A stretch of 64,000 nucleotides of DNA from Acidobacteriota bacterium (GTDB lineage Bacteria > Acidobacteriota > Terriglobia > Bryobacterales > Bryobacteraceae): NCBI GenBank assembly GCA_026393985.1, contig JAPKZB010000088.1, forward strand, positions 1 to 64,000, in the 5' to 3' direction. This document shows positions 1 through 64,000 of this stretch, in pieces (the first letter of the stretch is position 1; the number at the start of each line of letters is the position of its first letter). Both the position numbers and the translations under genes were made by a program. The notes beneath the pieces were generated by a model. The model saw only the letters and a list, made by a program, of their open reading frames with translations. It was not told the origin of the DNA and did no database searches.

Positions 1-747
1 CAAAAACGCGCCGAAATCGCCCGCCAAAACGGCAGCAAAAGCAAAGGTCCCGTCACCGCCGAAGGCAAACACCGCAGCTCCATGAATGCCATCGCCGTCG
101 GCAAATTCATCGACGTCCACGACGAAGAGCTGCCGGCCTTTGCCACCCTGCTTTCGGTCGACGACCGCAAAGCCTACGTCCGGCTCCATCAGGCCAACTT
201 ACGCAAATTCCGGCCCGATTCCGAACAGGAGCTGCAACTGCTCCGGCTCATAACCGCCGAACAGTTCGAATACGAACGCTGCGGCAAACTCGAATCGCTC
301 CAGTTTCAGGTCGAGCACGACAAACTCCTCCGCGAATGGCCCGAAGTGCCCGACGAACACTTTAGTTACTACGCCCTGCAGCGCGCCGCGGACCACGACA
401 AAGTCTATCGGTTCCTCGCCCGCAAGAAAAAGGAGCATCTGGCCGCCTGGCTGAAACTCCAGCGCCTCTTCGCGCAAAATCGAAAAGCCTTTCCCGTCAA
501 TCCGCCGGAACCGGTCGATATCACGGCAGACTCAGAACTAATCGTCCACCCGGATCCGCCCGCTTATGTCATCGACGAACTGCTCAAACTCGCCGACCAA
601 GCCAAAAACGCACCGAACGCGGCCCTGCCCTGCTTCGTCATCGATCTCATTCATGATAAAGAACTTATGAGGAAATACGCCCCGGATTACGACTACGCCC
701 ACCTGCGCGAGCGATATCCCCAACCTAAGCCGAGACTGGCCGCTTAG
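1..747 (+). CDS. Conserved hypothetical protein, 5' end outside window
   Basis: Frame 1 is open to the left edge, so the start lies outside the window and the ATG at 82 is probably internal. The residues before that ATG include ARQNGSKSKGPVTAEGK followed by a HRSSMNA stretch. This matches a motif common in acidobacterial and planctomycete hypothetical proteins (roughly NGxxSxGPxTxEGKxRSSxNA). The visible 248 residues are otherwise charged and probably helical, with no signal peptide or membrane segment. No function is known to me. The stop is TAG at 745-747 and the next gene starts 50 bases downstream. Confidence 0.75.
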   Translation, partial: QKRAEIARQNGSKSKGPVTAEGKHRSSMNAIAVGKFIDVHDEELPAFATLLSVDDRKAYVRLHQANLRKFRPDSEQELQLLRLITAEQFEYERCGKLESLQFQVEHDKLLREWPEVPDEHFSYYALQRAADHDKVYRFLARKKKEHLAAWLKLQRLFAQNRKAFPVNPPEPVDITADSELIVHPDPPAYVIDELLKLADQAKNAPNAALPCFVIDLIHDKELMRKYAPDYDYAHLRERYPQPKPRLAA

Positions 748-784
748 TTACCCCGAAACCCACAAAATTTCCTGGCTTTCGAGC

Positions 785-790
785 TAAACT
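785..790 (+). promoter_or_regulatory. Candidate -10 element, leaderless type
   Basis: TAAACT lies 6 nt before the ATG at 797, and no purine-rich ribosome binding site is visible. If used, transcription would start at or next to the start codon. See the finding on the recurring TANNNT spacing. Confidence 0.35.
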
Positions 791-796
791 TTCCAC

Positions 797-2938
797 ATGT
801 TCACCCTGTTCTGCCTTGCGCTTTTGACCTCCATCGAGGGCCAGGTAACAGACGCCCTCACCGGCGAACGCCTCGCCAACGTCCGCCTCGAACTTCCCAA
901 CGGCACCGCCGCCAATACCAACCGCGAAGGCACCTTCCGCCTCGACGCCGAGCCCGGCCTTACCCTCCGCGTCACCCTCGTCGGCTATCGCCCGGAACGC
1001 ATCCTCCTCACCGAGGCCCCCAGCCTCGAAATCCGCCTCACCCCCGACAACCTCACCCGCCGCGACAATCTCACCGTCTCCGCCGACCCGTTCGAAGCCA
1101 GCCTCACCGGCAGCGAGCTCAAAAACCTCGCCAGCGTCCTCGCCGACGACCCCCTCCGCTCCGTCCAATCCCTCCCCGGCGTCGCCGCCAACAACGACTT
1201 CAACTCCCAGTTCGCCCTCCGCGGCGCCCCCTTCCGCCAAATCGGCATCTTCATCGACGGCATCCTCCTCCGCAACCCCTTCCACGCCGTCGCCAACGAA
1301 CCCTCCTCCGGATCCCTCACCATCTTCAACGGCGACCTCATCGAAACCCTTACCCTCCACTCCTCGGCGCCGCCCGTCAGCCTCTCCGACCGCTCCGCCG
1401 GCGCCCTCGCCGTCCAACTCCGCGAAGGCTCCCGCCTACGCCCCACCGTCCGCCTCACCGCCGGTGCCGCCGGCGCCGGCGCCCTCGCCGAAGGTCCCCT
1501 CAACCGCTCCCGCACCGCCTCCTGGCTCCTCGGAGTCCGCAAAAGCTACCTCCAGTACCTGCTCTCCCGCGCCACCACCGATCCCACCCTCGCCTTCGAC
1601 TTCTTCGATACCCAGGGCAAACTCGCCTGGTCCCCTACCCCCCAACAAACCCTCTCCCTCGGCTTCTTCGACGGCCTCTCCGGCCTCGACCGCTCCGCCG
1701 CCCGCCCCCGCCTCGGCGTCAATGCCATCCTCGACAGCGCCTACCGCTCCACCCTCCTCAACCTCGCCTGGCAGTACCGCCCCAACACCCGCTTCCTCAC
1801 CACCCAGCGCCTCGCCTACCTCCGCGAACGCGCCGAAAATCGCAACCCCCAGCTCCTGCCCCTCGCCCGCACCTACGGCGGCGAATGGGTCTGGCGTGGC
1901 GACGCCACCTATAAATCCCTCCAGTTCGGCGGCTCCCTCCGCCGCCTCCGCGACGAAGGCGCCTTCACCCGCTACCAGTTCAACCCCTTCGCCGTCCGCC
2001 CCCTCGACGCCTACCGCGGCACCGCCCTCCGCTCCGGCGCCTATCTCGAACAAGCCGCCACCTACAAACAGCTCCGCCTCACCGCCGGCGCCCGCTTCGA
2101 CAAACTGCTCACCACCGCCGTCTCCCCCTACGCCTCCCTCGCCTGGCAGCTCCGCCCCGCCTCGAAACTCTCCGCCACCTTCGCCCAGGCCGCCCAGTTC
2201 CCCACCTTCTTCGAAGGCATCCGCCTGCTGCCCACCCGCGCCCACCACTTCGTCGCCGCCTTCGAACAGCTCTTCGGCGAACGCACCCGCCTCCGCCTGG
2301 AAACCTATCAGCGCTGGGACCGCGACCTCCCCTTCCGCCCCCTCGAAGAGCCCCGCCTGCTCGCCTCCGGGCAGATCTTCAATCCGCCCCTGCTCCCGCC
2401 CTTCCGCAACTCGCAGCGCGCCCACAGTCGCGGCCTCGAACTCACCCTCCAGCGCCGCTCCGCCAACCGCCTCAACGGCTGGGTCAGCTACGCCTACGGC
2501 CGCGCCACCGTCCGCGACGGCGCCCTCGGCCTCACCTTCCCCGCCGACTTCGACCAGCGCCACACCGTCAACCTCTACGGCTCATACCGCCTCCGCCCGT
2601 CCGTCAACCTCAGCAGCCGCTACTCCTACGGCAGTAACTTCCCCGTCGCCGGCTTCTTCCGCCAGGCATCCCCCACCACTTACTTCCTCGCCCCCCAACG
2701 CAACGGCCTCCGCCTCCCGGACTACCATCGCGCCGACCTCCGCCTCAACAAGTCCTTTACCTGGCGCCACTGGCGCGGCACTCTCTTCCTCGAAGTCCAA
2801 AACCTCACCAACGCCCGCAACCTCCGCCTCGACAGCTACAATGGCTACAACGGCCGCACCGGCCAGGCCTTTCTCAGCTTCAACCGCCTCTTCCCCATCC
2901 TCCCCGCCGCCGGCGTCATGTTCGAATGGGAGCGCTAA
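797..2938 (+). CDS. TonB-dependent receptor with carboxypeptidase-regulatory-like domain
   Basis: This 713-residue protein has a short hydrophobic N-terminus ending near residue 15. A carboxypeptidase-D regulatory-like domain follows (about residues 15-95, GQVTDALTGERLANVRLELP), then a plug domain (about 100-210, with LRGAPFRQIGIFIDGI) and a beta-barrel to the end. The barrel is rich in alternating aromatic and polar strands and ends FEWER. Such receptors import large substrates across the outer membrane using TonB energy. At 713 residues it is shorter than the roughly 1000-residue Oar-type receptors common in Acidobacteriota, so the substrate cannot be guessed. It appears to be a single-gene unit. 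Confidence 0.88.
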   Translation: MFTLFCLALLTSIEGQVTDALTGERLANVRLELPNGTAANTNREGTFRLDAEPGLTLRVTLVGYRPERILLTEAPSLEIRLTPDNLTRRDNLTVSADPFEASLTGSELKNLASVLADDPLRSVQSLPGVAANNDFNSQFALRGAPFRQIGIFIDGILLRNPFHAVANEPSSGSLTIFNGDLIETLTLHSSAPPVSLSDRSAGALAVQLREGSRLRPTVRLTAGAAGAGALAEGPLNRSRTASWLLGVRKSYLQYLLSRATTDPTLAFDFFDTQGKLAWSPTPQQTLSLGFFDGLSGLDRSAARPRLGVNAILDSAYRSTLLNLAWQYRPNTRFLTTQRLAYLRERAENRNPQLLPLARTYGGEWVWRGDATYKSLQFGGSLRRLRDEGAFTRYQFNPFAVRPLDAYRGTALRSGAYLEQAATYKQLRLTAGARFDKLLTTAVSPYASLAWQLRPASKLSATFAQAAQFPTFFEGIRLLPTRAHHFVAAFEQLFGERTRLRLETYQRWDRDLPFRPLEEPRLLASGQIFNPPLLPPFRNSQRAHSRGLELTLQRRSANRLNGWVSYAYGRATVRDGALGLTFPADFDQRHTVNLYGSYRLRPSVNLSSRYSYGSNFPVAGFFRQASPTTYFLAPQRNGLRLPDYHRADLRLNKSFTWRHWRGTLFLEVQNLTNARNLRLDSYNGYNGRTGQAFLSFNRLFPILPAAGVMFEWER

Positions 2939-2973
2939 CCGCCTTCTGCAAGGCCCGCCGCGGGGCAGGTTGC

Positions 2974-2979
2974 TATACT
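2974..2979 (+). promoter_or_regulatory. Candidate -10 element of the ABC-F gene
   Basis: TATACT lies 19 nt upstream of the ATG at 2999, and a Shine-Dalgarno-like AGGGGA sits between them at 2983-2988. No good -35 hexamer is visible at the usual spacing. Confidence 0.35.
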
Positions 2980-2998
2980 CGCAGGGGAAGACCGCTCC

Positions 2999-4630
2999 AT
3001 GATCTCTGTTAGTTCCGTTTCAATGCGCTACGGCGCCAAAGTCCTTTTTGAAGAAGTCTCTGTCACGTTTGTGCAAGGACGGCGCTACGGCCTGACCGGC
3101 CCCAACGGCGCGGGCAAGTCCACGCTCATGAAGATCCTCTCGGGCGAAATCGACGCCCAAAAGGGCACCGTCACTCGCCCCAAGCGCATGTCCGTCCTCA
3201 AACAGGACCAGTTCGCCTTCGACGCCTATCGCGTCATCGACACCGTCATCATGGGCAACGCCCGCCTCTGGAGCGCCCTCGAAGAACGCGAAGTCCTCTA
3301 CAGCAAAGCGGACATGACCGACGAAGACGGCATCCGCCTCGGGGAACTCGAAGGCATCGTCGGCGAAGAGGACGGCTACTCGGCCGACTCCGACGCCGCC
3401 ATCCTCCTCGGCGGCCTCGGCATCCCCGAAGAGCTCCACGAACGTAAAATGAGCGAACTCCAGGGCGGCCAGAAAGTCCGCGTCCTCCTCGCCCAAGCCC
3501 TGTTCGGCAACCCCGAAGCCCTCCTGCTCGACGAGCCCACCAACCACCTCGACCTCGACTCCATCCACTGGCTCCAGGACTTCCTCAACAACTTCAAAGG
3601 CACCATGATCGTGATCTCCCACGATCGCCACTTCCTCAACTCCGTCTGCACCCACACTGCCGACATCGACTATCAAACGATCATCGTCTACACCGGCGGC
3701 TACGACGACATGGTCATGGCCAAAACCCAGGTCCGCGCCCGCGTCGAAGCCGACAACGCCCAGCGCGAAAAGAAGATCGCCCAGCTCAACGAGTTCATCT
3801 CCCGCTTCAGCGCAGGCACCCGCGCGAGCCAGGTCCGCAGCCGCGCCAAGGAAGTCGAACGCCTCGAAGTCTCCGACCTCAAGCGCTCCAACATCGCCCG
3901 CCCCTTCATCAAATTCGTCTCGAAGCGACCTTCCGGCAAGCACCCGCTCGAAGTCAGGAATCTAACCCGCTCCTACGGCGACCAGCTCGTCTTCAAACCC
4001 TTCTCCACCCACGTCACCCGCGGCGAACGCATCGCCATCCTCGGCCGCAACGGCGCCGGCAAAACCACTCTCCTCCGTGCCCTGCTCGATAACGGCCCCG
4101 TCACCTCCGCCAAGGAAAAGGACCTCGCCACCGGCTCCGGTGAAGTAACTTGGGGCCACGAAACCAGCATCGGCTACTTCGCCCAGGATCATAAAGAATC
4201 CATCGACAAAGGCACGACGGCCTTTGAATGGCTCCACACCTTCGACCCCCAGGCCGCCCGCGAAGAGATCCGCGGCACCCTCGGCCAAATGCTCTTCACC
4301 GGGGAAGAAGGCGCCAAGCCGACCCACGCCCTCAGCGGCGGCGAAGCCGCCCGCCTCATCTTCTGCCGCCTGATGCTCGAAAAGCCCAACGTGCTCGTCT
4401 TCGACGAACCCACCAACCACTTGGACCTCGAGGCCATCAACGCCCTCAACTTCGCCTTCCAGAAGTTCGACGGCACCGTCTTCATCGTTACGCACGACCA
4501 CGATCTCATCGACGCCGTGGCCACCCGCATCTGGGCCCTCGACCACAACGAAGTCGAGGATTTCAAAGGGCCCTACGAGGAGTACCAGGCGGCCCACGCC
4601 GCCTCTACGCCGAGTTCGGGCCGCCGTTAG
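2999..4630 (+). CDS. ybiT: ABC-F family ATPase, YbiT-like
   Basis: This 543-residue soluble protein has two ABC ATPase domains and no membrane segment, the hallmark of ABC-F translation factors that act at the ribosomal E site. Domain 1 has Walker A GPNGAGKST (about residues 36-44), a degenerate signature LQGGQK and Walker B LLLDEPTNHLD. Domain 2 has GRNGAGKTT, signature LSGGE and VFDEPTNHLD. The charged linker (about 240-300) carries SAGTRASQVRSRAKEVERLE, typical of the YbiT branch. The length fits YbiT (about 530 residues). The stop overlaps the end of the convergent SWIM gene by 26 bases. Confidence 0.9.
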   Translation: MISVSSVSMRYGAKVLFEEVSVTFVQGRRYGLTGPNGAGKSTLMKILSGEIDAQKGTVTRPKRMSVLKQDQFAFDAYRVIDTVIMGNARLWSALEEREVLYSKADMTDEDGIRLGELEGIVGEEDGYSADSDAAILLGGLGIPEELHERKMSELQGGQKVRVLLAQALFGNPEALLLDEPTNHLDLDSIHWLQDFLNNFKGTMIVISHDRHFLNSVCTHTADIDYQTIIVYTGGYDDMVMAKTQVRARVEADNAQREKKIAQLNEFISRFSAGTRASQVRSRAKEVERLEVSDLKRSNIARPFIKFVSKRPSGKHPLEVRNLTRSYGDQLVFKPFSTHVTRGERIAILGRNGAGKTTLLRALLDNGPVTSAKEKDLATGSGEVTWGHETSIGYFAQDHKESIDKGTTAFEWLHTFDPQAAREEIRGTLGQMLFTGEEGAKPTHALSGGEAARLIFCRLMLEKPNVLVFDEPTNHLDLEAINALNFAFQKFDGTVFIVTHDHDLIDAVATRIWALDHNEVEDFKGPYEEYQAAHAASTPSSGRR

Positions 4631-5768
4631 GCCCGTTTCCGTTCGCCGCTCCCGGCAACGGCTCGCCCAACAGGAACAACACCGCATGCTGCGAAGCCCG
4701 CCTATAAACGGGCTCCATGGCATCGAGTAGCGTCTTCTGCCCCTGCCAGAAAGGGAACGGACCCAGCCGCCGCGGCAGCGCCACCGAGATCGCCGGCGGC
4801 GCCACGTCGCCCATGGCATCCTCCGGCATGCGCACGGCGCCTTTCCAATAGATGTCCGGGTCGAGCTGCAGCCCCTGCTTGGGCTCCTCCACCGGCGCCA
4901 ACTCTTCGTCCTCCCGCTGCGCCTCGGCATCGAGCGCCTGCGGCAGGTTCTTCTCGATAATCGCCAGCAGCTTATCGCGCCGCATGCCGCGCATCGTGAA
5001 AAGCAGAAACGGATCGCGGTCGAACTCTTCGCCCAACAGCAGATACACGGCCGCCAGATGCTTACAAGGGTTCGCCGTATCTGGACACGTGCAGCCCGTC
5101 ACCAGGTCCTGTTCGTTCTTCGGGTAAAGCGACAGGCCCAGCTCTTCAAAAATCTCTTCAATATCGGCCGGCATCTCGCCGGCCAGCAGCGTCGCTGAAA
5201 ACACCGCCTGCTCGGCCAGCCGTGCGCCCACCCGCGTCCAATCCTCTTCCGGGATCGTGCCGATGTTGATGTCCACATCGTACGGCTTCGGCCGCGAACC
5301 CCGCACCCGCGCATGCACATGGCCTTCGTCAATGGCGATGGCCAGCACGTGGCCGCTTTTGGCGTAGTCCCGCCCCCGGTTGAGCCGCGAACCCATCTCG
5401 AAGCTTTCCAGCACCTCGATCCACCGCCGCGCCCACCAGTTCTCGCCAAAACGCGATCCCTTCGTCTGCGCCCGGATGCCCCCGCCTCCCGGCGCCCGGA
5501 AGCCACCCGCCCGCCGCTGCGGACCCCGCCGCCGATTCCGGTTGCCTCTCCCGTCCCGGTCGTTCCGGTCGTTCCGATCGTTCCGCCGCCCGTTGCCCTC
5601 CGCTCCCCGCGACTGCTGCAGGGGGGGAGCAGGGCCCGCGGCCGCCGGCGGCGCACTCGCCCCCTCCACAGCCGCCGCCGGCGCCCCGCGCCGCCGGTTA
5701 TTAAACTTCCGCCGGCCCCAAGATCCCCGGTTCCCGCCGTTGCCCCCGCCGCCTGGCCGCTTACTCAT
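4605..5768 (-). CDS. SWIM zinc-finger protein partnered with SNF2 helicase
   Basis: I chose the ATG at 5768 (387 residues). It overlaps the helicase stop by 8 bases (ATGAGTAA), which suggests translational coupling; an upstream in-frame start at 5783 is less likely. The first 120 residues are Gly/Arg/Asn-rich and low in complexity, probably disordered and nucleic-acid binding. A SWIM zinc site follows (GCTCPDTANPCKH: C-x-C...C-x-H) inside a helical region. SWIM-domain proteins are commonly encoded beside bacterial SNF2 helicases and are thought to bind DNA or partner proteins. The low-complexity N-terminus is unusually long. Confidence 0.85.
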   Translation of the reverse strand: MSKRPGGGGNGGNRGSWGRRKFNNRRRGAPAAAVEGASAPPAAAGPAPPLQQSRGAEGNGRRNDRNDRNDRDGRGNRNRRRGPQRRAGGFRAPGGGGIRAQTKGSRFGENWWARRWIEVLESFEMGSRLNRGRDYAKSGHVLAIAIDEGHVHARVRGSRPKPYDVDINIGTIPEEDWTRVGARLAEQAVFSATLLAGEMPADIEEIFEELGLSLYPKNEQDLVTGCTCPDTANPCKHLAAVYLLLGEEFDRDPFLLFTMRGMRRDKLLAIIEKNLPQALDAEAQREDEELAPVEEPKQGLQLDPDIYWKGAVRMPEDAMGDVAPPAISVALPRRLGPFPFWQGQKTLLDAMEPVYRRASQHAVLFLLGEPLPGAANGNGPNGGPNSA

Positions 5769-8700
5769 CCAGCGCCTCCGCACTCAACGCAAACACGTTC
5801 TTCAGCTCCTCGTTCGAAAGCTCCGTAATCCAGCCCTCGCCCGTGCCGATCACCTCGTTGACGATGCTCTTCTTGCTCTCGATCATCTCGTCAATCCGCT
5901 CTTCGAGCGTACCCACGCACAGGAACTTGTGTACCTGCACATTCCGCAGCTGCCCGATGCGAAACGCCCGGTCTGTCGCCTGGTCTTCCACCGCCGGGTT
6001 CCACCACCGGTCGTAGTGGAACACATGGTTCGCCCGCGTCAGGTTCAATCCCGTGCCCCCCGCCTTCAGCGACAGAATAAACACCCGCGGCCCGTTGGGC
6101 GATTTCTGAAACCGCTCCACCATCATCTCCCGCTGCCGCATCGAAGTGCCGCCATGCAGATAGAGAACCTCGTCCCCAAAACTATCCTGCAGATGCTTCT
6201 GCAGAATACTGCCCATCTCGGTAAACTGCGTGAACACCAGCGCCCGGTCGCCCGTCGTCAACACCTCGTCGACCATCTCGGTCAACCGCGTCAGCTTGCC
6301 GCTCCGCGCCACCACCGCCGACCCGTCGCCCAAAAAATGCGCCGGATGGTTGCAGACCTGCTTCAGCTTCGACAGCGTCGCCAGAATCGCCCCGCGCCGC
6401 GCCATGCCGTCGGCGAACTCGATCTTCGAGTGCGCGTCCTTGAGCACCTGCTGGTACATCTCCACCTGCTCGCGCGTCAGCGTGCAGTACACCTTGTTCT
6501 CGAACTTCTCCGGCAGGTCGGCGATAATCCGCGTATCGGTCTTCAACCGCCGTAGCAGGAACGGCGAGGTCAGCCGTTTCAGATGGTTGGCGACGTCGTT
6601 ATCCCGGTTGGTCTGAATCGGCAGGAAGAAGTTCCGGCGGAACTGCTCCCGCGTCCCCAGGAATCCGGGGTTCAAAAACTCCATCACGCTCCACAACTCG
6701 CCAACGTTGTTCTCGACGGGCGTACCCGTCAACGCAATCCTAAAATCGCTCACCAGCGCCCGCACCGACTTCGCCTGCCGCGTGTCCGGGTTCTTGATGT
6801 TCTGCGCTTCGTCAAGAATCGCCCCGCTCCAGGTCACCTGCTTGAAGTATTCCAGATCGCGCTGCAGAATGCCGTAGCTGGTAATCACCAGATGATACTT
6901 CTGCATCTGCCGCGTAAACTCGTCACCCTTCAGCCGGTTCACCCCGTGGTGCACCAGCACCTTCAACTGCGGCGTAAAACGCGCGGCTTCCTTGTGCCAG
7001 TTGCCCGCCACCGACGTCGGGCAGATCAACAGCGTGGGCATCGTCGTGCCCTCTTCTTTATCAAGCTGCAGCAGCGCCAGCGTCTGAATCGTCTTGCCGA
7101 GACCCATATCGTCGGCCAGGCACGCGCCCAGCCCCCACTTGCGCAGGAACTTCAGCCACGAAAAGCCGCGAATCTGGTACGGTCTCAGCGTCCCCTTGAA
7201 GCCCTTGGGCGGCTTCAACTCCTCAAACATCGTCCGCCCTTCCAACTGGTCGAGCAGGTCGCGGACCCATCCGGTCGCCACGACGCCCTCAATCGGCAGC
7301 TCGTGGTTCGACGGGTAATTGCCCAGCGACATTTGAATAATCTCGCGTACCGTCGCCGTGCCGCTCGCGTTCCGCCGCCAGAATTCGAGCGAGTAATCAA
7401 TCTCGTCCGGCGTTACGTGCGCCCACTGCCCGTGCACCTTCACGAGCGGCGAACGCAGCCGCTGCAGCCCGAGCAGCTCATCGCGCGTCGCCAGCTCCCC
7501 GGCCACGGCAATTCGCCAGTCGAAGTTCAAAATCCAGTTCAGCGACAGTCCGCCCTTGGGCGGCTTCGCCGGGCTCTCGACAATCGCCTTCACGCTTAGC
7601 CGCGCCCGCGTGCCATCACGGCTCCACCACCTCGGCAGCTCCACAGCGAAGCCGCCCTGCTCCAGCGCCACAGCCTTCTGGTTCAGGAACTCATAGGCGC
7701 CGTTGGTATCGACGTCAAATCCCGTCGGCACGCTCGCCCGCAACGAGCTCTCAATCCGCGGCACAATCGAAGTCGCCTGCGTCAGCGACGTCAGCAGAAA
7801 CTCGAGCGTCGGCTGCCGCGTCACCCCGGCCAACCGCTCGCCGGTGCCGATCTGTTCGGCCCGCAGCACGTTGTCCGGGTTGTCCACGCTCTGCACGAGA
7901 TATCGCACCGTCCACGCCGAACCCGTCTCAGTCGGCTCCTCGAGCCGAAAGCAAAGCCGGAAGGGCGCATCGGCCGTCAACGCCACCGGTCGGCGCCACT
8001 GCCGTACCTGTTTTGAAATCCGCTCGAGGATATCCGGGTAGCCCTCGACGAGCCCGTCCTCGGAAGCCAGCGCGTACAGCCACCGCTCGTGCGGACTCTT
8101 CCCCCGCGGCGGCTTCCCGCCGTTGTAGCTGCCCCGGATCAGGTCATCGAGCATCCACGAGACAAACGCGTCCAGCACGATCCGCGCCGGAGTCGCCGGC
8201 GCCGCTTTATCTTCAAATGTGATTGCCCGCGCCGAAGCCGGCATCGCCGCCGCCAGCGCCGCCAGCCGGTGCCCTTCGATACCTGGATAAACCGGCGTCC
8301 AACTCGCCGCAAACTCGCCGTCTACCTCGTCAAGGTCCGGCAGAAACTGCTGCCGGGCCACCAGACCCCCCGCAAAGCGCAGCACCGCCACCCAGAACTG
8401 CACATCCGGCGCCACCATCAGCCCCGGACGCAGAATGCGTTGACCAAACGTCGCGGCCAAAAAGTCCACGGTCTCTTTCGGTCCCAATTGCATCGAGGCA
8501 ATAGAGAACGGCGAGAGCGTTAAGCTCTCATAAACGGGATGCTCGGCGATCAATGCGCTCGATGCCACCGGCCCTTCGGGCGCGGCAGGCGCCCAGAGAA
8601 CCACTCGTTGCATCTGGGCCTTTGCCAATTCCCCGCAGTAGGGGAGGGAGGAAAGGATTTCGCGCAACAGTGCGGGCGGGGCTCCGTAAGGATAATCCGG

Positions 8701-8820
8701 CGGTCCGCTTCGTTGCGGACGCCCCGCGCTCGGGGCCGCCTTCGCCTGTTTATGATCCGCCGATGCCTCCAGCCATATCGAAAAGAAGCCGTCGTGTACG
8801 CCGGCGTGCAGGATAAGCAT
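5761..8820 (-). CDS. SNF2-family DEAD/DEAH-box helicase
   Basis: This 1019-residue protein has a poorly conserved N-terminal half (about 1-540) typical of bacterial SNF2 proteins, followed by both RecA-like lobes. Visible motifs are motif I DDMGLGKT (about residue 570), Ia LLICPTSVAGNW, II DEAQ (about 671), III ALTGTPVENN, IV RALVFTQF and V/VI SLKAGGTGLNL with ATDRAFRIGQ. SNF2 proteins are dsDNA translocases that remodel protein-DNA complexes; the bacterial ones are linked to repair, transcription recycling or defence. It is the first gene of a two-gene unit with the SWIM protein. A TAGTCT hexamer lies 6 nt before the ATG. Confidence 0.93.
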   Translation of the reverse strand: MLILHAGVHDGFFSIWLEASADHKQAKAAPSAGRPQRSGPPDYPYGAPPALLREILSSLPYCGELAKAQMQRVVLWAPAAPEGPVASSALIAEHPVYESLTLSPFSIASMQLGPKETVDFLAATFGQRILRPGLMVAPDVQFWVAVLRFAGGLVARQQFLPDLDEVDGEFAASWTPVYPGIEGHRLAALAAAMPASARAITFEDKAAPATPARIVLDAFVSWMLDDLIRGSYNGGKPPRGKSPHERWLYALASEDGLVEGYPDILERISKQVRQWRRPVALTADAPFRLCFRLEEPTETGSAWTVRYLVQSVDNPDNVLRAEQIGTGERLAGVTRQPTLEFLLTSLTQATSIVPRIESSLRASVPTGFDVDTNGAYEFLNQKAVALEQGGFAVELPRWWSRDGTRARLSVKAIVESPAKPPKGGLSLNWILNFDWRIAVAGELATRDELLGLQRLRSPLVKVHGQWAHVTPDEIDYSLEFWRRNASGTATVREIIQMSLGNYPSNHELPIEGVVATGWVRDLLDQLEGRTMFEELKPPKGFKGTLRPYQIRGFSWLKFLRKWGLGACLADDMGLGKTIQTLALLQLDKEEGTTMPTLLICPTSVAGNWHKEAARFTPQLKVLVHHGVNRLKGDEFTRQMQKYHLVITSYGILQRDLEYFKQVTWSGAILDEAQNIKNPDTRQAKSVRALVSDFRIALTGTPVENNVGELWSVMEFLNPGFLGTREQFRRNFFLPIQTNRDNDVANHLKRLTSPFLLRRLKTDTRIIADLPEKFENKVYCTLTREQVEMYQQVLKDAHSKIEFADGMARRGAILATLSKLKQVCNHPAHFLGDGSAVVARSGKLTRLTEMVDEVLTTGDRALVFTQFTEMGSILQKHLQDSFGDEVLYLHGGTSMRQREMMVERFQKSPNGPRVFILSLKAGGTGLNLTRANHVFHYDRWWNPAVEDQATDRAFRIGQLRNVQVHKFLCVGTLEERIDEMIESKKSIVNEVIGTGEGWITELSNEELKNVFALSAEALDE

Positions 8821-8826
8821 CGAGTA

Positions 8827-8832
8827 AGACTA
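8827..8832 (-). promoter_or_regulatory. Candidate -10 element, leaderless type (SNF2 gene)
   Basis: Read on the minus strand, TAGTCT lies 6 nt before the ATG at 8820. A GGAG further upstream is too distant to be a good ribosome binding site. The 99-base gap to the divergent gene at 8920 must hold both promoters. Confidence 0.35.
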
Positions 8833-8906
8833 CTCCACGAATACCACATCCCGGCCCCCCTCCGGGGAGGCCGCCGCCCGCCATCGCATCGGTGATTAAA
8901 AAGCAA

Positions 8907-8912
8907 TAAGAT
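8907..8912 (+). promoter_or_regulatory. Candidate -10 element, leaderless type (DUF1592 gene)
   Basis: TAAGAT lies 7 nt before the GTG at 8920. AAGGG overlaps this gap but ends only 2 nt from the start codon, too close to serve as a normal ribosome binding site. Confidence 0.35.
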
Positions 8913-8919
8913 AAGGGCA

Positions 8920-10851
8920 GTGCTACGCCGCTCCCTCCTCCTTTGCACCGCCCTGCCCCTGCTCCTGAGCCAGAAAAAACTCAGTGCCCCCGGCGAAACG
9001 TATTTCCCCGCCAAAGTCATGCCCGCCCTCGAAAAAGCCGGCTGTCAGAACTGCCATGGCTCGAACGGCGTCGCCGCCGGCACCCGCTTCCGCCTCCCCG
9101 AAGAAGGCGCCAGCGCCGAAGAGCTCCAGCTCTTCGGCAAATCGCTCCACGTCCTCATCGACCGCGCCGATCTCTCAAAATCCCTCCTCCTCAACAAACC
9201 CACCCGCCGTGTCCCCCACGGCGGCGGCCTCAAAATCACCCCCGGCTCGCCCGAAGAGGCCACCCTCCGCACCTGGATCGACTACCTCGCCGCCAACACC
9301 AAACCCGACGACCGCTTCCTCCTCGGCCAGCGCAAGTTCGAAGCCCGCCCCGTCCTCCGGCGCCTCACCCACGCCCAGTACAACAACACCGTCCGCGACC
9401 TCCTCGGCGACGACAGCCGCGTCGCCGACCAGTTCCCCGCCGAAGACTTCGTCGGCGGCTATCGCAACCAGTTCCAGTCCCAATCCATCTCGCCCCTCCT
9501 CGCCGAAGCCTACAGCGCCGCCGCCGAAAAACTCGCCCGCTCCGCCTTCCGCGGCGGCGATACCCACGGCCTCATCCCCTGCAAAACCCGCGACGCCGCC
9601 TGCCGCCAGAAATTCCTCCGCACCTTCGGCGCCAAGGCCTTCCGCCGCCCTCTGCTCGAAACCGAACTCGCCCGCTACGAAAAACTCTTCCTCACGCAGA
9701 AAGACTTCCTCGCCGGCGCGCAGCTGACCCTCGAGGCCATGCTCCAGTCCCCGGCCTTCCTCATGCGCACGGAAAACGGCGCCGAACCCGCCTGGCGCCC
9801 CTACGAAACCGCCAGCCGCCTCTCCTACGCCCTGCTCAACACCATGCCCGACGCCGAACTCCTCCGCGCCGCGGCCCAGGGCGAACTCAACACCCGCCAG
9901 GCCGTCGAACAGCAGGCCCGCCGCCTCCTCGCCGACCCCCGCGCCAAAATCACCCTCGATGAGTTCGTCGCCGAATGGCTTCGTTTCGACCAACTCCTCG
10001 ACGCCGTCAAAGAGCGCGCCCAGTTCCCCATGTACTCGGCCGAACTCACCGTCGCCATGACCGAAGAGACCCGCCGCATGGTCGCCGACCTCGTCTGGCG
10101 CGACCAGGACTTCATGCAGTTGTTCGCCGCCGAACACAGCTTCGTCAACACCGCCCTCGCCCAGCTTTACAAACTGCCCGCCCCCGCTAAAGAGTACGAC
10201 CGCGTCCCCCTCCCCCCCGAAACCGGCCGCGGCGGCATCCTCGGCCACGCCATGTTCCTGGCCGCTACCTCCAAACCCGCCGACACCAGCGCCACCCAGC
10301 GCGGCCTCTTCGTCCGCGAACACTTCCTCTGCCAGGAGGTCCCCCAGCCTCCGCCCGGCGTCAACGCCAACCTGCCCAACCTCGACAAGGGCAAGCCCAT
10401 GACCAACCGCGAACGCCTAGCCATGCATCTGAACAACGAAAGCTGCGCCAGCTGCCACACCCTTGTCGACCCCATCGGCCTCGCCCTCGAAAAGTACGAT
10501 GCCATCGGCCAGTTCCGCAACAAGCAAAAACTCACCTTCCGCCCCGCCCGCCGCGAAGATGGCGACGTCGTCAACGTCGAACTCGACATCGACACCAACG
10601 GCTACGTGGCCGGCATTCCCAACTCCCGCTTCACCACCCCCCGCGAGCTTGGTAAAATTCTATCGGCTGCCCCACAATGCCAGCAGTGCGTGGCCAAGCA
10701 GCTGTTCCGCTACTATACGGGCCGTCATGAAAATGCGCGCGACGCCGTCGTTATCGATCGGGCCTTCGCCGATTTCCGCAGCTCCGGGTACCACTTCCGG
10801 GAGCTGATGGTCAGCTTATTGAAGTGGAGCGTCTTCCCCCCGGAGTCCTAA
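8920..10851 (+). CDS. Secreted cytochrome-like DUF1587/DUF1592/DUF1588/DUF1585 protein
   Basis: The start is GTG at 8920, which gives a signal peptide ([17 protein letters not shown]) and a 643-residue protein. A heme motif CQNCH appears near residue 45 in a planctomycete-cytochrome-like region. The domain order then fits the planctomycete/acidobacterial family: DUF1587, DUF1595/1592 ([15 protein letters not shown]), DUF1588 with a second heme motif CASCH followed by [16 protein letters not shown], and DUF1585 at the C-terminus. These proteins sit beside DUF1552 partners and are assumed to act outside the cytoplasm in polysaccharide or sulfated-glycan use, but the reaction is unknown. The partner gene starts 4 bases downstream. 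Confidence 0.88.
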
Positions 10852-10855
10852 ACCG

Positions 10856-12168
<1,313 letters not shown>

Positions 12169-12172
<4 letters not shown>

Positions 12173-13485
12173 ACCGGCGCCGCTTCCTCGGCGGCCTCAC
12201 CGCCGCCGCCCTCGGCGCCCCACCCCAACGCCCCAACATCCTCCTCATCCTCGCCGACGACCTCGGCTACGAATGCCTGAGCTGCTACGGCAGCCAAACT
12301 TACAAAACGCCGAACCTCGACCGCCTCGCCGCCGAAGGCATGCTCTTCCGCTACGCCTTCGCGCAGCCCCTCTGCACCCCCACCCGGATGCAGCTCATGA
12401 CCGGCAAGTACAACTTCCGCAACTGGCAGGCCTTCGGCATCATGGACCCGAAAGAGCGCACCTTCGGCCATCTGTTCCGCGAAAACGGCTACCGCACCGC
12501 CATCGCCGGCAAGTGGCAGTTCTGGAGCTACAACCCGCCCGCCTTCGAACCCCAGTGGCGCGGCAAAGGCCAGCGCATCGATGACGCGGGCTTCGACGAA
12601 TACGCCGTCTGGCACGCCGGCCACACCGAAGATAAAGGCTCCCGCTACGGCAACCCCACCATCTACTCAAACGGCGCCCTCCAGAAAAACCTCACCGGCC
12701 AATACGGCGAAGACCTCTTTGCCGACTTCCTCCTGCAGTTCGTCAAAAAGCCCGACCCCAAGCCCTGGTTCGCCTACTGGCCCCTCGCCCTCACCCACGA
12801 TCCCTTCGTCCCCACCCCCGACACCCCGGAGTTCCAGGGCCCCAACCGTCTTAAGCCCGACAACCGCTTCTTCAAAGACATGGTCGAGTACATGGACAAA
12901 GTCGTCGGCCGTGTCGTCTCCCAACTGCCTCCGGACACGCTGATCCTCTTCTTCAGCGACAACGGCACCCATCAAAGCATCACCAGCCAACTCAACGGCC
13001 AACCCTTCCCCGGCGGCAAAGGCCTCACCACCGAAGCCGGCACCCGCGTCCCCCTCCTCGTCCGCTGGAAGGGCGTCACCCCGCCCGGCAAAACCAGCGA
13101 CGACCTCATCGACTCCTGCGACTTCCTGCCCACCCTCTGCGCCGCCGCTGGCATCCCCACCCGCGGCCTGGGCCCCCTCGACGGCGTCAGCTTCCTGCCC
13201 CAACTCCAGGGCCGCCCCGGCCGGCCCCGCCCCTGGATCTACTCCTGGTACGACCCCCGTCCCGGCGCCGATAAAGAAAACTGGACACGCACCCAACGCT
13301 GCGTCTTCGATCACCAGTGGAAGCTCTACGACGACGGCCGCCTCTACCACTGGGCCCGCGATCCCCGCGAAACCACCCCGGTGGAGAACCCCGCCGTCCG
13401 CGCCCGCCTCCAGGCCGTCCTCACCCGCTACGCCCGCCAGGGCGGCAGCCGCGAAATACCCGGCACGGCGGCCGCCGCGAAATAA
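12169..13485 (+). CDS. Sulfatase, Tat-exported
   Basis: This 438-residue type I sulfatase has a twin-arginine leader (NRRRFLGGL). The metal-binding Asp pair lies in LILADDLGY (D30, D31). The formylglycine motif C-T-P-T-R is at residues 69-73, so Cys69 would be converted by a formylglycine-generating enzyme encoded elsewhere. A later FFSDNGTH segment supplies the other metal ligands. It should hydrolyse a sulfate ester, perhaps on a glycan, in the periplasm. The 4-base overlap with DUF1552 ties it to that cluster. Substrate cannot be read from sequence. Confidence 0.92.
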
Positions 13486-13488
13486 ATG

Positions 13489-13494
13489 TATCAT
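13489..13494 (+). promoter_or_regulatory. Candidate -10 element, leaderless type (PQQ-like gene)
   Basis: TATCAT lies 7 nt before the GTG at 13502. If real, the propeller gene has its own promoter, although it is only 16 bases from the sulfatase stop. Confidence 0.3.
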
Positions 13495-13501
13495 CCAAAG
13501 C

Positions 13502-14893
13502 GTGAAACCCGCGCTGTTGCTCCTGCTCGTCCCCGGTCTTCTCGCGGCTGACTGGCTCCGCTTCCGCGGCCCCCTCGGCGCCGGCATCAACGACGCCCAG
13601 CCCCTGCCCCGCGAAATCGCCCCCGACAAAAACGTCGTCTGGAAAACCGCCATCCCGCGCGGCAAGTCCTCCCCCGTCGTCACCGCCACCCGCATCTTCC
13701 TCACCGGCCACGAAAACGGTAAGCTCCTCACCTTTGCCCTCGACCGCCGCACCGGCGCCCTCCTCTGGCGCCGCGAAGCCCCCGCCCATCACGACGAAAA
13801 GCGCCACACCCTCAACGATCCCGCCTCCCCCAGCCCCGTCTCCGATGGCGAAAACGTCTACGTCTTCTTCGCCGGCTACGGTCTGCTCTCCTACACCGCC
13901 AACGGCGACGAACGCTGGCGCCACCCCCTCGGCCCCTTCACCAACTTCCACGGCATGGGCGCCTCCCCCGTCCTCGCCGACGGCAAGCTCTACATGCTCT
14001 GCGACCAGGACCAGGGCTCCTTCCTCCTCGCCGTCGACCAGCGCACCGGCCGCACCGTCTGGAAAGCCGACCGCCCCGACTACGTCCACAGCTTCTCGAC
14101 GCCCCTCGCCCTCGACCGCGAACTCATCGTCCCCGGCTCCTATCAGCTCTCGAGTTACGACCTCGCCACCGGCAAACCCCTCTGGCACGTCCGCGGCCTC
14201 ACCTATCAGGTCAAGTCCGTCCCCGTCGTCGCCGATGGCGTCCTCTACTTCAACGGCTGGGCCCCGGGCGGGGAAGCCAGCGAGCGGCTCGAACTCCCCG
14301 CCTTCCCCGCCATGCTCGAGCGCTTCGACGCCAACCAGGACGGCAAACTCGCCAAAACCGAGGTCCCGGCCCACTGGCACCCCGGCAACTGGGCCATGCA
14401 GGACCTCGACAAAGACGGCCTGCTCGACCAGCGCGACTGGCAGTACTACACCATGCGCCGCACCTCCACGAACGCCACCCTCGCCGTCCGCCTCGGCGGC
14501 TCCGGCGACGTCACCGCCACCCACGTCCTCTGGCGCTACGACAAGTCGCTGCCCGACGTCCCGGCCGTGCTGCTCTACCGTGGCGTGCTCTATCTCCTCC
14601 GCAACGGCGGCATCCTCCAGACGCTCGATCCCGCCACCGGCAAGCTCATCAAAGCCGGCCGCCTGCCCAACGCCCTCGAGGAATATTACGCTTCGCCCGT
14701 CGCCGGCGATGGCAAGGTTTACTGCATCAGCCGCCAGGGCAACGTCACCGTGCTCGAAGCCGGCGCCCCATGGGGCATCGCCGCCTCCTCCAGCCTCGAC
14801 GAAGAGGTCTTCGCCACCCCGGCTATCGACAACGGCCACCTCTGGATCCGCACCGCCACGCAACTCTACGACTTCGCCGCCCCGCGGCCCTAA
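13502..14893 (+). CDS. PQQ-like beta-propeller protein with inserted EF-hand pair
   Basis: The start is GTG with a clear signal peptide (MKPALLLLLVPGLLAADW). The 463 residues show PQQ/BamB-type propeller blades (FALDRRTGALLWRREAP, AVDQRTGRTVWKADRP, YDLATGKPLWHVRG, TLDPATGKLIKAGRLP). Between blades, at about residues 275-325, sit two EF-hand loops, DANQDGKLAKTE and DLDKDGLLDQRD, separated by a linker, so calcium binding is likely. This propeller-plus-EF-hand layout is common in planctomycetes and acidobacteria. The protein may be a scaffold or a quinoprotein-like enzyme; I see no proof that PQQ is bound. The end overlaps the convergent LRR gene by 4 bases. Confidence 0.85.
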   Translation: MKPALLLLLVPGLLAADWLRFRGPLGAGINDAQPLPREIAPDKNVVWKTAIPRGKSSPVVTATRIFLTGHENGKLLTFALDRRTGALLWRREAPAHHDEKRHTLNDPASPSPVSDGENVYVFFAGYGLLSYTANGDERWRHPLGPFTNFHGMGASPVLADGKLYMLCDQDQGSFLLAVDQRTGRTVWKADRPDYVHSFSTPLALDRELIVPGSYQLSSYDLATGKPLWHVRGLTYQVKSVPVVADGVLYFNGWAPGGEASERLELPAFPAMLERFDANQDGKLAKTEVPAHWHPGNWAMQDLDKDGLLDQRDWQYYTMRRTSTNATLAVRLGGSGDVTATHVLWRYDKSLPDVPAVLLYRGVLYLLRNGGILQTLDPATGKLIKAGRLPNALEEYYASPVAGDGKVYCISRQGNVTVLEAGAPWGIAASSSLDEEVFATPAIDNGHLWIRTATQLYDFAAPRP

Positions 14894-15708
14894 CGCCGCA
14901 CCATCTCAATCTGCCCGGATTCGACGCGCGTATTCGGCAGCGCCGCCTTCAGCCTCGCCACCCCCGCCTCCGTCAGCAGCGTGTTCACTACGTTCAACTG
15001 CTTCAGCTTCCCCAGGCCGAAAAGCTTATCCACCCCGGCGTCCGTAATCTTCGCGTTCCGCAGGTTCAGCCCCTCCAACTCCGTCATCGTGCCCAGCACC
15101 TCAAGACCCCGGTCCGTAATCGTCACCTGCCACAGGCCCGAGTCCGTCCGCTGCAGCCCGCCCAGGTCCAGCTCCCGCAGCGTCGGAATCAGCTTCAGCG
15201 GGCTCAGCCCCACGTCCGTCATCTTATTCCCGCCATACGCAACATGCCGCAGCTTCGGCATCGTCGCCAGCAACTCCACGCCATTATCGGTAAACAACGC
15301 AAACCCCACGTCAATCGACTCGAGCCCCGCGTGCCCGGCAAGGTGCGCCACGCCCGTGTCCGTTACCTTCGTTCCCCGCATGTTCAGCGTCTGCAGCTTC
15401 GGCCACAGCTTCATCACCGCGCACGCCCCGTCGCCCACCAGCTCGGCGTAGTACAGGTTCACCGCTGTCACGTTCCGCAGCTTCTTCAAATGCACAAAGC
15501 CGAGATCCGTCACCCGCGTATGCGAAAGGTCCAGCGTCCGCAGCTCCGTAAACGTCCCCACGCGCTGCAGGTCCGAATCGTTCACCCACGTCCGGCTCAG
15601 GTCCAGCGCCACGATGCGCCCCTGCGCATCGGCCGTCGCCGTGCCGCCCACCTCCTTCACCCAATCCATCGGCCCCACTACGGCCAGCAGCAACATCGCG
15701 GCGAACAT
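14890..15708 (-). CDS. Leucine-rich repeat protein (short)
   Basis: This 272-residue protein begins with a hydrophobic segment (MFAAMLLLAVVG), so it is probably exported. It carries about nine leucine-rich repeats of the RNase-inhibitor/GALA-like kind (LRTLDLSHTRVTDLGFVHLKKL as the pattern). The ATG shares one base with the upstream gene's TGA (TGATG), which implies translational coupling. The N-terminal module (WVKEVGG...IVALDLSRTWVND) resembles two modules in the upstream protein. LRR proteins bind other proteins; the partner is unknown. Confidence 0.82.
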   Translation of the reverse strand: MFAAMLLLAVVGPMDWVKEVGGTATADAQGRIVALDLSRTWVNDSDLQRVGTFTELRTLDLSHTRVTDLGFVHLKKLRNVTAVNLYYAELVGDGACAVMKLWPKLQTLNMRGTKVTDTGVAHLAGHAGLESIDVGFALFTDNGVELLATMPKLRHVAYGGNKMTDVGLSPLKLIPTLRELDLGGLQRTDSGLWQVTITDRGLEVLGTMTELEGLNLRNAKITDAGVDKLFGLGKLKQLNVVNTLLTEAGVARLKAALPNTRVESGQIEMVRR

Positions 15709-17669
15709 CAGCTTTTCCTCCGGATCGGAATCGACGACTCCCGATCAAACAAGACATGCAGCCCCGGCCGCGCGGCTTTCAGCTTGTTGAAAGCCGCCTC
15801 GGTGATCAGCGTATGGTAGATGCCCAGGCTCCGCAGCTTCGGCATCTTCACAATCGTCTCCACCGCCCCGTCCGTCAGGTTCGCCGTATCGAGCAGCAGC
15901 TCTTCGAGCTCCGGCAGTTGCAGCGCTTTCAGGCCCGCGTCGGACAAGCCCGTGTAGTCCAGGTTCAGCCGCCGCAGCTTCGGAAACTGATTGAGATGCG
16001 GCGCCGCCGCATCGTCCAGCCGCGACCGCACCGACTCAAACACCCGCAGATTCGTCAGCCCTTTCAACTCCGCCAAACCCTTGTTCGTATGCCGGCAGTA
16101 GCTCAGGTAAAGCTCCTCGAGCGTGGTCATCTTCCCGATGTGCACCAGCGCCTCATCGCCCAGGTCGTTCGAGACGATATCCAGCTTCCGCAGCGGCAGC
16201 GCGCTCAACGCCCGCAGGCCGGCCTCGGTGATGTCGGTGTAGGCCAGGCGCAGCGCCCGCAGCGTGGGCATCGCCGCCAGGGCCGCCGCGCTGCGGTCAT
16301 CAAACGTCGTGTTGGCAATCTCCAACTCCTCAATCGGCAGCGTTGCCGGCAGCATCCCCCGGCTCAGCGTATGGTTCAGCGTCAGCCGCTGCAGCTTCCC
16401 TAGGCCCGCCAACTGCGCCAAACCCGCATCGGAAACCATCGTGTTCGTCAGGTCCAGATCTTCGAGCGTCTTCAGCTTGCCAACGTGCGCCATGCCCCCG
16501 TCGCCCACCTCGGTCGTATCGAGCCGAAGCTTCCGCAGCGCCGTCAGGCCTGCCAGATACGCCAGCTGCGCATCGGAAACCGGGGTCCGCGATAGATCAA
16601 TTGACCGGATTTTGCCCGCCTCGAGCGAACTCCGCCCGCCCAGCCGCTCAATCCATCCGGCAATTGCGGTGTCGGTCAGCGCCGCCGGCTTGGCCGTCCG
16701 CAGCGCCGGGTCCGCCGCCTGCGGCGCCGCGTCCTGAAACTCCACGCGTACCCGCGGGTTCACCGCCACCAGATCATCCACGCCCCCGCGCGTCACCCGC
16801 GTGTAGCGCAGGTCGAGCGACGTCAGATTCTTGAGGCCCCGCAGCTTGCTCAGCCCCGCGTTGGTAATCTGCGTCCGGTACAGGTTCAGCTCGGTCAGCT
16901 CCTGCAGCGGCGCCAGCGCCGCCACCCCTTCGTCCGTCAGCGCCGCGCCCAGAATGTTCAGCCGCTTCAATTTCGTCAGGCCCCGCAGCGCGCCGATTCC
17001 CCGGTCCGTCAGCCGCAGCCCGAACAGGTCGAGCGTCTCGAGCTCCTGCAAACCGGCCAGCTGCTGCAAGCCCTCGTCGGTCACGAACGTATCGCGCAGG
17101 CTCAGATAGCGCAGCTTCTTCATGCCCGCAATCTGCTTCATGCCCTCGTCGTTCATCCGCGTATTGTTCAGGTCCAGCCGCTCGAGATTCACGAACGATT
17201 CGAGGCCCGCCCCGCGAATGTTGGCCATCGCCACCCGCATCTCGCGAATCTGCGTCAGGTTGGCAAACTCTTTCAGCCCCTTATCCTGCACGTTGATGTG
17301 TTCGAGAAAATGCAGCGACAGCCCGAAGCGTTCGAGCTTCGTGAGTGTCTTCAGCGCGGCCAGCTCTTTGTTGGCGTCCAGCGTCGAACCCGCTCCCGGG
17401 TTAAAAATCGTGCCCGGCAGAATCAGCTCCCGCAGCTCCGTGCAGCCCGACAACAGCTTCAAATCCCGATGGTCGACAATCGTCCCGGCTAGGTCCACAC
17501 CTTCGAGACGCAGCACCCCGGCCGGCAGCCTCTCCACCGCGCCGACCCAGGCCGAGTCCGCCATTCGCACCCGACCGCCAAACCGCAGCGCCCACTCCGC
17601 CGTCGCGCGGTCATCGCCCTGCGCCCACACTGCTCCAGCGCCCAATAAAAGAAACGTTAAAATTCGCAC
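15708..17669 (-). CDS. Leucine-rich repeat protein (long), two modules
   Basis: The start is GTG at 17669, with a signal peptide (MRILTFLLLGAGAVWAQ); a CAGG ribosome site lies 8 nt upstream and a TACAAT hexamer further up. The 653 residues are almost entirely leucine-rich repeats of about 24 residues with the pattern LxxLxLxxTxhTDxGL. A second leader-like module (IAGWIERLGGRSS, then IRSIDLSRTPVSD) starts near residue 340, so the protein looks like an internal duplication. It is predicted to be periplasmic or surface-located. It is coupled to the short LRR gene by a one-base overlap. Confidence 0.83.
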   Translation of the reverse strand: MRILTFLLLGAGAVWAQGDDRATAEWALRFGGRVRMADSAWVGAVERLPAGVLRLEGVDLAGTIVDHRDLKLLSGCTELRELILPGTIFNPGAGSTLDANKELAALKTLTKLERFGLSLHFLEHINVQDKGLKEFANLTQIREMRVAMANIRGAGLESFVNLERLDLNNTRMNDEGMKQIAGMKKLRYLSLRDTFVTDEGLQQLAGLQELETLDLFGLRLTDRGIGALRGLTKLKRLNILGAALTDEGVAALAPLQELTELNLYRTQITNAGLSKLRGLKNLTSLDLRYTRVTRGGVDDLVAVNPRVRVEFQDAAPQAADPALRTAKPAALTDTAIAGWIERLGGRSSLEAGKIRSIDLSRTPVSDAQLAYLAGLTALRKLRLDTTEVGDGGMAHVGKLKTLEDLDLTNTMVSDAGLAQLAGLGKLQRLTLNHTLSRGMLPATLPIEELEIANTTFDDRSAAALAAMPTLRALRLAYTDITEAGLRALSALPLRKLDIVSNDLGDEALVHIGKMTTLEELYLSYCRHTNKGLAELKGLTNLRVFESVRSRLDDAAAPHLNQFPKLRRLNLDYTGLSDAGLKALQLPELEELLLDTANLTDGAVETIVKMPKLRSLGIYHTLITEAAFNKLKAARPGLHVLFDRESSIPIRRKS

Positions 17670-17695
17670 AGCTTTGCCTGCTGGTATTGTAAGCC

Positions 17696-18850
17696 TTACG
17701 CCCCGCCCAGCAGCAGCGCCCGCAGCCGCTCCGCCGTCGCGCTAAACGGGTGCGCCAGCGCATACGCCTGCGCCGCCCGGCCCATCTCCCGCAGCCGCTT
17801 CCGGTCCCGCGTCAACTCCTGCAGCGCCGGCAGAAAACCATCGGGCGACGCCATCCGGCCGAACTCGGCCCGCATCACGCCCCGCGCCCCGGCGTGGTCC
17901 AGCGTCAACGCCGGCAGCCCCGCCGCAAACGCCTCCATCAACGTCAACCCGTAAGATTCATGGCTCGACGGAAACACGTACAGGTCCGCCTCGGCAAACT
18001 GATCGGCCTTGGCCTGCCCGGTCACGTGACCCGGAAACTCCACTTCCACCTGCCGCAGCTGCTCCGCCAGCGCCTTCAGCTTCTCAAAGTAGGCCTTGCC
18101 CTGCATGTACGCCGGCTGCCCGCAGATCCGCAGCCGCATCGAAGGCAGCAAGCCCTGCTGCTCCCAGGCCAGCAGCGCTTCGAGCAGCACGTGCTGGTTC
18201 TTCTCGGGCGAGATCCGGCTCAGCGTCAGCAGCGTCAACTTCTTCTCGGCCGGGCGCCGTGTGCTGGTGTATACCGACGGAGGCGTGCCCCACGGCAGCA
18301 CCTCCACCCGCACCTGCGGCCCGTAGCAGCGATGGATCACCTCCCGCATCGCCGGCGACGGCACAATGCAAGCGGTCGCGTGCCGCACGCAGTCCCGCTG
18401 TTTTTGGAAAACCAGCTGCAACACGTCCGGGCAAAACCGTTCCCAACGCGCGTGCCACTGCACCAGCCGCTCGGGCGCCACCCACCCCCGCCCGTAAATC
18501 GCCGCCACATAGGCCACCACGTCCACGTGAAAGATCACGAACACCCGGTAGCCCGCCGCTGCCAGCCGCGCAAAGTCCGGCCCCTCGGAGATGTCGTTCA
18601 CCAGCACGACGCAATCCTTGGGTTCGTATCGCAAAATCGCCTTCGTCGATTCGGCTTCAAACCGCCGGCAGAACGCGGCGTACTCCCATTCGGAGAAACT
18701 CACCAACTCCCGGCCCGTCACCGTTGACGGGGCAACCGCTTCCACGTCCGGCCATGCCGTCCGCAGCATTTCAAATACCGCAGCCCCGCCGCCGAGCGGC
18801 ACCCGCTCCGCGCCAAACCCCCCATGCGCCGCCGTATAGAGAATCTTCAC
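17696..18850 (-). CDS. Glycosyltransferase family 4-like
   Basis: I chose the GTG at 18850 (VKILYTAAHGGFG, 384 residues). It overlaps the cupin stop by 4 bases (GTGA), whereas the in-frame start at 18910 would add 20 poorly folded residues. The protein shows the GT-B layout: an N-terminal acceptor domain and a C-terminal nucleotide-sugar domain with LTLSRISPEKNQHVLLEAL, then SSHESYGLTLMEAFAAGLP carrying the EX7E signature. It should transfer a sugar to a lipid, glycan or small molecule at the inner face of the membrane. Donor and acceptor are not evident. It belongs to the run with the cupin and SDR genes. Confidence 0.85.
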   Translation of the reverse strand: MKILYTAAHGGFGAERVPLGGGAAVFEMLRTAWPDVEAVAPSTVTGRELVSFSEWEYAAFCRRFEAESTKAILRYEPKDCVVLVNDISEGPDFARLAAAGYRVFVIFHVDVVAYVAAIYGRGWVAPERLVQWHARWERFCPDVLQLVFQKQRDCVRHATACIVPSPAMREVIHRCYGPQVRVEVLPWGTPPSVYTSTRRPAEKKLTLLTLSRISPEKNQHVLLEALLAWEQQGLLPSMRLRICGQPAYMQGKAYFEKLKALAEQLRQVEVEFPGHVTGQAKADQFAEADLYVFPSSHESYGLTLMEAFAAGLPALTLDHAGARGVMRAEFGRMASPDGFLPALQELTRDRKRLREMGRAAQAYALAHPFSATAERLRALLLGGA

Positions 18851-19326
18851 CGGATGAACTGATCGACGAACCCGGCGCCCAGCCCAACTTCGATGTAGTG
18901 CTTCCTGCACATATCGATCTTGGTGAACACGTCCTCAAACCCCGTGTGGTTGCCTTCTGCGTCCACATAGTACATGCAGCCCGAGATGTTGAAAAACGTG
19001 ATCATCTCATCGGCCGACTCCACCGTCAGCGTATGCGTCTCGCCCGGCGGCTCAAACACGTAATCCCCCGCCCGCGCCACCCAGTCGTGCTCCAGATACC
19101 GCCAGCTGCCCTTGATCACGTACCCGTGCACCGGACCCGGATGCCGGTGCCGGCTCAACACCCCGGCCTTCCGCACCCGCAGCAGGTTGCACCAGCCGCC
19201 GTTCAGCGTATTCAGCATCAACGGCCGGAACCAGACATCTTTGGCCTGCGGCACCCAGATGCGTTCATCGTCCGGCACCGCCGTCGTCACAATTTCAGGG
19301 GGAGATAAAGGATGCGTCGTCAACAT
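18847..19326 (-). CDS. Cupin, 2,4'-dihydroxyacetophenone dioxygenase-like
   Basis: This 159-residue single-domain cupin has metal-binding motif 1 as SRHRHPGPVHGYVIKG (His replaces the usual Glu) and motif 2 as EPPGETHTL. Together they supply His ligands for Fe or another metal. The overall pattern, including the TVESADEMITFFNISG and MYYVD segments, resembles 2,4'-dihydroxyacetophenone dioxygenases, which cleave a C-C bond with O2. The actual substrate is uncertain because this family is broad. The start lies one base after the SDR stop, and the stop overlaps the glycosyltransferase start. Confidence 0.72.
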   Translation of the reverse strand: MLTTHPLSPPEIVTTAVPDDERIWVPQAKDVWFRPLMLNTLNGGWCNLLRVRKAGVLSRHRHPGPVHGYVIKGSWRYLEHDWVARAGDYVFEPPGETHTLTVESADEMITFFNISGCMYYVDAEGNHTGFEDVFTKIDMCRKHYIEVGLGAGFVDQFIR

Positions 19327-19327
19327 A

Positions 19328-20005
19328 CTAGGCCGCCGAATACCCGCCGTCGATCGGAATCACCGCGCCCGTCATAAAACTAGCCGCGTTTGAACACAAG
19401 AATAACACCAGCGGCGCCAACTCCTCCGGCCTCCCCCACCGCCCCAGCGGCGTCCGCCCCAGCAGCGCCGCCGACCGCGCCGGGTCCTCCTGCAGCGACT
19501 GCGTCAGCGGCGTCGCAATCCACCCCGGCGCAATCGCGTTCACCCGAATCCCCTCGGCCGCCCAAGCCACGGCCAGCGACCGCGTCAGCTGCGCAATCGC
19601 CCCCTTGCTCGCCGCGTAGGCCGGCACCCGCGGCCCGCCGAAAAACGTCAGCATCGAGGCGATGTTTACAATCGCGCCGCCCGCCGCCAGCTTCGGCCGT
19701 GCCGCCACACAGCAGCGCATCGCGCCCGTCAAATTGATATCGAGCACCTGCTGAAACACGGGAATCGTGTACTCCTCATCGCGCCGGATAACCCCCGCGG
19801 CGTTCACGAGAAAGTCCACGCGGTCCAGGCCAGCAAACAGCGCCTCTACCGCCGCATCGTCCGTCACGTCAAAATCCGGCAGCCCCGCCGCCACCACCCG
19901 CGCCCCGGCGCTCGCGAACGCCGCCGCAATCGCCGCCCCTATTCCGCTCGTCCCGCCCGTCACCACCGCAGTTTTTCCGCTGAAATCAAACATGGAAACA
20001 TCCAT
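19328..20005 (-). CDS. Short-chain dehydrogenase/reductase
   Basis: This is a classical SDR of 225 residues, slightly short. It has cofactor motif TGGTSGIG, NAAG in LVNAAGV, a catalytic serine in NIASM, YAASK as the catalytic Tyr-Lys, and PGWIATPL. The loop after strand 2 is short (ARVVAAGLPDFDV), so cofactor choice is unclear. The ATG at 20005 gives MDVSMFDFSGKT; the ATG at 19993 (MFDFSGK) is equally plausible and starts closer to the conserved fold. The gene is divergent from pdxH with only 17 bases between start codons. Confidence 0.87.
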   Translation of the reverse strand: MDVSMFDFSGKTAVVTGGTSGIGAAIAAAFASAGARVVAAGLPDFDVTDDAAVEALFAGLDRVDFLVNAAGVIRRDEEYTIPVFQQVLDINLTGAMRCCVAARPKLAAGGAIVNIASMLTFFGGPRVPAYAASKGAIAQLTRSLAVAWAAEGIRVNAIAPGWIATPLTQSLQEDPARSAALLGRTPLGRWGRPEELAPLVLFLCSNAASFMTGAVIPIDGGYSAA

Positions 20006-20022
20006 TATGGAGGAAGAACGCC

Positions 20023-20667
20023 ATGCAGACCTCGGACCTGATTCAATCCCTCCGCAAGAGCTACGAAACCGGGACGCTCGAAGAGGCGAACCTCCGCCCC
20101 GATCCCATCGACCTGTTCCGCGAATGGATGGATGCGGCCGTCGCCGCCCAACTCGACGAGCCCAACGCCATGACGCTCTGCACCGCCTCGGCCGACGGCA
20201 TGCCCGACGGCCGCATCGTCCTGCTGCGGTCGTTCGATGAACGCGGCTTCGTCTTCTTCACCAACTACGAAAGCCGCAAAGGCAACCACCTGCTCGCCAA
20301 CCCGCAAGCCGCGCTTGTCTTCCTCTGGCACCCGCTCGAACGGCAGGTCCGCATCCAGGGCGCCGTCGCCCGCGTCAGCGCCGCTGAAAGCGATGCCTAC
20401 TTCCGCACCCGCCCCCGCGGCCACCAGCTCGCCGCCTGGACCTCCCCCCAGAGCCAGCCGCTCGCCGCCCGCGCCGAGCTCGACGCCCGCCTCGCGGACC
20501 TCGACACCCGCTTCCCCGCCGAAGTCCCGCTCCCCGATTTCTGGGGCGGCTATCGCCTGGTCCCGCAGCGCATCGAGTTCTGGCAGGGCCGCAGAAACCG
20601 CCTGCACGACCGCTTTGCCTACACCACCGTCGAAGGCGCCTGGACGGTCACGCGCCTCGCGCCCTAG
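20023..20667 (+). CDS. pdxH: Pyridoxamine 5'-phosphate oxidase
   Basis: This 214-residue FMN enzyme oxidises pyridoxamine or pyridoxine 5'-phosphate to pyridoxal 5'-phosphate. Family features are visible throughout: RPDPIDLFREWMDAA, ASADGMPDGRIVLLR, FFTNYESRKG, FLWHPLERQVRIQG, then PDFWGGYRLVPQRIEFWQG with RNRLHDRF near the C-terminus. The length matches E. coli PdxH (218). A ribosome site GGAGG lies about 10 bases before the ATG. The end overlaps the convergent DUF2959 gene by 4 bases. Confidence 0.96.
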   Translation: MQTSDLIQSLRKSYETGTLEEANLRPDPIDLFREWMDAAVAAQLDEPNAMTLCTASADGMPDGRIVLLRSFDERGFVFFTNYESRKGNHLLANPQAALVFLWHPLERQVRIQGAVARVSAAESDAYFRTRPRGHQLAAWTSPQSQPLAARAELDARLADLDTRFPAEVPLPDFWGGYRLVPQRIEFWQGRRNRLHDRFAYTTVEGAWTVTRLAP

Positions 20668-21302
20668 CTCCCTGGCAGCGCGGCCAGAAACGCATCGGCC
20701 TCCCGCGTCGAGGCTTCTATATCGGCCACCAGCTTCGATACCTCGGTGTCCATCTTGCTCACCGTGTTCCGCAGCGAGGTCACCGCCTCGGCGTTCAGAT
20801 TGTGCTTGATAAACAGCACCTGATCCTCAAACGCCTTCAACACCGGCTTGGCTCGCTGCTCGACGTCCTTCATCTTCCGGATCAACGGCGTGTACCGGCC
20901 CCGAGCCTCCCGCATCAGCCCCCGGCTCTTGGCCTTCAGCTCCCGGTTCTCCATCGCGTTGATTTCGCTCTCCCACTCGGCAAACATATCGCCGCTCACC
21001 TGTTCGATCGACGCAATCCGGTCGCTGACCTTCTTCGTCCGCGCCGCCGCCTCGTCGTACTCCGCCTTCAGCCGTTTATAGATCTCCTCGGTCTGCCCGC
21101 CCGCAAACCCGGTCACCGCCTGAAACGCCTCCAGCGTCGTCTTGTATTGCTCCTTGGCCTCCTGCTGATCCTGCCGGCCCTTCTTCACCCGGTCAATAAG
21201 AATATCCCGCTTCTCGTTGCCGAGCGTCTCCTGCGCCTTGTAATAAAGGCTCTGGCAGCCGCATAAAACGAGAACCGCCACGAACAGGGCGTACTTGGAC
21301 AT
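20664..21302 (-). CDS. DUF2959 lipoprotein
   Basis: This 212-residue protein has a lipoprotein-type signal ending LCGC, so it is probably lipid-anchored after cleavage before the Cys. The body starts YYKAQETLGNEKRDILIDRVKKGR, a pattern I recognise from DUF2959, and is highly charged with long heptad-like helices (predicted coiled coil about 25-200). Function is unknown. The start has GAGGGG close upstream and also a TATCCT hexamer 7 nt before it, so normal and leaderless starts are both possible. The upstream receiver gene ends 5 bases before this start, so it may be its distal partner. Confidence 0.8.
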   Translation of the reverse strand: MSKYALFVAVLVLCGCQSLYYKAQETLGNEKRDILIDRVKKGRQDQQEAKEQYKTTLEAFQAVTGFAGGQTEEIYKRLKAEYDEAAARTKKVSDRIASIEQVSGDMFAEWESEINAMENRELKAKSRGLMREARGRYTPLIRKMKDVEQRAKPVLKAFEDQVLFIKHNLNAEAVTSLRNTVSKMDTEVSKLVADIEASTREADAFLAALPGS

Positions 21303-21307
21303 ACCCC

Positions 21308-21658
21308 TCAGGATAGCGCTGCCAGCAGCATCCGGCGCGTTAAAGGCTTGGTCAAATATCCCGTAAAGCCCGCCGCCAGCCCCCGCTGCTCGTCGCCCTC
21401 CATTGCCGAAGCCGTCACTGCAAAAATCCGCACCCCCGCCAGCGCGGGCACCGCCCGCAGCCGGCCCAGCGTCTCGTATCCATCAAGCCCCGGCATCTGG
21501 ATATCCAGCAGAATCAGGTCCGGCGGCCGTACCGTCGCTATCTCGACCGCGGTTAACCCGTCGCGTGCCTCCTCCACCGTCCAACCCTCGTGCACCAGCA
21601 TCGTCCGCAGCAGCTCCCGGTTGCTCGCGCTGTCATCCGCAATCAGCACCCGCCGCAT
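21308..21658 (-). CDS. Single-domain response regulator
   Basis: This 116-residue stand-alone receiver has the acidic pair IADDS, phospho-acceptor Asp in LILLDIQMPGLDGYE, the switch Thr/Ser in VTASAM and Lys in LTKPL. It resembles DivK-like single-domain regulators that relay phosphate or bind partners instead of DNA. The ATG immediately follows the TAG of the hybrid kinase (no gap), so the two are one transcript and probably one phosphorelay. Confidence 0.93.
   Translation of the reverse strand: MRRVLIADDSASNRELLRTMLVHEGWTVEEARDGLTAVEIATVRPPDLILLDIQMPGLDGYETLGRLRAVPALAGVRIFAVTASAMEGDEQRGLAAGFTGYLTKPLTRRMLLAALS
21310..21315 (-). promoter_or_regulatory. Candidate -10 element, leaderless type (DUF2959 gene)
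   Basis: Minus-strand TATCCT lies 7 nt before the ATG at 21302. The intervening bases include GAGGGG, so this case is ambiguous. The hexamer overlaps the end of the receiver gene. Confidence 0.25.
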
Positions 21659-23443
21659 CTACTCCTCCCCCCGGCCCAACGCCCGCCGCAGCGTCCGCAC
21701 GAGCAATTCCCGCGCCACCGGCTTGGTCAGCGAAGCAAACGCTCCCCGCTCCAGCGCCGACTCGTCCGCCGCCACCGACGTCACCAACACCGGAATATCC
21801 CGCGTCTCCTGCAGCTTCTTCAACCCCGCCAGCGCATCCCAGCCGCTGCCGTGCGGCAGGTAAAGGTCCAGCACAATCACGTCCGGATGCAGGTCGAGCG
21901 CCTTCACGAGGCTCTCCCGCACCGTCGCCGCCGCCACCAGCGCCATGCCCTCGGCCTCGAGATACTCCCGCAGCAGCGCCAGCGCCGAAGGGTCGTCCTC
22001 CAGCGCCAAAACGAGCGGCTGACTCCGCCGCGCCATCCCCGCCGCCAGCGGCAGCGTAAAGACGAAACGGCTGCCGCCCCCTTCGGCCTCTTCCATCCAG
22101 ATCCGCCCCCCCTGTCGCTCCACCAACCGCCGCGCAATCGCCAATCCCAAGCCCGTCCCCGCCGACCCCGGGCCCTGATAAAACGACTCGAAAATCCGTT
22201 CGCGCAACTCCCTCGGCACGCCCACCCCGGTATCCTCCACGCGAATCTCCCCAAACTCCCCGGCCACTCCGCCCTCCACCGCAACCCGCCCCCCCGAATT
22301 GGTGAACTTAATCGCATTCGTCAGTAGATTCAACAACACCTGCTTCGATCGCAGCCGGTCCCCCTCCAGCCGCAAATCCCGCTCCATTCGTGCGGTCAGC
22401 GCAATCTCCTTCGCCTCCGCCTGCGGCCGCACCATCGCCATGGCCTCTTCCATCCACTCCCGCGCGTCGAACTCCTCCACCCGCAGCTCCATCCGCCCGG
22501 CCTCAATCTTGCTCAGGTCCAGAATGTCGTTGATCAACGTCAGCAGGTGCTGCGAATCGCGCTGGATATGCGCGGCAAACCGCTTCTGCTTGTCGTTCAA
22601 CGGCCCTTCCAGCTCATCCGCCAACAGCTCCGCGAATCCGATGATCGTATGCAGTGGCGACCGCAGCTCATGGCTCATGCTCGCCAGAAAGTCGCTCTTG
22701 GCCTGGCTCGCCTGCTCGGCCCGCAGCCGCGCCTCTTCAATCGCCTCCTGAAACCGCCTCTGCGCGGAAACGTCCTGCGCCACCAGCAGCCGCGCCGGCC
22801 GGCCCAGATACGGCAAGTCATGCGATCGGACCTCGTAGTCGGCCTCCCACAACGGCGCTAGCCCCGCCACCCCCAGGGCCAGAAACTCCTCCCGGCTCAC
22901 CCGGAACGCCTGCAGCGCCTCCCGGTTCACGGCCAGCAGCGCCCCGGTCGCCGGGTCCTCCACCCACGACGCCAGCGGACACTCTTCAAACAACAGCCGG
23001 GCCTGCGCCTCGCTCTCCTGCATCGCCGCCAGCAGGTTCATCCGCTCGGAGACATCCCGCACCACCGCCGCCGTATGCACCGCCTCGCCCACCTGCAGCG
23101 GGCTCAGCATGATCTCCACCGGGAACTCTCGGCCATCCTTTCGTACCGCCTGAAAGTAAGATCCGCTGCCCATCGACCGTGTTACCGGGGCCGCACTATA
23201 TCCCAATCGCTTCTGTTCGTGACCGGCCCGCACCGCCGCCGGCGTCAGTATCTCAATCCGCTGCCCGATCAGCTCCTGCCGCGTGTAACCAAACATCCGC
23301 TCGCAGCTCCGGTTCACTAAAACGATCACCCCGCGGGCGTCCACTTCAATTACGGCATCCGGCGCGGCCTCAAGCAGCGCGGCTTCTTTACTGTTAGTCT
23401 CACGATCAGCAGGATTCAACAATTGCAATGATCTCCAGTTCAA
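21659..23443 (-). CDS. Cytosolic PAS-PAS hybrid histidine kinase
   Basis: The start is TTG at 23443, with a purine-rich GGGGA just upstream (594 residues). No membrane segment is visible. Domains in order: PAS 1 (about 20-130), a weaker PAS 2 (about 145-228), HisKA with phospho-acceptor His258 in SMSHELRSP, HATPase (N-box LLTNAIKFTN, G1 DTGVGVP, G2 GTGLGL) and a C-terminal receiver with LDLYLP Asp near residue 530. It would sense an intracellular signal, possibly redox or a small ligand. It shares its 5' region with the divergent sigma-54 regulator at 23473, a likely partner in addition to the downstream receiver. Confidence 0.92.
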   Translation of the reverse strand: MNWRSLQLLNPADRETNSKEAALLEAAPDAVIEVDARGVIVLVNRSCERMFGYTRQELIGQRIEILTPAAVRAGHEQKRLGYSAAPVTRSMGSGSYFQAVRKDGREFPVEIMLSPLQVGEAVHTAAVVRDVSERMNLLAAMQESEAQARLLFEECPLASWVEDPATGALLAVNREALQAFRVSREEFLALGVAGLAPLWEADYEVRSHDLPYLGRPARLLVAQDVSAQRRFQEAIEEARLRAEQASQAKSDFLASMSHELRSPLHTIIGFAELLADELEGPLNDKQKRFAAHIQRDSQHLLTLINDILDLSKIEAGRMELRVEEFDAREWMEEAMAMVRPQAEAKEIALTARMERDLRLEGDRLRSKQVLLNLLTNAIKFTNSGGRVAVEGGVAGEFGEIRVEDTGVGVPRELRERIFESFYQGPGSAGTGLGLAIARRLVERQGGRIWMEEAEGGGSRFVFTLPLAAGMARRSQPLVLALEDDPSALALLREYLEAEGMALVAAATVRESLVKALDLHPDVIVLDLYLPHGSGWDALAGLKKLQETRDIPVLVTSVAADESALERGAFASLTKPVARELLVRTLRRALGRGEE

Positions 23444-23472
23444 GTCCCCAGCAAACTAAGGGCCAGCGTACA

Positions 23473-24851
<1,379 letters not shown>

Positions 24852-24855
<4 letters not shown>

Positions 24856-26714
24856 CGGCCCAACCGCAGCCCAATCGTAATCTGTTGCACCCCAAACGCC
24901 TCATTGGCGTAGAACGCCTGCCCCAGCGACACCTGCCGCCACTCCCCCAATAGCTGCACCTGCTTCCGCACCGGCACCAGAAGGCGCGCCAGCGGCTGAT
25001 AGTACCGCGTCGGCCGCGACCCCGCCGACCGGAACAGGCTCCCGCCCACCGTCACCGACCCCCGGTTCTTCGGCCAGTTCCACGTCGCCGCCAGCGCCCC
25101 CGTATGGGCGTTATCCCGGTACAGGCTCCGCAGCGGCGCGTACCGTTCCGGTTCCAAAAACACCAGATCGTTCCATAGCGTCGACCGCGCATAGTCCGCC
25201 GTCACCGATACCGTCCGCCTGGTCCACTGCACCGAAGCCCCCGCCTGCTGCGCCGCAAACCGCAGGTTCACCCCCGGCGTCGGGTTCCCGTTCGCCGTCC
25301 GGTGGTAGTGCCCGCTCGCCTGCCAGCCGTCGGCCAGCCGATAGCGCGCCCGCACGCGCACCCGCTCGTAATTCTGCAGACTCGTCCGGAAGTACGTCCG
25401 GTCCCCGCGGCCCACCTCCGCGTTCGCGTTCACGGTCAGCCGAGCCGCTGGCCGCAGCACGAAACCAGCCAACCCCACGTGCCGGCGCAGCCTCCCCGCC
25501 TCCTGCGCCGGCCCCGTCGACAAGCTCCCGCGCCGCACCCGCGCATCGCCCCACAGGTACCGGTGCCCCCCCTGCAGCGTCAAAAACTTCGCGACGTCCA
25601 CCCAAGCCTGCACCTGCTGCTCGCTCTCGTTCCACACGAGACGATCCCCCTCGCTCCGCCCCGGCAGCGCTCTCTGGTCCAGCGTCGTCAACCCCGCCAG
25701 CGTCGCCGCGTTATGCATCCGCGTCGTCTGCCACGATTCCAGAATCCGCACCCGGCTCCACGGCCGCACCTCCACGCTTCCCGCCCCCGATGTTCGCGGC
25801 TGGTTGGCGTAGCCCGTCACGAGCGACTGCTGCCCGCTCACGAACCGCAGCGTCTCGAGCCACAGCAGCGTGCCCTGCGCGTTCTCGCTGAAGCGTACGT
25901 CGCTGTTCGGCTGCGAGTAGAAAAACTGCCCCGTGAAATCCACCCAGCGCCACGGCGACACCGTCACCTCCGCCGACGAGTACACGTTCTGCCCGGTTAC
26001 GGTATAGGCCTGCGTCGCGCGGTCGAGCGCCAGGCGCCGGCCGAAGTACGGCAGCAGCCGGTTGCCGGTATTGCGCTCCTCAATGCGCAGCGCCGTGTCG
26101 TCGTGAAAGCGTCCGCCGCCCTGTTCGAGTGTGATGCGCCACCGTTCGGCGTCGAAGTGCACCCCGCCCCGAAACTGCAGATAGCCGTAGTCGATCGCTG
26201 ACGCCGCCGGGTAGCTGTTCTCGTCCACCACAATCGGGCTCACCCCGAACCCGTTGCCCGACTGCCGGCCCAAGCTCAAAAACGGCTGCAGCCGCTTGCC
26301 CGGCCGCAGGTCGAGGTCCGCGTTCCACAGCCGCTGCCGCGTATCGAACGACCGCTGGCTAAAGGTATTCAACGGATTGGCGAACGAGGGCAGGGCATTG
26401 AAGTAGGCCATGTTGCGATAGCCGAACGTGAACCGGTACAGCCCCGCTTTGTCCATTGTCAGGTGCAGGGCGTTCATCGGGTCGCCCCACCCGGAGCCCG
26501 TCACCCGCAGCGCGTCCAGCCCCCGGCTCCCGGCCGGCGTCCAGGCCCCGGCAAACTGCAGAAGCCGCGGCCCCTCGGCCAGATTGTCCACGCTCCGGTA
26601 GCTCTTCCAGTCGCCCCGTGTCGAAGGCAGCACCCGGTAGCCCACCTCGGTGGTCACCTCCGGCGCCTGCCCCCAAACCACCATCGGAATCGCCAGCCAC
26701 AGCGCCCGTCTCAT
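24852..26714 (-). CDS. MtrB/PioB-like outer-membrane beta-barrel of an electron conduit
   Basis: I chose the ATG at 26714, which overlaps the decaheme stop as ATGA and gives a signal peptide (MRRALWLAIPMVVWGQA). An in-frame start at 26876 would add 54 Gly/Pro-rich residues from inside the neighbour gene. The 620-residue mature protein is a run of amphipathic beta-strands with many aromatic ends, finishing TIGLRLGR, and contains no cysteine. By position and layout it should be the barrel that sheathes the MtrA-like decaheme protein across the outer membrane. Similarity to MtrB/PioB is inferred from fold and context, since barrels diverge fast. It lacks the Shewanella-type N-terminal CxxC. Confidence 0.75.
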
Positions 26715-27607
26715 CGCAGAAAGTCCCGGTTGACGTGCGAGCCGTGGATCTTCGTATGGCACGACGTGCAGTTGCGGTAGAGCGGCAGCCGCAGGTCGTG
26801 CGTCCCCGGCGCTACCGCACCCAGCGTGCCCGTCCGGTTCCCCGGCGCCGGCAGGTTCGCGTGGCACTCGAGACACAGGTTCATCACCTCCGCCCGGTTC
26901 AACATCCGCGGGTTCGCCGACCCGTGCGGCTCGTGGCAGCTCCCGCAGCCCTCCAGCCGCATCGGCGCGTGTTCAAACGCAAACGGCCCCCGTTTGTCGG
27001 CGTGACAGTTCAGGCACCCCGGCTCGTGGTTCCGTGTCCGCGCCGTCCCCCGCAGCCCCGCCCGCTCGAGCGACCCGTGCGGGTTGTGGCAATCGACGCA
27101 CTCGACCGTACCCCGCGTGATGCGGTGCGCGTGGGGCCGCAGAAACTGCGCCACCATGTCACTATGGCAGCCGGCGCAGGTGCTTGCCGGCGCGGGCTTC
27201 TCCTGATGCACCCCGTGGCAGCTCCCGCAGCCCACCTGCCCCGCGCTGTGCGAGCCGTGCACCCGGCCCGCATGCGTCGCCTGGTTCTTGTGGCACCCCA
27301 GGCACGACGCGTCGGCCTCCTTCGGCGTTGCCTTGGCGTGGTTCAGGATGAACTTCGCCTCGGCCGCCTCCCCGTGCTTCTGCCCTGGCCCGTGGCAGGC
27401 CTCGCACGAGTAATCCTTCCAGCCGCGTCCGCCCTCGCGCTCCAGGGCTCCGTGCCGCGTCTTGGCGTACCCCTTGCCCTGCTCTTCATGACAAGCCACG
27501 CACGCCTCCGTGCCGGCGTAGCCCGCCCCCGTCCGGTCTCTCTGAGGAGGCGGCGCCGCGCCGACGCCAAAGGCCAGCGCGCCCAGCAGCAGCAAACGCT
27601 TCACCAT
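26711..27607 (-). CDS. Decaheme c-type cytochrome, MtrA/DmsE-like
   Basis: This 298-residue protein has a signal peptide (MVKRLLLLGALAFGVGAA) and ten CXXCH motifs: CVACH, CEACH, CLGCH, CGSCH, CAGCH, CVDCH, CLNCH, CGSCH, CLECH, CTSCH. The close, regular spacing and many extra His residues fit bis-His heme wires of the MtrA/DmsE/PioA family (MtrA is 333 residues with ten hemes). It should carry electrons from the periplasm through the barrel to the outside. GAGG lies about 6 nt before the ATG, and the gene starts 6 bases after the MtrC-like gene. Confidence 0.9.
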   Translation of the reverse strand: MVKRLLLLGALAFGVGAAPPPQRDRTGAGYAGTEACVACHEEQGKGYAKTRHGALEREGGRGWKDYSCEACHGPGQKHGEAAEAKFILNHAKATPKEADASCLGCHKNQATHAGRVHGSHSAGQVGCGSCHGVHQEKPAPASTCAGCHSDMVAQFLRPHAHRITRGTVECVDCHNPHGSLERAGLRGTARTRNHEPGCLNCHADKRGPFAFEHAPMRLEGCGSCHEPHGSANPRMLNRAEVMNLCLECHANLPAPGNRTGTLGAVAPGTHDLRLPLYRNCTSCHTKIHGSHVNRDFLR

Positions 27608-27613
27608 CCCGCC

Positions 27614-29635
27614 TCACCGCGCATGGGACTTCGCCACCGAAAACGCCGCGTTCGGCCCGTGACAAACGTTGCAGCTCTCGCCGAGCGGCGAAGTCGTCAG
27701 TTGCACGTGCGCCGCCGCGTCCTTTGAACTGTGGCACGACAGGCACGCCGCCCCCGCCGGACCCGGATTCGGCAACCACCCCCGCGGGTCCACCACATTC
27801 AGCAGATTCGGCGCCAGCGGCAGCCGCTCCGTGTTGTTCACATGGCACATGGCGCAGTTGCGCGCATCGGCCGGCAGCGCCACTTTGCTGTAGTCGTTGG
27901 CTGCCCCGCCAAAGCCGTAGATCACATAGGGCCGGCCCTGCGTCGCGCCCGTGTGCAGCCGGTGAATCATCGTCGAAAAGTTCACGCTCTCGGCCGGCAT
28001 CTGCGCCGGGGTCCGCCGCGCCGCGTCCGTCAGGTTCGGGTTGTGGCAATCCACGCAGTGCTCAATTTGATTCCGATTCCGCCCGTGCGCCTCGAGGTCG
28101 GCATGGCAGGCGTTGCACTTGGCCAAACTCACAATCGTCCGCCGCGGCTCGGCCGCCTTGCCCTCCACGCTGAAATACTTCGTCACGTTCAGCAGCGTGT
28201 CGCGCACCGTTACCGGCTGCCGCCCCGGCCCCTCGAACGTCACGTTCCGGTAACCTTCTACGGCAATCGAGTAGCTCCCCGTCGCCCCGGCCGGAATCGC
28301 CGGCGTGAACCGGTGCGTGGCCGTGCCGCCGGGGCTCGGCGGATCCGTCCGTCCACTCTCGGACCAGTAAGCGGCGTAGTCGACCGTCGGTCCCGCGAGC
28401 ACGAACGAAAGCGAGTTCAGCTCCCCCGGCGTCAGCAGCCTCCCTTCGCCATCCCGCAGCCGGTAGCTCACCGCCGGCTGCTGCCCGGCGTTCGTATCCC
28501 GGATCTCCAGAATCTCTATGGCAATCCCCTTCAGGTTCCGCGACTTCTCCGGCCGCGTGTGCGCGCCCTCAATCGACAGATCCCACTCCCGTTCCCCCGC
28601 CGGCCGGTGGCACTGCGCGCAGCGCGAATCGTCCACCTGCACCGGATGCCCCTTGCCCGCCGCGAAATCAATATCGTCGTGGCAAGATCCGCAGGCCGCC
28701 TGCGTCGGCCGATACATCGCCCGCGCCTGCGCCCCCGCGTTCGGCCCCTCCTGCACATGGCACGCCGCGCAGTTGCGGTTGTTCGCCGGAAAGCCCACGT
28801 GCGAATAATCCGTCTCCCGCTGCGCGTTCCCGATCAGCGAATACCTCCCGCCCGCCTGCACGCTCGGCAGCTCCCGGCCCATGTGAATCTTGTGCGTCAT
28901 CACGGTCATGTCCACCGTGTTGCCCGTGTCCGGATCCACCGTCTGCGGCGTGTGGCAGAGCACACACATCGCCATGCCCCTTCGCGCTCCCCCGTGCGCG
29001 GCAATCTCGGTGTGGCAACCGTTACAGCTCTCCGTCCGGATCACATCCCGCACCGTCGTCACCGCGCCCCCCGCCGGCACAAAGTGAAACACGGTGCTCG
29101 CATAGCTTACCCCCAGTTCAAACTCGTTCAGGTTGCGGCTCCCGTAGACGCCAATGGTATGCGTCGCCGTCCGGTCAAATCCGCCCGGCGCCTTCGTGCG
29201 GAAGGTGTAGCGGTATTCGCCATCAGCCAGCTTCGCAAAGGTCCCGCCCGAATCCGACGCGGCCTGCGTGGCCGATACCCCCGTCAACGGGCTCCGCTGC
29301 ACCCGCGTCGTGTACGCCGTGTAGTGCTCGCCCTCGGCCGGAATCGTCGCCGCCACCAGGCTCAATCCCACCGCCCCCGGCGTCACGCGCCCCTCCCGGT
29401 CGAGCCGCACCCCCATCGGATCGCTTACCCGTACCGTCGCCGTCATCGTTCCGTCGGCCGCAATCTCGGCCCCCAACACCCGCAGCTCCAGCCCCGGCCG
29501 CACAAAGTTCAGCGTTCGCTCGCTCGCGTAAAAAGCCTTCTGCTCCGGCGTAAATCCAAAGCGCCGCACCCCGCCGGCCAGGCAGCCCGCCGCCACCAGT
29601 CCCCCCACCATCCACACCCCGGCTCTGCGCTTCAT
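27614..29635 (-). CDS. OmcA/MtrC-family decaheme outer-membrane cytochrome
   Basis: I chose the ATG at 29635 (674 residues), which has a strong ribosome site (GGGAGGGTGAGG) and starts a lipoprotein-like signal ending VAAGC. The ten CXXCH motifs fall into two groups of five, at about residues 204-339 and 507-655. Each group is preceded by a beta-rich domain (about 25-200 and 365-505). This matches the MtrC/OmcA order of beta domain, pentaheme, beta domain, pentaheme, and the length matches MtrC (671). It should be the surface-exposed terminal reductase facing minerals or other acceptors. Confidence 0.93.
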   Translation of the reverse strand: MKRRAGVWMVGGLVAAGCLAGGVRRFGFTPEQKAFYASERTLNFVRPGLELRVLGAEIAADGTMTATVRVSDPMGVRLDREGRVTPGAVGLSLVAATIPAEGEHYTAYTTRVQRSPLTGVSATQAASDSGGTFAKLADGEYRYTFRTKAPGGFDRTATHTIGVYGSRNLNEFELGVSYASTVFHFVPAGGAVTTVRDVIRTESCNGCHTEIAAHGGARRGMAMCVLCHTPQTVDPDTGNTVDMTVMTHKIHMGRELPSVQAGGRYSLIGNAQRETDYSHVGFPANNRNCAACHVQEGPNAGAQARAMYRPTQAACGSCHDDIDFAAGKGHPVQVDDSRCAQCHRPAGEREWDLSIEGAHTRPEKSRNLKGIAIEILEIRDTNAGQQPAVSYRLRDGEGRLLTPGELNSLSFVLAGPTVDYAAYWSESGRTDPPSPGGTATHRFTPAIPAGATGSYSIAVEGYRNVTFEGPGRQPVTVRDTLLNVTKYFSVEGKAAEPRRTIVSLAKCNACHADLEAHGRNRNQIEHCVDCHNPNLTDAARRTPAQMPAESVNFSTMIHRLHTGATQGRPYVIYGFGGAANDYSKVALPADARNCAMCHVNNTERLPLAPNLLNVVDPRGWLPNPGPAGAACLSCHSSKDAAAHVQLTTSPLGESCNVCHGPNAAFSVAKSHAR

Positions 29636-29637
29636 CC

Positions 29638-30996
29638 TCACCCTCCCAACTCCCGCAAGGCCGCCAGGTTCTTCTCTTCCACCCCCCACACCTTGTGACA
29701 GCTCTCACAATCCTGCGTCATCGTCTTGCCCGACTTCGTCTTCAACTCTTCGTTATGGCAGCGGAAGCAACCCGGCGAATCCGTGTGCCCGTTGTGCTGT
29801 GGGTAGCTGCCCCAGGTCAACTTCATCTCCGGATACACGTTCTGCTGATACAACGCCAACAGCCGCTGCCCCGCCCGCTCAAGCTCGGTCCGGTGCAGCA
29901 CCATCGCATCCGGCGCGTTCTGCTTATAGTAAGCCAGCAGCGCCGCCGGAATCTGCTCCGCCGCCGCCTCCCGGCTCGGGTACGCCTTACCCAACACCGC
30001 CAGCGCCGCCCGCCGGAACCGCGGCACTCTCTGCGGCAACGCCCCGGCCGCCATCTCGCGGTCCACCGCCCGCTCCGCCGTCTCAAACGCATGCGCCGGA
30101 CGGTTGTGGCAGTCCAGGCAATCCATCTCCCGTTCAAAAGCCCCCGTCCCCGCGCCCCCATACTCATCGCCGTGCTCCACCCGCACCGCCACCATCGTCT
30201 TCCGCTGCCGGTCCGCCGCCCGGTAGACGATTCTTCTCCCCTTACCCAGGTGCGCCCCGTGAATTCGCCCCACCTTCATCACCAATGCCGTCTCCAGCCG
30301 TTCGCCTGCGTCATCGAACCGGCTCTGCCGCCAGAGCCGGTTGCCGTAATCATGCTCCCGGTTGTGGCAGTTCTCGCACGTCTCGGCCGACGTCTTCAGC
30401 GCATGCGGAGGCGACGGCACCGGCCGGCTGTACCGATTTGTCAACAGCAGAACCAACTGCCGCGTCCCGTTCCATTTCGCCGCAATCTTCGCCCCCGCGC
30501 CCTCGCCCACGTGGCAATCCACGCACCGCACCTGGGCGTGCGCTCCCCCCACCAGATACGCCGCATACTCCGGGCCCATCACCTGATGGCAAGCCGTCCC
30601 GCAAAAGTTCGTCGACTCCATATACCGCACCGTCCGGTAGCTCAGCGCCCCGCCCACCACCACGTTGAACCCCGTCGCCACCGCCAGAAAAACCACCAGC
30701 CGCTGCACCCGCCGGTTCCCCCACTCCACCCGCTCCGGCAAATGCAAATGGTGGTCCGGCGCCTCCCGCCTCCGCTGCAAAGCGATACCTAACGGCACCA
30801 ACCCCAGCCCCGCGAAAAACAGCACCGGCAGCGCCACAAACTGCAGAATTCCCAAATACCCCGACGCCTCACTCGCCCCCGTCAGAAAAATCCACAGCAC
30901 CACCGCCGACATCACCAGCCACAGCCCCACCCGGCTGATCCAATGATCCGTCAGGTAGAAAACCGGCAAAATCCAGCGACGCGTGAACCGTCCCAT
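29638..30996 (-). CDS. Inner-membrane hexaheme cytochrome, NapC/NirT-type quinol dehydrogenase
   Basis: This 452-residue protein has three predicted membrane helices (about 20-40, 48-73, 98-118) followed by a periplasmic heme domain. Heme motifs are CGTACH at 132 (CX3CH, one residue longer than usual), CVDCH 158, CENCH 207, CLDCH 293, CFRCH 410 and CESCH 430. The first motif is followed by QVM, as in the NapC/NrfH group where a nearby Met can be a ligand. It should oxidise menaquinol and pass electrons to the periplasm, as CymA or ImcH do. A GGAG site lies upstream, in the 7-base gap after the monoheme gene. Confidence 0.88.
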   Translation of the reverse strand: MGRFTRRWILPVFYLTDHWISRVGLWLVMSAVVLWIFLTGASEASGYLGILQFVALPVLFFAGLGLVPLGIALQRRREAPDHHLHLPERVEWGNRRVQRLVVFLAVATGFNVVVGGALSYRTVRYMESTNFCGTACHQVMGPEYAAYLVGGAHAQVRCVDCHVGEGAGAKIAAKWNGTRQLVLLLTNRYSRPVPSPPHALKTSAETCENCHNREHDYGNRLWRQSRFDDAGERLETALVMKVGRIHGAHLGKGRRIVYRAADRQRKTMVAVRVEHGDEYGGAGTGAFEREMDCLDCHNRPAHAFETAERAVDREMAAGALPQRVPRFRRAALAVLGKAYPSREAAAEQIPAALLAYYKQNAPDAMVLHRTELERAGQRLLALYQQNVYPEMKLTWGSYPQHNGHTDSPGCFRCHNEELKTKSGKTMTQDCESCHKVWGVEEKNLAALRELGG

Positions 30997-31003
30997 CGAC
31001 CGC

Positions 31004-31318
31004 CTACTCCTTCAACGTCCGCAGAAACGCCACCAGATTCGCCGCCTCCGCCTCCGCCAATGCGGCCCCCTTCATCTTGCCCACACCCTCCACCGACTCT
31101 TTCCGCAACTGCCCGTCCGGCTTCGCCTGCACCTCCTTCGAACCGAGATGCCGCATCTCCACCTTCAGCATCTTCGCAATCGCGCCATTGGCCGCCCCGT
31201 CCACCCCGTGACACCGCTTGCACGACCGGTCGTAAGCCGCCCTACCCGCCCCGGCGTCCGCCCCGAACGCACCGCCGCAACACAATCCAAAACTCACCAA
31301 GCCGATTAGAAATCTCAT
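31004..31318 (-). CDS. Small monoheme cytochrome c
   Basis: This 104-residue protein has a signal peptide (MRFLIGLVSFGLCCGGAFGA) and one heme motif, CKRCH, near residue 33. A Met in VGKMKG could be the distal ligand. It is a periplasmic class I cytochrome c and the first gene of the conduit operon, so it probably shuttles electrons between the inner-membrane cytochrome and the MtrA-like protein or another oxidase. A sigma-54-type promoter ends 15 bases before its ATG. Confidence 0.88.
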   Translation of the reverse strand: MRFLIGLVSFGLCCGGAFGADAGAGRAAYDRSCKRCHGVDGAANGAIAKMLKVEMRHLGSKEVQAKPDGQLRKESVEGVGKMKGAALAEAEAANLVAFLRTLKE

Positions 31319-31333
31319 AAGCAGGGAATTGAC

Positions 31334-31349
31334 TGCAATCCAATGCCCA
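31334..31349 (-). promoter_or_regulatory. Sigma-54-type promoter of the electron-conduit operon
   Basis: Read on the minus strand the sequence is TGGGCATTGGATTGCA. It has the invariant GG and GC separated by exactly 10 bases, TGG at -24 and a perfect TTGCA at -12. The predicted start would fall about 5 nt before the ATG at 31318. Upstream there are two ATATCC boxes (31365-31370 within the palindrome GGATATCC, and 31396-31401) 31 bases apart, which might be activator sites. The activator gene at 23473-24855 supports the call; no experiment is available. Confidence 0.6.
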
Positions 31350-31441
31350 CCAGCAACTCACCGGATATCCACGCCAAAGCCGCCTCCCCTGCGCCATATC
31401 CCCCACCCCCGGTGCGGCATCTGCCCCGCGCCCCCCGGCCG

Positions 31442-31447
31442 TATACT
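31442..31447 (+). promoter_or_regulatory. Candidate -10 element, leaderless type (D-aminoacylase gene)
   Basis: TATACT, one base from the consensus -10, lies 8 nt before the ATG at 31456. No ribosome binding site fits between them. Confidence 0.4.
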
Positions 31448-31455
31448 ACAGTCCA

Positions 31456-32955
31456 ATGACTCTCCTCCACGGCGGTACCCTCGTCGACGGCTCCGGCGCC
31501 CACCCTACCCCCGGCGACCTCCTCTTCGACGGCGATACCATCCTCGCTCTCGGCCCTTGCGACGCCCCCGCCGACGCCCTCCGCCTCGACTGCACCGGCC
31601 TCTTCATCGCCCCCGGCTTCATCGACCTCCATAGTCACTCCGATCTCCAGGTCCTCGAACGCCACCGCGCCAAAACCGACCAGGGCGTCACCACCGAAGT
31701 CGTCGGCAACTGCGGCTTCTCCGCCTATCCCTGCGGCGCCCACCCCCACGAAGTCCAGGAGTTCGCCAACGGCATCCTCTTCGGCTACGGCCGCGACTGG
31801 GCCTGGCCCAACGCGCAACAGTATCTCGCCGACGCCGCCGCCCAGGCCGACCTCGTCAACGTCCACTCCCTCGTCGGCCACGGCACCCTCCGCGTCGCCA
31901 CCATGGGTCCCAGCCAGGCCCCCGCCACCCCCGCCGAACTCGACCGTATGGAGCAAAGCCTCGCCGAATGCCTCTCCGGCGGCGCCGCCGGCTTCTCCAC
32001 CGGCCTCATGTACGCCCCCGGCTCCGCCGCGCCCACCGAAGAGCTCGAAGCCCTCTGCCGCGTCACCGCCCGCGCCGGTAAAGTCTACGCCACCCACATG
32101 CGCAGCTACGGCGACGACCTGCTCAACTCGCTCGACGAACAGCTCGCCCTCGCCCGCGCCACCGGCTGCCGCCTCCAAATCTCCCACCTCCAGGCCGTCG
32201 GCCGCCGCAACTGGCACAAGCAAGCCCAGGCCCTCGAAAAGCTCGCCGCCGCCCGCCACGAAGGCATCGACGTCGCCTTCGACAGCTACCCCTACCTCGC
32301 CGGCAGCACCGTCCTCACCCAGCTCCTCCCCGCCTGGGCCCTCGATGGCGGCGCCCCCGCCCTGCTCGCCCGCCTCGCCGATCCCGCTCTCTGCTCCCGC
32401 ATCAAAGCCACCATGATCGAGCAAACGCCCCAGCAATGGAGCGACATCTTCATCACCGCCGTCGGCTCCCCCACCAGCGAACGCCTCGTCGGCCACGACC
32501 TCGCCAGCATCGGCGAAACCCTCGGCGAACACCCCGTCGACGCCGCTCTTCACCTCCTCCGCGTCGAATCCGCCAACGTCAACATCCTCGCCTTCAATCA
32601 ATCCGACGACAACCTCCGCCACCTGCTTACCCATCCGCTCTGCACCGTCATCAGCGACGGCTTCTACGTCAAAGGCCGCCCCCACCCCCGCCTCTACGGC
32701 ACCTTCCCCTTCCTGCTCGGCGAAATCGTCCGCGAACGCCGCTGGATGCCCCTCGAACAGGCCATCCACAAGATCACCGCCCAGCCCGCCGCCCGCTTCG
32801 CCATGCCCCGCCAGGGCCTCCTCGCCCCCGGCTACTACGCCGACCTCACCGTCTTCGACCCCACCGCCATCGCCGGCCGCGCCACCTACGAAGCGCCCGA
32901 AACGGCCCCCGCCGGCATCCGCCACTGCTTCCGGCGGGGGCGCCGCACCGTCTAG
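31456..32955 (+). CDS. D-aminoacylase / N-acyl-D-amino-acid deacylase family
   Basis: This 499-residue amidohydrolase-superfamily enzyme has the HxH metal motif in FIDLHSHSD, the conserved GNCGFS Cys that bridges metal in D-aminoacylases, VNVHSLVGHGTLR, YATHMRSYGDD and FDSYPY. The C-terminal KGRPHPRLYGTFP and a composite beta domain (GYYADLTVFDP) are also family-typical. It should release D-amino acids from N-acyl forms, perhaps for cell-wall or D-peptide recycling. It has no signal peptide, so it is cytosolic. It is divergent from the cytochrome operon across 137 bases. Confidence 0.9.
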   Translation: MTLLHGGTLVDGSGAHPTPGDLLFDGDTILALGPCDAPADALRLDCTGLFIAPGFIDLHSHSDLQVLERHRAKTDQGVTTEVVGNCGFSAYPCGAHPHEVQEFANGILFGYGRDWAWPNAQQYLADAAAQADLVNVHSLVGHGTLRVATMGPSQAPATPAELDRMEQSLAECLSGGAAGFSTGLMYAPGSAAPTEELEALCRVTARAGKVYATHMRSYGDDLLNSLDEQLALARATGCRLQISHLQAVGRRNWHKQAQALEKLAAARHEGIDVAFDSYPYLAGSTVLTQLLPAWALDGGAPALLARLADPALCSRIKATMIEQTPQQWSDIFITAVGSPTSERLVGHDLASIGETLGEHPVDAALHLLRVESANVNILAFNQSDDNLRHLLTHPLCTVISDGFYVKGRPHPRLYGTFPFLLGEIVRERRWMPLEQAIHKITAQPAARFAMPRQGLLAPGYYADLTVFDPTAIAGRATYEAPETAPAGIRHCFRRGRRTV

Positions 32956-34851
32956 TTACTTGCCCGGCGACAGATACTTCATCAGCACCGCCGCCAACCC
33001 GTCGAGCGAGGCCCCATTGCCCCCCGCCACGAGGATGTTCGGCACAATCGGCATGCCGCTCTTGGCAATCGCGTCGATGCCGTTCACAATCGCCGTCGCG
33101 TTGGCGCCAAACGCCTTCACCTGCGCATCGTAAGCCTCGGCTTTCGCCAGGCCCACGGCCCGCACCTCAGCGCCCTTGGCCCGGCCCGTCTGTTCGATGT
33201 AGAACGCTTCGCCGTCGGCCTCGGCCTTCCGCGCGTTCGCGTTGTTCGACTTGATCGTCACGCCCACCTTCGACTTCGCCAGCTCGGCCTGCATATCGGC
33301 CGTACCGCGCGCCTGCTCGGTCTCAATCCGCTGCTGCTGCGCCTGCTTCTGCTGCTCAAAGGTCGCAATCTCCTGCTTGGCGATCTCCCGTTCGGTCAAC
33401 ACCTTCACCAGATCCTGCGGCAGAATCACGTCCTGGATGTACACCCCGCGCGTCTCGACAAAATACGATGCCAACTGCTCGCGGATCCGCCCGTAGGCCT
33501 CCCGCTGCACCTGCTGTCGCGTCTCCACAAACCGCACCGCCGGCATCGACTGCAGCGTATCCCGGAAATGGTTTCCCACCGCCGCCTGTAGCACCTCGTC
33601 CACCAGGTTCCGAATGGTCCCCACCGTCGAAATCACCCGCGGCGCCCGCGTGTCCGGAATATGGATCTGCACCTGCAAATCCATCTTGAACACAAACCCC
33701 TCCGAGCTCTTGGCCACAATCTGTTCGAGCTTGGCGTCCAGATGATGCGCCGCCGAAACCCGGTCCGCCCAGTTCAGCGTCAGAATCGCCGTCGGCACCA
33801 GCTCGGCCTTGTAGCAGTATGGGTTGATCGGATACTTGCCCGTGCGCAGCGGCTCCTGCCAGATACCCCGATGCCCCGGCCGCACCAGCGATCCAAACTG
33901 AAACTCCGTGCCCGAAGTATCCGACGGCGCCAGGCCCACATAGGCCTTGATCACCGCCACCTGCCCCTGCTCCACCACCAGCATCGGCACCTTCTCGACA
34001 CGCACTAAAAACGGGTTCAACAGGTAGGCGCCATACAGCAGCGGGTCATGCTGCAGCCCGATGCGCCCCCCGTGGTCCAGAAACGCCTGGAAATCCTGGT
34101 AGTTGTTGTGCAGCTCGTTCTTGTTGCTGAACAGCCGCTCAATCACCTCGGCGTCGTGCGTCTCCCCGCCCCGCTCCATCTCGGCGATATCGGCAAACTG
34201 CCCCAGCCGGCTCGCAATATCGCCTGACGACAGCGGATCGCCCTCGAGCGTCGACACGATCCCGATCACGTCCGCCTCCGCACCCGCCTCCTTGGCAATC
34301 CGCACCACCTCCAAGTCCGCCGGGCTCAGCCCGAAACTCATCGGGGTCAACTCCTGCCCCTGTAGCTGCTCGGCCACCGGCCGCCCGAAAACACGGTCCC
34401 GCGTGATGACGAGAAAGGCCACCGGATGCAGCGGCAGCGTCGTACCCGGCGCCAGAACCGGCCGCTGTACGCCCTTCTGCCCGCCCTCCCTTACGAACGT
34501 CTCCAGCTCCGTAAACTGCCCGAAGCCGGGCTGATACGAGCCGCTCTTGGCGCCCGTCGGCAGCGGCGCGCCCACCTGCGCAATCACCACGCCAATCTGC
34601 CCCGCCGGCACCTGCACCCACGGATACTTCTCCACCCCGAAGACCGGCCAAAGCTGAAACCGCAGCCCCGGCATCAACAGCTCAGCCTGGTATCCCGCCT
34701 CGCCGCGAAAGGCGATCGGGTTATCGTCATCCAACTTCCGCGCCGAAAACCGGCGCGTCACCAAACCCACCTCCGTGGGTCCAATCCGATGGAGCGACAG
34801 CAAAATAACAGCCACCATCGCCAAAAGCAACAGCACAAATCCAATCCACAT
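32956..34851 (-). CDS. SPFH/band-7 flotillin-like membrane protein
   Basis: This 631-residue protein has one N-terminal membrane helix (about 3-22), then an SPFH/band-7 region (IGPTEVGLVTRRF, PGLRFQLWPVF). A long charged helical stalk about 450-600 is rich in Glu, Lys, Gln and Ala (TEREIAKQEIATFEQQKQAQ), and a Gly-rich tail follows. Flotillin-like proteins form membrane microdomain scaffolds. A good AGGAG ribosome site lies 8 nt before the ATG. It ends right at the end of the convergent D-aminoacylase gene. No NfeD-type partner is beside it. Confidence 0.85.
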   Translation of the reverse strand: MWIGFVLLLLAMVAVILLSLHRIGPTEVGLVTRRFSARKLDDDNPIAFRGEAGYQAELLMPGLRFQLWPVFGVEKYPWVQVPAGQIGVVIAQVGAPLPTGAKSGSYQPGFGQFTELETFVREGGQKGVQRPVLAPGTTLPLHPVAFLVITRDRVFGRPVAEQLQGQELTPMSFGLSPADLEVVRIAKEAGAEADVIGIVSTLEGDPLSSGDIASRLGQFADIAEMERGGETHDAEVIERLFSNKNELHNNYQDFQAFLDHGGRIGLQHDPLLYGAYLLNPFLVRVEKVPMLVVEQGQVAVIKAYVGLAPSDTSGTEFQFGSLVRPGHRGIWQEPLRTGKYPINPYCYKAELVPTAILTLNWADRVSAAHHLDAKLEQIVAKSSEGFVFKMDLQVQIHIPDTRAPRVISTVGTIRNLVDEVLQAAVGNHFRDTLQSMPAVRFVETRQQVQREAYGRIREQLASYFVETRGVYIQDVILPQDLVKVLTEREIAKQEIATFEQQKQAQQQRIETEQARGTADMQAELAKSKVGVTIKSNNANARKAEADGEAFYIEQTGRAKGAEVRAVGLAKAEAYDAQVKAFGANATAIVNGIDAIAKSGMPIVPNILVAGGNGASLDGLAAVLMKYLSPGK

Positions 34852-35032
34852 AAAGGGCTCCTGTTGTGGACCGTCGCCGCCCTGTCCTCCCCGGCGGCAA
34901 TTAAAACTATCCGAGCCCCAGTAAATGCCCGGTCCTGTCCCAATTCTTCACAGAATCCCGCGCCGGTGCAAGAGAAATCGAACCGCGATTCGCCGATTTT
35001 ATGGCCAAATCTGCGAGACTCGAAGAAGACTT

Positions 35033-35533
35033 ATGGCCTTCGTCCCCCGTACCCCGGTCCATCCCCTCCGCACCGCCGGCAAGGTCATGGCCTTCACCGG
35101 GGTCTTCTTCGTCGGCGTCGCCCTCATCGGCGCCTGGAAGCCCTACTACCAGCTCGAACAGGCCCCCCGCGCCCACGTCAAAGTCCTCAAAAACGACATC
35201 GGCTACAAAACCGCCAAAGGCTACGCTTTCCAGCTTCAGATGAGCTGGAACACCAGCCTCGGCGAACAGCGCACGCAGTTAACCACCCCCGTCGAAGCCA
35301 CCGGCGAATCGGAAGCCCGCAACAAGTACCGCGGCGGCTGGATCGTCGCCGGCCAGGAATACGACTTCCCCGTCGACCCCGACGATCCCTCCCGCATCCT
35401 CCCCTTCAACGGCTACAACTGGAAAACTTTCGGGCAGTTCGCCGTCACCGGCCTGCTGGGCTTCCTCTCCTTCGGCCTCGGCATGTTCCTCGTCAAGAAA
35501 GGCCAGGAACTCGAAAAGAAACCCAATATCTAG
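35033..35533 (+). CDS. Small membrane protein, DUF3592-like
   Basis: I chose the ATG at 35033 (166 residues, MAFVPRTPVHPL). An upstream in-frame ATG at 34925 would add 36 basic residues with atypical composition. There are two membrane helices (about 17-35 and 133-152) flanking an external beta-rich domain, a layout like DUF3592 proteins, but the match is weak. Function is unknown. The 181 bases upstream, up to the flotillin gene, hold both promoters and show no clear motif. The stop overlaps the convergent dut gene by 4 bases. Confidence 0.65.
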   Translation: MAFVPRTPVHPLRTAGKVMAFTGVFFVGVALIGAWKPYYQLEQAPRAHVKVLKNDIGYKTAKGYAFQLQMSWNTSLGEQRTQLTTPVEATGESEARNKYRGGWIVAGQEYDFPVDPDDPSRILPFNGYNWKTFGQFAVTGLLGFLSFGLGMFLVKKGQELEKKPNI

Positions 35534-35961
35534 CGGCCCGAACTCCCAAAGCCCCCCTCGCCCCGCGCCGTATCGCTCAGCTCGCTCTCGACCAGCTCCA
35601 CGCCCTCGTACCGCGCAATCACCATCTGCGCAATCCGGTCGCCCTTGGCAATCGGATACGGCGCCTTGCCCAGATTCAGCAGAATCACCTTCAACTCGCC
35701 CCGGTATCCCGGGTCCACCGTCCCCGGACTGTTCGGAATCGTAATGGCATGCTTCAAAGCCATCCCGCTCCGCGGCCGCACCTGCGCCTCGTAGCCCGGC
35801 GGCAGCTCAATCGATAGCCCCGTGGCTACCGCCTGCGGCACCCCCGGCTCCAGCACCGTGTCCACCACCGAGCACAAATCCATCCCGGCATCCTCCAGCG
35901 GACCGTGCGCATACTTCGGCAAAGTCGCCTCGGCTACTAATCGTTTCACTTTCAATTGCAT
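35530..35961 (-). CDS. dut: dUTP diphosphatase
   Basis: I chose the ATG at 35961 (143 residues); the frame stays open to 37377 but that part is antisense to the ThyX-like gene. Trimeric dUTPase motifs are visible: AGMDLCS (motif 1), RPRSGMALKH (2), PGTVDPGYRGELKVILLN (3), GDRIAQMV (4) and the flexible C-terminal motif RGEGGFGSSG (5). It hydrolyses dUTP to dUMP, the substrate for thymidylate synthesis, which matches the divergent ThyX-like neighbour. Only 15 bases separate the two start codons. Confidence 0.96.
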   Translation of the reverse strand: MQLKVKRLVAEATLPKYAHGPLEDAGMDLCSVVDTVLEPGVPQAVATGLSIELPPGYEAQVRPRSGMALKHAITIPNSPGTVDPGYRGELKVILLNLGKAPYPIAKGDRIAQMVIARYEGVELVESELSDTARGEGGFGSSGR

Positions 35962-35976
35962 AATGAAGTATTCAGT

Positions 35977-37425
35977 ATGCCAGCCCCTCCCCCTGAACGG
36001 CGCATTCTTTCCGTCGCCCCCCTGGCCCCCGAAAAGAGCGCCTACGCCCTGGCTCGCTACAGCCGTTCGGCTGACTCCATCACCCAATCGCTCGATTGGG
36101 TCCGCTCCCACGACTCCTCGAAGTTCCTCGAAAGCTTCTATTTCCAATACGGCCACGCCTCTATCGCCGACCTCGGCCATCTCACCTTCTGCCTCGAAGG
36201 CATCTCCGAACTCGCCGCCGCTGAAGTCGAAGACGAACAACTCTGGGACGGCCAGGCCAAATCCTCCCGCTATCAGGACTTCGGCAAAACCGGCTTCGTC
36301 ATCCCCCCGGAGTTCGACCCGCTCGACAAGGTCCAGTTCGCCGCCGCCGGCGAAGCGCTCCTCTCCGCCTACCGCCTCGTCCACGACGCCGCCTTTGCCC
36401 ACCTCTCCGCCCAACTCCCCCGCCCGGAGGAGATGAAGCCCGACGCCTACCAACGCAACATCGCCGCTCGCGCCTTTGACGTCGCCCGCTATCTCCTCTT
36501 CTGGGCCGTCCCCACCAACGTCGGCCAAGTCACCAGCATCCGAACCCTCGAAAAACAGATCCGCCGCCTCAAAGCCTCCCCCTACGCCGAAGTCCGCGCC
36601 ATCGGCGCCGAAATCGCCGCCGCCTGCGCCGCTCCCCCCGCCTGCCGCTGGGACGACTCGCAAGCCGAGCCCCTCGCCCCCACCCTCGCCAAATACTGCG
36701 ACCCCGACGAGCACCTCCGCCAATCCACCGCCGCCCTCCGCCTCTGGGCCGAACAAAACCTTCCCCCCGCCCCCGCCCCCGCCCCGGACGTCGATCTGTT
36801 CAACCAGCACGGCACCGCCATCGTGGTGGGCGCCGCCGAAATCACCGCCACGCTCCTCTACCCCGTCACCGCCTGGCCCTTCCGCGCCCTCTATGAATGG
36901 GCCGCCGCCGCCTCCCCCGCCCTCCGCCGCGAAGTCCTCGATACCGCCGTGGGCACACGCTCGAAACACGACGAACTCCTCCGCGGCTTCCGCGGCGGCC
37001 TCTACTGCTACGACCTCGTCATGGACGTCGGTGCCTACCGCGACTTCCATCGCCACCGCCGCTGCCAGCAGTACCGCCAGGACTACTCCGGCCTCCTCGG
37101 CTACGAAACCCCCCAGGTCATCACCGACGCCGGCCTCACCGTCGAATATCAGGCCGCCATGGACCACGCCCTCGCCACCCTCCGCCAACTGCCCGCCCCA
37201 GCCAACGAATATCTCCTCCCCTTCGGCGCCCGCAGCCGCTTCCTGTTCAAAATGGACTTCGCCGAAGCCGAGTACATCTGCCGCGTTCGCACCGGCGTCA
37301 AAGGCCACTTCAGCTACCGCTCCATCGCCTGGCAAATGAAAGAAGCGATGGAAAAACTCGAACCCGAACTCGCCCACCTCCTCTCCGGCACCCCCCCATG
37401 GATCGAAGACCCGCTCAAACGCTAG
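35977..37425 (+). CDS. Tandem ThyX-like (FAD-dependent thymidylate synthase) protein
   Basis: I chose the ATG at 35977 (482 residues, about twice a normal ThyX of 220-250); a TTG at 35956 would overlap dut. The N-terminal half has ThyX features (FQYGHASIADLGHLTFCLEGIS), but its signature reads GQAKSSRYQDF at 92-102 and has lost the RHR. The C-terminal half has RHRRCQQYRQDYS at 359-371, keeping RHR but losing the NExSxRY part. The two halves therefore hold complementary parts of the classical signature. It may be an active composite enzyme or a divergent paralogue. The dut neighbour supports a role in dTMP synthesis. Confidence 0.78.
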   Translation: MPAPPPERRILSVAPLAPEKSAYALARYSRSADSITQSLDWVRSHDSSKFLESFYFQYGHASIADLGHLTFCLEGISELAAAEVEDEQLWDGQAKSSRYQDFGKTGFVIPPEFDPLDKVQFAAAGEALLSAYRLVHDAAFAHLSAQLPRPEEMKPDAYQRNIAARAFDVARYLLFWAVPTNVGQVTSIRTLEKQIRRLKASPYAEVRAIGAEIAAACAAPPACRWDDSQAEPLAPTLAKYCDPDEHLRQSTAALRLWAEQNLPPAPAPAPDVDLFNQHGTAIVVGAAEITATLLYPVTAWPFRALYEWAAAASPALRREVLDTAVGTRSKHDELLRGFRGGLYCYDLVMDVGAYRDFHRHRRCQQYRQDYSGLLGYETPQVITDAGLTVEYQAAMDHALATLRQLPAPANEYLLPFGARSRFLFKMDFAEAEYICRVRTGVKGHFSYRSIAWQMKEAMEKLEPELAHLLSGTPPWIEDPLKR

Positions 37426-38102
37426 CCGGACTCCTTCTCTTCCTCGCCCTGCCTCTCCCAGCCGAGGACCAACAGCCCCTCCATGCCCACTGGGGCTTCC
37501 ACCCCGACTCCGCCGCCTGCGCCGACCCCGCCCGCCCCGACAAACGCTGGGCCCCCACCGCCATCCCCAGCCCCACCCCCGGCTGCTACCGCAAACGCTT
37601 CACCCTCACCGCCGGCGCCCGCTTCGCCCTCGCCTTCGACGGTCCCGCCCCCCCCGAAGTCTTCCTGAACGGCCAACCCCTCTCGCCTCCCTACGAATTC
37701 ACCGTCCCGCTCCACGCCGAAAACCTCCTCGCCATCCTCGCCCCCGCCGGCCTCACCACGCCCCTCCGCCTCGTCAAGGACCCCACCCCCCCGCCCGCCC
37801 AACCGCCACCCCACCCCGGCGCCCTCCGCCTCGCCGTCTCGCCCGGTCCCCTCCCGGCCAACCGCACCGGCTTCGCCGTCCTCACCGCTAACCAGGCCGG
37901 ACCCCTCCAGTGGTCCGTTCGCGGCCCCGCCCACCTCGCTGGACCCGCCCTGTTCGGCTCCGTCAACCTCCTCCGCACCACCGCCACCCCAGGCAAAATC
38001 ACCGTCACCGCCACCAACCCCGCCGGCGAAACCGCCTCCGTCGAACTCTGGTCCACCGCCGTCCCCCTCGGCGCCTCCTGGATGCGCGAACCCGCCCGCT
38101 AA
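37398..38102 (+). CDS. Secreted protein with sugar-binding-like and Ig-like domains
   Basis: I chose the ATG at 37398, which overlaps the ThyX-like gene by 28 bases and gives a signal peptide (TLAGLLLFLALPLPA). The 234 residues hold a jelly-roll-like segment similar to the sugar-binding domain of GH2 glycosidases (CYRKRFTLTAG..., LAFDGPAPPEVFLNGQPL), then an Ig-like domain (LRLAVSPGPLPANRTGF... ITVTATNPAGETASVEL). There is no catalytic barrel. It may be a carbohydrate-binding accessory protein or a decayed glycosidase. The GH2 resemblance is my inference from pattern. Confidence 0.55.
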   Translation: MDRRPAQTLAGLLLFLALPLPAEDQQPLHAHWGFHPDSAACADPARPDKRWAPTAIPSPTPGCYRKRFTLTAGARFALAFDGPAPPEVFLNGQPLSPPYEFTVPLHAENLLAILAPAGLTTPLRLVKDPTPPPAQPPPHPGALRLAVSPGPLPANRTGFAVLTANQAGPLQWSVRGPAHLAGPALFGSVNLLRTTATPGKITVTATNPAGETASVELWSTAVPLGASWMREPAR

Positions 38103-38120
38103 CCCTACGCCAAAAAGTAC

Positions 38121-38148
38121 TTGACACCCCCGCGTAATCCGCTATTCT
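38121..38148 (+). promoter_or_regulatory. Sigma-70-type promoter of recA
   Basis: TTGACA at 38121-38126 (perfect -35) and TATTCT at 38143-38148 (-10) are separated by 16 bases. The start would fall near 38155, about 38 bases before the ATG. No obvious LexA-type palindrome is visible. Confidence 0.75.
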
Positions 38149-38192
38149 GAAGCAGGCGAAGAAAAAGCGAATTGCCTTGCGAGGGAAAAAAC

Positions 38193-39326
38193 ATGCTGGC
38201 TACTAGCGAAATGACCCGCGTTGTGGACACTATGGTGAAGGGATCAAACACGGTTCCGCGACAGGAAAAGCTTATGTTGGACGAAAAAGAGAAAATGCGA
38301 GCCCTCCAAGCCACGCTTGGAGCCATTGAAAAGCAGTTCGGCAAAGGTTCCGTGCTCCGGCTCGGGTCCAAAGAGTCGGTGCAGCCGGTGGCGGTCATCC
38401 CCTCGGGCTCCATCTCGCTCGATCACGCCCTTGGCGTTGGCGGCTTCCCCCGCGGCCGCATCATCGAGGTCTATGGTCCGGAGTCCTCCGGCAAAACCAC
38501 TATCGCTCTGCAGGTCGTCGCCGAAGCCCAGAAGGCCGGCGGTGTCGCCGCCTTCGTCGACGTCGAACACGCCCTCGACCCCGGCTACGCCCGCAAGCTC
38601 GGCGTCGATATCGACAACCTGCTCGTCTCCCAGCCCGACTTCGCCGAACAGGCCCTCGAAATCACCAATACGCTCATCCAGTCCGGCTCTATCGACGTCC
38701 TCGTCGTCGACTCGGTCGCCGCTCTCGTCCCCAAAGCCGAACTCGATGGCGAAATGGGCGACTCCTTCGTCGGGGTCCACGCCCGCCTCATGAGCCAGGC
38801 CATGCGCAAACTCACCGGCATCGTCTCGAAGTCCAACACCTGCCTGATCTTCATCAACCAGATCCGCGAAAAGATCGGCGTCATGTTCGGCAGCCCGGAA
38901 ACCACCACCGGCGGCCGCGCGCTGAAGTTCTATTCGAGCGTCCGCCTCGATATCCGCCGCATCAGCGCCCTAAAAGAAGGCGAAGAGGTCATCGGCAATC
39001 GCACCAAGGTGAAGGTAGTCAAAAACAAAGTCGCCCCGCCCTTCCGTGAGGCCGAGTTCGACATCATCTACGGCCAGGGCATCTCCCGCGAAGGCGACCT
39101 CATCGACCTCGCCGTAGCGAACACTGTCGTTGAAAAATCCGGCTCCTGGTACAGCTACAAGGGCGACCGGATCGGTCAGGGCCGCGATAACGCCCGGCAG
39201 TTTATCAAGGACAATCCGGACTTCTTCCGCCGCATCGATATCGAACTCCGCGACAAGCTAGGCCTCGCCCAGGCTCCGGTAAACCCGGATCAGGAAAAGG
39301 CCAGCGCCGCTACCTCCAAAAAGTAA
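38193..39326 (+). CDS. recA: Recombinase RecA
   Basis: I chose the ATG at 38193 (377 residues) because GAGGG lies 7 nt before it; in-frame ATGs at 38172 and 38274 are possible. It has the normal RecA core: [24 protein letters not shown] (Walker A), [33 protein letters not shown] (Walker B), [22 protein letters not shown] (L2 loop) and a charged C-terminal tail. The N-terminal 35 residues before [14 protein letters not shown] are longer than in E. coli. It performs strand exchange in recombination and triggers LexA cleavage. Confidence 0.97.
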
Positions 39327-39346
39327 ACCGGAGAACCCAACCCGTA

Positions 39347-41374
39347 CTAACGGCCCCCGGCCGGCGCCAAATCGGCCTGCACCACGCGGAGCAGCGCCTC
39401 GAGCAGCGCCGCCCGGGGATATCTCGTTTTATCCATGTTGTTCCGCACCGTCGCGTCCGGCGACTTATCAAACGGCAGCGCCACCGCAAAGTGGTCTCCC
39501 TTCAACACGCCCAGGTACTTGCTGCCTGGCACAATCGCATCCTGTCGCGTCAACTGCCCGTCGTGCACCGGGTCAAACGCGTTCATCAGCATCCACGTCT
39601 GCAGCAGCGCCTTCGACGTATTCTCCCGCTTGCTGGCCGCCACCACGGAGTAAGTCGGCACCTTCGGCTCCGGAAACGCCGCCAGAAACGACTGCCGCGC
39701 TCCCTTGCCCAGGCTCTTGAACCCGGCCGACAGGTCGCCCCGGCACGTCTTGAACTGAAACTGCTGCACCCAGCGGTCCGCCTGCGCCGGCATCGCATCC
39801 GCAATCGGCGATCCCCCGCTCGCCCCTGCCACGCTCACAAACGCCGCCACCTTTTCCGCAATCCCCTCCCGCGCCAGCGCCTCCTGAATATCCGGCGTCC
39901 CCTTGCTATAACCCACCAGAATCCACTTCCGCTGGTCGGTCTTCCAACTCTCGTTCAGATACCGGGCAATCTCCTTGGCGTTTACCTCCGACCCGTCATT
40001 CCCCACCCCCAACAACTCCACCGTCATCCCGTACTGCTTCCGTAGCGCCCGCGTCCCCTCCTCAAACGCCGGACTCTCCGCAAAGCAGGAGCTCATAAAC
40101 CCCGGCACCACCAGCACCCGGTACTCCTTGCCCAACGGCCCCAGCCGCCGATCGGTCCGTCCCGCCCGCTCCGCCCAATCCTGACAGCCGCCCCAACTCC
40201 CCGTGTCCGGATTATTCTGCACAAGCACGCTGCAGAAGGTGTCGCTGAACACCTCGCTCGCGTCCTGTTCCTCCCCCTCGAGGTAGATCACCAGCGTCCG
40301 CCCATCGGAAAAGAACTCCTGCCCGTGCGCCGTCCTGGCCTTCAGCAGCGGGTTCCGCACCGTCACGTACTCCCGCGCCGCCACCATCCCCGTATCCGCC
40401 AGGCTCTGCCCGATGAAGTCCCGCTCCTTATCCGTCTCCGGGTCAATCTTGTGGGTCAGCTTGCCGTTCCGCTCGTCCTTGTCAAACCCCACGTCGTGCG
40501 TGCCCGCCCCGGCCCACACCGTCCGCCCACCCACCTGAAACGGCGCCTTCCAGATCCGGAAATGGTGCCGCGCCGCCACCACCTTCAACGGGTCCGCATG
40601 CGCCCATCCGTAGTCCTGCGGCCGGTCGAACAGGTAAAGCTCGCTCATCGGAATCGTTAAATACGCCTGCTTCGAAAAACTCGCCAGCGCCCCCCGCAGA
40701 ATCGTGTCCTTGATGCTCCGGTCCACCGTCACCCAGTCGCCCGCCTTCAGCGCCGCCACCACCTGCACCTCGCTACCCACGAGGAAGAAGTTCACGCGGT
40801 CGCCCGGCGTCCCCTCCTTATCCCCCACCCGCACCGGCACCGAGTTCAGCTGCGCATCGGTCATCTTCACGATCGGCGCCTGCACCCGCGCCGCCTTCGC
40901 CGCGCCCGCCACCCGCTCCACCCGCACCGTAAACGCCCCGTCCGCCCCGTCCGTCGCCGCCTGATTCACACCCAAAAACAGCCGCCCCTTCACCGCCACC
41001 CGCCGCTCCCCCTGCGGGCCAATCAGAAACGGGCGGTTCGTCTCCCCCTCGCCGACCCGGCCCACCAGCGCCCCCCGCTTGCCGTCCATCACCGGAAACG
41101 CCTTGATCATATCCATCCACGCCCGCGGAATCCCCTCCGGCGGCACCTCCCGGCCGTTCCAGCGCAGCGCGCCCGTCGCCGTGAAGCGCAGCAGATCCCC
41201 TGCCTCGACGTCCATTCCCGTATCGGTCCACTGCCGGCTCCCCGCTACCGTCAACTCGCCGCCGGCGCCCGCCGCGCTCGGCTTCGCAGCCGCCTTCCCC
41301 ACGTCATACCGGCTCACCGGAGCCTGCGCCAGCAGCGCCCCGCCCACCGCCCAAGCCAAAACCAACAGCCTCAT
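39347..41374 (-). CDS. Secreted protein: lectin-like domain, LssY_C domain and alpha/beta hydrolase
   Basis: I chose the ATG at 41374, which overlaps the upstream gene's stop as ATGA; it gives a signal peptide (MRLLVLAWAVGGALLAQA) and 675 residues. Residues about 35-160 resemble a PA-IL-like jelly roll (LRFTATGALRWNGREVP). The middle (about 190-360) carries an LssY_C-like region (VNFFLVGSEVQVVAALKAGDW, HHFRIWK, GAGTHDVGFD). The C-terminal part is an alpha/beta-hydrolase-like domain with nucleophile motif VGYSKG (about residue 510). Substrate is unknown. The coupled upstream gene is another alpha/beta hydrolase. Confidence 0.75.
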   Translation of the reverse strand: MRLLVLAWAVGGALLAQAPVSRYDVGKAAAKPSAAGAGGELTVAGSRQWTDTGMDVEAGDLLRFTATGALRWNGREVPPEGIPRAWMDMIKAFPVMDGKRGALVGRVGEGETNRPFLIGPQGERRVAVKGRLFLGVNQAATDGADGAFTVRVERVAGAAKAARVQAPIVKMTDAQLNSVPVRVGDKEGTPGDRVNFFLVGSEVQVVAALKAGDWVTVDRSIKDTILRGALASFSKQAYLTIPMSELYLFDRPQDYGWAHADPLKVVAARHHFRIWKAPFQVGGRTVWAGAGTHDVGFDKDERNGKLTHKIDPETDKERDFIGQSLADTGMVAAREYVTVRNPLLKARTAHGQEFFSDGRTLVIYLEGEEQDASEVFSDTFCSVLVQNNPDTGSWGGCQDWAERAGRTDRRLGPLGKEYRVLVVPGFMSSCFAESPAFEEGTRALRKQYGMTVELLGVGNDGSEVNAKEIARYLNESWKTDQRKWILVGYSKGTPDIQEALAREGIAEKVAAFVSVAGASGGSPIADAMPAQADRWVQQFQFKTCRGDLSAGFKSLGKGARQSFLAAFPEPKVPTYSVVAASKRENTSKALLQTWMLMNAFDPVHDGQLTRQDAIVPGSKYLGVLKGDHFAVALPFDKSPDATVRNNMDKTRYPRAALLEALLRVVQADLAPAGGR

Positions 41375-42072
41375 CGTATCGACTCCACAATCAACGCTTG
41401 AATCTGTGCCCAGAGTAGCGGATCCGCCTCCATCCGTGCGTGCCCCCCGCCCAACACCCGCCGCCAACTCAGCTCCGGCGCCGGATTCAACCCCAACAAC
41501 GGATACCGAAACCGGAAGTTTCCCAAAATCTTCGTCCGCTGGGCATCCTCGGCCTGAATATAGTCCTCACCGCGAAAAGTCAGCCGCTCTTTCTGGTAAA
41601 AATTCACCGCCCGCCGGACATTCGGCGGAATGCGCCCGTCCCGGCCTAGCGAAACACTATCCACCTGCACCGTCAGCTCCACCGCCACCCCGTTCTTGCC
41701 CAACTCCCGGGCTAGCCGCACCACCTCACCCCCGCCCAGGCTCTGCCCGTAGAGGATAATCTTCACCCGCCCCCGCTCCTCCCCGTCCACGCGCCGGTTG
41801 CCGTTAGCGTCCAACGCCGCCACCACCCGCCGCCGCGCCTCCCGGTGCCGGTAGTGCTCGAACGTCTCGGCATACACCCCCGGCAGCCCCATCGCCCGAA
41901 TCGCCAGCGCCACCCGCCGCACGCCCCGCTCCGGATCGTCGGCGCGGTCCATGCCGCCGGTGAAACCCAGAATCAGCGTGCTACCCTCCGGCAGCAGCGC
42001 CGCCCCCTCCTGTCCCGCGTACGCGCGGCTCCCCGCGGCGAGCAGCCAAAGTAACAAAAACTGACGTGACAT
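41371..42072 (-). CDS. Secreted alpha/beta hydrolase-like protein with an EF-hand-like loop
   Basis: This 233-residue protein has a signal peptide (MSRQFLLLWLLAAGSRAYA) and a lipase-type nucleophile elbow YGQSLGGG (G-x-S-x-G). A 12-residue loop DANGNRRVDGEE, with acidic or Asn residues at positions 1, 3, 5, 9 and 12, looks like an EF-hand calcium site. A late GGGHARME supplies a plausible catalytic His. It is translationally coupled to the downstream LssY_C/hydrolase gene by ATGA, so the two may act together on an extracellular ester or peptide. Exact function unknown. Confidence 0.72.
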   Translation of the reverse strand: MSRQFLLLWLLAAGSRAYAGQEGAALLPEGSTLILGFTGGMDRADDPERGVRRVALAIRAMGLPGVYAETFEHYRHREARRRVVAALDANGNRRVDGEERGRVKIILYGQSLGGGEVVRLARELGKNGVAVELTVQVDSVSLGRDGRIPPNVRRAVNFYQKERLTFRGEDYIQAEDAQRTKILGNFRFRYPLLGLNPAPELSWRRVLGGGHARMEADPLLWAQIQALIVESIR

Positions 42073-42113
42073 CCCGCTGTCGTAGATGTCCCCAACCGGC
42101 CGCCGGGTTTCCG

Positions 42114-42437
42114 CTAACCCGCCACTACCGCCGTCCCCGACACCGAAACCATCAACATCGTCCCTCCGGAACCCACCGGAATCGTCTCGTAGTCCAGGTC
42201 AATCCCAATCACGGCGTTGGCGCCCATCTGCCGCGCCTGCTCCTCCATCTCCTTCATCGCAATCGTCTTCGCCTTCCGCAGCTCCGCCTCGTAGGAGCCG
42301 CTCCGTCCCCCCACAATGTCCGTAATCTTCGCGAAAAAGTCCCGGAACACATTCGCGCCCAGAATTGCCTCGCCCGAAACAATCCCCAGATACCGGATCT
42401 GTTGCCCTTCAAGCGTCGACGTTGTCGTCAGTAACAT
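42114..42437 (-). CDS. YbjQ/UPF0145 family protein
   Basis: This 107-residue protein matches the YbjQ family: [52 protein letters not shown], then [15 protein letters not shown]. The family forms pentameric assemblies and is annotated as heavy-metal-binding, but its role is unsettled. A good AAGGGA ribosome site lies about 6 nt before the ATG, and the gene starts 2 bases after the tesA stop. Confidence 0.93.
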
Positions 42438-42439
42438 GC

Positions 42440-43123
42440 TTATCCCTTCTTCCGCAGTAGCGGCGCCAGCACCGGAAACACGTTCCGGTCTGCCACGATC
42501 TTACACCCCGCCGCCGTCGGATGAATCCCGTCCTGCTGCATCAGCGAACCCACGGTCGCCACCCCGTCCAGCAGAAACCGGATCCGCGGCACCTTGTGCT
42601 TCGCCGCCAGCGCCGGATACATCTGCTCAAAATCCCTTATGTACTCCGGCCCGTAGTTCGGCGGCAGCGTAATCCCCGCCAGCACCACCTTCGCCCCGGC
42701 CTCTTTGAACGCGGTAATCATCCGGTCCAGGTTCTGCCGGCTCAGCGCTACCGGGAGCCCCCGCAACCCATCGTTACCGCCCAGCTCCAAAATCACAATC
42801 TCCGGCTTCTCGGCCAGCGCCTGCGCCATCCGTTCCACGCCCCCGCTGGTCGTATCGCCGCTCACCCCCTGGTTCACCACCCGGTAGCGGTAGCCCTGCT
42901 CATCCAGCTTCTTCTGCAGAAAGTCCGGGTAAGACTCCCCGGCCTCTAACCCATAACCCGCGCTCAAGCTATCGCCAAACGCCACAATCGCCGGCCGGTC
43001 GTCCCGCTTCTGCTCCTTCACCGGCGCCGCTACCACCGCCGCTGGAGCCGCCTCCTTCCCTGGCTCCACCCGCTGCCCGCAACCCGCCAGCAGCAACGCA
43101 ACAATAACAAGAACCGTTCGCAT
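42440..43123 (-). CDS. tesA: TesA-like SGNH/GDSL lipase, lipoprotein
   Basis: This 227-residue protein has a lipobox LLAGC, then a linker of about 35 residues. SGNH motifs follow: GDSLSAGYG (nucleophile Ser), [12 protein letters not shown] (Gly), GGNDG (Asn) and DGIHP (catalytic Asp-His). It resembles TesA arylesterase/thioesterase I, but is lipid-anchored instead of freely periplasmic. It is divergent from ybbA-ybbP, the same arrangement as E. coli tesA/ybbA-ybbP. A TATTAT hexamer lies 8 nt before the ATG. Confidence 0.93.
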
Positions 43124-43131
43124 CTAATGCC

Positions 43132-43137
43132 ATAATA
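43132..43137 (-). promoter_or_regulatory. Candidate -10 element, leaderless type (tesA)
   Basis: Minus-strand TATTAT lies 8 nt before the ATG at 43123. It overlaps a plus-strand CATAAT at 43131-43136 that lies 5 nt before the ybbA TTG, so the two divergent genes may share a near-symmetrical AT-rich -10 site. Confidence 0.4.
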
Positions 43138-43141
43138 AGGC

Positions 43142-43820
<679 letters not shown>

Positions 43821-43846
<26 letters not shown>

Positions 43847-46418
43847 CGGCCTCTCCTACTCCACCGCGCCCAAAATCGCCTGGCGCGAATCCCGCGCCTC
43901 GGCCTCCCGCTTCTTGTTCGTCATCCTCGCCGTCGCCATCGGCACCGGCTCGCTCACCGGCGTCCGCGGCTTCTCCCGCTCCTTCCGCGCCATGCTGCTC
44001 AAGGACGCCCGCACCCTCATGGCCGCCGACCTCTCCATCCGCGTCTTCGAACAGCCCACCGAAACCCAGTTGGCTTCGTTTCGCAAATGGGAGTCCCGCG
44101 GCATCCACCGCACCTGGATCACCGAAACCGTCTCCATGCTCTCCGGCGACTCCGTCGCCGTCCCCCAGCTCATCGCCCTCAAAGCCGTCGATCCTGCCCA
44201 ATACCCCTTCTATGGCCAGGTCACCACCACCAACGGCCTCCCCCTGCCCGCCGTTCTCGCCGGCGACGGAGTCGGCGTCTCCGACGACCTGCTCACCCGC
44301 ACCGGCCTCACCCCCGGCTCCCCGGTCCGCATCGGCTCGGCTACCTTCACCATCCGCGCCGTCCTGCTCGACGAACCGGACCGCATGAGCGGCTCGGTCA
44401 ACGTCGGCCCCCGCGTCATGATGTCGCGCGAAAACCTCGACCGCACCGGCCTCACCCAACTCGGCTCCCGCGCCAGCCAGCGCCACCTCTTCCGCATCCC
44501 CTCCGCCCAGGCCGACGCCATCATCCAGCAGGTCCGCGACGATCTCAAAACCGTCTTTCCCGACGCCGTCTTCGCCGACTACCGCGAAACCCACCCCCTC
44601 ATCACCCGCGGCCTCAACAACGCCACCACCTTCCTCAGCCTCGTCTCGCTCATCGCCCTCGTCGTCGGCGCCCTCGGTGTCGCCATGGCCATGCAGGCCC
44701 ACCTGCAAACCAAGCTCGATTCCATTGCCATCCTCAAAGCCCTCGGCGGCCGCTCGGCCCACATCCTCCGCATCTATCTTTCCCAAACCCTCGTCCTTGC
44801 CCTCGCCGGCGGGGCCCTCGGCCTCCTCATCGGCTTCGGGGTCCAACTCCTGTTCCCCCTGCTGATCGCCCAATTCTTCCCCGTCTCGCCCACGGTCGAG
44901 TTCCAGTGGCTCTCCATCGTCGAAGGCCTCGGCCTCGCCCTGCTCTCCACCCTGCTCTTCACCCTCCCCACCCTGCTCGGCGTCCGCCAGATCCGTCCCA
45001 TCGTCATCCTCCGCCGCGACATGGACGGCGACGCCCCGGCCGCCGCCCAACGCTGGAAGCAGTGGCGCGCCTCCCTCCTGGCCGGCTTCCTCATCCTCTC
45101 CGGCATGACCGCCATGGCCACCGTCCTCATCGACGCCAACTGGCGCGACTCCTTCAAGATCAGCGCCTGGTTCGTCGGCGGTCTGACGGTCGCCCTGTTC
45201 GCCCTCGCCGGCTTCAGTTGGGCCCTCCTGCGCGGCCTCCGCCTCCTGCTCCGCGCCCCGGGCCGCCGCCTGCCCTCCACCCTCCGCCACGGCCTCGCTA
45301 ACCTCTACCGCCCCGGCAACCACGCCGAAGCCGTTCTCGTCGCCCTCGGCGTGGGCGTCATGTTCACCCTCACCGTCTACCTCCTGCAAAGCAGCCTCCT
45401 CGGCCAGATCGCCGCCAGCGCCCCGCCCGGCATGCCGAACGTCTTCCTCATCAACATCACCGAAAGCGACCGCGCCGCCGTCAAAGCCTTCCTCGAAAAG
45501 GGCCCCGGCGTCCAGGGCGAAATCGTCGTCTCCGCCTCGGCCAGCGGCCGCCTCAAGGCCATTGACGGTAAACCCATCGAGAAGATCGCCGTCGAAGGCC
45601 CCGCCAAACGCTTCCTCCGCGCCCGCAATCTCACCTGGAGTGCCGAACTCCCCAAACAGACCGAAATCCTCGCCGGCGCGTGGTGGAAAACCTGGTCCCC
45701 GGACCGGCCCGAAATCGCCGTCAATCAAGAAACCGCCCGCCTGCTGGGCCTGGCGCCCGGCGCCGTCATGGAATGGGAGTGCGCCGGCCGCCGTCTCGCC
45801 CTGCGCGTCGCCGCTATCTTCCGCACCGAAGCCGTTGGCCCCGGCGCGAACGCCGAGTTCATCACCAGCCCGGACTCACTCCGCCAGGTCCCCATGCTTT
45901 ACTTCGGCGCCGCCCGGGTCGCCCCCGCGCAGATCCCGCAGCTCCAAAAACTATCGTTTCAGAAGTTCCCCGCCATCACCATGCTCAATCTGGCCGACGT
46001 GCTCGACCGCGTCCAGGAGGTCGTCGACCAGGTCGCCCTCGTCGTCCGCTCCATCTCGGCCTTCTCCATTCTGGCCGGCGTCATCATCCTCGCCTCGAGC
46101 GTTGCCGGCTCCCGCCTGCGCCGCGTCCGGGAAGTCGTCATTCTCAAGACTCTCGGCGCCACCCGCCGCCGCATCGCCGGCACCTTCACCGTCGAATTCC
46201 TCCTGCTCGGCGGGGTCGCCGGACTCCTGGGCAGCCTGCTCGCCAGCGCCTTCTCGAGCCTGCTCCTCACCCGCCTGCTCGACGCCCGCTTCGTTTTCTC
46301 GCTGTGGCCCAACCTCGCGGCCATCGTCGCCAGCGCCCTCATCGCCCTCGCCGCCGGCTGGCTCGCCAGCTTCCGTATCCTGCGCCAGAAGCCTCTCGAA
46401 ATCCTGCGCAACGAGTAA
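43821..46418 (+). CDS. ybbP: YbbP-like FtsX-family ABC permease
   Basis: This 865-residue protein has one N-terminal helix (FLFVILAVAIGTGSLTGV), a large periplasmic domain (about 50-255), and then membrane clusters around 270-400 and 425-500. A second periplasmic domain follows, with a final set of three helices near 730-855 (FtsX fold, ISAFSILAGVIILASSVAGSR with the VLKTLGATRRRIAGTF coupling helix). The length and layout match YbbP (about 800). With YbbA it probably moves lipids or lipoproteins, or acts as a mechanotransmitter. The alternative GTG at 43836 would shorten the overlap. Confidence 0.93.
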
Positions 46419-46460
46419 GAGGCCGTATGGTAGACTTCCCTCAGTCGGCAAGGTCCAAGT

Positions 46461-47417
46461 TTGCGTTCTTTAGTCACCGGCGCGGCCGGGTTTTTGGGTA
46501 GTCAGACGGTCGACCGCTTGCTTGCGGATGGCCACGAAGTTATCGGCATTGATAACTACATAACGGGAAAGCGCGAATTTCTCGACCATGCCTGCGCCTC
46601 CCCTCGCTTCCAACTGGTGCTCGGCGACCTGTTCGACTTTACGACCGTCTCCGAGGCCTGCCAGGGCGTCGATGCCGTCTTCCATCTCGCCGCCCACTCC
46701 AATCTCCACGATGGTGCCGAGTTTCCGCGCCGCGACCTCGACCAGAACGTCATCGTCACCTGGAACGTCCTCGAAGCGATGCGCCGCCATCGCATTGCCA
46801 CCCTCATCTATGCGAGCACCGCCAGCCTGTACGGCGCCAACACACTCGTACCCACCCCGGAAACCGCCCCGCTTTCGGACCAAACCACGCTCCTGTCCGC
46901 CTCCAAACTGGCCGCCGAAGCTTTCATCACCGCCTACGCCCATACCTACGGCCTCCGCGCTCTCCTCCGCCGCCCCGCGACTATCGTCGGTGAGCGCCAA
47001 TCCCATGGCCACCTGTTCCGCTTCTGCCGCCAGCTCCACCACCATCCCGGACGCCTCGACGTCCCCGGCGACCCCGCTCTCCGCCGCGGCTACCTCGACG
47101 TAGCCGACTGCGTCGACGCTATGCTCCTCGCCCTCCCCCACGCCACCGCTCCGGCCGAAATCTTCAACGTCGGCGCCCTCTCCCATCACTCCCTCGCCGA
47201 TGCCATCGCCTGGACGACCAGCGAATTGGGACTCGACCCCGTGATCCACTACCACCCCCCTCCGGCCATCACGCGCAGCGCGGCGCCCACGCTCCACCTG
47301 GACTGCTCGAAACTGACCAGCCTCGGATGGCGGCCCCAAACCAGCCCCGAAGCCGCCGTCCGCCGCACCGTCCGCTACCTCACCGCGAATCCCTGGCTGC
47401 TCGCCGCGGGTTGCTGA
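46461..47417 (+). CDS. NAD-dependent epimerase/dehydratase lacking catalytic Tyr
   Basis: The start is TTG at 46461 with AAGG 7 nt upstream, and a TAGACT hexamer at 46431-46436 is a possible -10. The 318-residue extended SDR has TGAAGFLG (6-13), the acidic D31 for NAD and FHLAAHSN. The usual YxxxK reads LSASK (145-149): Tyr is replaced by Leu while Lys149 stays. ASTASLYG keeps the Ser/Thr. The enzyme is either catalytically changed or acts by another acid-base residue. It should bind a nucleotide-sugar. The ThiF-like gene follows by 32 bases. Confidence 0.87.
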   Translation: MRSLVTGAAGFLGSQTVDRLLADGHEVIGIDNYITGKREFLDHACASPRFQLVLGDLFDFTTVSEACQGVDAVFHLAAHSNLHDGAEFPRRDLDQNVIVTWNVLEAMRRHRIATLIYASTASLYGANTLVPTPETAPLSDQTTLLSASKLAAEAFITAYAHTYGLRALLRRPATIVGERQSHGHLFRFCRQLHHHPGRLDVPGDPALRRGYLDVADCVDAMLLALPHATAPAEIFNVGALSHHSLADAIAWTTSELGLDPVIHYHPPPAITRSAAPTLHLDCSKLTSLGWRPQTSPEAAVRRTVRYLTANPWLLAAGC

Positions 47418-47449
47418 AAGCCCCCGCCGAGCCCCACAATCAAACCAGC

Positions 47450-48466
47450 ATGACCAGTCAGCAGCGGGAACGCTACTCCCGCCAAATCCTCTTCGCCCCC
47501 ATCGGTGAAGCCGGCCAGGAACGACTCCTCGCCTCCCGCGTCGCCATCGTCGGCTGCGGCGCCCTCGGCTCCTTCCAGGCCGCCTCCCTCGCCCGCGCCG
47601 GCGTCGGCCTCCTCCGCCTCATCGACCGCGACTACGTCGAAGCCTCCAACCTCCAGCGCCAATGGCTTTATGACGAAGCCGACGCCACCGAAGCCCTCCC
47701 CAAAGCCGCCGCCGCCGCTCGCGCCATCGCCCGCTTCAACTCCACCATCCACGTCGATCCCCTCATCGCCGACCTCACCCCGGCCAACGCCGACGACCTC
47801 CTCGCCGGCGTCGACCTCATCCTCGACGGCACCGACAACTTCGAAACTCGCTATCTCATCAACGACTTCGCCCTCGCCCACCAGATCCCCTGGATCTACG
47901 GCGCCGCCGTCGGCAGCTACGGCCTCACCATGCCCATCCTCCCCGGCCAAACCTCCTGCCTCCAGTGCGTCTATCCCGCGCCCCCCTCCGGCGCCCAACC
48001 CACCTGCGAAACCGACGGCGTCCTCGGCGCCATCACCTCCACCATTGCCGCCCTCCAATCGGCCATGGCCCTCCGCCTCCTCTCGGGCTCGCTCCCCACC
48101 CCCAAACTGACCACTATCGACGTCTGGTCCGGCCACATCCGCCAACTCGACCAGCCCCCGGCCGATCCCAACTGCCCCGCCTGCGGCCGCCGCGAGTTCG
48201 TCTATCTCGACGGCGCCCGCCGCGCCCCCATCAGCCTCTGCGGCCGCAACGCCGTCCAAATCCACGAACGCAACCGCCCCCTCGACCTCGCTGCCCTCGC
48301 CGACCGACTCGCCCCCCTCGGCACCGTCCGCCGCAACGATTTCGCCCTCCGCTTCTTCCTCGATCCCTACGAACTCACCCTGTTCGCCGACGGACGCGCC
48401 ATCATCAAAGGTACCCAGGATATCGGCGTCGCCCGCAGCCTCTACTCCCGCTACGTCGGCGCCTAG
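47450..48466 (+). CDS. MoeB/ThiF-family adenylyltransferase
   Basis: I chose the ATG at 47450 (338 residues); the longer frame from 47327 lies in the epimerase gene. It starts RYSRQILFAPIGEAGQERL, has the nucleotide motif VGCGALGS and IDRDYVEASNLQRQ, and the adenylation-site Asp in LILDGTDNFETRYLIND. Two CXXC pairs (CLQC and CPAC) form the zinc site, and a conserved Cys lies in TCETDGVLGAI. It should adenylate the C-terminus of a ubiquitin-like sulfur carrier for molybdopterin or thiamine. It lacks a rhodanese domain. The extra C-terminal 80 residues have no clear match. Confidence 0.92.
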   Translation: MTSQQRERYSRQILFAPIGEAGQERLLASRVAIVGCGALGSFQAASLARAGVGLLRLIDRDYVEASNLQRQWLYDEADATEALPKAAAAARAIARFNSTIHVDPLIADLTPANADDLLAGVDLILDGTDNFETRYLINDFALAHQIPWIYGAAVGSYGLTMPILPGQTSCLQCVYPAPPSGAQPTCETDGVLGAITSTIAALQSAMALRLLSGSLPTPKLTTIDVWSGHIRQLDQPPADPNCPACGRREFVYLDGARRAPISLCGRNAVQIHERNRPLDLAALADRLAPLGTVRRNDFALRFFLDPYELTLFADGRAIIKGTQDIGVARSLYSRYVGA

Positions 48467-48537
48467 GATACTCCTGATAGGGTCTCCCGCCCGCTCTCCC
48501 ACAAGATTTTGTAGTTTTCCACAATCTCCTCACAGCA

Positions 48538-48552
48538 GAGCATGATATGCTC
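48538..48552 (+). promoter_or_regulatory. Perfect inverted repeat, possible operator of the MerR-TPR gene
   Basis: GAGCAT-gat-ATGCTC is a perfect 6-3-6 inverted repeat ending 11 nt before the GTG at 48564. It overlaps a -10-like TATGCT (48546-48551). The regulator it precedes has a MerR-type helix-turn-helix, so autoregulation is plausible. Confidence 0.5.
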
Positions 48553-48563
48553 AGTCCAGAAAC

Positions 48564-49484
48564 GTGGTTACGCAGCAGTCCTGGACTCGCGATCAAGTAC
48601 GACGCGTCCTGTCGGTGACGGAACGCCATCTCCGCTGTTGGGAACAGCAGGGCCTCATCCCGCAGCAGGAACGCTACGGCCTTGGCGACTTACTCGCCCT
48701 CCGCGCTCTCAACTCGCTCCGCGAAAAAAAAGTCCCCGTTGCCCGCGTCCGCCGCAGCTTTCAATCGCTGCGCGAACGCCTGCAGCACATCGCCAATCCC
48801 TTCACCGAGCTCAAGGTCTTCCTCGACGGCAAGCGCATCGGCGTCCACCTCGGCGGCCAGAAAATGGACTCGCTCTCCGGCCAGCTCCTCCTCGATTTCG
48901 ATGCCGCCGCCCTGCAAAAGCTCCGCCCCTTCAGCCGCCCCGAAGGCCGTAAAATCGAAGACCGCCAAAAAAAACTCGCCGAAGCGGACGAGTGGTTCCA
49001 GCGCGGCCTCGAAGTCGAGCAGGCCGGCGGTCCCAGCGAACAAGCCATCCTCGCCTACGAAAGGGCAATCGCCCTCAATCCCCAAGCCGCCGGCGCCCAC
49101 GTCAATCTCGGCACCATCTGCTTCCACCAGCGCCGCTGGGCCCAGGCCGAAGACCACTACCGCAAAGCCGTCAAGGCCGACCCCGAATACGCCCTCGCCC
49201 ACTTCAATCTCGCGAACCTCTACGATGAACGCGGCGATAGACTCCCCGCTCTCACCCACTACCACGCCGCCCTCCGCCTCAACCCCCAGTACGCTGACGT
49301 CTACTACAACCTCGCCCTCCTCCATCAAACCTCGGGCGACGTGCTGCAGGCTGTTCAATACTGGAGCACCTACCTCAAGCTCGACCCCAACAGCCAGTGG
49401 TCTATCGTCGCCCGCCGCGAACTTGCCAAACTCAAACAAGCCACCGTCATCCCAGGCGCCCGCTCGCTCTCGCAGCACGCTTAG
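48564..49484 (+). CDS. MerR-type helix-turn-helix protein with TPR repeats
   Basis: The start is GTG at 48564 (306 residues). The N-terminal 70 residues form a MerR-like winged helix (TRDQVRRVLSVTERHLRCWEQQGLIPQ, then LLALRALNSLREKKVPVARVRR). About residues 75-150 are an unassigned region. From about 155 there are four tetratricopeptide repeats (e.g. AILAYERAIALNPQAAGAHVNLG), so the effector part binds proteins instead of a small ligand. The DNA-binding target may be the palindrome at 48538-48552. Confidence 0.85.
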   Translation: MVTQQSWTRDQVRRVLSVTERHLRCWEQQGLIPQQERYGLGDLLALRALNSLREKKVPVARVRRSFQSLRERLQHIANPFTELKVFLDGKRIGVHLGGQKMDSLSGQLLLDFDAAALQKLRPFSRPEGRKIEDRQKKLAEADEWFQRGLEVEQAGGPSEQAILAYERAIALNPQAAGAHVNLGTICFHQRRWAQAEDHYRKAVKADPEYALAHFNLANLYDERGDRLPALTHYHAALRLNPQYADVYYNLALLHQTSGDVLQAVQYWSTYLKLDPNSQWSIVARRELAKLKQATVIPGARSLSQHA

Positions 49485-49533
49485 TTCTCCCGCCGCCGCC
49501 CCGGTCCTGCTATAACTAACTTGATCCGCTCCG

Positions 49534-49929
49534 ATGCCGCCGAACTCCAAGTCCCGCCGTCGCTTGCCCACGATCCGCATCGGTCACCTCTCCATCACCC
49601 TCCTCCCCGGCGAAACCATCGAACGCGTTCAGCAGATCACCGACCAGGTCTGGGACCGCTGGCAGCCCGAAAACATCGTCGAGCAGTTCGATTGCGACAT
49701 GATCATCCACGCGCTGTTCAAAATCGAACGCTACGAACGCTTCCGCGACCAGTTCGTCGCCAGCGGCATCCGCGCCGAAGACCTCGACCGCGCCCAGAAA
49801 TCCTACCAGTCCACCATCGTCACCGCCGAGCGCAGCCTTCTCATCGCCCGGGAATCCAACTCCCGCCCACGCCAGCAGGTCACCCCCGACCTGCTCGCCG
49901 ATTGGCCGGTCGATGGACCCGTCCAGTAG
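49534..49929 (+). CDS. Hypothetical protein
   Basis: This 131-residue basic, soluble protein has a beta-strand-like start (PTIRIGHLSITLLPGETIERVQQI), then helices with conserved-looking FERYERFRDQF-type residues and a long charged helix. No family is recognised. Composition and codon bias fit the neighbours better than the overlapping frame from 49521, which reads as low-complexity Arg/His/Pro. A TATAAC/TAACTT stretch upstream (49511-49522) could be its promoter. It is unlikely to belong to the downstream DUF2760 cassette, which has its own ribosome site. Confidence 0.55.
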   Translation: MPPNSKSRRRLPTIRIGHLSITLLPGETIERVQQITDQVWDRWQPENIVEQFDCDMIIHALFKIERYERFRDQFVASGIRAEDLDRAQKSYQSTIVTAERSLLIARESNSRPRQQVTPDLLADWPVDGPVQ

Positions 49930-49965
49930 CGCACGGTGTATCCTGAAGGATTCAGGAGCTTTTCG

Positions 49966-50508
49966 TTGTCTCGTATTGCTGACGCCATCTCATCGTTCTT
50001 CGGAATCCTCTTTTCCGGAACCCTCCCCCCTGACGTAGCCAAAACCTACGGATACACCAAGGCCGTCGAGAAGAACCCGGAGCCGAAGGCCGCCCCGGTC
50101 CCCGTCGCGAAAACCAGCGACGGCGCCCTCCAAATGCTCGGCATCCTCCAGCGCGAAGCCCGCCTCGTCGACTTCCTCATGGAAGATATCTCGGCTTACC
50201 AGGACGATCAGGTCGGCGCCGCCGTCCGCACCCTCCACGAACAAGCCGGCAAAGCCATCGGCCGCTATCTCACCCTCTCGCCCATCATCGACGGCGTCGA
50301 AGGCACCTACACAGAAACGCGCGCCGCCGGCCCCCTCGCCAAAGACAACGCCGCCCTCAAGTTCCTCGGCAACGTCCCGGCCCAGGGCAAACCCCAGGGC
50401 GGCACCCTCCGCCACAAGGGCTGGCATGCCTCGAAGGTCGACCTGCCCGAAGTGAAGCCGGCCATGTCCGTCCACATCCTCGCCCCCGCCGAAATCGAAA
50501 TTGAATAG
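49966..50508 (+). CDS. DUF2760 protein
   Basis: I chose the TTG at 49966 because CAGGAG lies about 7 nt before it; the GTG at 49936 has none. The 180-residue protein has an N-terminal hydrophobic helix (ADAISSFFGILFSG), a charged linker, and the DUF2760 core: LGILQREARLVDFLMEDISAYQDDQVGAAVRTLHEQ, LSPIIDGVEGT, then LRHKGWHASKVDLPE and ILAPAEIEIE. Function is unknown. It is encoded one base before an Hsp70 gene, the usual context for DUF2760, so it may be a partner or client adaptor. Confidence 0.85.
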   Translation: MSRIADAISSFFGILFSGTLPPDVAKTYGYTKAVEKNPEPKAAPVPVAKTSDGALQMLGILQREARLVDFLMEDISAYQDDQVGAAVRTLHEQAGKAIGRYLTLSPIIDGVEGTYTETRAAGPLAKDNAALKFLGNVPAQGKPQGGTLRHKGWHASKVDLPEVKPAMSVHILAPAEIEIE

Positions 50509-50509
50509 C

Positions 50510-52144
50510 ATGCAGCCAACCCTTGGCATCGACCTCGGCACAACCAACTGTGCCGTTGCGCGCGCCGCCGAAGCCGGGGTGGAACTCCTCGGCATTCCCC
50601 AACTCGTCAACCCGGGTGAAGTCCGCGCCGAATCGTTGCTGCCCTCCTGTCTCTATCTCCCTCGCCCCAACGAGTTCGCCCCCGGCGCCCTCGCCCTGCC
50701 CTGGGACGAAAACCCGCCCTATGTAACCGGCGAACTGGCCAAAAAGCGCGGCCCCGAAAACCCCGCCCGCTTCGTCCACTCCGCTAAATCCTGGCTCGCT
50801 GTCGCCGCCGACATGCCCCACCTTTCCGCTGTCGAAGCCAGCCGCGCCTACCTCGCCCACCTCCGCGCCGCCACCCCGGACTTCGACACCCACAACGTCC
50901 TCCTCACCGTCCCGGCCTCCTTCGACGCCGCCGCCCGCAACCTCACCCTCGAAGCCGCCCAACAGGCCGGCTACCCCACCCCCGTCCTCCTCGAAGAGCC
51001 CCAGGCCGCCTTCTACGCCTGGCTCGAACGCCACCCCGACTGGCGCGAACGCATCCACCCCGGCGCCCTTATCCTCGTTATCGACATCGGCGGCGGCACC
51101 ACCGACTTCACCCTCATCCGCGTCACCGACGACGCGGGCGAACTCGCCCTCGAACGCATCGCCGTCGGCGAACACATCCTCCTCGGCGGCGACAACATGG
51201 ACCTCGCCCTCGCCCGCGCCGTCGAAGCGGAGATGCCGAAACTCGACGCCGCCCAGCTCCACGCCCTCTGGCAGCGCTGCCGCGTCGCCAAAGAAAAGCT
51301 CCTCGCCCCCGGCGCCAACCAGGCCGAAGAGCCCGTCACCATCCTCGGCCGCGGCACCGGCCTCATCGGCGGTACCCTCAAAGCCGCCCTCCGCCGCACC
51401 ACCCTCGAACAGGTCCTCCTCGACGGCTTCTTCCCCCCCGCCACGCCCGCCGACGTCCCCGCCCGCCCCCGCCGCGCCGCCCTGCAGGAGGTCGGCCTCC
51501 CCTACGCCTCCGACCCCGCCATCACCCGCCATCTCGCCGCCTTCCTCCGCGGCCAGCAGCCCACCCACGTCCTGTTCAATGGCGGTGTCTTCCACGCCCC
51601 GCTGCTCCGCGAGCGACTGCTCGCCGTCCTCAACTCCTGGCTGCCTGCGCCCGTCGAAGTCCTCAGCGGTGAAGACCTCATGCACGCCGTCGCCCGCGGC
51701 GCGGCCTACTACGGCCCCGCCCGCCAGGGCCGCGGCCTCCGCATCCGCGGTGGCGTGCCCCGCACCTATTACCTCGGCATCGAATCCGCCATGCCCGCCG
51801 TCCCCGGCCTCCCGGCGCCCCTGAAAGCGCTGACCGTCGTCCCCTTCGGCCTCGAAGAAGGCTCGGCTGTCGCCCTGCCCAAATACGAGTTCTCCCTCCG
51901 CACCGGCGAGCCGGCCGAGTTCCGCTTCTTCTCCTCCACCACCCGGAAAGGCGACCAGCCCGGCGACCTCCTCGACCCCATCCCCCCGGGCGTCGAAGAG
52001 CTGGCCCCCATGGAAGTTACCCTCTCCGGCGCTCCGGCCCGTGTTTCGCTCGAAGCGCAGGTCACCGAAACCGGCATGCTCGAAATCTACTGCGTTGCCG
52101 CCGGCGGACAACGCTGGAAACTCGAATTCAACCTACGCTCATGA
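50510..52144 (+). CDS. Hsp70-family protein, short
   Basis: This 544-residue actin/Hsp70-fold ATPase has phosphate 1 IDLGTTN, VPASFDAAARN, EEPQAAFYAW, phosphate 2 IDIGGGTTDFTL, LGGDNMDLALA and adenosine FNGGVFHAPLL. After the nucleotide domain (to about residue 410) is a short beta-rich region resembling part of the substrate domain, shorter than DnaK's. It lacks the EEVD tail. The start is one base after the DUF2760 stop. The stop overlaps the next Hsp70 start by 4 bases, so the three genes form one coupled unit. Confidence 0.9.
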   Translation: MQPTLGIDLGTTNCAVARAAEAGVELLGIPQLVNPGEVRAESLLPSCLYLPRPNEFAPGALALPWDENPPYVTGELAKKRGPENPARFVHSAKSWLAVAADMPHLSAVEASRAYLAHLRAATPDFDTHNVLLTVPASFDAAARNLTLEAAQQAGYPTPVLLEEPQAAFYAWLERHPDWRERIHPGALILVIDIGGGTTDFTLIRVTDDAGELALERIAVGEHILLGGDNMDLALARAVEAEMPKLDAAQLHALWQRCRVAKEKLLAPGANQAEEPVTILGRGTGLIGGTLKAALRRTTLEQVLLDGFFPPATPADVPARPRRAALQEVGLPYASDPAITRHLAAFLRGQQPTHVLFNGGVFHAPLLRERLLAVLNSWLPAPVEVLSGEDLMHAVARGAAYYGPARQGRGLRIRGGVPRTYYLGIESAMPAVPGLPAPLKALTVVPFGLEEGSAVALPKYEFSLRTGEPAEFRFFSSTTRKGDQPGDLLDPIPPGVEELAPMEVTLSGAPARVSLEAQVTETGMLEIYCVAAGGQRWKLEFNLRS

Positions 52145-54777
52145 AGATCGGTATCGACCTCGGCACCACCAACTCTGCCCTCGCCTACTGGGACCCCTCC
52201 AGCGACGACGCTGCCATCAGCGTCTTCGAGATCCCCCAGTTCACCGCTCCGGGCCGCCTCGAAAAGCTCCGCACCCTCCCCAGCTTCCTCTACCTCGCCG
52301 ACCAGACCTACGTCGGCGCCTACGCCCGCGAACAGGGCGCCCTCACCCCCACCCGCTCCGTCCACTCGGCCAAGAGCTGGCTCTCCAACCCCGACGTCGA
52401 CCGCTCGGCCAAAATCCTCCCTTGGGAAGCCCAACCCGAAGCCCGCGAACTCTCCCCCGTCGAAGTCTCCGCCGCCTTCCTCCGCCACATCCGCGAAGCC
52501 TGGGACACCGCTCATCCGGAAACCCCGCTCGCCGCCCAGGACATCGTCCTCACCGTCCCCGCGTCCTTTGACCAGGAGGCCCGCGAACTCACCGTCCAGG
52601 CCGCCGCCCAGGCGGGCCTTGAAAACATCACGCTCATCGAAGAGCCCGCCGCCGCCTTCTACTCCTGGATCGCCAACCACCTCACCGCCTCGCAAAAGCA
52701 GCTCTTCGACGGCCAGACCGTCCTCGTCTGCGACGTCGGCGGCGGCACCAGCGACTTCACCCTCATCAAGGTCTCCCGCACCGGCGACCTCGTCGAGTTC
52801 ACCCGCACCGCTGTCGGCAAACACCTCCTCCTCGGCGGCGATAACCTCGACCTCACCCTCGCCTGGCTCGTCGAAGCCAAACTCGGCCAACAGCTCTCCC
52901 TCCGCCAGCGCTCAGCCCTCCGGCGCCAGTGCGCCGCTGCCAAAGAACGTTTGCTGAACGAACCCAATCTCGACAAGGTGGAGATCACGGTCCTCGGTGC
53001 CGGCAGCTCGCTCATCGGCGGCACCCTCCGCTCCGAGATTCTCCGCTCGGAAGCCCTCGAGCTCGCCCTCGACGGCTTCCTGCCCGCCGCCCCGCTCACT
53101 GAACGGCCGAAGGACGACAAGCGCAGCCTGTTCCGCGAACTCGGCCTGCCCTATGTCTCCGACCCCGCCGTCACCAAGCATCTGGCCGCCTTCCTCACCG
53201 ACAACGGCATCACCGACGGACCCGACGCCATCCTGTTCAACGGCGGCTTCTTCATCCCGGAACTCCTCCGTCAGCGCGTCGCCGACGTGCTCGAACACTG
53301 GTTCGCCAAGCGCCCGGCCATCTTCGAAAACCGCGACCTCGATCTCGCCGTCGCCGTCGGCGCCGCCTACTACGCCAACGTCCGCACCGGCGGCAAGGGC
53401 GTCCTCGTCCGCGGCGGCCTCCCCCGGGCTTACTTCATCGGCCTGTCGCCGGACCGCAAGCAGTCCATCTGCCTCGCCCCCCGCGGCAGCGAAGAGGGCG
53501 CCGAGATGTCCATCGACCACGCAGGCCTCCAACTCGTCGCTAACCGGCCCGTCAGCTTCCGCCTCTACAGCTCGCTGCACCGTACGGAAGATCACATCGG
53601 CGACGTGGTCGACCTCTCCGCCGAACCCGAACTCCACGCCCACGCCCCGCTTCAGGCCCTCATCCGCTTCGGCAAACCCACCGGTGAGCGGCTCGTCCCC
53701 GTCCGGCTCGGCGCTAAACTCACCGCCGTCGGCACGCTCGAAATCTGGTGTGATTCAAAAATCAGCGACAACCGCTGGCGTCTCCAGTTCGAACTCCGCA
53801 AATCCGCCATCCCTACGGCGCAGCGCGCCGCCACCGTCATTGCCGACGAAGCCGTCGCCCAGGGCGAGGAGCTGATCCGCCAGACCTTCGCCGCCGGCGC
53901 CCTCCCGCCCGAAGAGCTACCCGCCAAACTCGAACAACTCCTCGGCCTCGGTCGCGCCAGTTGGCCCTTGAGCGTCATTCGCCGCTTTGCCGATCTCTTT
54001 CTCCAGCTCGCCGATGGCCGCAAGCGCTCCGCCGCCCACGAATCCCGCTGGTTGAACCTCGCCGGCCTCTGTCTGCGGCCGGGCTTCGGCTTCCCCGGCG
54101 ACGAACTCCGGATTGAACAGGCCCGGCGGGTCTATGCCGCCGGCCTCGCGTTCGGCAATCAGGTGCAGCCGGAAATTGAGTGGTGGATCTTCTGGGGCCG
54201 CGTCGCCGGGGGCCTCAACCGCAACCAGCAGACGGATATCTATCAGCGCATCGCCAACCAGATTCTCCCGAAAGGCAACAAGAAGGCGCCCCGGATCAAT
54301 CCCAGCCTGCAGCGCGAACTCTGGCGCACCGCGGCCAGCCTCGAACACCTGCCCGCCGGCACCCGCACCGAACTCGGCGAGGCCTGCCTCAAGCGTCTGC
54401 GCAACAACCAGTCGACGCACCCGGACACCGATTTGTGGTGCCTCAGCCGCATTGGCGCCCGCAAACTCTTCTACGGGCCCCTGAATCTGGTGCTGCCCGC
54501 CGCCACCATCGCCCGCTGGGCCGAACAACTCGCCAAGCAGCCCCACGCGGCCGTTCCCGATACCCTCGTCGCGCTCTGTCAAAAAACGGGCAACGCTACC
54601 CTCGATGTCCTGCCCGCCACCCTCAACCTCGCCGCCTCCCGTCTCCGGTCCCACAAGGACGCCGCGCCGCTCCTCGACCGCCTCGAAGGCAAGTCCTCCG
54701 ATTCTGCCGAATCCCTCGCCCGCCTGTTCGGCGAGGAGCTCCCCAGCGGCCTCATCTTCGCGACGCAGACGGAGTAG
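52141..54777 (+). CDS. Hsp70-family protein with DUF3731-like C-terminus
   Basis: This 878-residue protein opens with a full Hsp70 nucleotide domain: IDLGTTN, VPASFDQEARE, EEPAAAFYSW, CDVGGGTSDFTLI, LGGDNLDLTLA, FNGGFFIPELL. After a beta-rich region (about 400-560) is a long helical C-terminal region (about 570-878: GWRVAGG-like WWIFWGRVAGGLNRNQQTD, TRTELGEACLKRL) characteristic of DUF3731. The ATG overlaps the upstream Hsp70 stop by 4 bases. Two paired Hsp70s plus DUF2760 suggest a specialised chaperone or ATPase machine instead of general folding; no DnaJ or GrpE is nearby. Confidence 0.9.
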   Translation: MKIGIDLGTTNSALAYWDPSSDDAAISVFEIPQFTAPGRLEKLRTLPSFLYLADQTYVGAYAREQGALTPTRSVHSAKSWLSNPDVDRSAKILPWEAQPEARELSPVEVSAAFLRHIREAWDTAHPETPLAAQDIVLTVPASFDQEARELTVQAAAQAGLENITLIEEPAAAFYSWIANHLTASQKQLFDGQTVLVCDVGGGTSDFTLIKVSRTGDLVEFTRTAVGKHLLLGGDNLDLTLAWLVEAKLGQQLSLRQRSALRRQCAAAKERLLNEPNLDKVEITVLGAGSSLIGGTLRSEILRSEALELALDGFLPAAPLTERPKDDKRSLFRELGLPYVSDPAVTKHLAAFLTDNGITDGPDAILFNGGFFIPELLRQRVADVLEHWFAKRPAIFENRDLDLAVAVGAAYYANVRTGGKGVLVRGGLPRAYFIGLSPDRKQSICLAPRGSEEGAEMSIDHAGLQLVANRPVSFRLYSSLHRTEDHIGDVVDLSAEPELHAHAPLQALIRFGKPTGERLVPVRLGAKLTAVGTLEIWCDSKISDNRWRLQFELRKSAIPTAQRAATVIADEAVAQGEELIRQTFAAGALPPEELPAKLEQLLGLGRASWPLSVIRRFADLFLQLADGRKRSAAHESRWLNLAGLCLRPGFGFPGDELRIEQARRVYAAGLAFGNQVQPEIEWWIFWGRVAGGLNRNQQTDIYQRIANQILPKGNKKAPRINPSLQRELWRTAASLEHLPAGTRTELGEACLKRLRNNQSTHPDTDLWCLSRIGARKLFYGPLNLVLPAATIARWAEQLAKQPHAAVPDTLVALCQKTGNATLDVLPATLNLAASRLRSHKDAAPLLDRLEGKSSDSAESLARLFGEELPSGLIFATQTE

Positions 54778-54912
54778 AGCGGCCGCCTGCCGGCAGACCG
54801 TTTCAATTGGAAAATCTCCGTGCAGGCCGGAAACCCCGCTCGGCTCGAAGTGTTAACCTGGAATGACAAGGGTCCATCTCTTGAACCCTATCCTTCTGGA
54901 GGTCTATTTATA

Positions 54913-57900
54913 ATGAAGCTACCCGCGCAACGCTGGTCTTCCCCAGCTCTGCTGTGTTTCGCTCTCGCTCTCCCCGGTTTGGCCCAGCTCGCCAGCAACA
55001 CCTCGATCGTCGGCAACGTCGCTGACGCCTCCGGAGCCAGCATCGCCGGCGCCCAGGTCACCGCCCTCAACCAAAATACTGGGGAATCGGTAAACGCCAC
55101 ATCCAACGACACGGGCAACTACGAATTCCAGTTCCTCAAGGCCGGCGTCTACACCGTCACCGTCCAGAAAACCGGCTTCAGCACCAGCAGCACCAAGGAC
55201 ATCAGCCTCAGCGCGAACCAAACTGTTCGTTCCGACTTCGCTCTCAAGGTCGGCTCGGTCGATACCCGCGTCGAAGTCACCGCTGATATTCCGCCGATCA
55301 AGACCGACGAAGCGTCGATGAACGAAGTCATCTCCACCAAGAGCACGGCCGAACTCCCCCTCAATGGCCGCAACCCCATGCGCCTGGCCATTACCACCCC
55401 CGGCGTCATCTTCGGCGCCCGCGGCACCAGCAACCCCGGTGGCGGTGAAGCCTACATCGGCGCCGGCTTGCGCGAAATCACCAACAGCGTCTCCCTCGAC
55501 GGCGTCAGCATCATGTCGAACCTCATCACCACCACCACGCTACGCCCCTCCGTCGACGCCGTCGCCGAAGTGCAGGTCCAGACCGGCACCTACCCCGCCC
55601 AGTACGGCGGCTACCTCGGCGTCCAGGTCAACATGATCACCAAGTCCGGCACCAACAACTTCCACGGCGCCGCCTATGAGTTCCTCCGCAACCAGGTGCT
55701 CGACGCCAAACCCTTCTTTCTTCCCCAGGGCCGCAGCAAGCCGCCCCTGCGCCAGAACCAGTTCGGCGTGCAGTTCAATGGTCCCGTCGTGATACCGAAA
55801 CTCTACAACGGCAAAAACAAGACCTTCTTCATGTTCGGTTGGGAAGACCTTCGTCTCGTCTCTCAGGGTCCGACCATCGATAGCGTCTTTACCCCGTTGA
55901 TGCGCCAGGGCAATTTCAGCGAAACCACCACCATCGCACGCGACCCCCTCACCGGCAACCCCTTCCCCGGCAACATCATCCCCAGCAACCGGATCGCCCC
56001 CCAGGCCACCCGTTCTCTGGCCTACATGCCCCTGCCCAACGGCCCGGGCCTGCTGCAGAACTTCAACACCAACGTCGCCGCCAACAATACCGGTCGGCAG
56101 TATGTTGGCCGTTTGGACCAGTCCATCGGCGAGAACAACCGGTTCTTCTTCCGCTACGTCACCAACTCCACCCTCCTGTTCAACGAGAACTCCAACCCGT
56201 TCAACGGCTCGGAACAGCCGGTCGGCGATCGCAACTACGTCATCGGCTATACCCGGATCTTCAGCTCCTCGATTGTGAATGACTTCCGCTACGGCGACCA
56301 GTACACCACCATCGATGCCCTGAACTTCTTCACCCCTGGCAAGCGCTTCCCGGCCACCGCCGGCACCGACCTCGGCATCCCCGGCTTTGCGACTTCCGCC
56401 TCCAACCCTGGCCTGCCCTCGCTCGGCATCGCCAACTACATGGCGATCGGCGGTCAGAACATGAGCTCCACCAACTGGTTCCAGCAGGACGCCACCCGCC
56501 AGCTCTCCAACACCACCAGCATCCTGAAATCGGCCCACAACATCGCCTTCGGTATCGATAGCCGCCAGGTCATCACCAACCGCACGGCTAACAACAACCC
56601 CCGCGGCGGCTTCGGCTTCAACGGCCAGCTCACCGGCTACGCCCCGGCCGACTTCATGCTCGGCCTGCCCCAGAACATCACGACGCCCGGCCCGCTCGTC
56701 CCCGGCGGCGGCGCACAGTGGCGCCACGGCTTCTTCGTGCAGGATAAGTGGCAGGTTTCGAACCGCCTTACCCTCACCCTGGGTATTCGCTACGAACTCC
56801 CCATCGTGCCCCAGTCCACCACCGGCAACGGCACCATCCTCAATCCCGAGCAGACGGCCTTTATCCCGGGCACCGTCCCCTCGAAGATCCCCTACCACCA
56901 GGCCGACCGCAACAACTTCGCGCCGCGCTTCGGCTTTGCCTACCGCATGCCGTCGAAGTTCGTCATCCGCGGTGGCTTCGGGCTCTACTACAACCCCAAC
57001 CAGATGAACTCCTTCACTCTGGCCACCACCAATCCGCCGTTCTCGACCATTTTCACCTTCAATAACTCGCTCGTCAATGGCATTCTCCCCTCGAACGCGC
57101 TCACCCTGTCGAACCCCCTCCCCGCGGCGGGTGGTACCCTTTCGGCGCGGCCCAACGCGTTCCACATCAGCCCCTATCTGCCCAACGGTTCGATGAACCA
57201 GTGGAGCCTCAGCATTGAGCGCGGCCTCTGGCGCTCCGCCGGCATCGCCGTCGAGTACCTCGGCAACTACGCCTACCACCTCGACCGCAGCTTCTTCCTC
57301 AACACGCCGCGGCCGGGCCCGGGCAGCATCAACGATCGCCGTCCCAACCCGCGCTTCGCCGTCATCCGGCAGATCACCAACGACCTGAACTCCAAATACA
57401 ACGGTCTCAGCCTCGTCTACCGCCAGAACGGCTTCAAGGGTCTCACCACCCTCTTCAGCTACACCTACTCGAAGGTCCTCGACGTCGCCACCGACTCCAA
57501 CAGCGGCTCCAACGTCATGGATCCCTTCAACTGGCGCCTCGACTACGGCCGCGCCAACTGGGATATCCCCCATCGCACCGTGGCCAGCTATAACTATGAG
57601 ATTCCGCTCTTTGCCAACTCCTCGAGCAAGTTCCTGAAGAACGCGCTCGGCGGCTGGCAGATGAATGGCATCACCACCATCCAGTCCGGCCTGCCCTTCA
57701 GCGCCGTTCTCGCGGTCGACCGCGCCAATGTCGGCCAGGGTACTCAGCGCGCCAACTTCTCCGGCACGCCCATCACCGTCAACTGCGGCAGCGGCAAGCT
57801 CGTCAACTGTGTCAACATCAGCGGCTTCGCCCTTCCCGCCGAATTCACCTATGGCAACACGCCCCGTAACTTCCTGCGTGGCCCGGGCCAAGTCAACTTC

Positions 57901-58101
57901 GATTGGAGCCTCTTCAAGAACTTCACCATCACCGAAAGCTTGAAACTCCAGTTCCGTTGGGAGACCTTCAACACCCTTAACCATCCGAACTTCGGCAACC
58001 CCAACACCTCCTTTGTTGTGGGCGCCACCAACTTCGGCAACATCACCGGCACCGCCACCAACATGCGCCAGCAGCAGTTCGGCCTGAAGTTCCTCTTCTA
58101 G
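54913..58101 (+). CDS. Oar-type TonB-dependent receptor
   Basis: I chose the ATG at 54913 because GGAGGT at 54898-54903 precedes it; the in-frame start at 54820 is unlikely. The 1062-residue protein has a signal peptide (SSPALLCFALALPGLAQ), a carboxypeptidase-regulatory-like domain (about 30-115: IVGNVADASGASIAGAQVTA, NYEFQFLKAGVYTVTVQK), a plug (about 130-260: LPLNGRNPMRLA, ITNSVSLDGVSIM) and a large barrel ending QFGLKFLF. Codon use is more like a highly expressed gene than its neighbours. It should import large solutes, perhaps glycans or peptides. A strong terminator follows. Confidence 0.93.
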   Translation: MKLPAQRWSSPALLCFALALPGLAQLASNTSIVGNVADASGASIAGAQVTALNQNTGESVNATSNDTGNYEFQFLKAGVYTVTVQKTGFSTSSTKDISLSANQTVRSDFALKVGSVDTRVEVTADIPPIKTDEASMNEVISTKSTAELPLNGRNPMRLAITTPGVIFGARGTSNPGGGEAYIGAGLREITNSVSLDGVSIMSNLITTTTLRPSVDAVAEVQVQTGTYPAQYGGYLGVQVNMITKSGTNNFHGAAYEFLRNQVLDAKPFFLPQGRSKPPLRQNQFGVQFNGPVVIPKLYNGKNKTFFMFGWEDLRLVSQGPTIDSVFTPLMRQGNFSETTTIARDPLTGNPFPGNIIPSNRIAPQATRSLAYMPLPNGPGLLQNFNTNVAANNTGRQYVGRLDQSIGENNRFFFRYVTNSTLLFNENSNPFNGSEQPVGDRNYVIGYTRIFSSSIVNDFRYGDQYTTIDALNFFTPGKRFPATAGTDLGIPGFATSASNPGLPSLGIANYMAIGGQNMSSTNWFQQDATRQLSNTTSILKSAHNIAFGIDSRQVITNRTANNNPRGGFGFNGQLTGYAPADFMLGLPQNITTPGPLVPGGGAQWRHGFFVQDKWQVSNRLTLTLGIRYELPIVPQSTTGNGTILNPEQTAFIPGTVPSKIPYHQADRNNFAPRFGFAYRMPSKFVIRGGFGLYYNPNQMNSFTLATTNPPFSTIFTFNNSLVNGILPSNALTLSNPLPAAGGTLSARPNAFHISPYLPNGSMNQWSLSIERGLWRSAGIAVEYLGNYAYHLDRSFFLNTPRPGPGSINDRRPNPRFAVIRQITNDLNSKYNGLSLVYRQNGFKGLTTLFSYTYSKVLDVATDSNSGSNVMDPFNWRLDYGRANWDIPHRTVASYNYEIPLFANSSSKFLKNALGGWQMNGITTIQSGLPFSAVLAVDRANVGQGTQRANFSGTPITVNCGSGKLVNCVNISGFALPAEFTYGNTPRNFLRGPGQVNFDWSLFKNFTITESLKLQFRWETFNTLNHPNFGNPNTSFVVGATNFGNITGTATNMRQQQFGLKFLF

Positions 58102-58131
58102 CCAACCGTCGCAACGCATCGCCGCATCAAC

Positions 58132-58164
58132 AAAAAGGGCCTCCTGGCAAGGGAGGCCCTTTTT
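58132..58164 (+). terminator. Rho-independent terminator
   Basis: A perfect 13-base stem, AAAAAGGGCCTCC paired with GGAGGCCCTTTTT, encloses a 7-base loop. The stem's flanking A and T runs could serve either strand, but it closes the TonB receptor gene and lies 32 bases before the next start. Confidence 0.9.
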
Positions 58165-58196
58165 GCTACCCGCCCTGCTAAGATGACCAGCGTACT

Positions 58197-60263
58197 ATGT
58201 CTCCTCGCCGACCCTGGATCGGGCGCCTCGCCATCATCGCCGTCCTCGGCGCGGGCCCTTACCTCCTCCTCGAAAACCACCTTCCCGTCGATCACACCCG
58301 CGTCTACCGCGTCGGCTTCAGCGCCCTGCCTCCCGCCATGAACCTCTCACCCCAGGGACGGCCCATCGGACCCATACCCGAAGGACTCCAGGAAGCCGCC
58401 CACAATCTCAAGATCCAACTCGATTGGGTACCGGCCAACGAAGGCCCCGCCGCCGCCTTCGCCGCCAAACGGATCGACATTTGGCCGATCCTCTCGCCAT
58501 CCCCGGACCTCCCCCAACACCTCCACTTCACCGCACCCTACCACCGCCTCGCCTACTGGCTCATCACCGCCGAATCCCGTCCCCTCCCCACCAAATGGGC
58601 CGGCCTCCGCCTCGCCCGCGCCTGCGGCGGCCAGGCCGCCAGCTGGAGCCAACGCATCGCCCCAGGCGCCATCGAAGTCGAGGTCCAGGATCAGCTCGCC
58701 GCTTTCGACGCCTTCTGCCGCGGCCAGGCCGACGCCGCTCTCGTCGCCGAAGGCATGAGCGACGGCGTACTCTCCTCGAAACCACCCTCCTGCGGTGCCC
58801 GCCGCATCGCCCTCCACACCCTCCCCAATTGGGACCTCGTGTTCTCCATCGCCGCCAACTCCCGCGACGGCGAAGCCACCCGCGTCGCCAACCAACTCCG
58901 CGAAGAACTCAACCGCATGACCCGCAGCGGCCGCTTCGCCTCCATCAGCTTCAACTGGGGCATCGCCACCTCCAGCCAGCTGTTCACCATCTCCGAGTTC
59001 CTCGAATCCGGTCGCCGCACCCACCAGCTCTGGTACGGCCTCTCCGCCCTCGCCCTCGCCTGCCTCCTCCTCGTCTGGCAAACCCTGCGCCTCCGCCGCG
59101 CCCGCCTTTCCGCCGAAGCCGCCAACCGCGCCAAATCCGCCTTCCTCGCCAAAATGAGCCACGAGATCCGTACCCCTATGAACGGCATCCTCGGCATGGC
59201 CGGCCTCCTCCTCCAAACCAGCCTCTCCCCCGCCCAGCGTGAACTCGCCACCACCATCGATGAATCCGCCGAAGCCCTCCTCGGTCTCCTCAACGAAATC
59301 CTCGACCTCGCCAAAGTCGAATCCGGCAAAATCGATATCCGCCTCGCCCCCCTCTCCCTCCCCGCCCAGCTCCATGAGGTCGAACGCCTCTTCCGCGCCC
59401 GCGCCATCGAAAAGGGCATCCGCCTCCACCTCGGCCCCCTCCCGGACGACCTGCTCCTGGTCTCCGCCGACGAACTCCGTCTCCGCCAAATCCTCGTCAA
59501 CCTCGTCAGCAACGCCATCAAGTTCACCGACCACGGCGAAGTCACCATCAGCCTCTCCGTCCAACCCTGCGGCCCCCAGGACCTCCTCGCCAGCTTCACC
59601 ATCGCCGACACCGGCATCGGTATCTCCCCGGAAGACCAGCACCGCCTCTTCGAAGTCTTCACCCAGGGCGAAGATCCCATCGCCCGCTGGCGCGGCGGCT
59701 CCGGCCTCGGCCTTGCCATCTCCCGGCGCCTCGCCGAAATCATGGGCGGCAGCCTCACGCTCGCTTCCGCAACGGGAAAAGGCTCCGTCTTTACCCTCTC
59801 TCTGCCCTTCGCCCGCGTCCCTGCCCTCGAAACCACCGCCGCCCGCCTGGCTCGTCTTCCCCTCAAATCCTCCCGCGTCCTCGTCGTCGAAGATAACCCC
59901 GTCAACCGCCGCGTCCTCGAACTCATGCTCACAAAACTCGGCTGCCAGCCCACCCTCGTCAACTCCGGCGAAGAAGCCCTCGCCATCACCACCACCCGCC
60001 CCTTCGACCTCATCCTCATGGACTGGGAAATGCCCGGCATGGACGGCCTCGCCACCGCCCGCGCCCTCCAACAACGCTGGTCGGAAAGCGAACGCATCCC
60101 CATCCTCGCCATCACCGCCAACGCCATGCAGGGCGACCGCGAACGCTGCCTCGCCGCCGGCATGGCCGACTACCTTACCAAACCCATCGACCTCGCCACC
60201 CTCAGCGCCGCCATCGCCCGCTGGACCCCTACCAGTGCATCACCTGCCCTCCATCCACGTTAA
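58197..60263 (+). CDS. Hybrid histidine kinase with periplasmic solute-binding sensor
   Basis: This 688-residue protein has an N-terminal membrane helix (10-25). A periplasmic SBP_bac_3-like domain follows (about 35-270: [44 protein letters not shown]), then a second helix (about 279-297). After it come HisKA with [11 protein letters not shown] (His near 322), HATPase (N-box [29 protein letters not shown]) and a receiver with Asp in [13 protein letters not shown]. It should sense a small extracellular ligand. The gene starts about 30 bases after the terminator. Its end overlaps the convergent SDR gene by 35 bases. Confidence 0.93.
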
Positions 60264-60984
60264 TCGTCTGCCCCGTCACGGACCGCGCCCGCGCCGACGA
60301 CAAAAACACCACCATATCCGCAATCTCGGCCGGCTCCTGCCACCGCCCTAAAGGCGCCACCGCCCTCACCTTCTCCCCCGCCCACTCCTCGTACGTCCGC
60401 CGCTTCTCCGCCGGCTGCTGCTCATGCCACGCCTGCCAAACCGCCCGGTTCAGCGGCGTCCTCACCATCCCCGGGTTCACTGTATTCACCCGCACCTCGT
60501 ACGGCGCCAGGTCCTTCGCCAAACACTGCGCAAAGTTGATATTCGCCGCCTTGCTCGCCGAATACGGCGGATCCGTCTGCGACCCGATCTGCCCCGCCAC
60601 CGACGCCAAGAACACCATCGTCCCCGCCCGCCGCTCCATCATTCCCGGCGCCAGCGCCTGCGCCACGTTCACCATCCCCAGAATGTTCACCTCCAGCACC
60701 CGCGGCCAGTCCCCCGGCGCCAGATTCAAAAACGGAAACCCAAACTTCCCCGACCCCATCGCCGCAGCATGCACCAAATGCCGCACCGGACCCAGCCGCG
60801 CCTCCGTCTCCCGTAGCGCCTCCTGCACCGACTCAAGCACGCTCACGTCCACGCTCCGCGGCCCCTGCCGGTCCCACACCGCCACCCGGCATCCCTCCCG
60901 CTCCAATGCCTCCACGCAAGCCAGCCCAATGCCGCTCGCCCCGCCCGTCACCACCGCCACATGATCTCGCAGTTCCAAATCCAT
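60229..60984 (-). CDS. Short-chain dehydrogenase/reductase
   Basis: This classical SDR of 251 residues has cofactor motif TGGASGIG, D in VWDRQG (NAD preference likely), LVHAAAMG in place of NNAG, catalytic Ser in LASVAG, and YSASK with Tyr/Lys. [10 protein letters not shown] and INVDGGQ close the fold. The substrate is unknown. A TATGCT hexamer lies 6 nt before the ATG. The last 35 bases overlap the kinase's C-terminus on the opposite strand. Confidence 0.9.
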
Positions 60985-60990
60985 GCCGCC

Positions 60991-60996
60991 AGCATA
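60991..60996 (-). promoter_or_regulatory. Candidate -10 element, leaderless type (SDR gene)
   Basis: Minus-strand TATGCT lies 6 nt before the ATG at 60984, with no ribosome site in between. It sits in the 29-base gap to the upstream patatin-like gene. Confidence 0.35.
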
Positions 60997-61013
60997 CCCT
61001 ACCAGTCACCCGC

Positions 61014-63479
61014 CTACGGCGCACACCCGCACCCGGTTCCCCCCAACGCCCCCACCAGCTCGCACCACCCCCTCTGAAACTCCGGCGACTCCGCAATCAG
61101 CGCCCGCAAACCCTCCGGCGCCGCTCCCGCCCGGCACCCATAACTCCCCCGCAAAGCCCGCACCACCTCCTGCCCCCCAAACACCTCCTCGCCCGCCTTC
61201 GTCCTCACCGCAATATACGGCTGCAGCATCCAATGCGTCCCGAACGCCTCCGCCGTCCGCAACGCCACCGGCATCGCCACCAAGTGAAACCGCACCCCCC
61301 GCAACTGCCTCGCCAGCTCCACGTTCAACTGCCCGGCAAATACCGCCCCCGCCCCCATCGCCGAACCAATCCCCCGGTCCTGGCTGTACCGCCCGCTCGC
61401 CCCGGAGGCTTCAATCACCACCACATGAATCTCCGGCGGCGTCGCACACGGCAGTGTCTCCGCCCGCAGCGCGTACAGCAGCATCTCCAGGCCCCGGTTA
61501 TCCGCCGCTCCCCCGTCGGTCACCCAATACCGATCCCGCCTCCCCACGTCCACCGCCGCGTTCGAAAACACCGGCGGAAAGTTTGCGCTCAGCGCCGCCG
61601 CCGCATCCAGCCCCGTCGCCGGATCGTCCACAATCACCGGCAGCGGCTCCTCCGGTACAAACGGCAGTTGCACCGGCGGAAACGCCTCCCGCAGCGCCAG
61701 GTTCGTCAACACCAGCCGCCCCCCCGCCACATCCGCCAGCGACGCCTCCCCGACCCCCGCCCCACGCCGAAGCCGTCCCGCCAGCGTCGTGTTCAAAATC
61801 AACCCGAAATCCCGCACCTGACCCATCCGCTGCCGCTCCCCCAACCCCCATCGCCGCCCGAAACTCTCCGCCAGCAGCATCCCCAGCCGCCCCCCCTTCA
61901 CCATCCGCCACTCCGACGCCCGGTCAATCACATCCGCAATATACGGCTCCGCCATCTTCTCGTGAAACCGGTCCCACGCCCCCACCTCCCGCCCCAACAA
62001 CTCCGGCCGCTTCCCCGCGTAGTACGCCAGCGCCGCCGAACCGCCCGATACCCCGCTCCCCGCCACGATCGACCCCGCCGGCGCCCGCCCGGTGATCCCC
62101 TCCAGTACCGCCGCCGTAAACAGCGCCGCCCGCGTCCCCCCTCCCGACGCCGCCACCACAATCCGTGGCCCACCCCCACATCCGATCAAGGCCCCCAGCT
62201 TCTCGCCACCTCCCGGCCCCCCCGCCGCCACCAGCCCCGCCATCTGCGGCCGCTCGCTCAACCACCACGCCCCGCCCCCCAGCAGCAACGCCACCGCCAA
62301 ACCCACCACCGTGAAATACTGGCTCAGCCGCCGCTCTATCCGCCGCGGCTTCGGCTCCGCCTTCCCGCCCGGGTTCGCCGTCGCCGCCAAATGCACAAAC
62401 AGATCCCGGTACGCCCACGCTTCAAAATACGGCTCCCCCTCCCGCGCCGGATTCGGCCGGAAAGCTACAAACCGCCCCAACCCGTGCAGCGCCACCGTCC
62501 GCCCGTCCGCCGGCACCCGCGTCACCGCCGGGCCCTCGTATCCATACGGGATCTCGCAACCCGTCCCCTCCTCCTCCCGCAGTAATCCCAACAGCTCCTG
62601 CCCCACCAGCCGCTCCGTCCAATAGTCGTACCACCACGTAATCGCGTACGCGAATCCCAGATACAGCAGAATCTCCAGCCCCGTCGCCCCGTCAAACACC
62701 GTCGTCACGTACGACACCCCTCCCATCCGCGCCGCCCCCAGCGCAATCAGCAACAGCGAAACCCCCAACGCCGCGTTCCGGAAAAACCGCACCGTCAGAA
62801 TCCGCACCATCGCGTACAACCGCTCGTTCAAAGCCGCAAACAACACCACCAACACCATCCCCCCCAACGCCCCCACCCCCGCCCACCAAGTAAACGCCGG
62901 CGGCGCCAGCAGCACCGCCACCGCCGCCGGCAGCAGCACCAGCAACCCGCTGCTCAACAACCCCGCCAGCACCTGCCACAACAGCTCCCGCCCCACCGCC
63001 TCCGTACGCCCCCGCGATTGAAACAGCTCCGTCACCCGCAGCCCCCGCCGGTAGGTCGAACCCTCCGCCAGCGGCGCAAACAAAAGCCGCGCCAACCGCG
63101 CCGCCAGTAGCAGCGAACAACCTACCACCACCGTCACCGGAATCAATAAATGCCGGTACACCCCGCCGTTCTCCGGCGCCCGCTCCGGCCCCCAAATCCA
63201 AATCCCTCCTCCCAATAAACCCAACACCGCCACCTGCACCACCAACAAATGCCGCCGCCCCGCGCGGAAGATCGCGTAAGCCAACACCACCACCAACAGC
63301 CCCAGCCCCAGCCGCCACCCCCACCGCGGCATCCCCGTCCACAACGCCGCCGCCACCAGGCTCGGCCAGATCCAGGCGTCGATATTGTGCCCGTCCGCCC
63401 CCATCCGCTGCCACCGGATGTCTGCAAACCGCATCCGGTCGTCCAACCAACTCGCCGCGCGCCGCAATTGCCCAATCAT
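61014..63479 (-). CDS. Membrane-anchored patatin-like phospholipase
   Basis: I chose the ATG at 63479 (821 residues); a TTG at 63488 is three codons upstream but overlaps a -10-like TACGAT. The N-terminal half has multiple membrane helices (about 40-72, 80-97, 111-133, 170-220, 240-285, 388-408). The C-terminal half is a patatin fold: oxyanion glycines ASGGGTRAAL (about 445-454), nucleophile GVSGGS (Ser478) and the catalytic Asp in VTDGG (Asp655). It should be a membrane-tethered Ser-Asp lipase. The combination of helices and patatin domain is unusual; the membrane half has no recognised family. Confidence 0.82.
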   Translation of the reverse strand: MIGQLRRAASWLDDRMRFADIRWQRMGADGHNIDAWIWPSLVAAALWTGMPRWGWRLGLGLLVVVLAYAIFRAGRRHLLVVQVAVLGLLGGGIWIWGPERAPENGGVYRHLLIPVTVVVGCSLLLAARLARLLFAPLAEGSTYRRGLRVTELFQSRGRTEAVGRELLWQVLAGLLSSGLLVLLPAAVAVLLAPPAFTWWAGVGALGGMVLVVLFAALNERLYAMVRILTVRFFRNAALGVSLLLIALGAARMGGVSYVTTVFDGATGLEILLYLGFAYAITWWYDYWTERLVGQELLGLLREEEGTGCEIPYGYEGPAVTRVPADGRTVALHGLGRFVAFRPNPAREGEPYFEAWAYRDLFVHLAATANPGGKAEPKPRRIERRLSQYFTVVGLAVALLLGGGAWWLSERPQMAGLVAAGGPGGGEKLGALIGCGGGPRIVVAASGGGTRAALFTAAVLEGITGRAPAGSIVAGSGVSGGSAALAYYAGKRPELLGREVGAWDRFHEKMAEPYIADVIDRASEWRMVKGGRLGMLLAESFGRRWGLGERQRMGQVRDFGLILNTTLAGRLRRGAGVGEASLADVAGGRLVLTNLALREAFPPVQLPFVPEEPLPVIVDDPATGLDAAAALSANFPPVFSNAAVDVGRRDRYWVTDGGAADNRGLEMLLYALRAETLPCATPPEIHVVVIEASGASGRYSQDRGIGSAMGAGAVFAGQLNVELARQLRGVRFHLVAMPVALRTAEAFGTHWMLQPYIAVRTKAGEEVFGGQEVVRALRGSYGCRAGAAPEGLRALIAESPEFQRGWCELVGALGGTGCGCAP

Positions 63480-63487
63480 GTTGGCCA

Positions 63488-63493
63488 ATCGTA
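63488..63493 (-). promoter_or_regulatory. Candidate -10 element, leaderless type (patatin-like gene)
   Basis: Minus-strand TACGAT lies 8 nt before the ATG at 63479. If used, it excludes the TTG at 63488 as the start. Confidence 0.35.
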
Positions 63494-63540
63494 CTAAATC
63501 AACCCCCCGCGCGGAAGCCGACGCTCTCTATTCCAACTCC

Positions 63541-64000
63541 CTACTCCAACTCCCGGAACGCCGCCATCGTCACATCCGACGGCTTATAGTTCCCAAACCG
63601 GTACCCCTCCGCGATCCGCATCGGCGTCCACCCAAACCGGTTCTTCCGGTCCCAGATCTCCCGCTTCGCCCCCCGCTTGGCCAGCAGCCGCACCGCCCCC
63701 GGCAGGTTCTTATACGCCGCCCCGTGCATCGCCGTCTCCCCGTTCTGGTCTACGGCATCAATGTCGTTGCCCAACTCGAGCGCCACCGCAATCGCCTCCA
63801 TCACCTCCGCCTCCGTCCCCGCATCCTCCCCCGGCGACCGCGTCCCCAACCCCGCCGCCGCCATCAACGGCGTCGAACCGTCCACGTTACCCAGCTTCGT
63901 ATCCGCCCCCAACCGGGCCAGCAGCCGCATCAACTCCGCGTCCGCCGTCCGCGCCGCCAGAAAAAACGCCGTCCCCCCGGCCGTGTTCAACCCCGTCAGC
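63541..64000 (-). CDS. Ankyrin-repeat protein, 5' end outside window
   Basis: The frame is open to the right edge (residues LTG before the TTG at 63990), so the start lies outside the window and the TTG is internal. The visible 152 residues hold at least three ankyrin repeats: TAFFLAARTADAELMRLLARLGAD, STPLMAAAGLG and ETAMHGAAYKNLPGAVRLLAKRGA. The tail is WTPMRIAEGYRFGNYKPSD. Ankyrin proteins bind other proteins. No catalytic domain is visible in this part. The 52 bases to the divergent-looking patatin start (both on minus) hold that gene's promoter. Confidence 0.85.
   Translation of the reverse strand, partial: LTGLNTAGGTAFFLAARTADAELMRLLARLGADTKLGNVDGSTPLMAAAGLGTRSPGEDAGTEAEVMEAIAVALELGNDIDAVDQNGETAMHGAAYKNLPGAVRLLAKRGAKREIWDRKNRFGWTPMRIAEGYRFGNYKPSDVTMAAFRELE

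Follow-up and report, generated by a model that had tools for sequence, protein, structure and literature searches.

Five genes on the minus strand form one unit between positions 24852 and 31318 of the window (the whole stretch of 64,000 nucleotides that was analysed, from a member of the Bryobacteraceae), at the place and on the strand given in the original prediction. The unit and the two neighboring genes considered here are as follows:

31004..31318, minus strand: cyc1, monoheme class I cytochrome c of 104 aa, candidate periplasmic relay (PF00034)
29638..30996, minus strand: imcH-like inner-membrane hexaheme cytochrome of 452 aa, candidate menaquinol oxidase (helices, heme motifs)
27614..29635, minus strand: mtrC-like outer-membrane decaheme cytochrome of 673 aa, with two pentaheme blocks (TIGR03507)
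26711..27607, minus strand: mtrA/dmsE-like decaheme cytochrome of 298 aa, candidate wire within the barrel (TIGR03508)
24852..26714, minus strand: mtrB-like outer-membrane barrel of 620 aa (predicted fold)
23428..24855, plus strand: sigma-54-type response regulator, convergent with the operon, possible regulator (PF00158, PF00072, PF02954)
21659..23443, minus strand: hybrid PAS histidine kinase, possible partner of the regulator (PF00512, PF02518, PF00072, PAS)

Only 7 nt separate the stop of cyc1 (31004) from the start of imcH (30996), 2 nt the imcH TGA (29640-29638) from the mtrC ATG (29635), and 6 nt the end of mtrC (27614) from the start of mtrA (27607), while the mtrA TGA and the barrel ATG overlap in the sequence ATGA (26714-26711). 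Because of this overlap, the barrel gene was assigned to 24852-26714 (620 aa) and not to the longest frame, of 674 aa. Comparison of the five genes with those of three relatives of the same genus gave dN/dS values of 0.06-0.20 (the cyc1 copy of locus L032 is cut at a contig end); the operon is a tight unit under purifying selection. In gene order, the products contain 1, 6, 10, 10 and 0 heme motifs of the CXXCH type, the six of the imcH-like product being one CX3CH plus five CX2CH. Beyond the operon, no stop-to-stop frame of more than 60 aa in the window had more than two such motifs, indicating that the counts in the operon are not due to chance. The five genes, their tight spacing or overlap and the heme counts of the four cytochromes were thus confirmed as first predicted. 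Elsewhere in the window, at 8920-12172 of the plus strand, a gene whose product has two CXXCH motifs and PSD/PSCyt domains (DUF1592 and DUF1588 among them) is followed by one for a DUF1552 protein.

A homolog of the regulator gene ends beside the barrel gene in seven of the 12 relatives that share the layout of the window; it was not seen in three (L041, L042 and L046), and the sequences of L036 and L044 end too near the barrel gene. The histidine kinase gene is kept in L032-L035. This regulator and kinase may control the operon. The pattern used for sigma-54 promoters had no match upstream of cyc1, in 31319-31455, and over the window it gave 36 matches versus 57 expected by chance.

Assignment of the five products

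The product of cyc1 matches PF00034 with 35 bits (cut-off, 21.3), and the gene leads the unit in each of the 12 relatives whose fetched loci share the layout, including the truncated copy of L032. The second product had been predicted to be a six-heme, membrane-anchored cytochrome of the NapC/NirT kind; the six hemes and the membrane anchorage stand, but the architecture is that of ImcH, and from its sequence we classify the protein as ImcH-type. It contains three hydropathic segments (residues 23-41, 53-71 and 97-115), with the CX3CH motif (CGTACH) at residue 132 plus five CX2CH. The available parts of Zhong and Shi (2018; PMC6295460) describe for the ImcH family the same three N-terminal helices and a CX3CH followed by five to nine CX2CH, as well as a third helix and first hemes resembling those of NapC/NirT/NrfH. 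In line with this resemblance, residues 102-214 match PF03264 (29 bits; cut-off, 24.1) and residues 119-213 match the NrfH model with 58.6 bits, under its cut-off of 134. The structure model is of low confidence (pLDDT 67.5), with helices at 19-41, 46-77 and 95-126 and a structural match to NrfH that is not significant (E 0.55). The protein is 36% identical to the homolog from Geothrix fermentans (L153), and among the matches listed its nearest named record is from Bryobacteraceae bacterium CoA2 C42 (90% identity). The operon gene is the single copy of imcH in the source genome. We also considered a CymA/NapC identity, which was ruled out by the three helices, the CX3CH motif and the six hemes; CymA is a tetraheme protein with one N-terminal helix.

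The mtrC-like product scored 463 bits with the curated MtrC-type model TIGR03507 (cut-off, 209), matched PF22113 in two stretches and retrieved MtrF from the PDB (E 2.6e-34). The predicted OmcA/MtrC-like decaheme identity therefore holds, but not its description as a lipoprotein. The lipobox-like motif in the window protein is LVAAGC, with one Cys, and this Cys is missing in all 12 relatives with the same layout, which rules out the lipoprotein as a conserved trait; a canonical lipobox occurs in one of 63 MtrC frames of the family (those longer than 520 aa, including that of L036). Likewise, the protein has a single free Cys, so the CX8C switch that the accessible text of PMC9973256 gives as a feature of Shewanella MtrC cannot exist in it. 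There were no free Cys pairs in the 11 full-length proteins from same-layout relatives, and a close pair is present in 11 of the 62 family frames longer than 620 aa. Two genes of same-layout relatives, mtrC of L036 (539 + 256 aa) and imcH of L043 (379 + 104 aa), are split in two frames, either by real disruption or by assembly error.

The assignment of the fourth product as an MtrA/DmsE-like decaheme was borne out by the curated model TIGR03508 (218 bits; cut-off, 192) and by a PDB match to chain A of 6r2q (E 6.4e-35). The molecule name attached to 6r2q_A in the sequence match is cystathionine beta-synthase, whereas the fold search titles 6r2q as an Mtr complex.

Curated sequence models did not recover the barrel, which scored 24 bits with TIGR03509 (cut-off, 240) and 19.9 bits with PF11854 (cut-off, 23) and had no sequence match in the PDB at E 10; among the 50 barrels of an alignment, these two MtrB models matched only 6 and 10, respectively, at E 0.001. 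A structure model built from these 50 sequences (pLDDT 88.5, pTM 0.78) contains 28 strand elements, and its top Foldseek match was chain B of 6r2q (TM 0.70/0.67, E 7.6e-13); query TM did not exceed 0.52 in the remaining 49 rows listed, which are TonB-dependent receptors and similar transporters. By its predicted fold, then, the operon barrel is an MtrB, although it misses the cut-offs of the sequence models. It is also similar to the barrels of other layouts in the 60 loci fetched (phmmer, 239-505 bits). The absence of cysteine pointed out in the original prediction is correct for the window barrel but is not a family trait, as 49 homologs carry 0-4 Cys.

Distribution, layouts and phylogeny

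Of 200 genomes sampled from the family, 149 (65 of 76 genera) have an MtrC homolog and 152 (68 of 76 genera) an ImcH homolog. Both occur in 142 genomes, mtrC only in seven, imcH only in ten and neither in 41 (Fisher p 7e-26, taking genomes as independent with no correction for relatedness); in 12 listed genomes of the same genus, both were present in eight and neither in four. Linkage was evaluated in 109 listed genomes of the 142 carrying both genes: in 35 of them the two genes are no more than 10 kb apart, and in 18 imcH is the same-strand gene immediately preceding mtrC, at 600 nt or less. Of these 18, 13 (counting the window) have the layout of the window and five have others.

Among 60 fetched regions, which were picked from the better-scoring MtrC rows so that layout counts are not frequencies, 12 show the layout of the window (L032-L036, L039-L044 and L046) and in another 18 a four-heme gene comes after mtrC-mtrA-barrel, the arrangement of group 5 of Baker (2022). 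Rows with the window layout form one clade in the trees of ImcH (13 rows, SH-aLRT 100), MtrC (12 rows, SH-aLRT 98) and the barrel (13 rows, SH-aLRT 99). The MtrA tree implies two changes for this layout, although a single change is also compatible with it. The ImcH tree comprised 89 rows, was built with a quick method and left out L067, L092-L096, L104, L117 and L167-L171; of these, L092-L096 are the same records as G135, G175, G111, G183 and G013 and were counted once. Locus L071, with the order imcH-cyc1-mtrC-mtrA-barrel-tetraheme, has its ImcH in a different supported group, which suggests that linkage of imcH to mtr genes probably arose more than once.

Other arrangements were evident among the 80 named loci listed in the ImcH scan, out of at least 581 confirmed stretches. 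None of these 80 loci is from Geobacter. The gene precedes mtrA in L115, L147 and L149, with a barrel gene in L115 and L149; comes after a four-heme gene in L127, L137 and L138; and is the last gene of an mtrA-barrel-cyc1-imcH array, with mtrC not in view, in L128, L132, L134, L142, L155 and L171. The barrels of these six loci, from other acidobacteria, are larger (778-982 aa) and weakly similar, and there are one or two cyc1-like genes. In 15 of the 80 loci, the gene preceding imcH on its strand encodes a nine-heme protein; that of L051 contains a cytochrome b561-type domain, which makes it CbcL-like. Next to its mtrA, barrel and mtrC genes, L067 (genome G064; 5465-8125, minus strand) encodes a further variant, an 887-aa protein with 18 heme motifs whose ImcH-like portion continues in frame into another multiheme portion; a single polypeptide may here act as both quinol oxidase and relay.

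A conduit of this kind is already known from the Bryobacterales. The accessible sections of Baker (2022; PMC8805035) report MtrCAB in five hits from Acidobacteriia, including Bryobacterales, in which mtrB is followed by a gene for a tetraheme cytochrome and the surroundings lack an inner-membrane quinone oxidoreductase. The window shares with this group 5 the taxonomic order, the adjacency of mtrC, mtrA and barrel, and a homologous barrel; unlike it, imcH and cyc1 precede mtrC, with imcH 2 nt upstream, and no tetraheme gene follows the barrel gene, the next gene being the convergent regulator. The ImcH proteins surveyed by Zhong and Shi (2018; PMC6295460) had, in the available excerpts, no adjoining mtrAB or mtoAB, in contrast with the single unit of imcH and mtrCAB found here. 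In the portions at hand, Eichorst (2018; PMC5900883) lists mtrA/mtrB candidates in Bryobacter and Solibacter with no complete operon, and Lipson (2013; PMC3669403) regards acidobacterial decahemes as possible Fe reducers. A similar case comes from karst metagenome-assembled genomes (2026; PMC13264449), whose group-2 clusters, according to the part available, likewise pair a decaheme with a porin of 25-36 strands, with a cytochrome resembling ImcH or NapC/NirT in six of the eight. Although that work is near to it, we recognized no description of an imcH-mtrCAB operon from Acidobacteria in the open-licence literature and, as far as our searches show, the union of the conduit with imcH in one operon is little or not described.

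The view of the lineage as one of aerobic heterotrophs, taken in the original prediction, is dated for the Bryobacterales, given the MtrCAB published in the sections of PMC8805035 cited above and the reduction of Fe(III) by Paludibaculum fermentans P105T, which belongs to this order (PMC8407742). Genome G145, which we infer to be that of P. fermentans, does not have the exact layout of the window but has mtrCAB in the group-5 layout (L068), with imcH 270 kb away. The proposal that absence from iron-reducing relatives would count against the prediction therefore applies to the exact layout and not to the conduit.

Electron path and alternative readings

The source genome (5.9-Mb assembly, 96 contigs, 97.9% complete) contains two VitK2_biosynth matches, corresponding to the futalosine route to menaquinone, as well as CcmF and the type II secretin GspD (above cut-off). 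It has one match to the terminal oxidase COX1, indicating that the organism also uses oxygen. Cytochrome bd and ResB were not found in this genome by searches that were positive in 10 and 5 of 14 control genomes, respectively, nor was a CbcL-like protein, in a search that had no positive control there; a full group-5 tetraheme was not found either, the best of the partial matches covering 60 of 373 alignment positions. The assembly contains a second pair of decaheme MtrA and barrel genes on contig C87 (6742-7980 and 7725-9941, plus strand; L183 in G000), with no adjoining MtrC or ImcH and a barrel lacking Pfam matches at E 0.01, and four scattered genes (L185, L186, L187 and L189) whose products, 307-495 aa long, carry seven heme motifs apiece.

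All the gene types for a path of the Mtr type from quinol to the outer membrane are present in this one acidobacterial unit, as predicted, with ImcH as the starter. We consider it likely that the operon is a self-contained system for outward extracellular electron transfer; going by gene content, it probably exports electrons from menaquinol. The ImcH-like cytochrome would oxidize menaquinol in the inner membrane and its electrons would probably pass via the monoheme cytochrome to the MtrA-like decaheme, seated in the MtrB-like barrel, and would go on from there, through the outer membrane, to the MtrC-like decaheme. The latter, presumably exposed at the surface, would reduce an outside acceptor, be it a mineral of Fe(III) or Mn(IV), humic substances, an electrode or a second cell; respiration of minerals, humics or electrodes by the source organism, as originally suggested, may thus be envisaged. 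Several stretches of the group-5 tetraheme match class I cytochrome c domains, so cyc1 may stand in for that protein. The unit resembles Shewanella MtrCAB in combining a pair of decahemes with a barrel whose predicted fold is that of MtrB, whereas its quinol enzyme is ImcH-like instead of the tetraheme CymA, and the MtrC-like protein, unlike that of Shewanella, has no conserved lipobox or lipid anchor and no free Cys pair.

The outward reading is supported by the curated matches of both decahemes, the MtrB-like fold, the ImcH architecture and the tight, selected unit; by the layout shared among 12 of the 60 regions, with one clade each for ImcH, MtrC and the barrel, and the co-occurrence and linkage of imcH and mtrC; and by the genes for menaquinone, CcmF and the secretin in the genome and the presence of mtrCAB and imcH in G145. 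Against it are the want of a conserved MtrC lipid anchor, the scores of the barrel under the curated cut-offs, the group-5 layout in G145, the low-confidence ImcH model and the presence of COX1. This oxidase, together with the second MtrA-barrel pair without MtrC, would also fit an inward conduit of the Pio/Mto type, with Fe(II), a cathode or partner cells as the donor of electrons that reach the quinone or the terminal oxidase via MtrCAB, and MtrA-barrel pairs do serve Fe(II) oxidation elsewhere (available text of PMC4245776). However, that same text indicates that Fe(II)-oxidizing mtr clusters often lack mtrC, which is present here, and the excerpts of Zhong and Shi (2018; PMC6295460) place ImcH homologs in Fe(III) reducers only and implicate ImcH only in quinol oxidation; we regard inward transfer as rather unlikely.

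It is quite improbable, in our judgment, that the MtrC-like protein, for want of a lipid anchor, is not fixed at the surface but released or periplasmic, and that MtrAB alone is the wire, even though the rarity of the lipobox in the family and the loss of the LVAAGC Cys in the same-layout relatives agree with it and MtrAB is able to conduct electrons in the absence of MtrC (PMC4245776, in part). The gene mtrC is kept beside mtrA and the barrel gene across the family, and its product could be held by docking or exported by type II secretion, for which the genome encodes the secretin. Finally, the mtrA-like protein falls in an NCBIfam model named DmsE family, as would be expected if the operon fed a dedicated extracellular reductase in the way that DmsEF feeds DmsAB. 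Yet the neighboring genes scanned include no reductase partner, and this model (TIGR03508), despite its name, includes MtrA too, making such a role highly improbable.

On the outward reading, we tentatively propose that the operon is a stable, co-inherited cassette that connects an ImcH-type quinol oxidase directly to MtrCAB by way of one small cytochrome, with an outer decaheme held only by docking, with no lipid anchor or thiol switch, and that ImcH-Mtr coupling arose more than once in the Acidobacteriota. ImcH works in the high-potential range and, if the proposal is true, its coupling to Mtr would suit these bacteria to high-potential external acceptors. The operon, with imcH and mtrCAB in one unit common to several genera, breaks three statements in the published sections considered here: that a tetraheme gene lies downstream, that no quinone enzyme is near mtrCAB and that no mtrAB lies beside imcH. 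Spanning the whole path with five genes, it is also handy for transfer into a laboratory host. As homologs of ImcH and of MtrC are each present in about three quarters of the 200 genomes, many members of the family may be capable of extracellular electron transfer, which would then be usual and not an exception.
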